From contig PDTL01000017.1 of NCBI GenBank assembly GCA_002748835.1, positions 1 to 64,000 of the forward strand: 64,000 nucleotides of DNA, read 5' to 3'. Shown here in pieces: positions 1 through 64,000 of the stretch (positions within the stretch are counted from its first letter, which is position 1; each line of letters begins with the position of its first letter). A model generated the notes under the pieces. That model had not been told where the DNA came from. It did no database searches and worked only from the letters and a program-made list of their open reading frames with translations. A program made the translations under genes and the position numbers. This stretch comes from Deltaproteobacteria bacterium. GTDB taxonomy: Bacteria > Desulfobacterota > Desulfobacteria > Desulfobacterales > GCA-2748835.

Positions 1-75
1 CACCTGGGCCTGAACTGTTGCCGCGACCCCCATACACACCAGCACGAAACCAATACCGCTAAGAAATTTTTTCAT
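1..75 (-). CDS. N-terminus (signal peptide) of a secreted protein, truncated by window edge
   Basis: Reverse complement reads MKKFLSGIGFVLVCMGVAATVQAQV..., a typical signal peptide, with a purine-rich upstream region. Confidence 0.6.
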   Translation of the reverse strand, partial: MKKFLSGIGFVLVCMGVAATVQAQV

Positions 76-474
76 CTTTCATTTCTCCTGTTTTCGGTTG
101 TCCCATGGGTACCGCCCCTACATCCCTCCATGCAGACAGATGATATCCGTGTTGTACCGGCAAGTTTACAAAACAAGAAATTCGTTGTCAATCAATCGAT
201 TAGGCAGTCAGTTCAGCCGACATCCTTCGCCTTTTTTCTGCGCACCTCACGTTTCAGATCATCCGCGCATTCTTCACGACCCGCTTCTCACAGGACACGC
301 GCAACGATGAAGGGATGGGTTGCAGAGCGGATCTAGGCCCTATCCGAATGATTGACAAGGCTGCCGTCAACGGGTAGACTTTCCGTGAGTCCCTGACATC
401 GTTTTTACCCGTTTTTTCAGTTTTTCCGGTCAGACACGGATCGGATACTTGCATCCGTTCAAGGGGAGAATCCA

Positions 475-1008
475 ATGAACTACTGGCTGATGAAATCCGA
501 ACCGGCTGTTTTTTCCATCGACCACCTGAAGGCCCTGCCAGGGCAGACCGATCACTGGGACGGCGTCCGCAACTACCAGGCCCGGAACATGATGCGCGAT
601 CAGATGAAAACAGGCGACAGGGTCTTCTTCTACCATTCCAATTGTAAGGTGCCCGGTATTGTCGGCATCATGGAGGTGGTGAAGGAAGGGTATCCGGATC
701 ACACGGCCCTGGATCCGACAAGCGCGTATTTTGACCCGAAAAGCCATCCGGACGCGCCCCGCTGGTATCAGGTCGATGTCCGGTATATCCGCCACACCCG
801 CCGGGTCATCTCCCTTGCCGAGCTCAAAGCCTGCCCGGCCTTGGACACCATGCCCCTGGTCCGCAAGGGAAACCGTCTGTCTGTTATGCCGGTGACAGAA
901 GCGGAATGGGCGTTTATTCTGACCCTTGAACAGGATCCGTTGTCAATCAGTCGATCAGGCCCCACATCCATCGTTTTTTCACCGGGTCGTCAGGATTCTG
1001 ACCGATAG
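475..1008 (+). CDS. EVE domain-containing protein
   Basis: MNYWLMKSEPAVFSIDHL...WDGVRNYQARNMMRD is typical of the EVE/thymocyte nuclear protein 1 family. Confidence 0.9.
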   Translation: MNYWLMKSEPAVFSIDHLKALPGQTDHWDGVRNYQARNMMRDQMKTGDRVFFYHSNCKVPGIVGIMEVVKEGYPDHTALDPTSAYFDPKSHPDAPRWYQVDVRYIRHTRRVISLAELKACPALDTMPLVRKGNRLSVMPVTEAEWAFILTLEQDPLSISRSGPTSIVFSPGRQDSDR

Positions 1009-1043
1009 GTCTAACCGCGGCATGAACGGAAACAGGGTATTCA

Positions 1044-1427
1044 TGACAGGAGAACCTTTGCCTATTTGACTGGCGTCACCCAAATCTCCAAGGTCTCTGT
1101 TATGACATATCTCGCTATGAAGGCTTTTACGCCAGTGTGATCTTTGCCTGGCTTTCTTCCTCTCAGCTCTTGCTTGCTGTGGAAGACTGCACCAACAAGG
1201 GCTGCATTGATATGAGCGTGGAGACGAAAGGCATCATTTACCTGACTGCGTTTACGGTGGATATGCCCGAAGAAACAGCACCTGCCCAGATCAAGGCCAG
1301 AGGCTACGCGGAAAAATACAGGGCAAAGGGCAAAAAGGTTATCCTCATTGGTACCGGCTTTTCCAGTGAAAAACGGACCGTGACGGAATTTGCCATTGAT
1401 GCGTGTATGAATTTAAAAAACGATTGA
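1044..1427 (+). pseudogene. Decayed AAA-ATPase-like / PD-(D/E)XK nuclease-like gene (internal deletion plus frameshift)
   Basis: One frame reads HDRRTFAYLTGVTQISKVSV; another reads LQGLCYDISRYEGFYASVIFAW...EDCTNKGCIDMSVETKGIIYLTAFTVDMPEETAPAQIKARGYAEKYRAKGKKVILIGTGFSSEKRTV, matching the two ends of the AAA-ATPase_like/PDDEXK_9 architecture. Confidence 0.7.
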
Positions 1428-1488
1428 TTCAGTACGATGGATCAACTGCAATAACCACACCTGAAACCCAAAGAGAAAGGTTTTTCAC

Positions 1489-1827
1489 ATGGTCGTTGAC
1501 TGGGCGTATATCCGAAAGGGCTGAGCCTCCTGTAAAAAAGCTCAAAAGGTTTTTGAGGAAAACAAAATTGTCGTAACGCAGACCGCAGATGCACGAAAAG
1601 AAGCGATGGATGCGGATCAGGCCTGGGAACGGATCAAGGGGTTTAAAACCGTTCGCATCGGCAAAGGGAAAAAGGTGATAGACTTTTCCCCGACAGCAGA
1701 CAACCGCGAGGAGATTCTCAAGGCTGCCCTGGGCAGATCCGGGAACCTGAGGGCCCCGACAATCCAGATCGCGGATACGCTGTTGATCGGTTACAACGAT
1801 GATCTGTACACAGAGCTAACCAAATAG
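1489..1827 (+). CDS. ArsC/Spx-like thioredoxin-fold selenoprotein candidate (in-frame UGA at 1522-1524 read as Sec)
   Basis: Continuous frame MVVDWAYIRKG-U-ASCKKAQKVFEENKIVVTQTADARKEAMDADQAWERIKGFKTVRIGKGKKVIDFSPTADNREEILKAALGRSGNLRAPTIQIADTLLIGYNDDLYTELTK; UxxC sits at the CxxC active site and RAPT is a cis-Pro loop; the ORF track only shows the 3' part (1606..1827). Confidence 0.85.
1541..1557 (+). promoter_or_regulatory. Putative bacterial SECIS hairpin
   Basis: CTCAAAA-GGT-TTTTGAG perfect 7-bp stem with G-rich 3-nt loop, starting 16 nt after the in-frame TGA. Confidence 0.65.
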
Positions 1828-1936
1828 GAACCTCTGTTCCGCTTTCAAAAGACAGCCGGCCGCATCCTTTCCGGACACGGACCGTGTGCAAGCTGTGTTT
1901 TAGTAAAGCTGTCCCCTGCCTGCGGTCTAGCCATGG

Positions 1937-2767
1937 TCAATCGTTCCTGCCCGCACCCTGCCCCTGCCTCGCCCTGAGCACCCGGCCCGGAACCGGTGAC
2001 ACGCGGGGGAAATCTCCGAGGGTGCTGGGTTCCACAATCACAGGGCACTGATACACCGACGCAAGGCGCTCCTGGGTCAGCACGGTATGGGGCCTGCCGG
2101 TCCGGATCACCTGGCCCTGATGGAGGAGGAACAGGCGGTCGGCATACAGGGCCGCGAGATTGATGTCGTGGGACACCATGAAAACGGTGATCGCGTTGTC
2201 GGTTTTCAGTGTTTCCATGAGATCCATGATCTGAATCTGGTGCCCGAGGTCCAGGGCTGCCGTCGGTTCATCCAAAAAAAACAGCTTCGGCGACTGGGCA
2301 AGGGCGCGGGCGATGAACACCCGCTGCCGTTCCCCGCCGCTCAGCTGATTCATGCGGCGGTCTGCCAGATGATCTGTACCGGTCATCTCCAGGGCCTGAT
2401 CGACACGCCGGTGATCGGCTTTGCCCGGTATGCCCAGCAGCCCCAGGTGCGGAGCGCGTCCGAGCATGACCGTGTGCCGGACGGAAAACGGGATATCCGC
2501 CGGCAGGGTCTGGGGTACCCAGGCAATCTGCCGGGCCCGCTCCACTGCGGACATACGGCGGATGGACCTTCCAAAATACCGCACGGTGCCGGTTTGAAGC
2601 CGGACAATGCCGGCCAGCAGACGGAGCAGGGTGGATTTCCCGGAACCATTGGGGCCGATCATGCAGGCAAAGGTTCCGCTGGTGACAGCAATATCCGCCT
2701 GCCGGATCACAGCCTCGCGCCCATACCGGAAGGTGATGCCGGCGGCTTCCACGGCAAGACTCACCAT
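1937..2767 (-). CDS. btuD: Corrinoid/iron-siderophore-type ABC transporter ATP-binding protein
   Basis: Walker A GPNGSGKST, LSGGERQRV signature, FLDEPTAALD; start MVSLAVEAAG overlaps the upstream permease gene. Confidence 0.85.
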   Translation of the reverse strand: MVSLAVEAAGITFRYGREAVIRQADIAVTSGTFACMIGPNGSGKSTLLRLLAGIVRLQTGTVRYFGRSIRRMSAVERARQIAWVPQTLPADIPFSVRHTVMLGRAPHLGLLGIPGKADHRRVDQALEMTGTDHLADRRMNQLSGGERQRVFIARALAQSPKLFFLDEPTAALDLGHQIQIMDLMETLKTDNAITVFMVSHDINLAALYADRLFLLHQGQVIRTGRPHTVLTQERLASVYQCPVIVEPSTLGDFPRVSPVPGRVLRARQGQGAGRND

Positions 2768-3774
2768 TGACGCCTCTTTAACAGCCCGATAAAGACCGGT
2801 GCGCCAATCATGGCGGTGATCACGCCCACCGGCATCTCCCCCTGGCCGGGCAGAGTGCGGGCGAGCACATCGCACACGATCAGATATCCCCCGCCCCCCA
2901 GAATGCAGGCTGGCACCAGAACCCGGTGATCCGGCCCCAGCATGGCCCGGAGAATGTGGGGAATGACCAGTCCCACAAACCCGATGAGTCCGCAATAACT
3001 TACCGTCATACTGACCATGAGGGAGGTGAGAACGAGCAGCACCCGAACCGTGCGGTGCACGTTCACGCCCATGGAGAGCGCCATCTCCGGTCCGGTGAGC
3101 AACAGGTTGAGGGGCTGGGCATAATAAAAAACCATGCAAAAACAGGGGAGGATCACAATCAGATAGGGTTCAAGGGCCGGACGGCTGATGGCAGACAAAT
3201 CTCCCATAAGCCAGAACATGATGGTGTGCAGCCTGGCATCCTGGGTCAGGGAGATGAGAAAGAGAATGACCGCCGAACAGAACGCGTTGACCATGACACC
3301 TGACAACAGCAACGCATCCTTGCGGATCATACCGGTGCCGGCGTTCAATACGAGAATCCCCCCCAGTACGGTCAGACTCCCGGCAAAGGCGGTCAATCCC
3401 GTACCCGGAAACCGGGAAAGTCCCATGAGGATGCCGATGATGCCGCCAATGGCCGAGCCACCGGAAACCCCGAGAATATATGGTTCAGACAGAGGATTTC
3501 TCAGCAGGGCCTGAAAAGTCAGCCCGCCCAGGGCCAGGGTGGCACCGGCCCCAGCCGCGGCCAGCACCCGGGGAAACCGGAGCTGCCAGATAATGGTCTT
3601 GAGCACGGCATCCCCGTCCGGTGTATAAAGGCCGAGCAGCAGTTTCAGCGATGTGCCCGCAGACCCGGAGGGACCGCATATCAGGCCCATGACCGCCATG
3701 GCTGCCAGAAACACGACAAGACCACCCACGGCACAGACCGCCATTGGCAGGGATGCCTCACGACCGGCTGTCAC
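2761..3774 (-). CDS. btuC: FecCD/BtuC family ABC transporter permease
   Basis: LRFPRVLAAAGAGATLALGGLTFQALLRNPLSEPYILGVSGGSAIGG and GLIGFVGLVIPHILR motifs. Confidence 0.88.
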   Translation of the reverse strand: MTAGREASLPMAVCAVGGLVVFLAAMAVMGLICGPSGSAGTSLKLLLGLYTPDGDAVLKTIIWQLRFPRVLAAAGAGATLALGGLTFQALLRNPLSEPYILGVSGGSAIGGIIGILMGLSRFPGTGLTAFAGSLTVLGGILVLNAGTGMIRKDALLLSGVMVNAFCSAVILFLISLTQDARLHTIMFWLMGDLSAISRPALEPYLIVILPCFCMVFYYAQPLNLLLTGPEMALSMGVNVHRTVRVLLVLTSLMVSMTVSYCGLIGFVGLVIPHILRAMLGPDHRVLVPACILGGGGYLIVCDVLARTLPGQGEMPVGVITAMIGAPVFIGLLKRRQW

Positions 3775-4670
3775 GGGGCAGCCCCGGCCAGTTCCGGATG
3801 AATCATCCGCATCAGGGTTTCCAGACCGCTCACCATCCGGGGACCGGGCCGGTCCACCCGGTCCGAATCAATAATCATCACCCGGTTGTTTTCCGCTGCC
3901 GGCAGGCCCTTCCACCGGCGCCAGTCCTCTGCGGCCGCTTCGGCTGCCCCGGGGGTCCCCTTGGCCATGGACGAGACCAGAATTACATCCGGCCGCAGGG
4001 CCAGCACCTGTTCCGTTGCATAGCGTGGATACGGCGTAGGGCCGGCTGCCACATTCCGCCCGCCGGCCCGTTCGATCAGCTCGTTCAGATAGGTCGGGCT
4101 CCCCACGGACACGATGGGCGCCATGCCGATTTGTAAAAAAACACCGGGCCGGGACGACACCGCAGCCACCCGGGCATCCACAGCCCGGATCCGGTCGGTC
4201 ATGGATTGCACTAACCGTTCTCCCCTGTCCGGTACGTCCAGCACCACCGCCACCAGGTGGATAGATGCCATCACCGTTTCAAACGAAACCGGGTTCACAG
4301 CAAAGACAGGCACCTGCAGTGCTTCGAGCCGATCAATCACCGCCTTGGGATTTCCGTCTTTTGTCCCGATACAGACATCCGGCCGCAGAGACAAAATGCG
4401 TTCCAGATCCAGATGCACGTAAGATCCGATTTTCGGGAGCGCCTCTGCTTCCGGCGGATAGTCGCTGTACCGGGTGGCGCCCACCAGCCGGTCGCCGCTG
4501 CCCAAGGCAAAAACCAGTTCGGTCACGCTGGGTGCCATGGAGACGATCCGCTTCACGTCTGCGGGCAGGACAACTTCCCGGCCCAGCTGGTCTGTGACCA
4601 CCCGCGCCTGTACACTCAGGGACATCAGGCAGTACACAACGGTAATGATCCAATTGTTAACGCATTTCAT
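3771..4670 (-). CDS. btuF: Cobalamin-type ABC transporter substrate-binding protein
   Basis: Signal peptide then VVTDQLGREVVLPADVKRIVSMAPSVTELVFALG; 4-nt overlap with btuC. Confidence 0.82.
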   Translation of the reverse strand: MKCVNNWIITVVYCLMSLSVQARVVTDQLGREVVLPADVKRIVSMAPSVTELVFALGSGDRLVGATRYSDYPPEAEALPKIGSYVHLDLERILSLRPDVCIGTKDGNPKAVIDRLEALQVPVFAVNPVSFETVMASIHLVAVVLDVPDRGERLVQSMTDRIRAVDARVAAVSSRPGVFLQIGMAPIVSVGSPTYLNELIERAGGRNVAAGPTPYPRYATEQVLALRPDVILVSSMAKGTPGAAEAAAEDWRRWKGLPAAENNRVMIIDSDRVDRPGPRMVSGLETLMRMIHPELAGAAP

Positions 4671-4897
4671 GATAAGACGTTATCCTCTGACCGTCCATAT
4701 CCGTACCGGTCTGTAAGCCCCAGGACGGGATAGGATTCAATTGACTGAATGACGGTCTGCGGTCTCGTGCTGCCCCCCGCGCCGCAAATGACACTCCGCA
4801 CTTTACGAGTGAAATATTCTGACTATAATGGGCGCGGAATGGATCTGTCAACGATACGGAAACGGACCGCACATCAACCCACTGCAAGGAGCGCTTC

Positions 4898-6673
4898 ATG
4901 GCCTTAGATCCAAAAACACATGCGGACTGGGAAATCGCCCAGGAAGCTGAAAAAAAAATGAAAACCATTTATGAGATTGGAGACGCACTGGGGCTCACCC
5001 GCGCAGAACTGCTGCCCCATGGGCATACCATTGGAAAGGTCGACTATCCGGCTGTTCTGAATCGTTTGAAGGACCGGCCCAGCGGATACTATGTGGATGT
5101 CACCGCCATCACCCCCACCCCGCTGGGAGAAGGGAAATCAACCACCACCATGGGGCTGGTGCAGGGGCTGGGGTTTCGCGGTAAAACGGTTTCTGCCGCC
5201 ATCCGTCAACCGTCCGGCGGACCTACCATGAACATCAAGGGATCTGCGGCAGGCGGTGGTCTGTCTCAGTGCATCCCCCTGAGCCCGTTTTCCCTGGGGC
5301 TCACCGGCGATATCAACAGCGTCATGAACGCGCACAACCTGGCCATGGTGGCCCTGACCGCCCGGATGCAGCACGAGCGAAACTATACAGACGAGCAACT
5401 GATGCGGCTTTCTGGTATGCCCCGGATAGACATGGATCCCACGAACATCCAGTTAGGCTGGGTCATGGACTACTGCTGTCAGTCCCTGCGCAATATTATC
5501 ATCGGTATTGCCGGCGAGAACGGCAGGCGGGACGGATTCATGATGAAGTCCACGTTCCGGATTGCCGTGTCTTCCGAAGTTATGGCCATTTTGTCGGTTG
5601 CCACCAGTCTCAAAGACATGCGCGAGCGCATGGGCCGGATCGTGGTCGGTTACGACAAGACCGGCAAGCCGGTGACCACGGAAGATCTTGAAGTGGCCGG
5701 CGCCATGACCGCCTGGATGGTCGATGCCCTGAAACCCAACCTGATGCAGACCCTGGAAGGTCAACCGGTTTTTGTCCATGCCGGGCCTTTTGCCAACATC
5801 GCCATGGGGCAGAGTTCCATTATCGCAGATCAAGTCGGCCTCAAGCTCTCGGACTACCATGTAACCGAATCCGGCTTTGGCGCGGACATCGGATTTGAAA
5901 AATTCTGGAACTTAAAGTGCCGGTTCAGCGGCCTGAAACCGGATGCCGCCGTGGTGGTCGCCACCATCCGCGCCCTCAAATGCCATGGCGGGGCCCCGGT
6001 GCCTGTTCCCGGAAAACCCCTGCCCGACGCGTACACGGAAGAAAACGTGGCCTGGGTGGAAACGGGCTGTGCCAATCTCATCCATCATATCCGGAATGTC
6101 CGTAAAGCCGGCATCAGCCCGGTGGTCTGCATCAACGCGTTTGTCACCGACACTGCAAACGAAATCAACACGGTGAAAGCCTGCTGTGAAGCTGCCGGTG
6201 CCCGGGTCGCGGTCTCCCGTCACTGGGAACTGGGCGGCGCAGGCGCAGCCGAACTCGCGGATGCGGTGATTGACGCATGTGCAGAAAAAAACGATTTCAG
6301 CTTCCTGTATGAAAGCGACATGCCCATCAAGGACCGCATCCACACCATCGCCACCGGCATATACGGGGCGGATGGTGTGGATTACGCCGAGGACGCTTTA
6401 CATTCGCTCAAGCGAATCCAGGCGGATCCTGAACTGTCAAAGCTGGGGATCTGCATGCTCAAAACCCACCTGTCCCTTTCTGACAATCCCGCACGCAAAG
6501 GGGTTCCCACGAACTGGCGTCTCAACGTCCGTGACGTCCTCACCTATCGGGGGGCAGGCTTCATTGTTCCGGTGGCCGGCACCATCAGCCTGATGCCGGG
6601 TACCGGCTCCAACCCAGCCTTCCGCCGTATCGATGTAAACACGGACACCGGCGCCGTTGAAGGGCTGTTCTAA
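4898..6673 (+). CDS. fhs: Formate--tetrahydrofolate ligase
   Basis: [25 protein letters not shown] and [22 protein letters not shown] are family signatures. Confidence 0.97.
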
Positions 6674-6950
6674 TCGCATGGTGTATCGGAATCGCCGGCA
6701 GGAAAACACGATCATTCGCTGGATTCACGGCAGTTGTTTAGCGGGTTAAATCAGTGTCCTGGGGTGCGATCTCGCTGAACAGACCGATGCGGAAACGGTT
6801 GTATTGCTGAAAAACTTTCCCGTTCCGTGAAAGGATGGTATTAAGCATGAAAACAATCACCCTGCCTGTGGCAACGGACTGTCTTGCCAGGCCGGTAACC
6901 TGGCACAAAGCCGGGTCAGAAATTTTGTGTGGAGTCAACCTGCCGAAACC

Positions 6951-7133
6951 ATGTCAGCTGCACCCATCAAGCGCATCAATTGTTACAAGTGCCGACACTA
7001 TTTTGTCACATGGGACAACCAGCGTCCCCATGGCTGCAGGGCCATGGGCTTTAAAAGCATTCAGATACCGTCGATGGTTGTGTTAAAGAGCTCGGGTGTT
7101 CCGTGCCATCTGTTCGAGCAGAAAACCAGATGA
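6951..7133 (+). CDS. Small Cys-containing protein resembling short proteins annotated as uracil-DNA glycosylase
   Basis: MSAAPIKRINCYKCRHYFVTWDNQRPHGCRAMGFKSIQIPSMVVLKSSGVPCHLFEQKTR; CxxC plus two further Cys. Confidence 0.65.
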   Translation: MSAAPIKRINCYKCRHYFVTWDNQRPHGCRAMGFKSIQIPSMVVLKSSGVPCHLFEQKTR

Positions 7134-7380
7134 CCCCCACACAAGCTCCGGTGCCTGCGCCAGTTGCGGCACAGGGTGTAAATCATGCATATTGCCCCCG
7201 ATGTTTTTACCATCAATAATTGAAACCGCTGCATCTCCGCATCCGAATTTTCAAATTGCCTGATCGATTCGTTCCTGATAGGTTAAAAAAAATAATGAGG
7301 ATGGGTCCTGTCCACATCGTTTCAGCGGCTGTATACCGGATCCTTCTATCCTTTTTACATCTTTTTAAAAGCGTAAACTT

Positions 7381-8205
7381 ATGCCTTCCAATTCCAAAGT
7401 CGGTGTCTATGTCGACGTTGAAAACATCAAGCGTTCCGGGGGATACGGGATGCTGTACGATGTACTCCGAAAATTCGCCTGCCGGGACGGGGCCGAACCC
7501 ATCCGCCTCAATGCCTATGTGGGCTTTGACAGACGGCGCGCCGAGCGGGACCGGCGCTATGAGCGGAATGTCCGGAACTTTTTCTCCACCATCCGGGATT
7601 ACGGCTACAAGGTGATTGAAAAAGAAGTGAAATGGTACGTGGATGAAGACGGGGTAGAATTCGCCAAAGCCAACGCGGATCTTGACATGGCTGTGGACGC
7701 CCTGCTCCAGTCAGAAAACCTGGACCGGGTGCTGCTGGTCACCGGTGACGGAGATTTTGTCCAGGTAGTCCGCGCACTCCAGAACAAGGGATGCCGGGTC
7801 GAAGTCGTCGGGTTTGACCATGTGTCCGTTGCCCTGAAACAGGAAACCGACATGTTCACCTCCGGTTACCTGATCCCCAACCTGCTCCCCATCCATCAGA
7901 CCGACCCCGGTGTTTCCTGGGGGGATATCAATTCCCGGGTACGGGGCACCTGCTACTATTATCGTCAGGGAGAGCATTACGGCTTCATGCGGTACCTCAA
8001 ACATATCAACCGGCTCTGGATTACCGACCCCCGGGAGCCGGAATCGCCGTACCAGACCATTTACTGCAATCCATCGGCGTTTGAGGATTTTGACAAATTC
8101 GACCTCCTGCCCAGCCGTAGCATCGCCTTTGAATTCAAATTGGCGGAATCCACCCGGGTACCGGGCCAGCTGCAGGCAGAAGAGATTGTGGTGGTTTCAG
8201 GATAA
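7381..8205 (+). CDS. NYN domain (LabA/DUF88-like) protein with C-terminal nucleic-acid-binding-like region
   Basis: VGVYVDVENIKRSGG...DLDMAVDALLQSENLDRVLLVTGDGDFVQVVRALQNKGCRVEVVG. Confidence 0.85.
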   Translation: MPSNSKVGVYVDVENIKRSGGYGMLYDVLRKFACRDGAEPIRLNAYVGFDRRRAERDRRYERNVRNFFSTIRDYGYKVIEKEVKWYVDEDGVEFAKANADLDMAVDALLQSENLDRVLLVTGDGDFVQVVRALQNKGCRVEVVGFDHVSVALKQETDMFTSGYLIPNLLPIHQTDPGVSWGDINSRVRGTCYYYRQGEHYGFMRYLKHINRLWITDPREPESPYQTIYCNPSAFEDFDKFDLLPSRSIAFEFKLAESTRVPGQLQAEEIVVVSG

Positions 8206-8211
8206 TTAGAC

Positions 8212-9891
8212 TTAGATCCCAATATCTGCGGAAATCCGGTTGCGGCCCGCTTCCTTGGCTCTGTATAAAGCCTTGTCCGCATAGGACAGCAGATCAAATA
8301 ACGTCTTGGAATCCTTGCTTGATGCGACCCCCATACTGATGGTCACACGAAACGGACTCCCCTCGTAATCGAACAGTTCTTCCGCCACCTGGATGCGGAT
8401 CTTCTCACAGGCCTTGAACGCACGCTTTAAGCTGGTGTTGGGGAGCAGTAGAGAAAATTCTTCCCCGCCGTACCGGCAGGCGATGTCGTTGAATCGCTTC
8501 AGGGATCTGATGATGGCCGCCACCCGGGCCAATACCATGTCGCCTGCGGGATGGCCATAGGTATCATTGACATTTTTAAAATAATCAAGATCCATCATCA
8601 CCAGGGTCAGCTCCGTCTTATACCGCCGCGCCCGCTCAAATTCCTTCTCAAGCGCGTCCATCAGGTACCGTCGGTTGAACAGCTGGGTCAGATCATCAAT
8701 GGTCGACATTTCAGCCATCCGTGACTGGGCTGTCTTGAGTTCCTCCTTTAAGTGTTTCTTTTCCATGGTATTGACGATCACCCGCATCAGAACCTTGGCA
8801 GACAACCGATCCTTGGGCAGGTAATCGTACGCGCCAGCCTGAATCATCTGTGTGGCCAGCATTTCGTTTCCGTGGCGGGTGATAATAACAAGTGGAAGGG
8901 TCTCCTTGAACTCAGCCAGTCTCATGAGCAGGTCATAACCGGATCCATCCGGCAGCTCATGCTCGGAAAAGACCAGGTCATAACGGTCGTTATGGATCGC
9001 TTCCACTGCAGATGCGATATCGGTTGCTCGGGCAATCTCTACATGGGTCTGATCAATCAGTACGCGGTTCACATAATCAAAATCCGCATCTGATCTGTCT
9101 ACCATGAGAATCCGCACCCGATGATTCACATTGGCCAGCCAGTCGATATCGTCCTTTTTGTGGACCTCGCCATTGCGGATGGTCTGAATCTTGTCCACGA
9201 TAGCGGACATTCGCTTACCCGCCTCCTTGATCCGGAGAATGTGGCGATGCATTTTCTCTGGGTCCTTCTCACTCATCTCCACCAGCTCAATGCTGCTTAA
9301 GAGGGTCATCAACGGCTGATTCAACTCATGGGCCGTTGCACCTGCCATCTGCAGCAGTACCTTGAGCCGTTCTTCTTCGATCACCGACTTCTGCTGGGCA
9401 ATAATCTGTTCGTTGGCCCGTTTCAGCTCCCGATTGGCAATCTCAAGACGCCGGCGCTGCTGATAGAGTTCAACGAAAATCTGCACTTTAGAAATGAGAA
9501 TGTCCGGATTCAATGGTTTGAACAGATAATCCACTGCCCCCACTTCATACCCCCGGAACACATGACGCGATTCCTTATTGATCGCTGTGACGAACAGAAT
9601 GGGGATATGCCGGGTCTTTTCATAATTCCTTATGATTTCAGCCGTCTCATATCCGTCCATGTCCGGCATCTGGACATCCAGAAGCACCAGGGCCACGTCC
9701 ACCTCCAGGGTCACTGCCAGGGCATCGTTGCCTGATGTGGCACGGATGATATGCCACCCGGGTCGCCTCAGGTGTTTTTCAAGGGCCATAAGATTCTCTT
9801 TACGATCATCGACAATCAGAATGTTCACCTTTTCAGAAGTGCACATCACGTATTTTTCCGCCTCACTCAACCTGATTTTATCTTCAGACAT
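8212..9891 (-). CDS. Response regulator/diguanylate cyclase: REC, HisKA-like, REC, GGDEF
   Basis: VDDRKENLMALE...LLDVQMPDMDGYE; ATAHELNQPLMTL; second REC-like region; YGGEEFSLLLPNTS (GGEEF). Confidence 0.88.
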   Translation of the reverse strand: MSEDKIRLSEAEKYVMCTSEKVNILIVDDRKENLMALEKHLRRPGWHIIRATSGNDALAVTLEVDVALVLLDVQMPDMDGYETAEIIRNYEKTRHIPILFVTAINKESRHVFRGYEVGAVDYLFKPLNPDILISKVQIFVELYQQRRRLEIANRELKRANEQIIAQQKSVIEEERLKVLLQMAGATAHELNQPLMTLLSSIELVEMSEKDPEKMHRHILRIKEAGKRMSAIVDKIQTIRNGEVHKKDDIDWLANVNHRVRILMVDRSDADFDYVNRVLIDQTHVEIARATDIASAVEAIHNDRYDLVFSEHELPDGSGYDLLMRLAEFKETLPLVIITRHGNEMLATQMIQAGAYDYLPKDRLSAKVLMRVIVNTMEKKHLKEELKTAQSRMAEMSTIDDLTQLFNRRYLMDALEKEFERARRYKTELTLVMMDLDYFKNVNDTYGHPAGDMVLARVAAIIRSLKRFNDIACRYGGEEFSLLLPNTSLKRAFKACEKIRIQVAEELFDYEGSPFRVTISMGVASSKDSKTLFDLLSYADKALYRAKEAGRNRISADIGI

Positions 9892-9955
9892 TCGATTCTT
9901 CGTGCCATGTACTGACTGCCGACAGGCTTTTAGCCGAATGCATCCAGGTGGTTGA

Positions 9956-12900
9956 TCACAAAGCCGTGGCCTGATACAGCCAGACCCGCAGCATGGAAAA
10001 CAGCCGATCCGGGTCCACCGGTTTTTCTAAATAGTCACTGGCGCCGGCTTCAATACACTTGGCCCGGTCTCCTTTCATGGCTTTTGCGGTCAGCGCAATC
10101 ACCGGAAGGTCCCTGAACTTTTCCTGGGCGCGAATGGCACGGATGGCCGCGTATCCATCCATTACCGGCATCATGATATCCATGAGTACCAGGTGAACAT
10201 CCGGATGCGCGTCCAGTCGTTCCAACGCTTCTCTGCCGTTTCGCGCGACCCGGGTGGTCATCCCCCTGTTTTCCAGTATCTGCTTCAAAGAAAAAATATT
10301 CCGCATATCATCATCCACAATCAGCACTTCTTTATTCGCCAGGATCGCATCCTTGTCATACATCCGCCGGAGGATGGCCTGTTTTGCTTCAGGCAGATTC
10401 ACTTCGTTTCGGTGCAGAAACAGTGTGGTCTCGTCCAATAGCTTCTGATGAGACTCCACCCCTTTGAGAACCGTAGAAGCCGCGCAGCTATCCACATACG
10501 ACCGTTCTTCCGCCGTCAGCTCCCTGCCCGTGTAGACAATCACCGGAAGATGCCGGCCCCCGGAGTTGGCCTGAACTTGATCCAGGAGGCCCAGACCGGA
10601 CTTGTCCGGCAGCCCGATATCGAGCACCAGACAGTCAAACTGGACCTCTGCCAGAGCTTTTTCCGCAGCCTCTGCGGTTCTGACAAAGGTGATTTTCACG
10701 TCCCCGTTTCCGATGATTTTAGCAATGGCCTGCTGCTGAACCGTGTTATCTTCCACCACCAACAGATCTTTAACGGGTTTGGAGATCATTTGATGGATAT
10801 GGGTGTACATCGTAAACAGATTTTCTGCATTCACTGGTTTCAAATGAAAACCAGCTGCGCCCATTTTCAAGGCGTCCAGTTCAGCGTCCGTACCGGAAAA
10901 CAGGTGAACCGGAATATGCCGTGTGTCCGGGCGTTCCTTCAGGCGCGCCATGACCCCCCACCCATTGAGCCGGGGCAGCCCGAGCTCGAGCAGAATCGCG
11001 CTGGGCGCATAGTAATCGGCAAACTGGAGCCCCGTTTCACCGTCACCGGCAACCAGGGCTTTGAAACCGTTCTCATGGGCCATGTCCCGGAGCGCACGGG
11101 CAAACACCGGATCATCCTCAATAATCAACACACGCCGGTCTTTGGGCAGCAGATTGCGCCGGTCATCTTTCACCAGATCAATGGCGTTCGCGTGTGGCAC
11201 CGCTTCATGATCACCTGGTCCTGGTGCCATGGCCAGAACCGCATCCGGACCCAGGTCTTCGGGCACTCCCTTTTTTATCGCCATGCGCCGAGGCAGGATA
11301 AGGGTGAACACACTTCCCTCTCCAACACGGCTTGTCAGAAAAATACGTCCGCCAATGAGCAGGGACAGCTCGCGGGCAATGGACAGCCCCAGCCCCGTCC
11401 CTCCGTACAGCCGGCTGGTCGATCCGTCCGCCTGCTGGAAGGCTTCAAATATCAGTCGTTGTTTGTCTTCCGGAATCCCGATCCCGGTGTCGGATACGGA
11501 GATGGACACCGCGTTTTCCGGGGTCAGGTTCATCTCTGCCGGCAGGTTTTCTGTGTCCGGAATCTGGACACTCAGGGTGATGACACCCTGGGAAGTGAAT
11601 TTCAGGGCATTAGAAATAAAATTCTTGATAATCTGCTCTAACCGCTGTTTGTCCGTCACCATCAACTCGGGCAGATCTTCGTCTGTCCGCACGGCAAAGA
11701 TCAGGCCCTTTTGAATGGCGAGCGGCGTAAACGTCCGCTGCATACCGGCCAGAAACTCGCTGATGGGCATCTCAGCCGGATATACATCCAGCTTGCCGGC
11801 TTCCACCTTGGAGAGATCCAGAATATCATTAATCAGGCTCAAAAGGTCCTCGCCGGCTGTGAGAATGGCCTCGGCTGACTCCTGCTGGTCTGATGACAGT
11901 CGCTGATCCGGATTGTCGACCAGGTGACGGGCCAGGAGCAACATGCTGTTCAGCGGTGTGCGCAGTTCATGGGACATGTTGGCAAGAAACTCGGATTTGT
12001 ACCGGCTGCTCAACTCCAGCTCGGCTGCTTTTTCTTCAATGGTCTGCCTGGCTGACTCCAATTCCAGGTTCTTTTTCTGGATCTGGCTTTTCTGAGATTC
12101 CAAAATAGTGGTCTGCTCTTCCAGTTCCGACGCGTTCCATTCCAACTCTTCATTGGTATGGCGCAACACCTCCTGCTGGTCTTTGAGCCGGGCTTCGGAC
12201 GCCCGGAGGGCAACGGCCTGTTCTTCCAGCTCACGATTCGCCTGGTTGAGATCCTCTTCCCTCGACTTCAGGGCTTCGGCCTGTTCTCGCGTTTTGGTGA
12301 GCAGCGTTTGCATCCGAACCCGGGACATGCAGGAATCAACCGCCACGACAATGCTCTCTGACACCTGATGCAGAAATCGGATCTGCGTCTGGTTAAACGG
12401 CTTGAACCCGCCGATCTCCACCACGCCGGTGAGCTTGTCGTCCATGCACAGTGGAAAGACCATCAGGTAGTTTGGTGCCGCACTTCCCAGGCCCGAGGCC
12501 ACCTGCATATAGTCGGTCGGGCAATCGCTCACCAGAACCATGTTCCGGTCACGGGCCACCTGGCCCACCAGTCCTTCGCCCACGGCAAACTGACGGGGTT
12601 TGTCGTCCGGATTTTTCCAGGCATAGGTCCCGGCCAGTTTCAGTGTGCGCCTGCCGGTCAACACGTAGAAAGCGCCCACCGGTGCTTCGAGATGGTCGCA
12701 CAGGAGGGTGATGATCTGTGACGTCAGGGTCTGGAGATCCGGTTCCCCCCGCATTTCATCGTAAAGCTGGGTATGACCGGTGATCATCCAGTTCCGTTGC
12801 TCGCTCTCCATCCGATACTTCCGGATACTGGTCAGCATCCGGTTGATGCTGGCAGCCAGGCGACCCACCTCATTGCTCGCCTGCACATCAATTACATGGT

Positions 12901-14032
12901 CGAGATCGCCATTCGCCACCAGACGGGCACCGTCGGCCACTTCGCGAATAGGCCGAACGATTTTTGCAGACAGGAGCATACCCACCATGGCTACGGCAGT
13001 CACCATCAGCGTCAACAGAAAAAAGAAATACCGAAGATACTGATTGGTATCGCCAAAGGCTTCGGCAATTTCCACTTCTGCGATCAGCGCCATGGGTACC
13101 GTTCCCATGACAAAACCCGCCTGCACGCCGAGTACTGGATGACCGTGAAGGCCGTTATAGGTAGAGGCCGTATACCCAGCTGTTTCAATGTCTTTTTTCC
13201 GGTTTTCCGCCAGATGCGATCTGAACGCCCGAATCTGATCCGTATCCACCTGAAAGGTCATGGCCGTTTCCACGTCGGCGCTGCTGACATTGGACCGCAT
13301 CCACCCGTCTGCTCCCACCAGGTACGTCTCTGATGTCTCACCCAGCCCCATGTCCTGACGGAGGATGGCGTCTATGGGAGCCAGAGAAAACTGAACCACT
13401 AAAAGGCCCGGCGAAAGAGCGCCCTTCCCCCGAATCGCCTGCACAACAAATCCGAACACGCCACCCGAAGGCGGATAGACGCCGTAATCGGAAAATACAG
13501 GCTGGTCGGTTTCCATGGCCCTGGCACACGCCGCTGACAACCGGGATGCCGAAAGGGAGCCGGTAAACAGATTTTTCCCTAGATCCCCTTCGTTTTTTAC
13601 CGAATACCGCACATTCCCGGCCCGATCCACCAGCAGTACATCATGGAACCCGCACGTTGACCGGAATGCCGCCAGGTCCGCAGACGCATCACGCGGGTCA
13701 GCTGATCGCGACGGGCTCACCCCATACGCATCAGTCGTCTGATCCGATTCATCCCAGCGATTGACCAGCCACTGCATGAATCGCCATGTGGATCCTGCGT
13801 TTGTCTGGTAGCGGACATCTCGAAGCATTTCATTATAATAGCTCTTAATCTGGCGGATTTTACAGGTAGCCGCCATATACAGCCGCACGCCTGTATCCGT
13901 GTGCAGCTGGGAATGGGCGCGAATACCCGTTGCAATCCCCACCAGGCAGACAGGCAGCACGGAAAGGCATAAAAAGCAGATAAACAATGTCCGGGTCAGT
14001 CCGGATCGAAACAGTCTGCACACCTTCATCAA
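9956..14032 (-). CDS. Hybrid sensor histidine kinase (Cache-like sensor, HAMP, GAF, HisKA, HATPase, multiple REC)
   Basis: FLANMSHELRTPLNSMLLLARHL, HATPase GTGLGLSIA, then several REC domains incl. VLMDIMMPVMDGYAAI. Confidence 0.93.
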   Translation of the reverse strand: MMKVCRLFRSGLTRTLFICFLCLSVLPVCLVGIATGIRAHSQLHTDTGVRLYMAATCKIRQIKSYYNEMLRDVRYQTNAGSTWRFMQWLVNRWDESDQTTDAYGVSPSRSADPRDASADLAAFRSTCGFHDVLLVDRAGNVRYSVKNEGDLGKNLFTGSLSASRLSAACARAMETDQPVFSDYGVYPPSGGVFGFVVQAIRGKGALSPGLLVVQFSLAPIDAILRQDMGLGETSETYLVGADGWMRSNVSSADVETAMTFQVDTDQIRAFRSHLAENRKKDIETAGYTASTYNGLHGHPVLGVQAGFVMGTVPMALIAEVEIAEAFGDTNQYLRYFFFLLTLMVTAVAMVGMLLSAKIVRPIREVADGARLVANGDLDHVIDVQASNEVGRLAASINRMLTSIRKYRMESEQRNWMITGHTQLYDEMRGEPDLQTLTSQIITLLCDHLEAPVGAFYVLTGRRTLKLAGTYAWKNPDDKPRQFAVGEGLVGQVARDRNMVLVSDCPTDYMQVASGLGSAAPNYLMVFPLCMDDKLTGVVEIGGFKPFNQTQIRFLHQVSESIVVAVDSCMSRVRMQTLLTKTREQAEALKSREEDLNQANRELEEQAVALRASEARLKDQQEVLRHTNEELEWNASELEEQTTILESQKSQIQKKNLELESARQTIEEKAAELELSSRYKSEFLANMSHELRTPLNSMLLLARHLVDNPDQRLSSDQQESAEAILTAGEDLLSLINDILDLSKVEAGKLDVYPAEMPISEFLAGMQRTFTPLAIQKGLIFAVRTDEDLPELMVTDKQRLEQIIKNFISNALKFTSQGVITLSVQIPDTENLPAEMNLTPENAVSISVSDTGIGIPEDKQRLIFEAFQQADGSTSRLYGGTGLGLSIARELSLLIGGRIFLTSRVGEGSVFTLILPRRMAIKKGVPEDLGPDAVLAMAPGPGDHEAVPHANAIDLVKDDRRNLLPKDRRVLIIEDDPVFARALRDMAHENGFKALVAGDGETGLQFADYYAPSAILLELGLPRLNGWGVMARLKERPDTRHIPVHLFSGTDAELDALKMGAAGFHLKPVNAENLFTMYTHIHQMISKPVKDLLVVEDNTVQQQAIAKIIGNGDVKITFVRTAEAAEKALAEVQFDCLVLDIGLPDKSGLGLLDQVQANSGGRHLPVIVYTGRELTAEERSYVDSCAASTVLKGVESHQKLLDETTLFLHRNEVNLPEAKQAILRRMYDKDAILANKEVLIVDDDMRNIFSLKQILENRGMTTRVARNGREALERLDAHPDVHLVLMDIMMPVMDGYAAIRAIRAQEKFRDLPVIALTAKAMKGDRAKCIEAGASDYLEKPVDPDRLFSMLRVWLYQATAL

Positions 14033-14209
14033 TCAACAACTCCGAATAAACGTGCTGACCGGAACGACCACTTTACAGGAGCAGCTCACGCCGGCCGTTA
14101 TTCTGCGAAAATGACGGCATCAGCACGTCAATCAGGCAGACGAAGAAACTTCGCCGGATACTTTGCAAAAGGCTTTCAAACTATAGGCCATTGTTAACAT
14201 TCGGTCAAT

Positions 14210-14803
14210 TCACGATTCGTCACTCATTTTTAAATGAACCGGCGACTGTGCCCGGCACCGGGCAGCCTGCCAGCAGACCAGCGCCATGGAAACTGCCGGC
14301 CGACTGTAGTCCGCGCGGGTCACCTGACCGTTGCTGAGAATCCCGATCAACCCTTCAGCATAGCCGATCCGAGGGTTGTCGGTCAGACCGGCAGCCGACA
14401 CCGCGTCGTCCAGCTCCATCCCCTGCCGCACCACACCGTTGGCCAGTTCGGGGGGCAATTCAAAGGCCGGTCCCAGGCCAATGTACATCTCAGAACCGTC
14501 ATAGAGGGCACAGACCGTGACATTCATGTACCCGGATCGGGTCTGGGGAACGGGAATCACCCCCGACTCAAGGCCGATGCCCCAGTCCCCCCCTTCCTTG
14601 GCAGCCATGGCCCGGTTCCGGGCTCCCCGCACCGTCAGATCCATTCCCACCGGCTGATCTGCCACGCCCGATGTCACTGCCCGGGCAGACAACCGTACCC
14701 CGCCGGGGATATTCCAGTCGGTGAGTACCGCCTGGACCGCCGCAAACTTGACCGGGTTCTTTGAGCCCAGACACACATCCATCATGCCGTCCTCCCTGTT
14801 CAC
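14210..14803 (-). CDS. yjjX: Inosine/xanthosine triphosphatase (DUF84/YjjX family)
   Basis: DVCLGSKNPVKFAAVQAVL...VADQPVGMDLTVRGARNRA. Confidence 0.85.
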   Translation of the reverse strand: MNREDGMMDVCLGSKNPVKFAAVQAVLTDWNIPGGVRLSARAVTSGVADQPVGMDLTVRGARNRAMAAKEGGDWGIGLESGVIPVPQTRSGYMNVTVCALYDGSEMYIGLGPAFELPPELANGVVRQGMELDDAVSAAGLTDNPRIGYAEGLIGILSNGQVTRADYSRPAVSMALVCWQAARCRAQSPVHLKMSDES

Positions 14804-14880
14804 CCGCCCGCCGATTCTTGCCCTTGCTTTATGCGGTACTGGGTTTTATGATAAAAGATTGTCTGCGCTAAGGAGATGTG

Positions 14881-15306
14881 ATGCTGACCTGTCGCCCCCC
14901 TGCCTGCCTAAAAACCCCTCCCGGACCGCAGTTTCCCTGCGACGCCGGCAGATCGCCTTCGACTGAACCGTCAGCAGGTCCGGACGATGCCGACACCGCA
15001 GACCCTGCGGTCCGCTGCAGAGCGTGTCAGCAGACACTGACCCGACCGGATTGGGCCATCCGCCTCAACGATGCCCACCTGCACGTTTTTGCCAATCCCG
15101 CCGGTGTGCTGTTTGAAATCGTCTGTTTTTCAGAAGCACCCGGCTGCCGTGTCCTGGGCCTGCCGTCAGGCGAATTCACCTGGTTCCCCGGTTATGCCTG
15201 GCAGATCACCCTCTGCCGAACTTGCGGCACCCACATTGGCTGGCATTTTTCCGGCACGGGTGCCCCTTTTGACGCCCTCATCACCGACCGGATCACCATC
15301 ATCTGA
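14881..15306 (+). CDS. CULT domain (cereblon thalidomide-binding-like) protein
   Basis: CRACQQTLT...NPAGVLFEIVCFSEAPGC...EFTWFPGYAWQITLCRTCGTHIGWHF; two CxxC pairs and three Trp as in cereblon WFPGYAW...CxxCxxHIGW; AAGGAG upstream of ATG. Confidence 0.9.
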   Translation: MLTCRPPACLKTPPGPQFPCDAGRSPSTEPSAGPDDADTADPAVRCRACQQTLTRPDWAIRLNDAHLHVFANPAGVLFEIVCFSEAPGCRVLGLPSGEFTWFPGYAWQITLCRTCGTHIGWHFSGTGAPFDALITDRITII

Positions 15307-15341
15307 TGCGCCGCTGTATCTGACTGTCATCGAACGACGGG

Positions 15342-16082
15342 TCACCGCTCGGCTGCCGCCCGCCATCGCCTTACCAGTTCATAAATGATCTCTGCGGTCA
15401 GTCCCCAGATGATCTCCCCGTTCACCCGATACAGGCGCACGGGGTATTTCCGGCCGCCCCAGGCATGGTGGTAGGCTTCCGGCAGTCCCAGATCTTTTGT
15501 CGGAAACAGCACGACTTTTTCCCCTTCTGCATTCAGATACGCCGGCTGGACTTCCACTCTCACATGATAGGTCTCAGGGGCTGTTTCCAAAAAATATGAC
15601 ACAGGCACCGTAAACACCCGGTCCACCTCTTTCGGATCCAGGGAGAGTGCCGTGATATCGGAGAGAGCAAGCCGTCCCACAAAAGATTCCAGAACCGTAC
15701 CCATGGCGGCGACCAGGGTGCCGAGACGCCCGTCGATGCAAATCTTGTCCGCATCAATTCCGAGTTCTTCCACCGTCTCCCGGATAGCCGTTTCCCGGCA
15801 GTCACGATCATCATGGGCCGCGTAATGACCGCCTGGAAAACAGATCTCCCCGGGCTGCCTCACACCGGCCGCGCGTTTCTCAAACAGCAAATGATACGTC
15901 CCGTCCACCCAGACCAACGGCACCAGAACGGCGGTATAAAACCAGCGATCCCTTCCCATGATCCCCGGACATTCGGGAAGCGCATCAACCAGTTTCCGGT
16001 ATTCGATTTCCTGCATATGCTTTCTCCGGCGGACAGCTGATAAAAAAAATCCATTGAATTTTGACTGAATGCGATATACCAT
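15342..16082 (-). CDS. NUDIX hydrolase (CoA pyrophosphatase-like); start possibly at the internal MQEIEYRK
   Basis: Nudix box GGHYAAHDDRDCRETAIRETVEELGI. Confidence 0.88.
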   Translation of the reverse strand: MVYRIQSKFNGFFLSAVRRRKHMQEIEYRKLVDALPECPGIMGRDRWFYTAVLVPLVWVDGTYHLLFEKRAAGVRQPGEICFPGGHYAAHDDRDCRETAIRETVEELGIDADKICIDGRLGTLVAAMGTVLESFVGRLALSDITALSLDPKEVDRVFTVPVSYFLETAPETYHVRVEVQPAYLNAEGEKVVLFPTKDLGLPEAYHHAWGGRKYPVRLYRVNGEIIWGLTAEIIYELVRRWRAAAER

Positions 16083-16140
16083 TTTTAGTTAAAAGCCAAC
16101 GGTTTTTCCCCATACACACAAATCAGAAGGAGGCGTTTCC

Positions 16141-17112
16141 ATGAACACACGGAACCGCATCTGGATCCTCGTCAGTCTTTTGTCTGTTTTCTGGGTCTCT
16201 CCGGGCTTTGCCGGAAACACCATTGCTGATCACACCATTGCCAAAGAGCAGGTGCTGCGCGCCATTCCCGCATCTGCCATTGAAAAGGCCAAGACCGATC
16301 TCCATATCCTCTACTGCGGGACCTCCCATTCCCAGCAGGTCGTGGAAGGGATGCGCGGACTCATGGCATACAAACCCGGTGACGACACCCTGTACGCGTT
16401 CACCTATGACGGCAATCAGCAAACCGGGAAACTCGATATCCGGTACCGCGCCGCCTCTGGAACGGATCTCAGCCACGACAGCATCGAGGGAAATGGACAC
16501 ACCGGATATTTCAACGGCACGGTCAATTATCTGGACGACCATCCGGACGTGAATACGGTCATGTGGTCCTGGTGCAGCATCGAAGGGCATGATGTGAGCA
16601 TCTATCTTGATGAGTTCGGCACCCTGATCAACCTGTATGCGGCGGGCGGGTCCAAAGGCCGTACCCAGGAAAACGCGGTGAGTTTCATCTTCATGACCGG
16701 CTATGCCAGGGGAGATGACGGCGATACGCCGGAGCCCCCTTATATCCAATCCCCGTACCAGAACCACAAACGGATCGTCGATTACTGCCGGGCCCACGGT
16801 TACTACTGTCTCGATTACTGGAGCCATGACGTCTACAATTACGGGGATGACAGCTACAAGCCCACGGAAAACGGCAATGACAACGTCCAGCACAAGGCAT
16901 GGGTGGACGATCCGGAAAACGCGCAGGGAGAGGATTGGTTCCCATGCCGGAACTGGATAAGCGGCAAAATTGATCTGCCCGCTCACGCGAACCAGCACCT
17001 CACCGGAAACCGGCGCGCCTATGCTGCCTGGTGGATTTTCGCACGCCTGGCCGGGTGGGACGGGAAAAGTACCTGTCAGGCACCGATGCAGATGCTGCTC
17101 TTAACTGACTGA
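16141..17112 (+). CDS. Secreted protein of unknown function, SGNH-hydrolase-like features
   Basis: Signal peptide MNTRNRIWILVSLLSVFWVSPGFAG; LHILYCGTSHSQQ N-terminal block. Confidence 0.65.
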   Translation: MNTRNRIWILVSLLSVFWVSPGFAGNTIADHTIAKEQVLRAIPASAIEKAKTDLHILYCGTSHSQQVVEGMRGLMAYKPGDDTLYAFTYDGNQQTGKLDIRYRAASGTDLSHDSIEGNGHTGYFNGTVNYLDDHPDVNTVMWSWCSIEGHDVSIYLDEFGTLINLYAAGGSKGRTQENAVSFIFMTGYARGDDGDTPEPPYIQSPYQNHKRIVDYCRAHGYYCLDYWSHDVYNYGDDSYKPTENGNDNVQHKAWVDDPENAQGEDWFPCRNWISGKIDLPAHANQHLTGNRRAYAAWWIFARLAGWDGKSTCQAPMQMLLLTD

Positions 17113-17153
17113 AGTGTTCCGATGGGAAAAAAATTCCATGTTACGCAGCCTTT

Positions 17154-17411
17154 CTACAGGCACTCATACTGATAGGCAATAAGGGCCATTTTTACCTGTT
17201 CCTTCCACGCATCCGGACTCAGGTTCCAGGTTTTGCAGTCTGCATCCATATCTGCCATTTTCAACTTGGCATCCAGGTCCATCAGACTGTATTGTTGATA
17301 ACAATGAAACGCAAACGAATCATCCGCCAGGAAAAAAGACGGATATTCGTTGGGGTATGCATTCACCAGCTTCAAGAGATGTTCCGTGTCTGCGGCTTTA
17401 GGTGGGCTCAT
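17154..17411 (-). CDS. Hypothetical small protein
   Basis: Intact 85-aa ORF in a gap with no competing good ORF. Confidence 0.45.
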   Translation of the reverse strand: MSPPKAADTEHLLKLVNAYPNEYPSFFLADDSFAFHCYQQYSLMDLDAKLKMADMDADCKTWNLSPDAWKEQVKMALIAYQYECL

Positions 17412-17536
17412 CGTGTTATCCTTTCCTTTCCGTTCCTGTCAGGTCCTAACCGACCACTGAACGCCGTGCCAAAGGGCAGATTGTTTTTTTGTCTGCAGCC
17501 ATCTTTCTCATCTGCGGATGATTAAAAATGCCTCCC

Positions 17537-18769
17537 TCATTTGCCATGAATTGATCCGGGATACAGCGTTGCGGTTACGGAAACCCGGCGCGCGGCTTCA
17601 TCCACGGTGACGGTCACTTTCCCCGGAGACGCATCGCCGATGCCATATCCGGCCACCAGCTCGTCAATGGAAAGCACCTGCCCCGGATAGGGCGGAAACA
17701 AAGCAGCGTGCACAGCGGTTTCCACCCCATGCGGCATGCCGTCAGAGCCGAAGATAAGATCCCTCCCCGGCACATATCCAATATCATCAATGAGCATCCG
17801 GAACGGGTTGTTTTTTCGGGCCGCTGCCGGTGAAAGCCGGTCTGCGTAGATCTCGGAATCCGTGCTGAAATTCGGCTGCATGCAAAGCCGACACCCCATA
17901 CGGCGCAGACGCGTGGCCTGGTCCCGGTTAATGAACTGGGCATGTTCTACCCGGGTTTCCGGATACGCCCGCCCAGTCTCCCGAACCATTTCCAGCACAG
18001 ACACCACCTGCTCCAGGGCCCGGTCGCCGATGGCGTGAATGGCCACGGCCTTATCCCACGCATAGGCCTGAGAAATCCGCGATTCGAGCAGCAGGTCTGA
18101 AAAATTGAGCACCCCCCGGTTATCCAGGGAAAACGGTTCCTGAAGCGCCGCAGTGCGGGCTCCCAATGAGCCATCTGTAAACAGTTTGATTCCCTGCACC
18201 TGTGCTCGCCGATGCGCCGGCAGACCGGAAAACGTATCCGGATCCACCCAAAACCGGGTCCGTCCAGCCAGTTTTGCCTCATCAAAGCATGCCAGCTCTG
18301 CCTCGCCAGACAAGCTCATCTCGTCAGCGATCCAGATGCCCTGGTCGGCAAGGTCCGTGTAAAAGGCTGTCAGGGAGGCAGGCGTTACCGGACAGATTCG
18401 TACGATCAGATCGAGCAGGGACGCCGTATGGGCTTCCATCCAGACCGGGTCATCCAGGTGGGCAATCAGCTCTGGATATTTCTCCTGCATCACATGCCTG
18501 GCACCCGCATTCAGGATCAGGCCATGCAGAGATGCGTTAAAGACCACCAGAGGAGCCATGGCATCAAACACCGGCCCGCGAATATCATAACAGGCATCGT
18601 TCCACCCCAGCGCCATATTTAGCGGCGCCTGGCAGGCGGACAGGCATTCCAGGGCCGCCGCCTGATCCGTAATTCCGCGCAAATCCGGCGAGCTCCGGGT
18701 TGCGGCATAGAGGTACGGATGGGAGTGATGGTCCCGGAAAAAAGGCAGGGTATGGGAACCCGTCGTCAT
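17537..18769 (-). CDS. Amidohydrolase family protein
   Basis: FRDHHSHPYLYA metal-binding motif, GIKLFTDGSLGARTAAL, AIHAIGDRALEQ, RVEHAQF. Confidence 0.85.
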   Translation of the reverse strand: MTTGSHTLPFFRDHHSHPYLYAATRSSPDLRGITDQAAALECLSACQAPLNMALGWNDACYDIRGPVFDAMAPLVVFNASLHGLILNAGARHVMQEKYPELIAHLDDPVWMEAHTASLLDLIVRICPVTPASLTAFYTDLADQGIWIADEMSLSGEAELACFDEAKLAGRTRFWVDPDTFSGLPAHRRAQVQGIKLFTDGSLGARTAALQEPFSLDNRGVLNFSDLLLESRISQAYAWDKAVAIHAIGDRALEQVVSVLEMVRETGRAYPETRVEHAQFINRDQATRLRRMGCRLCMQPNFSTDSEIYADRLSPAAARKNNPFRMLIDDIGYVPGRDLIFGSDGMPHGVETAVHAALFPPYPGQVLSIDELVAGYGIGDASPGKVTVTVDEAARRVSVTATLYPGSIHGK

Positions 18770-19070
18770 GGCGTATCCCTTTCTGTGAACCGCTGAAAAT
18801 CAAAGCCATCATACAACTGTAAAATCTGCTCTAGATGAGGTATAGCAAAGGCATTTCATGGAGACAATGAAGAATCAACCTGGCCGTTAGATACCGCATC
18901 CGGCCGCCACACAGCGGCAGCCTTCTTTGCCGCCTGAGTTACCGTTGGCCATTTTTTTCTGCGGTCCCAGGTGACAGACTGCTCATCCATGCTTAGGTTG
19001 TATCAAATTAACCCAATGTTCAATAACCCCGGAAGTTTTTCACACCACACGAGATACGAGGAGACCGACT

Positions 19071-20315
19071 ATGGGGAAAAAAACAGCATTCGCCGCCTTG
19101 GCCGCCCCCCTGACCTTACCTAACGGCACGGTGATTAAAAACCGCTTTTTCAAGTCTGCCATGAGCGAAGCCCTGGGCACGCGAGACTTTGCCCCCAAGC
19201 CCGGACTCTTCACCCTGTACCGCCGATGGGCCGAAGGCGGATCGGGCATTGTGATGACCGGCAATGTCATGATCGACAGCCGGGCCCTGGGCGAACCGGG
19301 TAATGTGGTCATCGAAGATGAGCGGCACATGGATGCCCTTTCGGCCTGGGCCGCTGCGGGAACGATCCATGATACCCAGCTCTGGGTCCAGCTCAACCAC
19401 CCGGGAAAGCAGAGCCCCAAGGCCCTTTCTCCGGAACCGGTAGCTCCGTCCGCCATCCCGTTTTCCAACCGGCTCAGCCGTTTTTTCAATCCCCCCCGGG
19501 CGCTGACGGAAACTGAAATCAAAGAAATCATTGAACGGTTTGCCCGGTCGGCCGGTATCGTGAAGGCGGCTGGTTTTTCCGGTGTGCAGATTCACGGGGC
19601 CCACGGCTATTTGGTCAGCCAGTTTCTATCCCCCCGGCACAACCAGCGTTCTGATCAATGGGGGGGCTCCGCCGAAAACCGGATGCGATTTGTGCGCGAG
19701 ATATATCGAGCCATCCGGCAGGAAGTGGGTGCGGATTTCCCCGTGGGCATCAAGCTGAATTCCACGGATTTTTTGAGAGACGGATTTGCCCATGAAGATT
19801 CCGTGGCCGTGATTCAAGCTCTAGCAGACGACGGAATCGATCTGGTTGAAATCTCCGGCGGCACCTACGAAGCCCCTGCCATGACCGGCGTATCCCGGCG
19901 TCAGCCAGCTGTCTCCGGGACGGAAGCCTATTTTCTCGATTTTGCCAGACAGATCCGGGACACGGTTCATGTGCCCCTGGTGGTCACCGGCGGATTCCGG
20001 AGCGCTGCCGCCATGCAGGCGGCCCTTGACAGCAGCGGCATTGACATGGTCGGCCTGGGCCGCCCCCTGTGCCTGGATACGGACGCACCCAACCGAATTC
20101 TCTCCGGAGAGGCGTATCAGAGCAGCGTCAAGCCGCTCAAAACCGGTTTTCCCCTGATTGATAAAACCGCGCTGCTGGAAATCACCTGGTATGAAAAACA
20201 ACTGAAACGCATGGCAGACGGCGGTGATCCGGATCCGAAAGAGTCTGCGCTTTTGTTTTTCTTCAAGTCGGTGTTCGCTTCTGGAAAACAGATTTTCATG
20301 AAACGCCGCGCCTAG
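19071..20315 (+). CDS. NADH:flavin oxidoreductase (Old Yellow Enzyme family)
   Basis: GFSGVQIHGAHGYLVSQFLSPRHNQRSDQWGGSAENRMRF. Confidence 0.93.
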   Translation: MGKKTAFAALAAPLTLPNGTVIKNRFFKSAMSEALGTRDFAPKPGLFTLYRRWAEGGSGIVMTGNVMIDSRALGEPGNVVIEDERHMDALSAWAAAGTIHDTQLWVQLNHPGKQSPKALSPEPVAPSAIPFSNRLSRFFNPPRALTETEIKEIIERFARSAGIVKAAGFSGVQIHGAHGYLVSQFLSPRHNQRSDQWGGSAENRMRFVREIYRAIRQEVGADFPVGIKLNSTDFLRDGFAHEDSVAVIQALADDGIDLVEISGGTYEAPAMTGVSRRQPAVSGTEAYFLDFARQIRDTVHVPLVVTGGFRSAAAMQAALDSSGIDMVGLGRPLCLDTDAPNRILSGEAYQSSVKPLKTGFPLIDKTALLEITWYEKQLKRMADGGDPDPKESALLFFFKSVFASGKQIFMKRRA

Positions 20316-20362
20316 CACAAACCGCCTGCTGATAGGCCGCTCAGGACGGAAACGTGTATAAA

Positions 20363-20399
20363 AAAATCCCGCACTGCACGACCTGCAATGCGGGATTTT
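20363..20399. terminator. Bidirectional intrinsic terminator
   Basis: AAAATCCCGCA ... TGCGGGATTTT perfect 11-bp inverted repeat between convergent genes. Confidence 0.8.
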
Positions 20400-20420
20400 G
20401 ATATACTCAAAACCGGTAAC

Positions 20421-20678
20421 TTATTTTTTCAGTTCATCCAGCTCTTTTTCAAGTTCGGCAATCCGGGCGTCTTTGTCAGCTGCGCCGGCATCCACGCCTT
20501 CGTCTTTCTGCCAGGAGTCTTTCAGTTCATCAAACCCCAGATACAAGGCCAGGCCACCGCCCAGAAGCAGCATAATGGGGATTGAACCGGCCAACAGCTG
20601 CAGGAAAGGCCCAAACCAAATCGCAAGACCGATGACACCCAGAAGAGATCCGATAGCTCCACCAATTAACGTTTTCAT
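20421..20678 (-). CDS. Small membrane protein with C-terminal coiled-coil tail
   Basis: Hydrophobic N-terminal half, ARIAELEKELDELKK C-terminus; upstream AGGAGG-like SD. Confidence 0.65.
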   Translation of the reverse strand: MKTLIGGAIGSLLGVIGLAIWFGPFLQLLAGSIPIMLLLGGGLALYLGFDELKDSWQKDEGVDAGAADKDARIAELEKELDELKK

Positions 20679-20907
20679 AAAAGCACATCCTCCTTTAACA
20701 TAGATATGGTTTCAATATGCATCGTCTTTATCCATTCGGCAGGGTCACGCCCTGAACTTTTGGTCAATTTTGTCTTCAACACGCGAAAAGCATAAAAAAC
20801 AAAATAAATATTAAGTACAGGAAGCTACCATACCAGCAGGGGATACGCAAGCGCATTTTTAACAAACCCGGCATTATTCCACCTGCCTTTCCGCAGGCAC
20901 ACACCTG

Positions 20908-21459
20908 TCAGGTACGGATAAAACCGTAGGCCGCTCCCATGACGCCCCCTGCGAGATGGGCAAACTGGGAGACCTGATCATTCTGGAGGCTGCTGACCAC
21001 CTCAGCGCCGAGAAACAGAATCGCCACGATGATGAACGTCAGGGGGATATCACCGGACCGGATGTTAGAAAAGGATCCGAGAAGAATGAGCATGAAGGCA
21101 ATCCCGCTGGCGCCGATGAGACCGGTTGAAAAGAAAAACGCATTGAGCAGCGCGGTCAAAATTGCGGTGACCACCATCATCTCAAACAGCCTGACAGACC
21201 CGTACTTTTCCTCGACCAGAGGGCCGATGAGCAGGATCAGGGAAAAGTTGGAAGCCAGATGCTGCCAGTTCGCATGGCCGGCCACATAGGAGACCATGCG
21301 GAAATAATCCATCGGGGATCCGAGGCGGATCTCCGGATAGGCGGAAAAGAACCGGTCAATGAACTGATGTCCGGTGAGATTGGCGATGAGCAGGACCAGA
21401 ATACTGATCAGGGTGAATGTCAGAATCACGGGTGCATTGTACCTTATTTTCAAGCGCAT
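20908..21459 (-). CDS. Rhomboid family intramembrane serine protease
   Basis: HANWQHLASNF, GASG active-site Ser, AHLAGGVMGA with His. Confidence 0.88.
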   Translation of the reverse strand: MRLKIRYNAPVILTFTLISILVLLIANLTGHQFIDRFFSAYPEIRLGSPMDYFRMVSYVAGHANWQHLASNFSLILLIGPLVEEKYGSVRLFEMMVVTAILTALLNAFFFSTGLIGASGIAFMLILLGSFSNIRSGDIPLTFIIVAILFLGAEVVSSLQNDQVSQFAHLAGGVMGAAYGFIRT

Positions 21460-22223
21460 GGCGTCTCCTTCCATTCGGTGTTCGGCTGCCAAACCGTCTG
21501 CACCCGGGTCACTTCCTGCGAACCCCTTTCACGGGACACCCGGTGGAGAAACACGTGGGCGTCCTTGTCAAGACACTGCGTTTCCACCGTGACCACATCC
21601 CCTTTCACTGCATCCCCCACAAACTGAATATCCAGAGAGCGCATCCGGTACCCGGACCGGTAGACCTCCGGCATCTGTTCCCAGATCCAGCCAATATAAA
21701 CGGCATTGTTCACATGCTGATTGAAATCGATATCCAGATGCCGAACCCTAAACGTTTCCTGCCAGTCAACTCCGGACAGTTGCGGCAGTTTGCCTAAATC
21801 GTTTTCAATCCGCCCGGTGCCGGTCTGCATGTGCGCCGGCAGGTTGCGGTCCAGGCGAAGGGGCTTTTTGGATCCCACAGAGATCAGCACCCAGCTGCCT
21901 TTTCCGGAGATGATCACACACGCGTTTGCATCACGGATTTCAAACATCCGCATCTCGTAGAGCCTGCGGTCCGGGCATCGCCAGGTCCGCAGGGTCAGGG
22001 CTTCGTTCCATACCGGATACCGCTCAAAAAAAAGCCGGTACCGAAACACCACCCAGGATTTTCCCATGGGGTACAGTTCCCGGGCCGAGACGCCCAGTGC
22101 TGCCGTATGGGCACTGGAAACGTCCTGAAAATAATTGAACACGGCCACCGGTTTCAGGATGCCAAAGGCATCCGTTTCTGAAAACCGGACCCCGAGGGGA
22201 ATCTGATAAATGGATTCGGGCAT
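21450..22223 (-). CDS. Acyl-ACP thioesterase (FAT-type, double hot-dog)
   Basis: VRFSETDAFGILKPVAVFNYFQDVSSAHTAALG...RVRHLDIDFNQHVNNAVYIGWI. Confidence 0.85.
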   Translation of the reverse strand: MPESIYQIPLGVRFSETDAFGILKPVAVFNYFQDVSSAHTAALGVSARELYPMGKSWVVFRYRLFFERYPVWNEALTLRTWRCPDRRLYEMRMFEIRDANACVIISGKGSWVLISVGSKKPLRLDRNLPAHMQTGTGRIENDLGKLPQLSGVDWQETFRVRHLDIDFNQHVNNAVYIGWIWEQMPEVYRSGYRMRSLDIQFVGDAVKGDVVTVETQCLDKDAHVFLHRVSRERGSQEVTRVQTVWQPNTEWKETPCA

Positions 22224-22555
22224 GGCGTATCAAAGCCTGTATGTAGACGGTTCAAAGGCCGACCTGTCAAGGGTGTGTCAGTCTTATCGGAATTATGCCC
22301 TAACAGATAGCAGGCCGTTTGGCAAGAACAGCCGATGACAGTTTCTCACAGAAATTGATTGAAATAAAGCCGGATTGACGATATGAAAGGATAATTTTTA
22401 CTAGAATGCCACGCATTCAACATAGGCTTTTTCACAATCCAGTCTCTTCATGACATTCTTGCCGTGAATCGGATGTCTCTGGCGCCTAATCTGCAGTGTT
22501 CAGCCATCCGGTTACCGGTCTAAACCCATAACCCCCATGAAAAAGGAGTTGTTTC

Positions 22556-23026
22556 ATGAAAAAAATTATTACAGCCATCGTTTTTGTTTTCCTGCTGGGT
22601 TCTTTTGCTCAGGCTGCCACCATCCGTGAAAACTGCGGTTGCGGCCTCGGCACCATGCTGCTGGCAGATTCCGACGGTGACAGTGTTCTCATCCAGTTGG
22701 TCGCCACCTTCCTGAACGGCACCTTCGGCAACCAGACCTTCGGTATCTCCTCGGGTTCTCTGGGGTGTGAAAAACCGAGCCGTATTGCCAAAACCGAGCG
22801 GATGAACATCTTTGTCGCTGACAACATGGACAACCTGGCCATTGACATCGCGTCCGGTTACGGCGAATCCCTGGATGCCCTGGCGGAGATCGCGGAAATT
22901 ACAACCGACAACCGGTCCACATTCTACGCCGCCCTGCAGCAGAATTTCGACACCATCTTTGCCGGTGAGCAGGTCACCCACAAAGGGGTCGTATCCAAAA
23001 TCAACCAGATCATTGAAACCATCTAA
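22556..23026 (+). CDS. DUF3015 family secreted protein
   Basis: Signal peptide then NCGCGLGTMLL...TFGISSGSLGC...ANMDNLA-like pattern. Confidence 0.82.
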   Translation: MKKIITAIVFVFLLGSFAQAATIRENCGCGLGTMLLADSDGDSVLIQLVATFLNGTFGNQTFGISSGSLGCEKPSRIAKTERMNIFVADNMDNLAIDIASGYGESLDALAEIAEITTDNRSTFYAALQQNFDTIFAGEQVTHKGVVSKINQIIETI

Positions 23027-23030
23027 GCGG

Positions 23031-24983
23031 TTGATAGCCCCGTCCGATAGCGGGAGCCCCGGCGGTTTTGAAAACAGCGGCCGGGCTCCCGTTTTTTTTC
23101 GTGCCTGCTGCATCGCTGCAAGTGTCATTCTGTTGATCTGCCTTTCTGCGGTCTCAGTTTTTGCTGACAACCGTGACTATGTGGCACAGCTTCTGGCACG
23201 CGCGGATGCGGAAAAAATCCATACCGAACGCTACTGGCACATCCTCCTGCATTATACACCCACCCTCACCGGGTATCGGAGTCAGGTGGATGATCCGCTC
23301 TTTTTTCTGTCTCCGGAAGGAAACACCCGGCCCCGGGAAGAACTGCGGGAAGCCATCCGGCTTTTTTTTCTAACAGACGTGGACCAGAGCCGCCCGGAAA
23401 TCTGCGATTTCATTGCCCGGTACACCTGGCTCAAAGACCGCCTGGATGTGGATCCGGACAAGGTGCCGAAGCTCTCCTGCGATGCCGTGGACACCCTCCC
23501 CTTACGATCCGCCACCCTGGTTTTCCCGTCCTATTTTCTGAACAACCCCGCGTCCATGTTCGGTCACACCTTTATCAATATCAAGACCGACTATGAGAGC
23601 GAGGTGCTGGCCAATGCGGTTAACTATGCGGCCAGAACCGATGAAACCAACGGCCTTGTCTTTGCCTTCAAAGGGGTGTTCGGGCTGTATCACGGCTATT
23701 ACTCGGTCCTGCCCTATTACAAAAAGATTCTCGAATACAGTGACATGGACCGCCGGGACATCTGGGAATACACCCTTAACCTGACACCCGTTGAACTCGC
23801 CCGGATGGTTCGGCATATCCGGGAGCTGGAACCCGTCTATACGCGGTATTTTTTCTTTGATGAAAACTGTTCCTACAATCTGCTCTATCTGCTCGAAGCC
23901 GCACGTCCATCGGTCCATCTCACGGACCGGTTCCATTCCGTGGTCATTCCCATTGACACCATCAAGGTGATCCGGGAAGCCGGCCTGATCACATCAAAAA
24001 AATTCCGGCCATCTGCTGTCACCCGGATTCAGCATCAGATGTCAGCGCTCTCTCGTGAGGACCAGCAGCAGGTCACCGGACTGATCACAGGGGATCTTCC
24101 CCCGGACGTCCTGGCATCCGCCGGTCTCTCCCCCGAAGAGACGGCAAAACGCATCGACCTTGCCGTAGACGGCATCAAGCACCGGCTGACACGAAAAGAC
24201 ATGGATCTCTCAGATTACCGGAAACGGCTGCTCAGCCTGCTCCGCATACGAAGCAGGCTGCCCGGGGTAAACGCATTTTCAAAACCGCCGATTCCAGCAC
24301 CGCCGGCACCGGATCAGGCCCACCATTCCAAACAGATGCGATGGGGTATCGGTATGGAGGACCACCGCCGTTTCATGACCCTGGGCTTCCGGCCTGCCTT
24401 CACCGATCTCGAAGATCCCGACTATTCACGGGACGCCGGCGTGCAGATTCAGATGGGAAATGCCCTGCTCCGGTATTATCCGGAAGATGCGGAGATTGAA
24501 ATTGAACGGTTTGATGTGCTCGACATTACCTCCCTAAGCCCGCAAACCCCGCTGTTTACGCCTCAGTCCTGGCGGATTTCCGTTGGTTTCCGGCAAATGA
24601 TGACAGATAACGGAACACGGGAGGCCTCCCTTTACCTTGACGGTGGATTCGGACGGGCCCGTCATACACCCTTTGGCGGTATTCTCTATGGACTCGTCGA
24701 GGGGGCGGCAGAACTGTCATCGGATCTGGATCATGGCTATGCCATTGGCAGCGGTGCCGCTGCCGGTTGGCTGGTAACGGTGAACCGCATGAACCGGTTT
24801 CACCTTTCGGCCCGCTGGCTGGGATTTTTTGCCGGTGACGACCACACAAGGTTCAGGGGATCGGCCATTTTCCGCCGAAAAATCGACACCCAGCATCATG
24901 TTCAGATCGAAGGTTTCTGGGAAGAGACGTTTGGAAAGGCATATGCCGGATTTCAAGCCGAACTCAGGTGGTATCTGCCCTGA
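23031..24983 (+). CDS. DUF4105 domain-containing protein (start uncertain; 23031 TTG is one in-frame option)
   Basis: SVFADNRDYVAQLLARADAEKIHTERYWHILLHYTPTLTGYRSQVDDPLFFLSPEGNTRPREEL; NNPASMFGHTFI. Confidence 0.8.
   Translation: MIAPSDSGSPGGFENSGRAPVFFRACCIAASVILLICLSAVSVFADNRDYVAQLLARADAEKIHTERYWHILLHYTPTLTGYRSQVDDPLFFLSPEGNTRPREELREAIRLFFLTDVDQSRPEICDFIARYTWLKDRLDVDPDKVPKLSCDAVDTLPLRSATLVFPSYFLNNPASMFGHTFINIKTDYESEVLANAVNYAARTDETNGLVFAFKGVFGLYHGYYSVLPYYKKILEYSDMDRRDIWEYTLNLTPVELARMVRHIRELEPVYTRYFFFDENCSYNLLYLLEAARPSVHLTDRFHSVVIPIDTIKVIREAGLITSKKFRPSAVTRIQHQMSALSREDQQQVTGLITGDLPPDVLASAGLSPEETAKRIDLAVDGIKHRLTRKDMDLSDYRKRLLSLLRIRSRLPGVNAFSKPPIPAPPAPDQAHHSKQMRWGIGMEDHRRFMTLGFRPAFTDLEDPDYSRDAGVQIQMGNALLRYYPEDAEIEIERFDVLDITSLSPQTPLFTPQSWRISVGFRQMMTDNGTREASLYLDGGFGRARHTPFGGILYGLVEGAAELSSDLDHGYAIGSGAAAGWLVTVNRMNRFHLSARWLGFFAGDDHTRFRGSAIFRRKIDTQHHVQIEGFWEETFGKAYAGFQAELRWYLP
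23051..23099 (+). terminator. Strong GC-rich hairpin plus T-tract between DUF3015 and DUF4105 genes
   Basis: CGGGAGCC ... GGCTCCCG followed by TTTTTTTT. Confidence 0.75.
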
Positions 24984-25785
24984 GCCGCCGGCAGATCTCA
25001 AAGCAGATCACAGACACGGCTGTGGCGATATTGATGGAATTTTTCCGGCCATACATGGGAAGTTGGACAAAGGCATCGCAGCCGCCCATCACCGTCGGCG
25101 AAATGCCGTACTCCTCATTTCCGAACACCACAATGCCCGATGACGGCCACGAAAAATCCGTGTGAAGCACGGCGCCTTCCACCGTTTCAACACCGATCAC
25201 CGGTACTCCGGAACGCCGATACACAGCGAGGGTGGCTGCCAGGTCTTCGGTGATTTCCGCAGGGATCCATGTCTGGGCTCCCCTGGCTGTCTTGCGAACC
25301 CCCGGCGTATCGGGTCCCAGGGTATGACCCAGAATCAAGCCATCAAACCCCGCTGCATCACAGATCCGGAACACGGCCCCGACATTGAACAGGCTGCGGA
25401 CCCCGTCCAGGGCAATCCGGTAAGGATGCACACCGGTCCACGGGCCCCTGTCCGGGTCATCGCCCGTCACCACCCGGGGCAACAGATTCGGATCTGACAC
25501 ACGCACCCCCGCTGCCTTAAGATGATAAAAATGCACATCTGACAAAAACCGGACCCAGCCTGCCGTATCTGCAGGGTCAGGAATGGGGATTTTTCCCGCT
25601 GCATCTCCCATCCAGGCATCCAACCGTCTGAATTCACTGGCCAGAAAGTCAAGACCACTGTCAGCGATGCGGCCTGTTATTAGCGCCTGATAGAGCTGCC
25701 GGATCCAGTCGGCAATCCGGCGGTGCTGACGTTTTACCGGAAGGGATTTTATTTTTTTCCGGGTAAATGGGAAACTGCGTATCAT
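24964..25785 (-). CDS. TrmH/SpoU family RNA 2'-O-methyltransferase
   Basis: LDGVRSLFNVGAVFRICDAAGFDGLILGHTLG...IVVFGNEEYGISPTVM...LPMYGRKNSINIATAVSVICFE. Confidence 0.92.
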   Translation of the reverse strand: MIRSFPFTRKKIKSLPVKRQHRRIADWIRQLYQALITGRIADSGLDFLASEFRRLDAWMGDAAGKIPIPDPADTAGWVRFLSDVHFYHLKAAGVRVSDPNLLPRVVTGDDPDRGPWTGVHPYRIALDGVRSLFNVGAVFRICDAAGFDGLILGHTLGPDTPGVRKTARGAQTWIPAEITEDLAATLAVYRRSGVPVIGVETVEGAVLHTDFSWPSSGIVVFGNEEYGISPTVMGGCDAFVQLPMYGRKNSINIATAVSVICFEICRRLRADTT

Positions 25786-25890
25786 CCGGGGATAACCCTT
25801 TTGTCCGGGATTGCCGCCTGATGCAGGTTGGCTGTGATAAACCGAAAACCTCTGGAGACCGGAAACTCACCAGCGGGGGGTTCAGAAACG

Positions 25891-26727
25891 TCAGCTTAAA
25901 TGTGACGTCCGATGCATGGGCGTGCGGTGCAGGTGATTGGAGCGAATATCAAACTGAATGTCGTTAATCCCACTGATATTGCTCAAAAAATCGGAAATAT
26001 CGGCTTTTGTTTTACGCACACTGTGGGTCAGCCCAGGCAGCCGAATCATCACGTTTCCCTGACGGCTGCGGATAATCGCAGACTCATACCGACTCCCGAG
26101 CTCGGCTGCAATGGCCGAAGAAAGCGCCGCATCGGCCACGTCCTGCCGGTTCTTCTCCGTGCTCTGGAACCGCTCTGAGGCAGCCATCTCACAGATTTTT
26201 TCTACACAGGCGGCATCACTCAACTCATTGACATTGAGCATCAGGTCGTACATGGCCGCATCCATGGGAACGGTTTTACAGAAATACCGGTTCCATTTGT
26301 CGCGTTCATGGTCTTCCCGTTTCGCGCGCTCCACGGCTTCCTGTTCCGGGATCTGCTCACGATGCATCATTTCCTTTATTCGAAGGGACGCATCGGCCAG
26401 CAGCCGTACTTTCAGGACATGGGGGACGTTCCGCACCAGATAATGCCCGGCCAGACCATGGTAGACCACATTCCCCTCTGTCAGTCGTTTCAGCAGAATG
26501 GCCTTGATTCTGCGGACATGCTGGTGCTTGTCTGCCGTGAACCGTTCCAGCAGCCGGGGGCCGTCATGCAGGGCTGTGTAAAGTTCATGCTGGGACAGAT
26601 GATACTGCTTTGCCGTCTCCTCGAGCACCTCTTTGGATAAGGTCGACAGTCCGAGTGCGGATGCAACACCTTCTGCAATGCGTGCGCCGTGACCATACGA
26701 GGGGCACGACAGGGTAATCAGTGACAT
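25891..26727 (-). CDS. Cytidylate kinase-like family protein with C-terminal extension
   Basis: MSLITLSCPSYGHGARIAEGVASALGLSTLSKEVLEETAKQY; RAKREDHERDKWNRYF. Confidence 0.8.
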   Translation of the reverse strand: MSLITLSCPSYGHGARIAEGVASALGLSTLSKEVLEETAKQYHLSQHELYTALHDGPRLLERFTADKHQHVRRIKAILLKRLTEGNVVYHGLAGHYLVRNVPHVLKVRLLADASLRIKEMMHREQIPEQEAVERAKREDHERDKWNRYFCKTVPMDAAMYDLMLNVNELSDAACVEKICEMAASERFQSTEKNRQDVADAALSSAIAAELGSRYESAIIRSRQGNVMIRLPGLTHSVRKTKADISDFLSNISGINDIQFDIRSNHLHRTPMHRTSHLS

Positions 26728-26972
26728 GGTTTCTCCTTTGTAAGATCCGTGGTTTTATCCGAAGATATGCAGGAATCATACCATTTTTAAATCCCCCGCA
26801 ATCTGCTGAATTCTCGTCAACGGGCATCCTGGATTTGCCAACAAGCTATTACAATGTGCAACAGCCAAGTACCCTATCCTGCCCATCCTTCGCCAATAGG
26901 CGTTCTATGAAAGTGTTGCAAATCCGAACAGAGTGTTGATTTCTGCATCATGCCTTCGGTATCCCTGTACCC

Positions 26973-28334
26973 TCAGGTCAGTCCGTATCGTTTCATTTTC
27001 CGCCACAGGGACACCCGGTCAATATCCATAATTTTTGCCGCCTGGGTCCGGTTTCCTTCTGTCTTTTCGAGCACCTGCCGGATATAGCGAATTTCCTGTT
27101 CCTGCAGGGTCGGAAATTCGGATACACCTGTGCCGGAAACGTCCCCTGCGTCGGGACGCAGATATTCCGGCAGACTCTCCACCGTGATCTGATCCGAATT
27201 TTCAAACGCCACTGCGTGTTCGATCACGTTTTCAAGCTCCCGTACATTTCCCGGCCATGTGTGAAGGGAAATCCGGGACAGGGCATCCGGCGAAAAGTCC
27301 TGAATCCGCCGGTGCATTTCCCGGCATTTCATCGAGAGAAAATAGTGGGCGAGCAGCAGCACATCGCCGCCTCTGTCTCGCAGCCTTGGCATCTGCAGGG
27401 CGGCCACGTTCAACCGATAATACAAGTCCTGACGGAACTGGCCTTCGGCGATTGCCGCTTCGAGGTTCCGATGGGTCGCAGCGATGAATCGCACATCCAC
27501 CGGTGCCGGCCGGGTACCGCCCACTCGAAGCACCTCTTTTTCCTGAATCACCCGAAGGAGTTTCATCTGCATGGATGCCGGCATGTCGCCGACTTCATCA
27601 AGAAACACCGTGCCGCCGGACGCAGATTCAATAAGACCGGCTTTTTTTCGGCTGGCGCCGGTAAAGGCGTCTTTCTCATGACCGAACAGTTCATTGGTCA
27701 TCAATTCTTCGGTGAACGATCCGCAGTTGAAGGCGACAAACTGCGCATGCTTCCGGTGACTCTGGGCATGAACAGAGCGTGCAGCCAGCTCCTTTCCCGT
27801 GCCGCTTTCGCCCAGAATCAGGAGATTGATATCTGATGCAGCTGCCTGGTTGATCGTCTCCATCACCCGTTTCATGATCCGGCTCTTCCCGATCATGTGG
27901 CCGGCACCGTCCGAAGAGGCAAGGGCCCTTCTCAGTTCCCTGTTTTCAAGAAACAGGGACCGCTTAAGCAGCGCTTCCCGGACAATCTTCCGGATTTCCT
28001 CGATCCTGTACGGCTTGGCAATATAATAATAGGCCCCGCTTTTCATAGCCATGACCGCTGTATCCACGGTAGCAAATCCCGTGACCACCACCACTTCCGT
28101 ATGCGGATGCAAGAGGCGGGAGGTGCTGAGCACCGCCATGCCATCCGAGTGATCCATCCGCAAATCCGTGATGACCAGATCAAAAACCCGGGACCGCAGT
28201 TGTTCAACCGCCGCGTCTCCGGTTCCCACCGCCGTCACCCGGTATCCTTCTTTTGTGAGAATATGGAAAAGATTCTTCCGGGCAATGGCCTCATCTTCCG
28301 CCAGCAGGATCTCCGGCAGGTGTGCTGCGTTCAT
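26973..28334 (-). CDS. Sigma-54-dependent response regulator (NtrC family)
   Basis: REC domain, GESGTGKELAARSVHAQS, FGHEKDAFTGAS, C-terminal Fis-type HTH. Confidence 0.95.
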   Translation of the reverse strand: MNAAHLPEILLAEDEAIARKNLFHILTKEGYRVTAVGTGDAAVEQLRSRVFDLVITDLRMDHSDGMAVLSTSRLLHPHTEVVVVTGFATVDTAVMAMKSGAYYYIAKPYRIEEIRKIVREALLKRSLFLENRELRRALASSDGAGHMIGKSRIMKRVMETINQAAASDINLLILGESGTGKELAARSVHAQSHRKHAQFVAFNCGSFTEELMTNELFGHEKDAFTGASRKKAGLIESASGGTVFLDEVGDMPASMQMKLLRVIQEKEVLRVGGTRPAPVDVRFIAATHRNLEAAIAEGQFRQDLYYRLNVAALQMPRLRDRGGDVLLLAHYFLSMKCREMHRRIQDFSPDALSRISLHTWPGNVRELENVIEHAVAFENSDQITVESLPEYLRPDAGDVSGTGVSEFPTLQEQEIRYIRQVLEKTEGNRTQAAKIMDIDRVSLWRKMKRYGLT

Positions 28335-28335
28335 G

Positions 28336-29742
28336 TCAGCGTGTCTCCAATTTTATTTCTACAGTGAATATGCTGCCGGCACCCGGTTTGCTGTCCGCCC
28401 GGATCTGGCCGCCATGTTGCTGGATAATGCCATGGCTGACCGACAATCCCAGGCCGGTTCCCTTTCCAGCCTCCTTGGTGGTAAAAAAAGGATCAATGAT
28501 CCGTTTGAGGTCTTCCGGGGCAATACCGGTTCCCGTATCTGCTACCGAAAACAGGAAAGACGACCGCGCGGGGTCCGCCCATGCCCGAACCGTCAAGGTG
28601 CCGGTATCGCCCATAGCATGGATCCCGTTCACGCACAGATTCATGATCACCTGTTCCATACGCGCCGGGTCCATATCTGCCTCAAGGGTTTCCGGAACAT
28701 CAATCACCACCTGAATACCCGCCGGTATTTCTCCCCGGATCAGTCGCAGGGCCTGGTCCACCACCTCCCGGAACCGGACGCGGCGGATCCCGAAGGCCTG
28801 TTTGCGGGAAAAGGTCAGCAGGGACCGGACAATGTCCCGGGCCCGGTCCACCTCCTGCTCACATTCGGAAAGGCATGCTTTTCTGACCATCGGGTCCTGT
28901 TCCCCGTCTTCCTCAATCAATATCTGGAGGGAGGTTGAAATATTGTTCAGGGGGTTGTTTAACTCGTGGGCAACGCCGGATGTAAGCGTTCCCAGGGATG
29001 CCATCTTTTCCTGCTGACTCAGCACTTCCCCCCGGCGCTTCAGTTCCCTTATCATGACGTTGAGGTTGTCGATAAGCCCTTCAAACTCCCCGCCTCTGGG
29101 AAGCCGGGGGATCAGGGCATCGTCCCCTGAGGTGATCTTTGCAATGCCGCGCTCGATGGCTTTGAGGGGCCTGTCCACATACCGGAACAAAAACAGGCCA
29201 ATGGCGGCAAACATGACCAGCATGCCCGTGAGGGTGAGAAACAGATAGAGCCTCAGGTGGGTGAACAACTCCAGCATCAACCGGTGCTCCCGGTGTACCG
29301 TGCCTTCGATGTACCCGCTAATCTCCTTTCCCATGTCCGTTAGCCGTGCTTCAAATGTGGACAGGTTGGGCAGCGGCGGTTCTCCTTCCAGATAGCTGTC
29401 CAGGTACCGGACATACCCCTGGAGGTCCTGAATCTGATCGCCGAAATCCGATGCTGCCGCAAACCGTCCCAATTCCGTTGCGATCCTGTCCATCTCCTGT
29501 TCTGCCTGCACGGCATATTCCCGCGCCCGTTTCAAATCATCGATATCGTGGCGGCGTATAAATTTTTTTTCATACCGCCGTGTCTCGAAAATCGTTTCCA
29601 GAAGCCGGCTTTCCCGCTCGATCAGCTCCAGTTTCCGGTGCATGACAAACAGATTGGTATAGCTCAACGCCCATACCGTACCACAGATCATGGCAAACAG
29701 AACAAACACCCCGATTATTTTGACGCGTATGGAAAAATGCAA
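28336..29742 (-). CDS. Sensor histidine kinase, cognate to the adjacent NtrC-type regulator
   Basis: TSGVAHELNNPLNNISTSLQIL; HATPase GKGTGLGLSVSHGIIQQHGG. Confidence 0.93.
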   Translation of the reverse strand: MHFSIRVKIIGVFVLFAMICGTVWALSYTNLFVMHRKLELIERESRLLETIFETRRYEKKFIRRHDIDDLKRAREYAVQAEQEMDRIATELGRFAAASDFGDQIQDLQGYVRYLDSYLEGEPPLPNLSTFEARLTDMGKEISGYIEGTVHREHRLMLELFTHLRLYLFLTLTGMLVMFAAIGLFLFRYVDRPLKAIERGIAKITSGDDALIPRLPRGGEFEGLIDNLNVMIRELKRRGEVLSQQEKMASLGTLTSGVAHELNNPLNNISTSLQILIEEDGEQDPMVRKACLSECEQEVDRARDIVRSLLTFSRKQAFGIRRVRFREVVDQALRLIRGEIPAGIQVVIDVPETLEADMDPARMEQVIMNLCVNGIHAMGDTGTLTVRAWADPARSSFLFSVADTGTGIAPEDLKRIIDPFFTTKEAGKGTGLGLSVSHGIIQQHGGQIRADSKPGAGSIFTVEIKLETR

Positions 29743-30240
29743 TCATCGTATCCTTTCGTATCCATACCGGCGCTCCAGCGCGATCAACTCCTTTTTTACG
29801 GCAAGCCCGCTGGAAAATCCGCCAAGGTCCCCATTTGTGGCGATCACCCGGTGACAGGGGATGATGAGGGGGATCGGGTTTCGGCTGTTGGCCATGCCCA
29901 CAGCCCGGGCTTTTTTCGCGCTGCCCAGTTTTTCGGCCACGTCCTTATAGCTGCGGACCGTTCCGTAGGGAATCCGTGTGAGTTCCTGCCAGACCGATTT
30001 CTGGAAGTCGGTTCCCTGCGGATTGAGCGGCAGGTCAAACCGGCGGCGTTTACCGGACGCGTATGCCGTGATCTGTTCAACGGCGGACGCGAAAAAACCA
30101 TCATCCCGGATCCAGTCCGTATCAACCGAAAAAACGCGCTTTCCATCAGAGGTGTTCAGATGCAGATGAGAAATCCCTTCTGCATCTCCGGCCAGAAGGA
30201 TCTCACATAAAGACGTTGAAAAACAGGTATAGCGTAACAT
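29743..30240 (-). CDS. ogt: Methylated-DNA--protein-cysteine S-methyltransferase
   Basis: IPLIIPCHRVIATNGDLGGFSSGLAVKKELIALE. Confidence 0.93.
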   Translation of the reverse strand: MLRYTCFSTSLCEILLAGDAEGISHLHLNTSDGKRVFSVDTDWIRDDGFFASAVEQITAYASGKRRRFDLPLNPQGTDFQKSVWQELTRIPYGTVRSYKDVAEKLGSAKKARAVGMANSRNPIPLIIPCHRVIATNGDLGGFSSGLAVKKELIALERRYGYERIR

Positions 30241-30329
30241 GGGTCGTCTCCTTTGAGGATCGCTTTTGTTGCCGCGTCCTTTCACCCCGTCAAGCGGGTG
30301 TCAGTACATCAGCGGTATTCAAAGCTTCG

Positions 30330-30422
30330 TCAGGACCCCCCGCGGCATCTGGCGCACCCGCTCATGGCGGCCAGGGCGGACCGTTTCAGAAAGGTTCGGC
30401 GATCTAAATTAACGGATGCCAT
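30330..30422 (-). pseudogene. Residual Tat signal peptide of a decayed exported protein
   Basis: MASVNLDRRTFLKRSALAAMSGCARC then stop; twin-Arg RRTFLK motif with no downstream mature domain. Confidence 0.45.
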
Positions 30423-30669
30423 GGTGATCAGCTCCCATTAGGGTTTAAAAAGATGTGGAAAAAGTCCTGAAGCGTAGTCAGCAATATAGACATCTGTCAA
30501 GCCAGGGATGCAGGACCCAGGGGCACCGCATCTGGAAATCAAACGAGCCAGACCTTGCACTAGCGTATGTTTTCTCATAACATGAACACCTATCGGCGTG
30601 TGGCTGCACATGATCCGAGGTCTATTCACCATTGATCCGATTTTTTTGAAAGGCTTTCAGGTAACGCCC

Positions 30670-32250
30670 ATGGTATCCGGCCCCACATGTCGAACCTGGA
30701 TGACCCGCATGCGGGCAGTGCTGGTTTCCCCCCCAGTCGCCTGCTGGCTAGGACTGGGGGTACTGCAAACCCTTTCGACAATCCATTTGCACCGGTTCAA
30801 TGCCCAGCGCGTGCGGCTCTGTGAATGGCTGAGTGCATCCGGATTTCTGACGCTTCCGCTCGGGGAAGCCCGCAACCAGATGGCCACGTGGCAGACCGCC
30901 TATGACGGCGCCCTGTTTTTTACCGCGACGCTGGGATTCGGGCTGGCTGCGCTGGCCTGGTTGATACTTCAACTTTCTGCGTTTATCCCGCAGCCCCGTC
31001 AGACACGGGTCCGCATCGCCTGTTTCGCTGCAGCAGGGCTTGCCATGGCGGGTTACCTCAACAGCGGCGGCATCCAGGTAACGGCAACCCTCTATACCCT
31101 GATGCCGTTTTTGTCCATGCTCCTGTTCGGGCTGCTGGCGGGAAAACAGACGCCCTCAGCCCTGCCCCACACCCGAACCTGGCGCGTGTGCGCCGGGGGA
31201 GTGGTCCTGTGCCTTTTGTTCCTGCTCCCGGTGTTTGTCCAGGCGTCGTTTCTGGATATCCGCGATTACCTGCTGCTCCGGTCGGATGCGGGCAGAGCCA
31301 TGAACCGGTTCTACTATCACCACACCCTCTATCCGGCGGAAGTGCTCAAGCCCCATGTCCATCGGCAGCTCAAACCACTTGTGGTAAAAGGGGATGTCCC
31401 CGAGCTTGCACGGATCAAACAGCTGCTGGTCCGGCTGGATGCGCTCCCTCTGGATCCCGATCATCCCCCAGACAGGACAGCGCAAGCGGTCAAGGAGCGG
31501 CCGGTGCTGTCCGGGCTGCTCCGCCTCCATGTGACCCCCGATACATGGACCTTCTCGACAGAACGGCAGACACTGTTCAATGCGCCCGCACCAGATCTCA
31601 GTGTCGGCCCCGTACGGGCGCTGCTCCGCCGGGCATCTGAAGCATCTGACCGCATGGGACCGTTTCGTCGCCTGATCCTGATTTCACTGGTGGCCGGGGT
31701 TCCGCTCTTTCTTGGTATCACCCTCATCTGGATCCCCTTTCTGTGTTACCGCAGGGTGATGCCGCACCGGTACGCCCTGCCGGCTGCCGTATTCACGCTT
31801 TCCCTGATAACAGGCGGGGTCACCCTTCCGTTTATTGCCACACCCGGCAGGCAGCTGGATACGGCGCACCTGGCTGACGCCCTTGGATCCACTGACTGGC
31901 GCATCCGCAGAAATGCCCTGATTCACCTGCATGACGCGGGCATTGATCCCTTTTCCCTGCCCGGATGGCAGCCGGCCCTCAACCGGCTGCCGGATCTGAC
32001 AGACCGGTATTATTTTGCCAGATGCCTGGCCCATCATTCCGGACATCAGGCCGATGGTCTCATTGAAACCCTGCTTGACTCACCAGAAATCAACGTGGTC
32101 TGCAAAACCGCCGAAGCCCTGGGTATCCGCGGCCGCCACGCGGATAGGAACCGGCTGTTTACCCTTATCCACACCTCGGATGAAGCCTATGTCCAGTGGT
32201 ATGTGTATCGCGCGTTGCGGAAGCTGGGATGGCGGCAGCGTCTGCCATGA
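30670..32250 (+). CDS. Polytopic membrane protein with C-terminal HEAT-like region
   Basis: Multiple hydrophobic helices; C-terminal LADALGSTDWRIRRNALIHLHDAG...VCKTAEALGIRGRH...YVQWYVYRALRKLGW; start codon approximate (MVSGPTCR). Confidence 0.65.
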   Translation: MVSGPTCRTWMTRMRAVLVSPPVACWLGLGVLQTLSTIHLHRFNAQRVRLCEWLSASGFLTLPLGEARNQMATWQTAYDGALFFTATLGFGLAALAWLILQLSAFIPQPRQTRVRIACFAAAGLAMAGYLNSGGIQVTATLYTLMPFLSMLLFGLLAGKQTPSALPHTRTWRVCAGGVVLCLLFLLPVFVQASFLDIRDYLLLRSDAGRAMNRFYYHHTLYPAEVLKPHVHRQLKPLVVKGDVPELARIKQLLVRLDALPLDPDHPPDRTAQAVKERPVLSGLLRLHVTPDTWTFSTERQTLFNAPAPDLSVGPVRALLRRASEASDRMGPFRRLILISLVAGVPLFLGITLIWIPFLCYRRVMPHRYALPAAVFTLSLITGGVTLPFIATPGRQLDTAHLADALGSTDWRIRRNALIHLHDAGIDPFSLPGWQPALNRLPDLTDRYYFARCLAHHSGHQADGLIETLLDSPEINVVCKTAEALGIRGRHADRNRLFTLIHTSDEAYVQWYVYRALRKLGWRQRLP

Positions 32251-32891
32251 CGATCCGGCAGGTGAGCATACTCCTTTTCGGGATCGCCGCACTGGAACTC
32301 TGCGGGGCAGGGGTTCACCATCAGACCGGCATGAACCCGCTGATGCTGATCGGTGTCCTGCGATGCGCGGAAACACTGTGGATGATCGGACAGATCCGGC
32401 AGTTTCAGGGCGGTCTTTCCCTGATCGGTCTGTCTGCGGGCAGTATCTGCGCCGGCATCCGGGAGGGATTGAAAGCGACTGTTGCCGTGGGGGTACTGAC
32501 CTTCAGCGTTCATCTGGTTCTGCGTTACTTCGGGTATTCCCTGATCGCCGCCCTTGCGCCGGGATCGGTTCCAGGCCTGTCCCGGATCTTGGCCTTGTTA
32601 GCCATTGGCGGTCTGCTGGCGCCCATTGCCGAAGAAGTGCTGTTCCGGGGAGTCATCTTTGCCTGCCTGCATCGGTATGCCACTGTCACCAAAATCGTGA
32701 TCTCTGCGCTGTGTTTTGCCGGTGTTCATCTTGCCGAAGGATTCAACCCCACCCATATTGCGGGAGGCTTTTTGTTCGGTGTTGTCTATGCGCGATACCA
32801 AAAACTCTCTGCGGCCATGGTCGTCCATTGTGCCGGCAATTGTGCCATTTTTATCAGCGGGTGGCTGCATGCCGCCGGCATGCTGGACTGA
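32247..32891 (+). CDS. CPBP family intramembrane metalloprotease/glutamic protease
   Basis: PIAEEVLFRGVIFACLHR (EExxxR), LCFAGVHLAEGFNPTHIAGGFLFG; ATGA overlap with upstream gene. Confidence 0.88.
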   Translation: MTIRQVSILLFGIAALELCGAGVHHQTGMNPLMLIGVLRCAETLWMIGQIRQFQGGLSLIGLSAGSICAGIREGLKATVAVGVLTFSVHLVLRYFGYSLIAALAPGSVPGLSRILALLAIGGLLAPIAEEVLFRGVIFACLHRYATVTKIVISALCFAGVHLAEGFNPTHIAGGFLFGVVYARYQKLSAAMVVHCAGNCAIFISGWLHAAGMLD

Positions 32892-32899
32892 CCGGAAAT

Positions 32900-33721
32900 C
32901 TACCGGACGTTGTTCCAGGCAGCGACCAGACAGTCAAGTGAACGCCCCAGCCCCGCTGCCTGAAATACCTCAATGGACAGAATACCGGCGTAATCCCTGA
33001 ACCACGAGACAAATCGATTCATCCATTCGTCATCAAAGACAGATAACGGGAGATGATCCTTTCCTCCTGACACGCCATGCCAGTGTACAATGGCGGATTG
33101 ATGCCCCAGGGCTGACCACACGGCAGCCACATCCTGACCAGACAGCATCAGATGGCCCAGGTCAAGACAGACGGATGCACCGGATCTGTCGCAGACGGGA
33201 ACCAGCCATTCCACGGGATACATCAGGGTTTCAAGGGAAATATCACACAGAGAAAGGCCGGTTTTCCGCGAAAGGGCCTCCAGTTGACGAATCGCCTGTT
33301 TCTGCCAGGATGCGAGTGACAGTCGGTCCATATCGGTCGGGGCATCCAGATGAAGGGTCCAGGTTTCAGGGGCCACCGGCTTTATCCTGTCAATCATACG
33401 GGCATACACAGCCAGCGCATGGTCCGGGTCTCGTTGCGATGTCAGGGAGACATCCGTTGGCAGGTGGACATTATACGCGAGACCATCCGTTTCCCTGTAC
33501 CGGCATAAGGCATCGACCACTGCCGTGTCTGGAAGGGCCCACGGTGGTGTCCCTTCAAAAAAGAGGAGTTCCACCGCATCGACATGGTGTCTTAGGATAT
33601 CCACATTCGGCAGGATATCGGCGGGATAGACATAGGACGGCACAGACAGGGAAAACGGATACCGGCCCTTGTGACCATCGGGAAGCCGCAGCCACCCGTT
33701 TTCATGGCGATCAGTTGTCAC
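32900..33721 (-). CDS. cbiR: Xylose-isomerase-like TIM barrel protein, CbiR (cobamide remodeling phosphodiesterase)-like
   Basis: VPSYVYPADILPNVDILRHHVDAVELLFFE...LAYNVHLPTDVSL...WTLHLDAPTD...VCLDLGHLML...VHWHGV. Confidence 0.7.
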   Translation of the reverse strand: MTTDRHENGWLRLPDGHKGRYPFSLSVPSYVYPADILPNVDILRHHVDAVELLFFEGTPPWALPDTAVVDALCRYRETDGLAYNVHLPTDVSLTSQRDPDHALAVYARMIDRIKPVAPETWTLHLDAPTDMDRLSLASWQKQAIRQLEALSRKTGLSLCDISLETLMYPVEWLVPVCDRSGASVCLDLGHLMLSGQDVAAVWSALGHQSAIVHWHGVSGGKDHLPLSVFDDEWMNRFVSWFRDYAGILSIEVFQAAGLGRSLDCLVAAWNNVR

Positions 33722-36700
33722 GGGTTTGTAAGGCCCGTTGAATCGCCGATGAAATATCGGAAAGCGAAATCGGTTTCATGATAAATTCTGTGATACCGGC
33801 TGCCCTGGCATCCGCTTTCTGCATGATGTCGTTAAAGCCGGAGCATACAATCACCGGTATATCCGGACGAATGGCCTTGACTGCCGCAGCCAGCTGGACA
33901 CCGTTCATTTTCGGCATGGTCTGATCGGTAATGAGCAGGTCATACTGCTCAGGATTTTTCTGAAACAGGGCCAACGCCGCTTCGCTACAGGTGCATCCTG
34001 TCACCTGATGCCCCAGCTGGCCCAGGGTTTCTTTTTCGATATCGACCAGGGTTTGCTCGTCATCCACAAACAGGATGTGGTGACCGGTCTGGACGGTTTC
34101 CGCTTCAACTGTTGGATGTTTCGCTGCCGCGTCCCGTTCCGGGGTAACAAAGACCGGCAGAATCACCTGAACGTGGGTACCTTTCCCTTGCTCGCTCTCC
34201 ACACGCACCTGTCCCCTGAGCCCCTGGACAATTCCATGCACCACGGGAAGTCCCATACCGCTAACCCCGCCAGGTGCATGGGTCGTAAAAAACGGATCAA
34301 AGATCCGCTCGAGCACATCCGGCGGCATCCCTTTTCCGGTATCCTTGACCGTGAGTTTAATATGCCGGCCCGGGTTCAAATCTGAAAAAACGGAAAGCAT
34401 ATCCGGTGTCACGTCGAGTGGGGTCAGACCGATTTCCAGCGTACCGCCCCCATCTTTCATCGACTGACTGGCATTGTCACACAAATTGACAAGAATTTGC
34501 TGCAGCTGGGCCGGGTCTGCCATCACCTTGCCGTCCACGTTCTCCACCCGCTCAACGAGTTCAATGGTAGACGGCAGTGACGACCGCAGCAGTTTAACCG
34601 CTTCCTTTACAAACACCCCCATGTGAATGGGCAGCTTATCCTGAGGTGTGGGACGGCTGAACGAGAGCAGCTGCGCCACCAGCTCCCTGGCGCGATTGCA
34701 CCCCGCAATCACCTTTTCCAGTTTTACCCGCACGGGATGCGCCGGTTCCAATGAGGCGGATGCCAACTCCGTGTACCCGAGAATCCCTGCCAGAGTATTG
34801 TTGAAGTCATGAGCAATCCCGCCAGCCAGTGTGCCGATGGCTTCCATTTTACGGGCTTGATTGAGCTGTGCTTCCAGGTGCTGCCGTTCCTGCTGCGCTT
34901 TCATTTTGGCCGTGATATCCCGGACCACGCCCCGGAAACCGATGGGCCGGCCAAGTTCATCGGAAATCAGCGAGGCAGACAGGTCCAGGGAAATCACGGC
35001 GCCATCTTTCCGGATGATTTCAACATCGGTAATCGTGGACGGATTAGAAGACGCATACACATCATTGAACAGCCGGTACATGGCAGCGGCTGTCGGCGAG
35101 GCGGTATACGTCCGGTTATTGATTCCCAGCAGTTCATCTTTTTCATATCCAAGAATCCGGCACAGGGAATCGTTGAAAAACGTAAAATTACCGGAAAGGT
35201 CCACTTCATAGTAGCCTTCTTCAACCCGCTCGAGAATCGTGCGGTATTTCTGTTCTTTTTCACGAAGTTCATCCCGGTCCCGCAGGCGCTGGGTAATGTC
35301 GGTCATGAACAGGGTCGCTCCGTTGGCGCGGGTATCGTGACGTATGACCGGTGCCGTATAGACTTCCAGCCAGTGGGATTGTCCTGCTTCATTGGGAACT
35401 TCGAAGATCTCCTCCACCCGACGGCCCTTCATCGCAAAATCCAGAAGCGAGCGTATCCGGTCCGCTACGTCTGATTGAAAGGCCAAGGATTTCATGTCAA
35501 ATCCGCGTTGAATCCGTACGCCAAATCGCTGATGCACCCAATCGGCGACCCGCCTGTTGAAGGCATATACGCGGTAGCTGGCATCTATCGAGAGAATGAA
35601 AATACCCGGATGCGTCTCTAAAACAGAAGATAAGGCGGTTTCTGACTGCATCCATTTTTTCCGGAGTACATACCTAAACCGGATATAGGTGAGCAGTATC
35701 ACCATAAAAAAGGGCACCACCAGCATCCATACCGGCAGAACAGGACGACTAAAGGACTCAAGCCGCTCCCGATTAAACCGGCCCTGTATATCTGCATCAC
35801 GGGGCATCGCGGACAGGGGGATCTGCCACTGTTCAAGGGAGGCTTCATTGAATACCAGCTGCGCATAATCGTTCCCAGGCTTCGGCAGAGGGAAACGCTC
35901 ATCCAAAGCTGCCCGGCATATACACCCGGCATCCCGGCCCATTTGACCTGAATCCGGAATCAGGCCGCCTACTGCATTGAGGTGAACGCCGATTTCGGTC
36001 AGAGAATACACGGGAGCATTCGTTTCCCGGATCAGTTTCCGGGTTGTGGAAGGTTGTTCCAGGGGGATCCGGGACTCGGCCCGTTCCCAACCGGTCAGCA
36101 ACACCACCGTGGATGAGAGGGCACCGTTCAGCCGATTGATCAACTCGGTTGTTGTGAGGATCCGTCCGTCAAGAACGTTGAAATGCAGTCTGGTGCCGAT
36201 AAAGGACCGGGCCGGCTCCAGATTACGCATCATCTGACCTGTCCGGGTGTTATCTGTGATGATAAAGAGTGTTTCCATGTCCGGATGCAGATCCCGGATG
36301 ACCCGGACCATTTTTTCAACGCCCTGTTTCCGGGTAATTGTGTAGGTATGGCCGGCTAGCGGCTCGGGTATCACACAGGCCGCTGTATAGATCATTCCAG
36401 TGAGAAGGATGATTCCTTTTTTCACAGACGCGGGGTGATAGGTCAACAGGGTTTCCCATGCGGTGACATCGGTGACAATCCACACCGGATTGGGATAATC
36501 CAGCGGCGGCAGCAGGAGTGCCGCCTCCGCCATGAGCAGATCCCGGGTATGAATATACTGAAACGGAATCGGATCGCTGCCAGTCTCTGTAAAAGCAGAC
36601 TCGAACGCGGCTTCGAACTCAGCCAACCAGTGATCCGATGCCTGGCCGGTATGGATCACATAGGCGACAGGCGGACGTGTGCTGGCATCCACGTCACCGG

Positions 36701-36773
36701 TTGCCCAACCGCAGATCAATACGGCGGCAAGTAGAACACCGGATAAAATCCCTTGCAATACACTCTGTTTCAC
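33711..36773 (-). CDS. Hybrid sensor histidine kinase: ABC-substrate-binding-like sensor, PAS, HisKA, HATPase, REC
   Basis: AGGIAHDFNNTLAGILGYTELA; GMGLPVVHGIVQ; REC LLITDQTMPKMNGVQLA; periplasmic-binding-like N-terminus. Confidence 0.9.
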   Translation of the reverse strand: MKQSVLQGILSGVLLAAVLICGWATGDVDASTRPPVAYVIHTGQASDHWLAEFEAAFESAFTETGSDPIPFQYIHTRDLLMAEAALLLPPLDYPNPVWIVTDVTAWETLLTYHPASVKKGIILLTGMIYTAACVIPEPLAGHTYTITRKQGVEKMVRVIRDLHPDMETLFIITDNTRTGQMMRNLEPARSFIGTRLHFNVLDGRILTTTELINRLNGALSSTVVLLTGWERAESRIPLEQPSTTRKLIRETNAPVYSLTEIGVHLNAVGGLIPDSGQMGRDAGCICRAALDERFPLPKPGNDYAQLVFNEASLEQWQIPLSAMPRDADIQGRFNRERLESFSRPVLPVWMLVVPFFMVILLTYIRFRYVLRKKWMQSETALSSVLETHPGIFILSIDASYRVYAFNRRVADWVHQRFGVRIQRGFDMKSLAFQSDVADRIRSLLDFAMKGRRVEEIFEVPNEAGQSHWLEVYTAPVIRHDTRANGATLFMTDITQRLRDRDELREKEQKYRTILERVEEGYYEVDLSGNFTFFNDSLCRILGYEKDELLGINNRTYTASPTAAAMYRLFNDVYASSNPSTITDVEIIRKDGAVISLDLSASLISDELGRPIGFRGVVRDITAKMKAQQERQHLEAQLNQARKMEAIGTLAGGIAHDFNNTLAGILGYTELASASLEPAHPVRVKLEKVIAGCNRARELVAQLLSFSRPTPQDKLPIHMGVFVKEAVKLLRSSLPSTIELVERVENVDGKVMADPAQLQQILVNLCDNASQSMKDGGGTLEIGLTPLDVTPDMLSVFSDLNPGRHIKLTVKDTGKGMPPDVLERIFDPFFTTHAPGGVSGMGLPVVHGIVQGLRGQVRVESEQGKGTHVQVILPVFVTPERDAAAKHPTVEAETVQTGHHILFVDDEQTLVDIEKETLGQLGHQVTGCTCSEAALALFQKNPEQYDLLITDQTMPKMNGVQLAAAVKAIRPDIPVIVCSGFNDIMQKADARAAGITEFIMKPISLSDISSAIQRALQTRDN

Positions 36774-36967
36774 TACAGCCGTCCCTGGTTATCGATCCAC
36801 CGTCTGAGCCTCAATTTGTATGGCTGTATACTGTACCTTTCCTGGCCAATGAATCAATACAAAAAACATGAAATTGACCATGACCTGGAACGGTGGTCTC
36901 TGCCTGCCGTCTATTCCGGATACGGTAAACCGGGCGACGCCACCCGGATACCCTGCTGAGGACGCCG

Positions 36968-38092
36968 CTACAGTCTGTCCTGGGCATCGAGAAACGCCTG
37001 AAATTCCATCTGATAAAGTCCCAGGAGCGCAATGGTCAGGGCAAAGAGAATCGGCCCGTACAACACCCCGATCAGGCCGAACATCTGCACGCCGCCGATA
37101 ATGGCAAAAAAAATCAAAACCGTGCTCATTTCACCCGATCCCTGCATGAACAGGGGGCGGACAAAGTTATCGATCATTCCCACCACACCCACGCTCCAGA
37201 TGGCCAGAAACAACGCCCATCCCGTTTGTTTCATCACCAGCAGCCAAAGCACGCCGGGCAGCCAGATCAAGGCGGTGCCCACCACCGGGATCAGGGAGGC
37301 GAACGCCATCGCTGTTCCCCAGAACAACCCGGGCAGTCCGCAGAGAAAAAAGGCGAACCCGCCAGCCGCTCCCTGGGCCGCAGCCGTGGCAAACGTGCCC
37401 AGCAGTGCGGATTTGGATACATCCTGGATGCGCTGAATCATCCGTTCCTCCTGACTGCGTCGCAGCGGCAGGGTATGCAGCACAAAAGAGAGCATCTTAT
37501 CCAGATCCCTGACCACAAAAAAGAAGACAAAAATCATCAGAAAAAAATTGATCACCCAGCCGGTCATGTTGCCCACAACCGTACTGGCGTGAGAAATCAG
37601 CCATTTGCCGCTGGTGGTGATGAACTGGAGCAGGTAACCTGTAATCGCGCGCGCCTCTATATCCGGCAGCAGGGGCGCCAGCAAGGGAAACCGGACTTTC
37701 AGCCGGTCCACAAGACCGTCGATCCAGGAACCGGCGATCAGGTTCTCCAGTTTCCCGGAAGCCACCCACGTCTGGATGGCATCATAAGATTTGATTCCCT
37801 GATCCAGACCCGCGATCAGAATCGTCATGACAGGTATCAGCACGAGAAAAACCAGAATAAAGCCGCAAACCATCGCGGTCAGGTTAGGCCGATGCCCCCA
37901 TTTCTGGTTCAATACAGTGAACAGCGGATGAAAAATCATGGCAAAGATGATGGCCATGAGAATCGGGTCCATATACGGACGCACCAGCTCAAAGCACGAC
38001 CAGAGCAGCGCCAGCAGCAGAACGACCAGAAACACCTGGGGCCCGTTCATCGCCCCCAATCCTGATGGTTTCATAAACCGCGTCCGTTTCAT
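36968..38092 (-). CDS. AI-2E family transporter
   Basis: FELVRPYMDPILMAIIFAMIFHPLF...DNFVRPLFMQG...FGLIGVLYGPILFAL. Confidence 0.92.
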   Translation of the reverse strand: MKRTRFMKPSGLGAMNGPQVFLVVLLLALLWSCFELVRPYMDPILMAIIFAMIFHPLFTVLNQKWGHRPNLTAMVCGFILVFLVLIPVMTILIAGLDQGIKSYDAIQTWVASGKLENLIAGSWIDGLVDRLKVRFPLLAPLLPDIEARAITGYLLQFITTSGKWLISHASTVVGNMTGWVINFFLMIFVFFFVVRDLDKMLSFVLHTLPLRRSQEERMIQRIQDVSKSALLGTFATAAAQGAAGGFAFFLCGLPGLFWGTAMAFASLIPVVGTALIWLPGVLWLLVMKQTGWALFLAIWSVGVVGMIDNFVRPLFMQGSGEMSTVLIFFAIIGGVQMFGLIGVLYGPILFALTIALLGLYQMEFQAFLDAQDRL

Positions 38093-38360
38093 GGCATTCC
38101 CTTTCCGTTGACCCGGACATGACTGCTGCCGTCGGTATCCAGGTCGGTTTTTGTGTTCCTCTTCAACGGGGGATTCAAACCAAAGCCCCCGCTTCTGCCC
38201 CAGTACGCATCTTGCAGATATTTCTCTATCCTGAATTAGCCAAGTCCCGCGCGATTGTCAAAACACTTGCGAAGATTTCAGCATCCGGGCATAAATGAGC
38301 TATGAGACCATACCCGACGATAACACGCCGCCTTTTTGACAGGTGCCTGAACGCATCGCC

Positions 38361-40856
38361 ATGTCCACGCTGATCCTCACGGAAAAGCCGTCGGTTGCAA
38401 AGGATTTTTCCAGGGCACTGGGGGTAAACAACCGCAGAGACGGATACTATGAGGGAGGAAGGATTCGTATCTGCTGGGCGGTGGGGCATCTGGTGGAGCT
38501 GTTTGCACCCGAAGACTATGCCGCTGAACTGAAACGATGGTCCTTATCCACCCTGCCCATTCTGCCCCGGACGTTTCAATACAAACCCATCCCCAAAACA
38601 AGCAAACAGCTGAATGTGATCAAACACCTGCTCCATGCACCGGATCTGAACCGGGTTGTGGTGGCAACCGATGCGGGACGCGAGGGCGAAGTGATTGCCC
38701 GGACCCTTCTTTTTCATGCGGGATTTACCGATAAAACCCGCATTTTCCGGTTCTGGACCAGCCAGGCCCTTACCCCTTCGGTAATCAGGGAAACCCTGGA
38801 TAACCTCGTTCCCATCACAGACTATGACCGGCTGTGGCGCGCCGGCTATTATCGGCAGGTTGCGGACTGGATGGTGGGGATGAACGGAACCCGCGTACTG
38901 ACCGTCCGTCTGGGCGATCTTTTCTCTGTGGGCCGTGTTCAGACAGCGGTCCTGGCCCTGCTGGTCCAGAGACGCCGTGAACGGGAAAATTTTACCCCGG
39001 AACCGTATACGGTCATCCATGTGCAGTTTTCCAATGACAAAGGCACATGGACCGGAACCTGGTTTTCAGAAAACGAAACACGGATCTTTGACCTGGCTCG
39101 CGCAGACGCACTGATCAAGCAGCTGCATCAGGCCGAAACACCCGGATCAGTGTTGTCTGCTGAAAAAAAGCAGCGAAGCGAGCCACCGCCCTACCTGTTT
39201 TCACTCACGGACCTGCAGCAGGAAGCAAACAAACGTTACGGATTTCCGGCCCAAAAGACCCTGTCCATTGCCCAGGATCTGTATCAGAATAAAAAGTGTC
39301 TTTCCTATCCACGTACCGATGCCCGTGTACTGGGCACAAAAAATCTGGATCTGGTGAAACGTCTGGTCGGCAGCCTTTCACACCAGTATCCGGATCTGTT
39401 CGGGTCTATTGATCCATCGCGTGTATCTCTGGCCAACCGACGGGTGTTCAATGATGCCCGGCTGACCGACCATCATGCGCTGATCCCCCTGAAAGCCCTG
39501 CCGTCCCGTGCAACACCCGACGAACAGAAACTCTATGCCCTGGTCCTGAAACGGTTTGCGGCAGCCTTTCACCCGAATCACATCTATGAAGCGACAACGG
39601 TGATCACCGGTTATGCCGGCGAAACCTTTCAGACATCCGGAAAAACCGTCGTTTTCCCCGGCTGGCACCGTGCATGGCCGGTAAGCGGTATGGAGAAAGA
39701 TACCGGCAGTCTGATTCCCCCGCTTGAAAAAGGAGACGTCGCCCATTTTTCAACAGCAGACTCTGAAAAGAAAAAAACCACGCCGCCACCGCCGTATACC
39801 GATGCCCTGATCCTCAAGGAAATGACCAACCCGGGCCGGTATGTGTCTGAAAAAAAGATGAAAGATCTGTTTCGAGGTGAAGTCGGTATCGGTACCCAGT
39901 CGACCCGGGCACACATACTCGAAGTACTGATCTCCCGGGCGTATATCCGGCGTGAGGGAAAACGCCTGACCGCAACAGACAAGGGGTGTTATCTGGTGGA
40001 TATCCTGCAGCAGACGGCTGTCAGCCGGGTGCTGACATCTGCGGAAGAAACCGCCCGATGGGAAATGGATCTTAACAAGATTGCCATGGGCACATCAGAG
40101 GATGATACTTTTCTCTCCCGCATCCGGACCTTTGTCAACAAAGCCATCCAAGAGCTGAAAACCCTTCCATTGCATACGCCCGCACCGGTCGCCGAGGCTG
40201 TCCTGATCGGCCGATGCCCAGCCTGCAAGGGGGCGGTGCGCGAAAGCGCACGTGCCTATGCATGCGCCTGCGGCTTTACGGTTCCCAAACGGATCGCCGG
40301 AAAAGCGATCTCCCCGACCATGGCATCCCGCCTGATCCGGGTCGGCCGATCCGGTCCGTACAAGGGGTTTATCTCGAAGAAAAAAAAGCGATTTTCCGCT
40401 GTCCTGACACTCGAGGAAACTGGCGGCCGGTATCATGTGGCGTTTGCCTTTGACACCCGTTCCGGAGACCGCCCCGCAGAAACGAATTCTGAAAAAAAAC
40501 GTCTACCCCCTTACCGACTGTCCTCCGTTCCCCCCTGCCCGGCATGCGGCGGTGCCATCATCGAAGGAAACCGGGGGTTCGGCTGTGCCAACTGGCCTGC
40601 AGACAAAGGCGGGTGCCGGTTTGTCATCTGGAAAGAACTGTTCGGTCGGAGGGTAACCGAAAGTCAGCTCGCTGCCCTGCTTGCCCTCAAGCCGACCCGG
40701 CCCTGCCGGCTGACGGCAACGGGCGGTACACCGGTCAAGGCCCGCATGCAGCTGGTGCACACACCTGCCGGGTGGCAGGTTACCGCAGCCGCCGCAGACC
40801 CTGGCGAAACTGATTTCACACCCATTTCCTGTGCTCACGCCCGCGAAAAAAGATAA
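38361..40856 (+). CDS. topB: DNA topoisomerase III
   Basis: MSTLILTEKPSVAKDFSRALG; ATDAGREGEVIARTLL; FSVGRVQTAVLALLV; C-terminal Zn-ribbon-like CPxC repeats. Confidence 0.92.
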   Translation: MSTLILTEKPSVAKDFSRALGVNNRRDGYYEGGRIRICWAVGHLVELFAPEDYAAELKRWSLSTLPILPRTFQYKPIPKTSKQLNVIKHLLHAPDLNRVVVATDAGREGEVIARTLLFHAGFTDKTRIFRFWTSQALTPSVIRETLDNLVPITDYDRLWRAGYYRQVADWMVGMNGTRVLTVRLGDLFSVGRVQTAVLALLVQRRRERENFTPEPYTVIHVQFSNDKGTWTGTWFSENETRIFDLARADALIKQLHQAETPGSVLSAEKKQRSEPPPYLFSLTDLQQEANKRYGFPAQKTLSIAQDLYQNKKCLSYPRTDARVLGTKNLDLVKRLVGSLSHQYPDLFGSIDPSRVSLANRRVFNDARLTDHHALIPLKALPSRATPDEQKLYALVLKRFAAAFHPNHIYEATTVITGYAGETFQTSGKTVVFPGWHRAWPVSGMEKDTGSLIPPLEKGDVAHFSTADSEKKKTTPPPPYTDALILKEMTNPGRYVSEKKMKDLFRGEVGIGTQSTRAHILEVLISRAYIRREGKRLTATDKGCYLVDILQQTAVSRVLTSAEETARWEMDLNKIAMGTSEDDTFLSRIRTFVNKAIQELKTLPLHTPAPVAEAVLIGRCPACKGAVRESARAYACACGFTVPKRIAGKAISPTMASRLIRVGRSGPYKGFISKKKKRFSAVLTLEETGGRYHVAFAFDTRSGDRPAETNSEKKRLPPYRLSSVPPCPACGGAIIEGNRGFGCANWPADKGGCRFVIWKELFGRRVTESQLAALLALKPTRPCRLTATGGTPVKARMQLVHTPAGWQVTAAAADPGETDFTPISCAHAREKR

Positions 40857-40911
40857 TATTTAATTAAATATCAATTGATTAAATAAAAAATCCCTATCCA
40901 CATCAAACCCG

Positions 40912-42918
40912 TTACACCTTAAACACCCCAACCATCTGCTTCAACTTTTCCACAAGTGCGTTTAAGGCTTCAGCCTGTTCATTTAAATCCTCACCCTGGG
41001 CGACAATCTCTTTACCAGCCTCATTGACACCCATAATTTCCCTGTTAATAGAATCGGCAAAGACCGAGCCCTGGCTGACATTCTCATTCACCTCATTGAG
41101 GCCCTGAGACGCTTGATGGATATTTTCGGCAATTTCCTGGGTCGTTATGGACTGCTGATCAACGGAATGGGTGACATCGGTAATGATTTCATTAATCGTG
41201 TTAATCAGGGTAACGATTTCATTGATGGCCGCAATAGACGCATTGGCTGTCTGCTGTACCCCGTCAATCTTATCGCGGATATTTCCGGTGGCGGCAGCAG
41301 TCTGATGCGCTAGTTCCTTAATTTCATTGGCAACGACGGCAAAGCCCTTACCCGCTTCACCCGCACGCGCCGCCTCAATGGTGGCATTGAGTGCCAGCAG
41401 GTTGGTCTGCTCACTGATCTCGGTAATGGTCTCGGTGACTTCACTGATGGCCCTGGCTGCCGCGTCCAGCTCGCCCATACGCACAGATGTTTGTTGAGCC
41501 TGCGTCACACCATCTCTGGAGATCTCCGCGGCAGAGCGAACAGAACTTGCAATCGTTGTGATATTGGTGTTCATCATCTCAGCTGCCGACGCAACCCTGC
41601 TGACATTGGTCGCAGATTGTTCCATGGCTGCGGCCACGCTGCTCATGTTGCTGTTTAATGCTTCGGTAGCAGCGGCAACCGCGTTGGCTTGTTGCGAAGC
41701 CCCTTGAGAAGATGCCAGAACCGTGGCAGCAATATGCTCCAACTGGCCCACCGACGCTTCAATTTTACCGGTTTCTCCCCGAACCCCGCCTAACAAATTC
41801 TGCAATTTTTCAAGAAACACGTTGAACCACCTGGCCAGCGCGCCAATCTCATCCTTTGTCCTTGCCTGAAAACGGAGCGTCAGATCCCCCTCAAAAGCGG
41901 CAAGCTCACCGACCATGTTGCTCATCGGACGAATCAGGCGTGACGTGATAAAATAGCCTGCAATCGCAACAAGCAAAACAACCAGCGCGGCGATACCCAG
42001 CAGTCGGTTTCGGACTGAGGTAACGGTCTTATGCAGTTCCGCATGATTCATAAACACCAAGACAATCCAATCAGTTTCGTCAACACCTTCCGAGTGGACA
42101 TGATAGGTAATGCCGTTCACTTCTGCATTATAGTGAATTTTTTGGCCAGAGAGCACTCGAGAAACATTTTCATCATCGACAAGATCGGTTTCTGAGAATT
42201 TTTTCATGTTATTTTCAGGATGTTTCGAATCAACAAAAACCGATCCGTTTCTGTGCAGCAACACCACATACCCCGTCTCTCCGACCCTCACCCGCCTGGC
42301 CATTTCTGAGACCGCGTCGTTGTTGATATCAAACCCGACAACGCCGGCGACCTGACCGTCCGGGCCGGGAACAGCCATTACCATGGAAACAACTAGGGAC
42401 CGGGTTGTATAGTCGATATAGGGTTCGGTCTGGATCACTTTCCCCTGATTCGCCACCGCATCCTTGTACCAGTCGCGCGTTCTGGGGTCAAAATGGGTGC
42501 GAACATCTTCCGGATACCCCACCCAGCCACCATAGCGGGTGCCGAAAAAGATAAAGATAGCGGTTTCATGGGTTTCGCCAAACTCTTTAAATTTATTATA
42601 AATATCTTCTTCTATCCCGCCTCTTGTCGAAGAATCCATCTTTACGTTTTGGGCAGTGATATAGGTTCGCACCGAATCACCCGCCGTCTGCAACAAAGGC
42701 GAGTGGCTGAACATTTCAACGTTTTGCCGAAAGCCCTTATAGTACGTGTCGATAAGGGCAACCAAGGATTCAGATTCTTGATGCACTTGTTTCTTGTGCC
42801 GCTCCTTCATCGTCTGTTCCATCATCCGGGTGGTGGTAAGAAGCAGCGGGATCGCCATAAGCAACACCAACGTCACCGCCATAAACTGCAATTTCCAGCG
42901 TAATGATTTCAACATCAC
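40912..42918 (-). CDS. Methyl-accepting chemotaxis protein (dCache-like sensor)
   Basis: [49 protein letters not shown]. Confidence 0.96.
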
Positions 42919-43154
42919 TGCATCCTTATTTTAGTATCTCAACTTTCAAAGTTCATCTGATTCAATAATTAGTTTCTAATTATTTGAAATTAAGGTATTA
43001 ACAAACGAAAAAATCCTGTTTTGACAGGTTGTGTTCAAACCCAGACAAACACGTCAAAAAAGGAGCCTTGTCAAATGAATATACCGCATGCCCTCTTGAA
43101 AACTGAAGTTTCCTGAAAATTTAAATTCATTTAACTGTGATTTAAGCTAAAAAG

Positions 43155-43172
43155 TGGCACCCATGGGTGCCA
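43155..43172. repeat. Perfect 18-bp palindrome
   Basis: TGGCACCCATGGGTGCCA. Confidence 0.95.
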
Positions 43173-43332
43173 AAACACACAGAAAAAAATGCATAATCCA
43201 TTGATTTTATTTATATAAAACAAAAAAATAGAAAGGCAGCACCGCTTATGGTATACTTACGTTATTCAACCAACTGAAAATATACAAAAAGAGGATGCTA
43301 CCCTGTTCATACTACGCGATTTACTCCTGTCT

Positions 43333-43623
43333 TTGCAAGATGAATTTTCCAGAACTGCTCAAGGACAGAAAAGGAACGTCTGGTTCGCAGACACGTTGCT
43401 GGTTGTGGTGGTACCCTTTACATCATCAATGACCGCCAACCTGCTACGTGCCGTCATAACCACCGATTTAACACTTTCGGTTGAGCAGATTATACAATAC
43501 GATGCGGCACGCTGGAAAATAGAATCTGGATTTAAGGAGACCAAACAGGAAATTTTCAGCTCAAAAGCACACGTTCGGAATTCGGAATCTGTAAAACCAT
43601 ACTACGCATGGTTGCGTAGATAG
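43333..43623 (+). pseudogene. Transposase fragment (IS4-like), N- and C-terminal parts fused by internal deletion
   Basis: LQDEFSRTAQGQKRNVWFADTLLVVVVPFTSSMTANLLRA joined to VITTDLTLSVEQIIQYDAARWKIESGFKETKQ. Confidence 0.8.
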
Positions 43624-43667
43624 ATGACCAATTCTTTTACAGGAAACTTTAGCTCTGTATAAATATT

Positions 43668-44834
43668 TTACAATGACGCGTCAGAGGGAAATAAGCTGGC
43701 CAGATTTTTCCAGGAGTGAACCGCAATGTCTCTCACATGAAAAGTGTCATCACCGCCGTATACACATGCCCCGTCAGCACTGTTTTGCAGCGTGTTCAGC
43801 CAGGTGACGGTTTGGATGAAGCTTTTTTGAAATGTCTGGACACTCTTGATTTCAACAGGAAACAAGGATGTCCCCCTGTCTGCGATCAAATCCACCTCAT
43901 GCCCGTGTTGATCCCTCCAGAAATACAGGGGGGCTTGCCTGCCTTGATGATGAAATCTTTTTTTCAACTCTGAAATCACCCAGTTCTCAAAAATTGAACC
44001 GATTAACGGATAGGTGTCAAGATGGTCTGGCGAAGAGATGCGCAGCAGATAACATAACAATCCCGTATCTGTAAAATAGAGCTTCGGCGATTTGATGATT
44101 CGCTTATTGAAATTCCGGTAGTGGGGTTCCAGAAAAAAACAAATATAGGATGCCTGCAATACACTGAGCCAGGATTTTGCCGTGGGCTGAGAGATACCGG
44201 CATCTGATGCCAGGCTGTCATAATTGATCAATTGCCCCACCCTGCCTGCACAGAGCCGGATAAAACGATCAAAGGTTGCAAGGTCACCGATATTAAGGAG
44301 CATGCGAACATCACGTTCCACATAGGTTCGGTAGTAGTCTTCCAGCCATTCGGTAGGATTCAGTCCTTGATGGAAGATTCTCGGATATCCTCCAAAAAAC
44401 AAAGTGTTATAAATATCCTCTGATCGTTCTTCAGGGGGGAGTTCCGTTCTTTCCAGGGGAAACAACTCAATGATCCGCGTCCTGCCAGCCAGTGACTGTG
44501 ATATGTTTTCATGCAGCAATAAATTATTCGAGCCCGTTAGAATCAGCTTTCTTGAATCTGAAGGTGTGTCTAGTATCTCCTGGACGTAGGACAAAAGCTC
44601 CGGCACTTTTTGCACCTCATCCAGAATAGACGAGGATAAAGATTTCAAAAACGATTTTGGGTCCAGCAGCACACGCGAACGAAGCTCCGGGGACTCAAAT
44701 GTGAAATAGTCAAAATCCGGAAACAGTTTTTTACTGAGTGTTGTCTTTCCTGACTGTCTGGGCCCCATGATGGTAATACAACGATACCTGGATTGAATGC
44801 GGGCGATATATTTTTCAGCTTCTCTTGTGTACAT
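43668..44834 (-). CDS. ATP-binding protein, AAA_14 + DUF4143 family
   Basis: YIARIQSRYRCITIMGPRQSGKTTLSKKLFPDFDYFTFE...LILTGSNNLLLHENISQSLAGRT; start taken as MYTREAEK. Confidence 0.92.
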   Translation of the reverse strand: MYTREAEKYIARIQSRYRCITIMGPRQSGKTTLSKKLFPDFDYFTFESPELRSRVLLDPKSFLKSLSSSILDEVQKVPELLSYVQEILDTPSDSRKLILTGSNNLLLHENISQSLAGRTRIIELFPLERTELPPEERSEDIYNTLFFGGYPRIFHQGLNPTEWLEDYYRTYVERDVRMLLNIGDLATFDRFIRLCAGRVGQLINYDSLASDAGISQPTAKSWLSVLQASYICFFLEPHYRNFNKRIIKSPKLYFTDTGLLCYLLRISSPDHLDTYPLIGSIFENWVISELKKRFHHQGRQAPLYFWRDQHGHEVDLIADRGTSLFPVEIKSVQTFQKSFIQTVTWLNTLQNSADGACVYGGDDTFHVRDIAVHSWKNLASLFPSDASL

Positions 44835-44863
44835 AATGACAAACGATAGCTTCAACCCGTGAT

Positions 44864-44898
44864 CTTGTCAATTCAAAATACCATTTTGAATTGACAAG
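44864..44898. repeat. Perfect 16-bp inverted repeat with 3-nt spacer
   Basis: CTTGTCAATTCAAAAT-ACC-ATTTTGAATTGACAAG. Confidence 0.97.
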
Positions 44899-45068
44899 GC
44901 ATGATCACCGGTACCGATTCCCCAGATTTTTCTTACGCCGCTTCCCGGAAAAAATCCGTCACATTTTCTTCTTCGCTGAAAAAGCCACTGCCGATGCGCA
45001 ATCTCGCTTGGGATTGAACCTGTGAGGTCGTTGTTGTTAAGATAAAATTTCGTTAATTTTGTCCACAA
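44868..45068 (-). pseudogene. Leucine-rich-repeat protein fragment
   Basis: LTKFYLNNNDLTGSIPSEIA is one LRR unit; no flanking repeats in frame. Confidence 0.4.
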
Positions 45069-45255
45069 ACAGTTTTTTTTTCAAACCGCCGCGGACGTGA
45101 CAAAGCTGCTAAGTACCTTGCTGGAGGTGGCAAGAACGATTGAACAGGCGGATATACTGCCCACTATACGTAATGAGCGCAATCTTGCCAGACCAGCGAC
45201 AGTGAAAATAAGGGCTGCGTGACTAAAAAGAGATTGATCCGGAACGTTACCGTCA

Positions 45256-45558
45256 ATGAAAGGGAAAACAATGGACTATAAAGTGATGGCGGCCTCCTTT
45301 GGCCTGGTGTTTTTAGCTGAACTTGGAGATAAGACCCAACTTGCCGCCCTTTGTCTGGCTGCGGAAAGTCAATCCAGGGTATCCGTGTTTTCCGGTTCTG
45401 CGGCGGCCCTTGTCTTGGCATCATTTTTGGCTGTTTTTTTCGGCGACTTACTTGCCCGGCTGATCCCCCCTTTCTACATAAGAATTGGGGCCGGACTGTT
45501 TTTTGTTGCTGCCGGGCTGATGATACTTTTCACAGCAGTACAGGCATCTAAAATCTGA
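45256..45558 (+). CDS. TMEM165/GDT1 (UPF0016) family protein, single-repeat size
   Basis: FGLVFLAELGDKTQLAALCLAA (ELGDKT motif) with two further hydrophobic helices. Confidence 0.85.
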   Translation: MKGKTMDYKVMAASFGLVFLAELGDKTQLAALCLAAESQSRVSVFSGSAAALVLASFLAVFFGDLLARLIPPFYIRIGAGLFFVAAGLMILFTAVQASKI

Positions 45559-45592
45559 AACTGGGACGTATGGAGCTGAACGCCTGTTTCGC

Positions 45593-45946
45593 TTAATCCA
45601 TTAACAATTCACAAACAGGACGCCTGGGAGCACGACAATTTGCATTGGTATCTGTAACATTGTCCCGGGTCATGCACCAGCCGTCTGCAGGCGTGGCAGT
45701 GTCCGCAAGCTCGACCCCGTTTACTCCCAGCTTGGTGCAGGACCGGTCCGCGCCTTTCTGATAGCAGGCATCCTGACCATAAAAGCGGTCACCGGGTGAG
45801 GGGCAGGGGGTGATGACCGCACTGCCATCCGTGCAGTCCGTGATACCGGTTTTCACCACCGGCTCCGTTGCTGCCTCCCAGGCACCGTTCCCCATGTCGG
45901 TCATAACGACGACCGCCACCATTAACGGCAATCCATTTGATGTCAT
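45593..45946 (-). pseudogene. Fragment of a DUF1566-type (Lcl-like) repeat protein
   Basis: VVKTGITDCTDGSAVITPCPSPGDRFYGQDACYQKG...WCMTRDNVTD pattern; no signal peptide, truncated both ends. Confidence 0.5.
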
Positions 45947-46087
45947 TTACAGTATCCGGTCGGTACGGAGGACGTCCGAAACAGATAGCTGCATTGACAA
46001 TTCTCTCTGGTTTAGATAGCCTGCTTCACGTTTAACGGTGCTCACTGAAAAAACAGTTCGCTTGTTCACCTTGGCCAAGGAGAGACC

Positions 46088-48097
46088 ATGCGAGTTTTAT
46101 CCGTCAAAAGAAAACTTGTCATTTTTTTTGTTGCCCTCCCTCTGATTCCTGTTTTGGTTTTTGCATTTTACTTTACCAATGAAATGAAGAAAGAAGCGGT
46201 CAATGCCTTTGTTTCTTCAACAAATAATGAGTTAACGCAAGTTGATCAGGGGTTTACTTTTTTTGTGGACGGCCTTAAAAAAATGACACAGCTTCTTGCC
46301 ACAACACCCGCATTCCGCGATGTTGGAGAAACCCTGCCCAACTATATAAGAGGAGATGATCCCGCCGTTTTATTCAACAATTTTCAACAGCCGGCCAGAC
46401 GATCTCTTGATGTGCTCATCCAGGCAAATAAAACAATTTCTGTTTCATCCATCGTCTATCTGGGTACCCAGCAATGCGGATTTCTTACCTCTGGCCTGGA
46501 CAGTATGCCCCCCCGAACCATGAAGCTTGATCCTCGCAAGCGGGGGTGGTATAAAGCCGCCGTTCTCAAGGGAGATGTGATTGTAACCCCTTCTTATCAG
46601 AGTGGGAGTGGTGATATCGTTGTGACGGTTGCCGCACCGTGTTTTTTTGCAGACAATCAACTGGTCGGGGTTGTTGGCATGGATGTCTCACTTTCAACCC
46701 TAACAGACGTTGTACGAAACATCTCCATTGGTTCGACCGGGTACGTGATCCTGGCCCAGGATGACGGAATGATCCTTGCCAATCCACGGCAGAAAAAAAA
46801 TGATTTCAAAACCATCGATTCATTAGGTGTCGCTGAATTTGCCAACCTCGCCCAAATGGAAAACAGCTTCAAGGAAATTACCCTTGATGGACAAACGTAT
46901 CTGGCAACCGTGCATAGTTCCCCTTCGCTCGGTTATCGCTTCATCGGATTAATTACAAAGAACGAGATACTGGGAAAAATTGTCGCGATACAAAAAATCG
47001 TTCTTGCCCTTGTTCTTGGCTTTATTCTCTTTTTCACCGTTCTTGCCTTGTGGCTTTCAAACAGCATCGTCAATCCCCTGGACAGGGTTGCCTCACTCAT
47101 TCAGCATATTGAAGAACAAGGCGATTTAACCAAACGGCTCACTATTGAAAAAGAGGACGAAATTGGTTCGCTGGCCCACCTCTTCAATGTCTTTATTGAA
47201 AAACTGCACCAGGTCGTTCAAGAACTCAAAAAGAACAGCGGGGCCCTGCACCAGTCAGCTTCACAGCTAAACGATGTTTCCGGACAATTACTGAGCGAAT
47301 CAGCGTCAACCGAACAGCGTTCAGCCACAGTGACAACCGCCGCAGAAGCAGCCAGCAGCAACCTCGCCGACGTTGCCAACGCCATGGAGCAGTCTTCTGC
47401 AAATACAAACATTATCGCCGCTGCCGCCGAAGAAATGCGTGCCACCATGGGCGGCATCGCCGAAAGATCCGGACAAGCAAAAAAAATCTCCTCCAGAGCA
47501 GTGAAAGGCACCCGGGAAGCGGCTTGCTTTATGGAAGCGCTCGACGACGCTGCCAACAAAATCGGCAAGGCAACAGAAACCATTACCGAAATATCTGAAC
47601 AAACCAACCTCCTGGCCTTAAATGCGACCATCGAAGCCGCCCGGGCTGGAACGGCAGGCAAGGGTTTTGCCGTTGTCGCCAATGAGATTAAAGCCCTGGC
47701 ACAGCATACGGCAGAGGCCACTCTTAACATAAGCCATCTGGTCGAGGCGGTTCAAAAGACCACACAGCGTACCGGAGAAAGCATCACAACCATCGAAGCA
47801 GTGATCCACGAAGTCAATGAGATCATTACCGCCATTACACAAGCAGTCGCCGAACACAGTAACGCCACCGATGAAATCGTTACCACTATCACTCAGGTCA
47901 GCCTGGGCATTCAGGAGGTCAATGAAAATGTTGCTCAGAGTTCACAAGCGGTTTCAAACATTACTAAAGAGATCAGAGGAATTTCTATCGCGGCGACACG
48001 CATAACCAAGGACAGCAAAGGCCTTGCCGGAAATGCCAAAGGACTTTCGGAAAATTCGGAAAAACTCCAGGAAATTGTACGCCATTTCCACGTGTGA
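46088..48097 (+). CDS. Methyl-accepting chemotaxis protein (dCache-like sensor)
   Basis: [45 protein letters not shown]. Confidence 0.96.
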
Positions 48098-48115
48098 TCA
48101 ACGGTCACAATACAG

Positions 48116-49288
48116 TTGATACCTCCCCTTCATCCCCTCTCGACACACCGATTTACAGCCGGTGTGGAACGGGTGGGCGCTGAGGGTGAAGGGGTGGTCA
48201 CCGACCCCAGTGGTCGGCGGTATTTTGTTCCCGGTGTATGGCCCGGTGATATCGGCGTGTTTCAGCCGTCTGCAACGGTCGGCCGATACGGCCGGGCACG
48301 GTTGGTCGAGCGGATCACATCCTCTCCTGACCGCGTCGCACCGGTATGTCCCCACCTCGGTTTCACCACCGGAATGTGCGGGGGATGTCCGTGGATGATC
48401 GCCTCCTGCCCGTCCCAGGCAGCTGAAAAAGAGCGGCAGATCCGCCACCAGCTGAACCGGTCCGGTCTTCTGCTGCCCCACGTCCGGATCGCGCCGCTGA
48501 TGGTGTCGCCGAAGGTATTTGGCTATCGAAACCGGGCGCAATTCAAGACCGACGGCCGGCTGCTCGGGTATGTGTCCCCCGGTACCCGCACCATCGCGCC
48601 CATATCCGCCTGCCCGGTGCTTGATGCGCCTTGCAGGGATCTCCTCTCCCGACTGCTGGGCACCCTGCCGAATCCCGCATGGGTTCCGCCAAAAGGATAT
48701 GACTGGCAATACATTGACATTGACAGTGATACCCGTTTGGACTCTTTGATCATGAACCGGAGACGCCTCTTCAGGCAGGGAAACACGGACCAGAACCGGC
48801 GCATGCAGGCATGGCTTTTCGATCAGCTCAAAAAGCGTGTCCCATCCGGGCCGGTTCTGGAGCTGTTTGCCGGCAGCGGGAATTTTACGCAGATCCTTGC
48901 GACACAAGCAATTCACCCGGTACTGGCTGTAGAAGCTGCCGGTGCTGCCATGGATGCACTGACTGAAAAACAGCTCCCCGGCGTTCGCACCCTCCGGGCG
49001 GATATCTATAAAAAACGCACATGGGAAGGTATCTGGTCGGCCCTGCCAGACCCGTGCGTCCTGGTGATGGATCCGCCCCGTCAGGGATTTGGTGCGATAA
49101 AGCACTTCCTCACCCGTTATCCCCGTATCCATACCCTCATCTACTTTTCCTGCTGTTTACCCTCCTTTTGCCGGGATGCCGCGTTTATCACCCGCGCTGG
49201 TTTTGATCTCCAGCGTGTTCAGCCCATCGACCTGTTTCCGCATACCCCGCATGTGGAGCTGATGACCGTTTTTCACGCCCGATCTTAA
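48116..49288 (+). CDS. TrmA/RumA-type class I SAM-dependent 23S rRNA (uracil-C5) methyltransferase
   Basis: CPHLGFTTGMCGGCPWM Fe-S type cysteines; LELFAGSGNFT; VLVMDPPRQGFG. Confidence 0.9.
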   Translation: MIPPLHPLSTHRFTAGVERVGAEGEGVVTDPSGRRYFVPGVWPGDIGVFQPSATVGRYGRARLVERITSSPDRVAPVCPHLGFTTGMCGGCPWMIASCPSQAAEKERQIRHQLNRSGLLLPHVRIAPLMVSPKVFGYRNRAQFKTDGRLLGYVSPGTRTIAPISACPVLDAPCRDLLSRLLGTLPNPAWVPPKGYDWQYIDIDSDTRLDSLIMNRRRLFRQGNTDQNRRMQAWLFDQLKKRVPSGPVLELFAGSGNFTQILATQAIHPVLAVEAAGAAMDALTEKQLPGVRTLRADIYKKRTWEGIWSALPDPCVLVMDPPRQGFGAIKHFLTRYPRIHTLIYFSCCLPSFCRDAAFITRAGFDLQRVQPIDLFPHTPHVELMTVFHARS

Positions 49289-49477
49289 CTCCTCATCCAG
49301 ATGCTCTATATTGGATTTTCGCTTATTTTTTTTCTTGACATCCTGCAAACAACCTGAAATGAAGCGATTACGGAGGCGGTCGTCGGGGCTGCACTTCGGT
49401 TGAGACATTGCACCGCGAGGCTTAAAAATCCGTCTCCTCTCTTCCGAAACAGCCCGTCACACCTTTTTGTCAGTGAC

Positions 49478-49650
49478 ACCACCGGTCCCGATGGCAGCAG
49501 ATGCCGGAAACGGCTGAATTCGGAACGCCTGTGACACTAAGGAACAGGCCCGCCACTGTAACCGGGGACGAACGCCCTGCCCCATTCACTGCTGAAATAC
49601 CTGCGGGAAGCATCGGTCAGTCGAGCGATCCGGAAATCATCTCCCCCTTT
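49478..49650 (+). promoter_or_regulatory. Cobalamin riboswitch
   Basis: CGGAACGCCTGTGACACTAAGGAACAGGCCCGCCACTGTAACCGGGGACGAAC...CACTG...CGGGAAG...GATCCGGAA contains the B12-box (GCCACTG) and conserved flanks; precedes a corrinoid operon. Confidence 0.9.
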
Positions 49651-49674
49651 AAGGACGTCTAACCGGTTGACTGC

Positions 49675-50763
49675 ATGACCGATCGGATTATTGCCATGTC
49701 GCGCAAACATCGAATGTTCCATCAACGGCACCGGATGATCACTGGCATGGCCGTGTGCGTGCTGATCTGGCTGATCCTGTACCAATCAACCCTCGGGTAT
49801 TTCGACATTTCCCTGAAGACCATCACGCGGATCCTGTTCAGCGTGCTTACCGGGGCACGGATTGATCCGTCGGAAATTGATGCCATGACCCGCACAGTGG
49901 TGGTTGACGTCCGCCTGCCGCGTATCCTCACCGCCGCATGCGTGGGCTGCGGACTTTCGATCAGCGGTGCGGTATTTCAGGGAATCCTGCACAATCCCCT
50001 GGCGGATCCCTACACCCTGGGTATATCCGCAGGCGCCGCATTCGGGGCCAGTATCGGCATTCTGGGAATACCGGATGCGGTGATTGCCATACCGATCTGC
50101 GCCTTTGCCGGTGCGATCATCTCCCTTTCCATTGTCATCGCTATTGCCGAATCCGCCCCCCGAACCCAAACCGGGTATGCGGCCGGCACCCTGATTCTGG
50201 CCGGCATTCTCGTGAGCACGATTTTATCTGCCGGCATCAGTTTCATGAAATTTCTGGCAGACGATCAGGTGGAAGCCATCATTTTCTGGCTCATGGGCAG
50301 TTTCAGTCCAGCCGGCTGGACAGAGGCCGGCTGGGCGTTTTTTGCAAGTATCGCCGGGTTCTTCTTTTTTCAGTTTCATGCGCGCGAACTCAATATTTTG
50401 TCCCTTGGCACCATGGGCGCTGTTTCACTCGGGGTTCAGGCCCGCGCCGTTTCCATCCGTCTGCTGGTTGCAGCATCGCTTCTCTCCGCCCTCTGTGTCG
50501 CCCTGTCCGGCATCATCGGGTTTGTGGGGCTGCTGGTACCGCACCTGGCGCGCTTCCTCTGCGGTCCGGATCACAGCCGGCTGATTCCCCTGTCCGCCAC
50601 TTTCGGGGCCATCCTGCTCATGACCGCTGATTCCGTCACCCGGACCGCCTTGCCGGTAGAGGTGCCCATCGGCGTGTTCACCGCCCTGCTCGGCGGTCCG
50701 TTTTTCTGCGGGGTCTTTGTCCTGCACCATCGCTGGCTGCGTCGTGGAAAGGAAACCGCGTAG
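49675..50763 (+). CDS. btuC: FecCD/BtuC family ABC transporter permease
   Basis: VRLPRILTAACVGCGLSISGAVFQGILHNPLADPYTLGISAGAAFGAS. Confidence 0.9.
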   Translation: MTDRIIAMSRKHRMFHQRHRMITGMAVCVLIWLILYQSTLGYFDISLKTITRILFSVLTGARIDPSEIDAMTRTVVVDVRLPRILTAACVGCGLSISGAVFQGILHNPLADPYTLGISAGAAFGASIGILGIPDAVIAIPICAFAGAIISLSIVIAIAESAPRTQTGYAAGTLILAGILVSTILSAGISFMKFLADDQVEAIIFWLMGSFSPAGWTEAGWAFFASIAGFFFFQFHARELNILSLGTMGAVSLGVQARAVSIRLLVAASLLSALCVALSGIIGFVGLLVPHLARFLCGPDHSRLIPLSATFGAILLMTADSVTRTALPVEVPIGVFTALLGGPFFCGVFVLHHRWLRRGKETA

Positions 50764-51603
50764 ATGCCCAATCCTGTCTCGCTCTCCCGCCGGACAGATC
50801 CCGGCATACCGGCGCTTACCGCAGAAAAGCTCTGTTATCGATACGGCTCCCGGAATCTGCTGACAGATATTTCCTTGTCCCTTGATCCCGGCAAGCTATA
50901 CGGGGTGCTCGGCCCCAACGGGAGCGGTAAAACAACCCTGCTTGAACTACTGGCAGGTTACCGAACGCCCATATCCGGACGCGTCTGCCTGGGAAACCGA
51001 CCCCTCCGCGAGATCCCGCCAACAGAACGGGCCCGATGGATCGGATGGGTACCCCAGCAGGCGGTGATCGGCTTTCCCTTCACGGTCAGGGATGTGGTGA
51101 TGATGGGCCGTCACCCGCATATTCCCCGGTTCAGATCCCCCGGAAAAAGGGATCGGGAAGCCGTCGATCTAGCGATTCATTGCATGGATCTTGCCGGACG
51201 TTCCCAATCCCCCATCACCCACCTCAGCGGCGGCGAACGCCAGCGGTCTCTGATCGCACGGGTCCTTGCCCAGGATCCGCGCCTGTATATGCTTGATGAA
51301 GTTTGTACGGGTCTGGATATCGCGCACACCCTCTGCATCCTGGATCTCTTGAGACACAAGGCAGACCATGACGGGGTAACGGGGGTACTGGTGCTTCATG
51401 ACATGAATCAGGCCCTGCAGTACTGCGATGCCCTGTTTTTGCTGAGCAGCGGGGTGCTGTGTGCCCAGGGACCGCCTGAAACGGTGCTGACAGACGAACG
51501 AATCGCATCTGTTTTTCAGGTAACGGCCCACCGCTACCCGGCGGCGAAGGGGCAGCCCCCGTTTATCACGTTCACCGCAAACCAACGGCCGGAGGATCGC
51601 TGA
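50764..51603 (+). CDS. btuD: ABC transporter ATP-binding protein
   Basis: LGPNGSGKTTLLELLAGY, LSGGERQRSLIARVLAQD, MLDEVCTGLDIA. Confidence 0.9.
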   Translation: MPNPVSLSRRTDPGIPALTAEKLCYRYGSRNLLTDISLSLDPGKLYGVLGPNGSGKTTLLELLAGYRTPISGRVCLGNRPLREIPPTERARWIGWVPQQAVIGFPFTVRDVVMMGRHPHIPRFRSPGKRDREAVDLAIHCMDLAGRSQSPITHLSGGERQRSLIARVLAQDPRLYMLDEVCTGLDIAHTLCILDLLRHKADHDGVTGVLVLHDMNQALQYCDALFLLSSGVLCAQGPPETVLTDERIASVFQVTAHRYPAAKGQPPFITFTANQRPEDR

Positions 51604-51608
51604 GTGCC

Positions 51609-52562
51609 ATGACTTATCGACAGCAATGCATCGTAGCTCTGTGCATGATCGCCTTTTTTTCAGCATCTGCCGATTCCGGGGAGCGCCCCGTATCTGAACG
51701 GCCTGCATCGTGCCCGACCCTGACCGATGCAGCCGGCCGCGTACTCTCTCTTTATACCCCGTATAAACGGATTATCTCCCTGTATTGCGCCCATACGGAA
51801 AACCTCCTGTCCATGGGGGCAAAATCCCGGCTCATCGGTGCGACGGTTTGCCGGTCTCTTGCGCATGCAGATGACCTGCCCCCGTTTTCCGCCCATGACG
51901 GAATTGAAAAATTTCTGGCCGCCGCCCCGGATCTCATTCTGATTCGCCCCATGATCGACCGCGCGCATGCACGGCTGTTTGACCGGCTTGAACACATGGG
52001 CATTACCATTGCCTCCCTCCAGCCAGACGGACCGGATGAACTGGTGCGCTACTGGCGCCACCTCGGCCAGCTGGCCGGATGCGAGGCTGCTGCGGAAACT
52101 GCCATCCAAAATTTTAGCAACACCACCCGTCAGATTGCGAAAAACGCACCCGATCCCGGCTCCCGGAAACACGTTTATTTTATTTCCCGGCACCGGCAGA
52201 TGCGCACGTTTTCAGATACATCCATGGCGCTTTATGTGCTCGCTGCCGCCGGCGGCATCCATGTGGCAACCGATGCGGTCCCGTCCAGGGGGTCGCATAT
52301 TGCCCGGTACACCAAAGAAAAACTCCTTGCCAAAGCCGGACAGATTGATGTCATTCTGGTCCAGACCGGCCGCATGAACACGGTCACCCGGGATGAGATT
52401 CTCAATGAACCGGGATTCTCGGCCATTCCGGCCGTTCAGCGCGGGGATATTTTTTTTGTGGATGAGGCGATTGTGTCACGCCCCACCTTCCGCCTGACAG
52501 ACGGCATGCGAACCGTCGGCGCCATCCTCTACCCGGACCGGTTCACCGGAGAACAACCATGA
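51609..52562 (+). CDS. btuF: ABC transporter substrate-binding protein (corrinoid/siderophore type)
   Basis: Signal peptide; LTDAAGRVLSLYTPYKRIISLYCAHTENLLSMGA; 4-nt overlap with cbiA. Confidence 0.82.
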   Translation: MTYRQQCIVALCMIAFFSASADSGERPVSERPASCPTLTDAAGRVLSLYTPYKRIISLYCAHTENLLSMGAKSRLIGATVCRSLAHADDLPPFSAHDGIEKFLAAAPDLILIRPMIDRAHARLFDRLEHMGITIASLQPDGPDELVRYWRHLGQLAGCEAAAETAIQNFSNTTRQIAKNAPDPGSRKHVYFISRHRQMRTFSDTSMALYVLAAAGGIHVATDAVPSRGSHIARYTKEKLLAKAGQIDVILVQTGRMNTVTRDEILNEPGFSAIPAVQRGDIFFVDEAIVSRPTFRLTDGMRTVGAILYPDRFTGEQP

Positions 52563-53959
52563 CGCCAGGTCTGATCATCGCCGGCACACACAGCGGGTGC
52601 GGCAAAAGCACGGTCACCCTCGGTCTGCTGGCAGCCTTGACACGCGCCGGTGTGCGTGTGGCCCCATTCAAGGTCGGACCGGATTATATCGATCCCGGAC
52701 TGCACCGACATATCACCAGCTGCGAATCTGTCAATCTCGACGGCTGGATGCTGGACAAATCCTGGAATGCCCGTGCCTATGCCCGGCATTCAGACGGTTA
52801 TGACCTGGCGCTTATCGAAGGAGTCATGGGACTGTTTGACGGCTTTTCCGGCACAGACGAAGCCGGGTCCACCGCCCAGATGGCCAAATGGCTGGGGATT
52901 CCCGTGATCCTTGTGATCTCCGCTGCCAGCATGGCCCGGAGCGCAGCTGCCATGGTCACGGGATTTGACGCCTTTGATCCGGAACTGAAGATCTGCGGCG
53001 TGATCTTCAACCAGGTGGGAAGCACGCGCCACGCGGCCCTGCTCACCGACGCCCTGCAGTCGGTATCGGACATTCCCTGTATCGGATGTATCCCCAAAAA
53101 CCCGGATACGATACTCCCCAAAAGGCATCTTGGCCTTGTCACCGCCGATGAGGGCGGACTTTCGGACAGCCGGATTTCAGCACTGGCATCCCTGATCTCG
53201 GACGCCCTGGACCTGGATCTGCTCACAGCGCTTGCACGATTCCCCGAATCAATGGTAAACGTGACCCATACACAGTTCAGCCGGGCGAAACCGCCTGGGG
53301 TTCGCATCGGCATTGCCCGGGATGCGGCGTTTTCGTTTTATTATGCCGAGAATATCCGCCTGCTTGAGGCTGCGGGCGCGGATCCGGTCTTTTTTTCACC
53401 GATTTCCGATACGCGCCTGCCCCAGCACATCGGCGGGCTCTATCTGGGCGGCGGATATCCGGAACAGTTTGCATCGGCGCTGAGTGCCAACCACCGAATG
53501 AGAGACGCCATCGCGGCTGCATCCGCATCCGGCATGCCGGTGTACGGCGAATGCGGGGGATTAATCTATTTGTCCAGGGTATTGACCGGTTTTAACGGCA
53601 CCCGGTATGATATGTGCGGCTGCCTGCCCCTGACCGTGTCCATGCAGCACCAGCGGGCCGCATTGGGCTACCGGGAGGTTGTGTTAGCAAAGCGCAGCGT
53701 TCTTGGACCCGCCGGCACCCGGATACGCGGGCATGAATTTCATTATTCCGTTGTCGACGAACCGGTGAGGGGGGCGGCTATAGACTCTGTCTACACCCTG
53801 TCAAGCCGAACCGGCAGACAGCACCCGGAAACCGGGTATATGAAGCACAACACCATCGGCAGCTATGTTCACCTGCACTTTGGCAGCTGTCCGGCGGTGG
53901 CCCAGGCATTTACCGATGCCTGCGCCGCTTTTGATAACACCCATGGAGACCTGGCATGA
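52559..53959 (+). CDS. cbiA: Cobyrinate a,c-diamide synthase
   Basis: LIIAGTHSGCGKSTVTLGLLAAL...VGPDYIDPGLH...GGLYLGGGYPEQFA...VYGECGGLIYLS. Confidence 0.96.
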   Translation: MTPGLIIAGTHSGCGKSTVTLGLLAALTRAGVRVAPFKVGPDYIDPGLHRHITSCESVNLDGWMLDKSWNARAYARHSDGYDLALIEGVMGLFDGFSGTDEAGSTAQMAKWLGIPVILVISAASMARSAAAMVTGFDAFDPELKICGVIFNQVGSTRHAALLTDALQSVSDIPCIGCIPKNPDTILPKRHLGLVTADEGGLSDSRISALASLISDALDLDLLTALARFPESMVNVTHTQFSRAKPPGVRIGIARDAAFSFYYAENIRLLEAAGADPVFFSPISDTRLPQHIGGLYLGGGYPEQFASALSANHRMRDAIAAASASGMPVYGECGGLIYLSRVLTGFNGTRYDMCGCLPLTVSMQHQRAALGYREVVLAKRSVLGPAGTRIRGHEFHYSVVDEPVRGAAIDSVYTLSSRTGRQHPETGYMKHNTIGSYVHLHFGSCPAVAQAFTDACAAFDNTHGDLA

Positions 53960-54594
53960 AGCCTCAGGCCATTGAAGATTTAAGTTTTTCCATTATTGAC
54001 GCGGAAGCCCCCGCCCACGACTACGACCCGGCAACCTGGTCCATCATCCGCCGGATGATCCATAGCACCGCCGATTTTGACTATGCGTCTTGTGTGGTCG
54101 TTTCGCCGACTGCCGTCACTGCTGGTATCCAGGCATTGCAACAGGGCTGTACGATTATCACAGATACGGAAATGGCACGGATGGGCATCCGGAAAGCGCC
54201 GCTAAAGGCCTTTAACAGCCAGGTCATCTGCCGGATTCAGGATCCGGAAGTGGCCCGTATCGCTGAAGAAAAGGGCATCACCCGGGCCAAAGCTGCGGTG
54301 GACCAGGTCGCGGACGCTTATGGCACGGATATTTTTGTGATTGGTAATGCGCCCACCGCCCTGCTCCGTATTGTCGAACTCACCGCCCAGGGCAAACTGA
54401 ACCCGGCCCTGGTGGTCGGCCTGCCTGTGGGGTTTGTGAATGCGGCGGAATCAAAGGCCGCCTTGCGGCAGACCGCGATCCCCCACATCACCAACATCGG
54501 GCGGAAAGGCGGTTCACCGGTGGCGGCAAGTGTCATCAATGCACTGATTCTGCTTGCCCTTGGGTCCACCCCTCATTCTGGAGAGATGCCATGA
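53956..54594 (+). CDS. cbiC: Precorrin-8X/cobalt-precorrin-8 methylmutase
   Basis: RRMIHSTADFDYA...ALQQGCTIITDTEMARMGI...VGLPVGFVNAAESKAAL. Confidence 0.96.
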   Translation: MKPQAIEDLSFSIIDAEAPAHDYDPATWSIIRRMIHSTADFDYASCVVVSPTAVTAGIQALQQGCTIITDTEMARMGIRKAPLKAFNSQVICRIQDPEVARIAEEKGITRAKAAVDQVADAYGTDIFVIGNAPTALLRIVELTAQGKLNPALVVGLPVGFVNAAESKAALRQTAIPHITNIGRKGGSPVAASVINALILLALGSTPHSGEMP

Positions 54595-55379
54595 CCAGCG
54601 GCACCCTGTACGGTATCGGCGTCGGCCCCGGCGACCCGGAGCTGATCACCGTGAAAGCAGTGCGCGTTCTCGAGCACTGCACCCATATTTTCACGGCAAC
54701 CTCCCCGAAAAAAACAGACAGTCTGGCCCTTGAGATCGCGCGGCCCTATCTTTCCGAAACCGCCCAGATTTCCCAGCTGTTTTTTCCCATGACCAAATCC
54801 GCTGAAGTTCTGGATACCGCGTGGGAAAACAATGCCCGGATCGTTCTCAACGTTCTGTCCGGCGGCGAGAATGCCGCGTTCCTGACCCTGGGCGATCCCC
54901 TGATCTATTCCACATTCAGTTATCTCATGGCAGCAATCCGTGCGCAGTGTCCTGAGGCATCCATCAAGACCCTTCCCGGCATCACCTCGTTCCAGGCCGC
55001 ATCGGCCCGCCTGAACATGCCGCTCGTGGAAGCGGAAGAATCCCTGCTCATCACCTCGGGAGCGTTTGGTGGCAACGGCCTCAGGCAGGCCGACCTTGCA
55101 GCGGAGAATGTGGTGCTGTTAAAGGCGTATAAGCATGTCCCCGATATTATCCGCACCCTGAAGGAAACCGGCCGCCTGCACACGAGCCGGGCCATCTCCC
55201 ACTGCAGCAGGCCCGGCGAACGAATCGTTAACAACATCAGCGATCTTGAAGACCAGTCACCTGATTACTGGACCCTGATCATCAGTAAAAAAAAACGGCA
55301 GATGCGCCCTGATTTGGGTATCTATCCGGCGTCAACAGCGGGTCAGGATCACGCACCAGCCGGTGACCGGTCCTTCTAA
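54591..55379 (+). CDS. cbiL: Precorrin-2/cobalt-factor II C20-methyltransferase
   Basis: GTLYGIGVGPGDPELITVKAVRVL...LTLGDPLIYSTFSYL...LPGITSFQAASARL. Confidence 0.92.
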   Translation: MTSGTLYGIGVGPGDPELITVKAVRVLEHCTHIFTATSPKKTDSLALEIARPYLSETAQISQLFFPMTKSAEVLDTAWENNARIVLNVLSGGENAAFLTLGDPLIYSTFSYLMAAIRAQCPEASIKTLPGITSFQAASARLNMPLVEAEESLLITSGAFGGNGLRQADLAAENVVLLKAYKHVPDIIRTLKETGRLHTSRAISHCSRPGERIVNNISDLEDQSPDYWTLIISKKKRQMRPDLGIYPASTAGQDHAPAGDRSF

Positions 55380-55440
55380 GTGTCAAACCAGTTATTGCCA
55401 TTTTATATTTCGTAAGTTGCTCTTGCAGTCCGGCGTAAAG

Positions 55441-55608
55441 TTATGCACCAATTATTTCATTCAATCCTTCAATTATTAACTCAAGTTCTTTAGGCTTTGC
55501 CTTGCCAAGATTTTTCCGCAAACGTTTTACAGATAGTATTCGGATTTGACTTATTTTTACCCAGGATATTTTGGGAAGTTTTGTTTCTTCAAGCTCAAGC
55601 GTCAGCAT
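55441..55608 (-). pseudogene. C-terminal fragment of a MazF/PemK-type toxin
   Basis: LTLELEETKLPKISWVKISQIRILSVKRLRKNLGKAKPKELELIIEGLNEIIGA resembles the C-terminal half of PemK/MazF; no N-terminal half in frame. Confidence 0.55.
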
Positions 55609-55723
55609 CTTTGTACGTTGGAATGATCACCGAGCCCCCGTTCATATAGTCTGATGGATGTATCATAACCAATCCTGAAGCCTTTCCGATACGTCGCGCG
55701 AATCGTGTACAAAACGGCTTATA

Positions 55724-57538
55724 TTATTCAAAAAATGACCTATACTTTGAACAGAAATAGGCATTCTTTTTCTGATCCTTTTCCCAAAATTCTTTCTCCA
55801 AGAACCACCAGGTATACTGATAGTGCCTTAGCACACTGCACTCCCATTGCGTCAGCTTGTCCACTTCCATGTCAGCAGGAAAAGAAAGTTGCTCCAAAAA
55901 TATTTTTTTATTAATTTCAAATAATTGTAAAATATCTGGAATTTTCTCCTTTGATTTTGTCCATCGCCGTAAAGGCCCGACAGGATATGAATTCGGATAA
56001 ACACTGGCTAGTTTGGACTGGAATGAACCCATTGTATAAACCGGATTTTCTATCTTAGCACCTACAGATGACAGGGATAAAAACCCAGGGGACGCGGAAT
56101 CTTCCAAACCCAACTGATGGATGACATTTCTTCTATACCACTCAGCATTCCACATGCCTTCCATAATAATGACTGCACCTGCATTTAAATTTAGAATCTG
56201 CTGTCCATAAAGCAATCCTATATAATCAGGATCTGAGTCCACTATCACAACAGCATTATCTTCAACTAAGGAAAATGTATTACGGATGTGTAAATCAAAA
56301 AAAGTCTCCTCTTTCCGATCAGCTTCTGGAAACTGAGTTAGAACATGAAATACAATTACGATTATAACGAAAACCCTACCCAAACCTCGTGAGCGTAACT
56401 TCATTTTAAGTCTCTTATACGATAGGGAGATGGGAAAGGCCATCAACATAATGGGTAAGGCGAAAAAACGCTCTGCGATTGACTTCCCAAAAGCATCAGA
56501 TGGGATACTAAAAAGAGCAATAAACACAATACCCGTAAAAAAAATACTTATAAGTATTCCAAAAGTAAAATAATTTTCTTTATAATTGTCGTCTGACCCA
56601 CGCAAACCTTTTATCATCAAAAATACACCATGCAATACGAACGGGCACAGTATATAAGAAAAGAATATAGGCAAGCTTTGGCCAAAGTAGCTTAATGCAT
56701 TGTACCAGTATCCTTGGAGATCTGCTGACAGTGAGAACGTCCCATATTCACGTCTCAGTACATGTGTAAGAAACCTGTCCATCGGTACAGACCAGTCTCC
56801 CCAAACAAAGGCGCCATCTGCCAAAGATGAAAAAAAGTACACAAGTGGGACTAAACCGATCCCTGCGCCGATAATAAAAAAGGTTAGGCAAACAATTCGG
56901 TTCTCTGAGCAAGCCCACCATATGATAGCTGCAAATGGCAACATAAACGCCATTGAGTGATGATTACAGAAGCTAAGACCAAAAGACATTCCTAATATAA
57001 CAAACCAGAACCGTTGAAGCTTTGGTTGATCTACGTTATGAAGACATTTCCAACCAGAATAAAGGCATAAACTCGCAAGAAATAAATTTAATGCAAAAGG
57101 TTCGATACCGGTTGCAGCTCTCCAAACCACAGCAGTCAGATAGACCCCATAAACCCCAATTATAGCTGAGTCCAGGTCTCTACTAACTGCCCGTGTTAAA
57201 GAAAAGATCAGTAATACTGACAAAAAAGTACAGGCAACAGAAACGGCTGATAGAAGAGGAATTAAACTAAATAAATCACTAAATATTTTTGCAAGATGTA
57301 AAATCAATAAATAGAAGGGATATCCGGGGGGATGCCCTATGCCCCCTTTAGCTGCAATAATAACAAATTCTGCAGCATCATAGTCCGTTATCGTCACTGG
57401 CATGCTGATACAATACAGGACCAGTATCGGTAGTAACGGCAACCAGGAATGAGAGTTACGAATACCCCTGAGAGCTTGCATTCTCGCCCTTTCATTATCT
57501 TGGAAAAGATAGGTATCAACGCTCAGAAAATTCAACAC
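55724..57538 (-). CDS. DUF2723-type polytopic glycosyltransferase-like membrane protein
   Basis: ITDYDAAEFVIIAAKGGIGHPPGYPFYLLILHLAKIFSDL (DxxE and HPPGYP motifs); many TM helices. Confidence 0.82.
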   Translation of the reverse strand: MLNFLSVDTYLFQDNERARMQALRGIRNSHSWLPLLPILVLYCISMPVTITDYDAAEFVIIAAKGGIGHPPGYPFYLLILHLAKIFSDLFSLIPLLSAVSVACTFLSVLLIFSLTRAVSRDLDSAIIGVYGVYLTAVVWRAATGIEPFALNLFLASLCLYSGWKCLHNVDQPKLQRFWFVILGMSFGLSFCNHHSMAFMLPFAAIIWWACSENRIVCLTFFIIGAGIGLVPLVYFFSSLADGAFVWGDWSVPMDRFLTHVLRREYGTFSLSADLQGYWYNALSYFGQSLPIFFSYILCPFVLHGVFLMIKGLRGSDDNYKENYFTFGILISIFFTGIVFIALFSIPSDAFGKSIAERFFALPIMLMAFPISLSYKRLKMKLRSRGLGRVFVIIVIVFHVLTQFPEADRKEETFFDLHIRNTFSLVEDNAVVIVDSDPDYIGLLYGQQILNLNAGAVIIMEGMWNAEWYRRNVIHQLGLEDSASPGFLSLSSVGAKIENPVYTMGSFQSKLASVYPNSYPVGPLRRWTKSKEKIPDILQLFEINKKIFLEQLSFPADMEVDKLTQWECSVLRHYQYTWWFLEKEFWEKDQKKNAYFCSKYRSFFE

Positions 57539-59306
57539 CGTAATCGTTTGGCGGTACCGGTAACGATTTCCAAAACTGTTTTATCACCTCATGAACACCA
57601 TAGGCAGAGATGATGTGGTTTTCTTTCCACGTACGAACGGGTCTGTCCTTTTTGTTTTTCCATAAAATCATGTCTCGGCCGCTTATCGCATCTGGATAAC
57701 GCGCCTTTATTTCGTACGACGGTAACGGTGTCGGCTGGCCCTGAGCGTTCCAATAAACAAGCGTTCCGTTTACATCTTCCAAAAACGCCGGTAGTACCAC
57801 GCCCATTTTATTCATCGACAACAAAACCGTGCGACCCTGTATAACGCTGACCAATGGAGAGGCTCCCGAGGAAGCATCTGTAATAATGTGGCTGGCATAT
57901 TCTGCCGGCATACTTTTATTTTCTACAATATTCCAGGAAAAAGTGTCATAAAATGGAACCGCATGATGCAAATAGTAATATCCTCCCGTGTTGAAATAGG
58001 GACGCGTTGCATCAATAACCCCCCGCACAGAATCGTCGGCACCCAAATCACGATAGACCTGAAATGATGGGTCTTGCCCACGCAAAAAATTGACTCTCCC
58101 GGTCTCACGGGAAAACCCCGTGTAAATGGCATGTTGAAACGGGATGAGATTGAAAAGGCCCAAGACAGAAACAAACGCCGCCGCCCCCCCTATCATTTTG
58201 CGGCGAACAAACGCATTATTCTTTACAGATGTCGTCTCTACAGCAGTAAAATCAGCTAGTAACAAAAGCCATAAGGGGATGAATGCATAGACAAACCGAT
58301 ATTCGCGGTGGTTCTGCATCATGTGCGGAAGTAAAATCAGCAGCAGCAACACCACCACAAGACCGCGCCGTTTCAGATGCCCCACGACACCGAATATCGC
58401 CAGTGCACCCAAACCACAACTCGCCGACAGCCACCAACCCAATAAGATTAACGGCGACGATTCGCCCGCCCGCGACGCACCCACAATGACATTCATCATA
58501 AAATTAACATAATAGGAATGATAGGGAGCACCCCAGGTGAACATTTCTAGAATACCCACCGCTGCGGTTACCGCAGCCGCACCCGCAAACAAAGCAAGCC
58601 GCGCATGCAAACCGTCGGCACCAACAGCCAGCCATGACAAAATAAAAATAAATCCCACCACTGGCACATATTGCAATCGTACCGATGCTATGAGCGCGCA
58701 CAAACATCCCGCGGCTGCCGCTTGTTTGATGATCCGTGTTTGTATTTCGCCTCTCGCCGGAGATAGTGGAAAAACAGCCAACAACAAAAACAGCAATGAT
58801 GTTGCGACAAATTCCGTCATTGGTTTGTGCGCAAAAACGATCAACTCGTACCAAAATGACCCCAGCAGCAACGCCAAACGTGCCGTTGTTTCGTTCCAAT
58901 GACGGCGAGAGAAAAAGTACATGCCCAACGGAATAAAAAGTGACAGCGCACAAAAAACCAATTTGACCGCCGTAATATAATACACCGGAGCGTCCATCCC
59001 CGCCAAACTGCAAAGGTATAAGATCGCGGACACTACGCCCGGTACGATCCACGAACGTGCACCGTAAAAATACTCCCAATAGGAGATGCCTGAGCCAAAA
59101 ACCAACTGGTGCGCGGGCTCTAAATATTGCATGATTTCATCCGGATGGATGACAAAATCACCCACCAGGGAAACAAACGCCCTCAAAATAAAGGCCAGTA
59201 ACAAAAAAAACGGCAGCCATGACCATACCGGCTGAGAATCATTCTGCGGGTGAAGAAAAGACGCACCACCGATCAAGATCTTCTCTTTGACGGATTTGGA
59301 TTCCAT
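57516..59306 (-). CDS. GT-C glycosyltransferase, GPI/ALG mannosyltransferase-like (GT22-type)
   Basis: GDFVIHPDEIMQYLEPAHQLVFGSGISYWEYFYGARSWIVPGVVS; many TM helices; start taken at MESKSVKEK. Confidence 0.8.
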   Translation of the reverse strand: MESKSVKEKILIGGASFLHPQNDSQPVWSWLPFFLLLAFILRAFVSLVGDFVIHPDEIMQYLEPAHQLVFGSGISYWEYFYGARSWIVPGVVSAILYLCSLAGMDAPVYYITAVKLVFCALSLFIPLGMYFFSRRHWNETTARLALLLGSFWYELIVFAHKPMTEFVATSLLFLLLAVFPLSPARGEIQTRIIKQAAAAGCLCALIASVRLQYVPVVGFIFILSWLAVGADGLHARLALFAGAAAVTAAVGILEMFTWGAPYHSYYVNFMMNVIVGASRAGESSPLILLGWWLSASCGLGALAIFGVVGHLKRRGLVVVLLLLILLPHMMQNHREYRFVYAFIPLWLLLLADFTAVETTSVKNNAFVRRKMIGGAAAFVSVLGLFNLIPFQHAIYTGFSRETGRVNFLRGQDPSFQVYRDLGADDSVRGVIDATRPYFNTGGYYYLHHAVPFYDTFSWNIVENKSMPAEYASHIITDASSGASPLVSVIQGRTVLLSMNKMGVVLPAFLEDVNGTLVYWNAQGQPTPLPSYEIKARYPDAISGRDMILWKNKKDRPVRTWKENHIISAYGVHEVIKQFWKSLPVPPNDYGVEFSER

Positions 59307-59331
59307 GGATAAGCCTTTCTCAAGACAGCTT

Positions 59332-61380
59332 TTATTCAATATCATGATGAATATTGTTGTTGAATATCCATTCCATAATTTGCAACGTCTCAACGGCTTT
59401 CTTTGTATTGGTCTCCACCTTCGGATCGACATCAAAAAGCGCGCGGCGTGATGTCTCGTCCAGCAGATACTGATACGATGTTTCCGTTACCCGATGGCCA
59501 TTTCCCCCATAATATGGAACACCCTCATTGAAATAGACTAAATTATACGATTTATTAAAAAAGATTGGACCCCGCAAGGCAGAAGGAACAAAAAAATGAA
59601 CCCCCAAAATTTTGTTTGACGGCGTTTCGCCCATTAAATGGCATATCGTCGGATACAAATCATTTACACTCACAATTGATTTACAATACTGTTTTCTGTA
59701 CGTATGCACCGATTCCTCCATTCCGGGAATGGTGATCATAACCGGAACGCGATGCTCCCCCAACCCTTTTAACGGCAATTGCGACACAGACTCGAGCGAC
59801 AGCCACGACGCATCGGACAGTGGAGGGCGATGATCACCGAATAAAACAACCATTGCATTATCCAACCCGCCGCCTGTTTCCATCTTGTTCATAAATATAC
59901 CTAATGCATCATCCGTATAGCGAACAAGCGTAAGGTATGTCGCCAATTCACTGGCATCTTCAGAAAGACCCGTGCGTATTTTTTGATACACGCTTTCATA
60001 ATCAGCAGGTATATCGATAAAAGGATGGTGGTTACTCAATGTAATCAAGTACGCAAAATAGTTCTCTTTCTTTGACAGTAACGCATCCGCTACCTCTGAA
60101 AAAAAAGCTTTGTCAGATACGCCCATCCCAAAGGTATCCGTTGCAGAAAATTGATCTTTGAAGTAAAGGTGTTGAAATCCGTAAACAGGATGATTTACCC
60201 CCCGTCTCCAGAATGAAGCCGTGTTCCCATGAAACGAAATCGTATGGTATCCCATTTGGTTAAAAACCGCAGGTAATGCCTGGATTGGCTTTAACCGGTT
60301 AACAAGAAGCGGCGTACTAATATCACGAGACGGAAAAAGACCGGTACATATGGCAAACTCTGCATCAGCAGACCCCCCGTATTTAATCTGATCAACGGCC
60401 CACGACCAGTAAAGCGATGCATCAATTAAACGGTTCAGGGTTGGGGTAATCTCTACCCCGCCAACAGTTAGGGCAATAACTGAGGGATGGAACGATTCCA
60501 AAGCGATCATGATCAGGTTGCGGTTACGGGCGGCGCCATAAAAAGGGCTGTCGATCTGATTCAATCGTTCAATATCTTTAAATACCTTTTTGGCAACGGC
60601 AAGCGCTTCGGGTTCGGGCTTAGCGACATCAGTTGCCAGTATTTCCTGAAGTTCCATCGTATAAAAGCTGAAAAGCCCAAACACTTTGGCAAAATTTACA
60701 TCTGATGAGACATAGAGCGGGCTGCTCTTATGCGTCACAACAGCACCTGAAGCCGTCCCAATATACATCTTCTTTTCGAGTGGATCTAAGATGACGTCTC
60801 GGGAAGGCAGGTAAAAGGCAAGATTTAATGCATAAATTCCCACTAGACAAAAAAGGATTCCCAAGGCCTTGTCAAAAATAAAATTAGATGTGCCCGTTGA
60901 TAGGCTGTCATTCCCCTGCTTATGAATGCCTGCGTAAGTTAACGAAAGAAAGACAAATGGCACAAAAATCATCACATCCGACCAGGACAATATGTCTATA
61001 ATACTTTCTTTGACACCATAGGCCTGGCCAACATACACGAAGCTTGATAATGGGATCAGCGTAGAAAAAAAATAGTAATTAATTCGGTTTATTACTAGAA
61101 GACCGATGAGTAGGCCCGCCCCTCCGAACAAGGCCCACCCTCTTGTCCGCCGTTTAAACACAATAAGGCAGATACCTGCTATCAGCAAAGGAACGCCGGC
61201 ATACCAGTATGGAATTTGAAAAACAGCATGATCTTTCAAATAGGAAATGATCGCCTGATCAATCAAATAATCGGGGAGATGAAGGTTCTCAATGAATCGT
61301 CTTTCAAAAAATACACAGAGAAAAATAAATACAAGTGAATGCATCAAGACAGATATTTTTGATAAAAACCACTCTTTCAT
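59332..61380 (-). CDS. LTA synthase family sulfatase-fold membrane protein
   Basis: NLIMIALESFHPSVI...GGSADAEFAICTGLFPS...GYHTISFHGNTASFW...TLSNHHPF...VVLFGDHRPPLS. Confidence 0.9.
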   Translation of the reverse strand: MKEWFLSKISVLMHSLVFIFLCVFFERRFIENLHLPDYLIDQAIISYLKDHAVFQIPYWYAGVPLLIAGICLIVFKRRTRGWALFGGAGLLIGLLVINRINYYFFSTLIPLSSFVYVGQAYGVKESIIDILSWSDVMIFVPFVFLSLTYAGIHKQGNDSLSTGTSNFIFDKALGILFCLVGIYALNLAFYLPSRDVILDPLEKKMYIGTASGAVVTHKSSPLYVSSDVNFAKVFGLFSFYTMELQEILATDVAKPEPEALAVAKKVFKDIERLNQIDSPFYGAARNRNLIMIALESFHPSVIALTVGGVEITPTLNRLIDASLYWSWAVDQIKYGGSADAEFAICTGLFPSRDISTPLLVNRLKPIQALPAVFNQMGYHTISFHGNTASFWRRGVNHPVYGFQHLYFKDQFSATDTFGMGVSDKAFFSEVADALLSKKENYFAYLITLSNHHPFIDIPADYESVYQKIRTGLSEDASELATYLTLVRYTDDALGIFMNKMETGGGLDNAMVVLFGDHRPPLSDASWLSLESVSQLPLKGLGEHRVPVMITIPGMEESVHTYRKQYCKSIVSVNDLYPTICHLMGETPSNKILGVHFFVPSALRGPIFFNKSYNLVYFNEGVPYYGGNGHRVTETSYQYLLDETSRRALFDVDPKVETNTKKAVETLQIMEWIFNNNIHHDIE

Positions 61381-61421
61381 TCTGGCGCCTCTTCTACAAT
61401 TTATTCAAATGAACCAGAATG

Positions 61422-62366
61422 TTAAATAGAAAAATCAACAGAAAATCCTGGCATAAAAGTCTTCCCGGATGGATTCACACGAATAATGGGTCTTAGCTTA
61501 AACCGTTTTACAGCCGTTTCAATCATTTTTTTCCGGCGGGCGTCATTGCGTTTTCGCACAGATTGCATCCCGCCGTATATATTTCCGGAATAAAAACCAA
61601 ACGCCACGGTGCCGATAACAGCACCCAGGGCCGCATGCCCGTCTTCAAACGCATCTACAGATGCCAGAATCAGCCCTGTATTCAGCAGTGCCGCTACCAA
61701 AGCATCCTGATAGCGGCCGGCATAGGCATACCCGGCACCGGGGATAAGGGATAACATCCCGCCAAGTGCAGATGATTTCCATCCGTTTTTTCCTTCTGTA
61801 TTCAGCCATTGAATCAATGCGTCCGATGTTTCCGGTTGTGCCTCAGGGGACATGCGGGTAAAGGCCTCTATGGCATTGGCAAACGGAGGCGCGTCACCCA
61901 TTTCAAGAAAGGTCCACCCCATGACATAGTAGGCCCTGTCCACTGCGCCCGGATCCGGGCGTGCGCTGACAATATTCTGTAACGCCTGAATGGCGCCGGG
62001 TCCGTCACCTAACTGCCGCCGGCAGGCGCTCAGCATATGACAGGCGCCTTCCCATCGGCCGGTCTCAGATGCCATCTCCGGAAACGCCCCAGACGCGATG
62101 CGGGAAAAGGTTGAAATTGCAAGCGGCCAGTCCCCCGCATGATACAGACTCATTCCGGCTTTAAATTCCGCAATCTTTCCCTTCACCGTATCTGGATGTA
62201 AAAATGCATATCGTTTGAACTCGGTTGCAGCGCCTCGAAAGTCGCCTTGATCATACAGAGCGGCTGCAAACGCATAGAGATTTTCATCTAGAGGCTCCGC
62301 ATGACATAAAAGCGGAATAAAAAGAAACATCGTCAGGGCATAAAAAAAACGAACACCATGCATCAC
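61422..62366 (-). CDS. Exported TPR-containing membrane protein of unknown function
   Basis: Signal peptide, tetratricopeptide-like N-terminal half, glycine-rich hydrophobic LIPGAGYAYAGRYQDALVAALLN C-terminal part. Confidence 0.7.
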   Translation of the reverse strand: MMHGVRFFYALTMFLFIPLLCHAEPLDENLYAFAAALYDQGDFRGAATEFKRYAFLHPDTVKGKIAEFKAGMSLYHAGDWPLAISTFSRIASGAFPEMASETGRWEGACHMLSACRRQLGDGPGAIQALQNIVSARPDPGAVDRAYYVMGWTFLEMGDAPPFANAIEAFTRMSPEAQPETSDALIQWLNTEGKNGWKSSALGGMLSLIPGAGYAYAGRYQDALVAALLNTGLILASVDAFEDGHAALGAVIGTVAFGFYSGNIYGGMQSVRKRNDARRKKMIETAVKRFKLRPIIRVNPSGKTFMPGFSVDFSI

Positions 62367-62761
62367 GGTTCCTCCGTATGCATCCGCTCCGGCCAGACAT
62401 AGTTTTCAAACAGCCCAGGGGTGCTGCCAAAGCATTCAGCTACCGGATCCGGAAACCGCTTTTGGCCGTTTATCATCACAGGAAACACACGGCGGATTTC
62501 GTCACGGCCGCAGCGCATCAATCGATCACAGGTCATGATCCATCCCCGGAACCCCCCAAATCGCAAGATCGCCTGCTGGGCATAGGTACGGCAGGAAGGA
62601 TGCATCACACACCGGTCCCCATCCGCCCGAGAAAGTGTCTGGGCATACAGCCCAAGGGTCAAAGAAAACGGGTCATCCCCATGCGCACCGCTTTCCGCAA
62701 CTGAACTAACGAAGAAAAAAACAAGCCAGACAAGCAGACGGCAGACAATCTTGGGCGTCAT
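62363..62761 (-). CDS. YidD-like protein with N-terminal signal peptide
   Basis: [38 protein letters not shown] fits the YidD domain; preceded by hydrophobic leader [21 protein letters not shown]. Confidence 0.8.
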
Positions 62762-64000
62762 CGGCTGGCCACCCGCAGCACCTCTTCAATGGTCGTGGTG
62801 CCAGCCAGCACTTTGGCCAAACCATCCCGGCGCAGGGTGACCATCCCCTGTTTTTCAATCGCCTCTTGCTTGATCTGATTGCCGTCTGACGTATGCTGGA
62901 TCAGATTTCGCAGACCCGTATCCATCACCATGACTTCAAAGATACTCATCCGGCCTCGATATCCGGTGTTGATGCAGGCCTCACACCCTTTTGCCCGGTA
63001 AAGGGTCGCCCCCTTCATCTGCGCGGGGATGATACCGATTCGGGAAAGGGAAAACGCGTCCGGTGCGTATGCTTCCTTACACTTATCACACAGCACGCGC
63101 ACCAGCCGCTGGGCCACCACCGCCTTGACCGCGGAGGTCAGGAGGAAGGGTTCCACGCCAATATCGACCAGACGGGTCACGGCACTGGCAGCGTCATTGG
63201 TATGCAGGGTGGAAAAGACCAGATGCCCGGTCAAGGCAGACTGAACAGCGATCTCTGCTGTCTCCCCGTCCCGGATCTCACCCACCAGAATCACATCCGG
63301 GTCCTGCCGCACGATGGACCGAAGCCCCTTGGCAAAGGTCAGGTCAATCTTCGGATTCACCTGAATCTGACCGATACCCTTGATCTTGTATTCCACGGGA
63401 TCTTCAATGGTGATGATGTTCACGTTCGGCGAGTTCAAGTGATTTAAAATCGCATACAAGGTGGTGGTCTTCCCGCTTCCAGTGGGACCGGTCACCAGGA
63501 TGATCCCGTTGGGAAGCCGGATGAGACGCTCAAGGTCCGAACGGATTTCATCAGACATCCCGAGCTGAGACAACTCGAGCAGAGATGTGGATTTATTCAG
63601 CAATCGCAAGACCACCCGTTCGCCAAAGGTGGTGGGAACAATCGATACACGGATATCGATATCCTGGTGCCCGATGCGAACCTCCATACGACCGTCCTGA
63701 GGCAGGCGTTTTTCAGCGATATTCAGCTTGGCCATGACCTTGATCCGGGAAATCAATGACTGCTGAATCCACTTGGGCGGTGTCAGGAGGTCATACAGAA
63801 TACCATCCACCCGGTACCGGATCTTGAAGCTATCCTGAAACGGCTCGATATGAACGTCACTGGCCCGCGCCTTGATCGCCTGAGACAGGACATGGTTCAC
63901 CAGCTTAATGATCGGCGCATCGCGGGTATCGTCGAGAAGGTCGGCGGTTTCCTCGATCTCGGTGATAATACGGCTGCCGTTTTCCGCCATGTCTTCCACC
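62758..64000 (-). CDS. gspE: GspE/PulE family type II secretion/type IV pilus ATPase (N-terminus beyond window)
   Basis: [59 protein letters not shown]-terminal CxxC pairs. Confidence 0.94.

Follow-up and report, generated by a model that had tools for sequence, protein, structure and literature searches.

A bacterial cereblon-type CULT protein and its conserved N-terminal tail peptide: a possible tethered reader of C-terminal cyclic imides

The window, referring to the whole stretch of 64,000 nucleotides analysed, encodes a protein that is a member of the CULT-domain family of the bacterial MsCI4 type, with both the aromatic cage and the zinc site intact. The protein belongs to the known bacterial CULT group described in 2015 and is not a new family. 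In the order Desulfobacterales, many of its relatives carry a disordered N-terminal tail with a conserved nine-residue peptide, which lies some 26 residues ahead of the domain and reads approximately H-L-[FL]-R-x-P-[PA]-[ED]-K. This peptide goes beyond the published account of the group as a CULT domain alone and is the new part of the analysis. The window protein may be an adaptor, or tethered reader, that recognises cyclic imides at protein C-termini, a tentative reading in which our confidence stays somewhat below even.

Gene, CULT Domain and Aromatic Cage

The gene occupies positions 14881–15306 of the forward strand, on which all features of the protein given below lie, and encodes 141 amino acids plus a stop codon. 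Its ATG at 14881 is preceded at a distance of 5 nt by the Shine-Dalgarno sequence AAGGAG (14870–14875, +), and a promoter and terminator scan around the gene found none. The product consists of a 43-residue Pro/Asp-rich tail followed by one domain, the CULT domain (aa 44–139, 15010–15297), whose beta-tent fold was assigned by phmmer, AlphaFold and Foldseek. The phmmer search against all PDB chains returned chains of MsCI4 (cereblon isoform 4 from Magnetospirillum gryphiswaldense, MGR_0879; PDB 4v2y and others) as the best matches, with E-values of about 5e-34 to 1e-33, followed by human, mouse and chicken cereblon at about 1e-14. In the AlphaFold model, built with a 69-sequence alignment, the domain reached a pLDDT of 93–98, and the top Foldseek matches of this model were all MsCI4, with ~48% identity and an rmsd of about 1.1 Å. 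Pfam gave a sub-threshold match alone, to Yippee-Mis18 (PF03226, E 0.0015, under the curated cut-off), which is a related beta-tent family, while the full cage is the signature of CULT.

The cage residues W101, W107 and W121 with Y105 (15181–15243) align with W79, W85, W99 and Y83 of MsCI4, and the first (C46-RA-C49, 15016–15027) and second (C112-RT-C115, 15214–15225) CxxC pairs align with its zinc ligands. NPAG (aa 72–75, 15094–15105) corresponds in the MsCI4 alignment to NPxG, a motif situated in the flexible hairpin (PMC4449219). C46, C49, N72, W101, F102, W107, C112, C115, G120, W121 and F130 are invariant over 69 homologs. The preliminary description of this DNA, made from the sequence alone, had proposed a cereblon-type CULT domain with an intact cage of three Trp and two CxxC zinc pairs, all of which is borne out by these results, and the stretch that it quoted, TWFPGYAWQITLCRTCGTHIGWHF, was confirmed in the window protein.

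MsCI4 is therefore the nearest known protein by sequence and fold, sharing the single CULT domain, the cage, the zinc site and NPxG, but its wild-type Y101 stands where the window protein has F123. Eukaryotic cereblon (CRBN) shares the CULT, or thalidomide-binding, domain, whereas the window protein has neither the LON domain nor the DDB1-binding region and is built of the CULT domain and tail only, as seen with Pfam and AlphaFold. The two also differ in that bacterial F99 stands at the position of H378 in human cereblon.

Distribution

Of 58 relatives, 37 have a CULT homolog. An order-wide sample of 292 genomes yielded homologs in 181 (about 62%), nearly all with a single copy, and a phylum-wide sample of 297 genomes yielded them in 29, a few of these being order members. 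In a separate genome collection, the named matches came from sulfate reducers, some alpha- and gamma-proteobacteria, one spirochaete and acidobacterial bins. This spread agrees with the taxonomic range of the published group, which is mainly delta-proteobacterial with a few alpha- and gamma-proteobacterial members and one spirochaete (PMC4287342).

The Conserved Tail Peptide

The tail peptide was defined by an EM motif search over 71 homolog tails, in which the 10 residues before the CxxC were left out since the first run had locked onto the domain edge. The log-likelihood reached 217, compared with 122 ± 5 (maximum 130) in 30 composition-preserving shuffles, and the median distance from the peptide to the first zinc cysteine is 26 residues. 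With the motif matrix fixed at this stage, sequences outside its training set were scored. Among held-out order relatives with less than 70% identity to the training sequences, 39 of 72 reached the threshold, against a mean of 1.8 and a maximum of 7 in 500 shuffles, and 5 of 17 tails from the wider phylum did so against 0.6, but the shuffles keep the relatedness among tails, so that fewer independent events lie behind such counts than the figures suggest. Held-out CULT tails scored at least 7, the threshold, in 46 of 83 cases and at least 11 in 27 of 83, whereas the corresponding numbers for the control set, the N-termini of neighbouring genes at these loci, were 14 of 391 and 0 of 391. The consensus of the 46 held-out sites is about H-L-[FL]-R-V-P-[PA]-[ED]-K. 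Directly after the peptide, conservation drops to near zero in a linker with many E, K, D and P residues. That a conserved peptide and an unconserved linker sit side by side in the same proteins is a better argument for selection on the peptide than the shuffle counts are.

In the window protein, the peptide ACLKTPPGP (aa 8–16, 14902–14928) was placed by MAFFT in the motif column block without prompting. The site gave p = 0.009 against its own shuffles, six of the 391 control N-termini reached its score with the held-out matrix, and it departs from the consensus in having K for R and ending in GP. ACLKTPPGP is thus probably a real but weak instance of the motif, judged from alignment and motif scoring. 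It is followed by a Pro/Asp-rich linker (aa 17–43, 14929–15009) that is predicted to be disordered. The Pro-rich N-terminus had earlier been regarded as extra; the tail is indeed there, but comparable tails occur in the homologs, many with the conserved motif.

About 45% of the held-out relatives lack the motif or have it in degenerate form, though some homolog tails may reflect wrong start codons. The motif is likewise absent or degenerate in Rhodospirillaceae tails, and the tail of MsCI4 differs from those above in holding no motif site (score −11.8), so the core function of the domain does not need the motif. Tails of spirochaete and gamma-proteobacterial CULT proteins (L047, L032 and L056) resemble the motif, e.g., LLFFDPAAE, and the tail may extend beyond the order. 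The bacterial CULT proteins grouped by Lupas et al. 2015, mostly delta-proteobacterial, have the same domain and the same taxonomic spread and were described as CULT domain entirely (PMC4287342), whereas over half of the order members examined here carry the conserved N-terminal peptide on a linker. No mention of the peptide was found in the freely available papers searched, and an earlier description is possible.

Proposed Function and Alternatives

A peptide this short, conserved while the disordered linker that bears it is not, most likely serves for docking on another protein. We propose that the zinc-pinned CULT domain would bind cyclic-imide ends in its tryptophan cage, the putative ligands being C-terminal aspartimide or glutarimide formed in damaged proteins, or uracil-type rings of similar chemistry. 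The disordered acidic or Pro-rich tail, bearing the hydrophobic-basic docking peptide, would attach the reader to a partner, most likely the protein quality-control machinery, to which the marked proteins would be handed over. Cereblon recognises C-terminal cyclic imides, which form when asparagine or glutamine cyclises, and promotes the removal of proteins that bear them (PMC12117711, PMC11974815). Both thalidomide and uridine are ligands of MsCI4, which becomes ordered around its ligand (PMC4449219). As the cage is the same, the window protein probably binds the same ligand class, by analogy with these two proteins. That the tail binds a partner, and that this partner is a protease or a chaperone, are both inferences.

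The pocket admits another reading, namely that the CULT protein is a small-molecule binder sensing or buffering uracil, dihydrouracil, hydantoin or succinimide-type rings instead of a protein reader. MsCI4 takes uracil, uridine and thalidomide (PMC4287342, PMC4449219), and its solved structures include complexes with deoxyuridine and valerolactam. This reading leaves the conserved tail unexplained, however, and no pyrimidine or nucleotide gene is conserved near the CULT loci surveyed, which makes it unlikely.

The tail could also act in cis by capping its own CULT domain, as the conserved N-terminal motif of cereblon touches the CULT domain of that protein and may relay pocket occupancy (PMC4287342, PMC4449219). 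In neither of two AlphaFold models was the tail docked on the CULT domain of its protein, with a tail pLDDT of 55–62 in the window protein (residues 1–40) and of 41–59 in a canonical-motif relative modelled with a motif-aligned family alignment, although low confidence is not proof that the tail is free, and an apo model could miss the contact because CULT folds only around its ligand. Against these models and a linker of about 26 residues that is acidic and unconserved, cis-capping is doubtful.

Since the beta-tent fold includes the MsrB and GFA enzymes (PMC4287342), the protein might instead be a relative of MsrB or the formaldehyde-activating enzyme that repairs or opens cyclic imides. The invariant residues are explained by the cage, the zinc site and the fold, with no conserved catalytic residue recognised among them, and cereblon and MsCI4 have both been described as binders, all of which renders an enzymatic role very improbable.

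For the tethered reader, the closest analogy in layout, and only an analogy, is the ClpXP adaptor SspB, which likewise combines a binding domain, an acidic flexible linker and a short hydrophobic-basic peptide. According to the statement in PMC7226468 that cites Wah et al. 2003, SspB delivers substrates to ClpXP via its linker and docking peptide. The likeness between the SspB peptide LRVVK and FRVPPEK of the CULT tails is suggestive only, and the two proteins differ in having unrelated folds and in carrying the docking peptide at opposite ends. The E. coli SspB sequence, which ends in LRVVK, matches 8et3 over its full length. SspB was detected in 0 of 58 order genomes, and its domain (PF04386) had no Pfam match in the window protein, whose nearest folds are CULT. 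A ClpXP-like protease as the partner would be a guess by analogy, and one could guess just as well at peptide binding sites of the DnaK type. The more specific proposal that deltaproteobacterial CULT proteins are degradation adaptors, reading C-terminal cyclic imides while the N-terminal peptide docks an AAA+ protease such as ClpXP, is accordingly put forward as a long shot.

A partner search by co-occurrence with Lon (LON_substr_bdg) or PIMT was abandoned as uninformative, because both are present in 58 of 58 order genomes and such universal co-occurrence says nothing on the partner. The LON_substr_bdg matches listed in relatives sit for the most part in frames of Lon-protease size, with some shorter. 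Three such matches in the window's own genome (G000 contigs C7, C34 and C35), all located in frames that exceed 800 aa, probably represent three Lon proteases.

MsCI4, itself a bacterial CULT protein, is a standard model in cereblon drug design. As MsCI4 has no tail motif, work on it may have missed a feature by which members of the group bind a partner, and the conserved putative docking peptide offers a direct handle for finding the partner with the tail as bait. If that partner were a protease, cyclic-imide-directed degradation would take place in bacteria without ubiquitin, and if the adaptor reading were true, the system would be a ubiquitin-free bacterial counterpart of the cereblon degradation pathway.

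Gene Neighbourhood

The gene is flanked by yjjX (14210–14803, −; PF01931, E 3.5e-39) and by a NUDIX gene (15342–16082, −; PF00293, E 1.6e-5), which the preliminary description had named correctly. Since yjjX is divergent from the CULT gene and the NUDIX gene convergent with it, neither can share an operon with it. Searching 77 other CULT loci with tblastn found yjjX at none and NUDIX once, with a marginal match (E 0.005), and the yjjX-CULT-NUDIX neighbourhood, whose conservation had been suggested as a check, is thus not conserved. The damaged-nucleotide clean-up module, raised earlier as a possible link because two nucleotide house-cleaning families adjoin CULT in this one genome, was dropped as barely credible given the opposite strands and these loci. 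Protein-damage sensing, by contrast, is plausible, its basis being the pocket chemistry in the literature, not the gene context.

Clustering of ORFs within about 7 kb of 74 dereplicated CULT loci yielded as shared families only clade-local or very common ones, e.g., response regulators and ABC ATPases, although flanks of often a few kb, frequently short contigs and a crude ORF caller mean that a distant conserved partner could be missed. Elsewhere, the genes adjoining CULT are functionally unrelated and include an amidase, rubrerythrin, DeoC aldolase, YcaO, a chemotaxis receptor and a histidine kinase. YcaO enzymes introduce peptide-backbone modifications, and in a single relative a YcaO protein (L102:5194–6921, −) overlaps the end of the CULT gene.

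Three further genes surround this locus in the window. A large hybrid sensor kinase of 1358 aa with HAMP, GAF, HisKA, HATPase and three receiver domains is encoded at 9956–14032 (−), and an apparently secreted 323-aa protein with a signal-like N-terminus and no Pfam match at 16141–17112 (+). The third, at 17537–18769 (−), encodes an Amidohydro_3 protein of 410 aa whose match begins at profile position 222, possibly representing an N-terminally shortened amidohydrolase.
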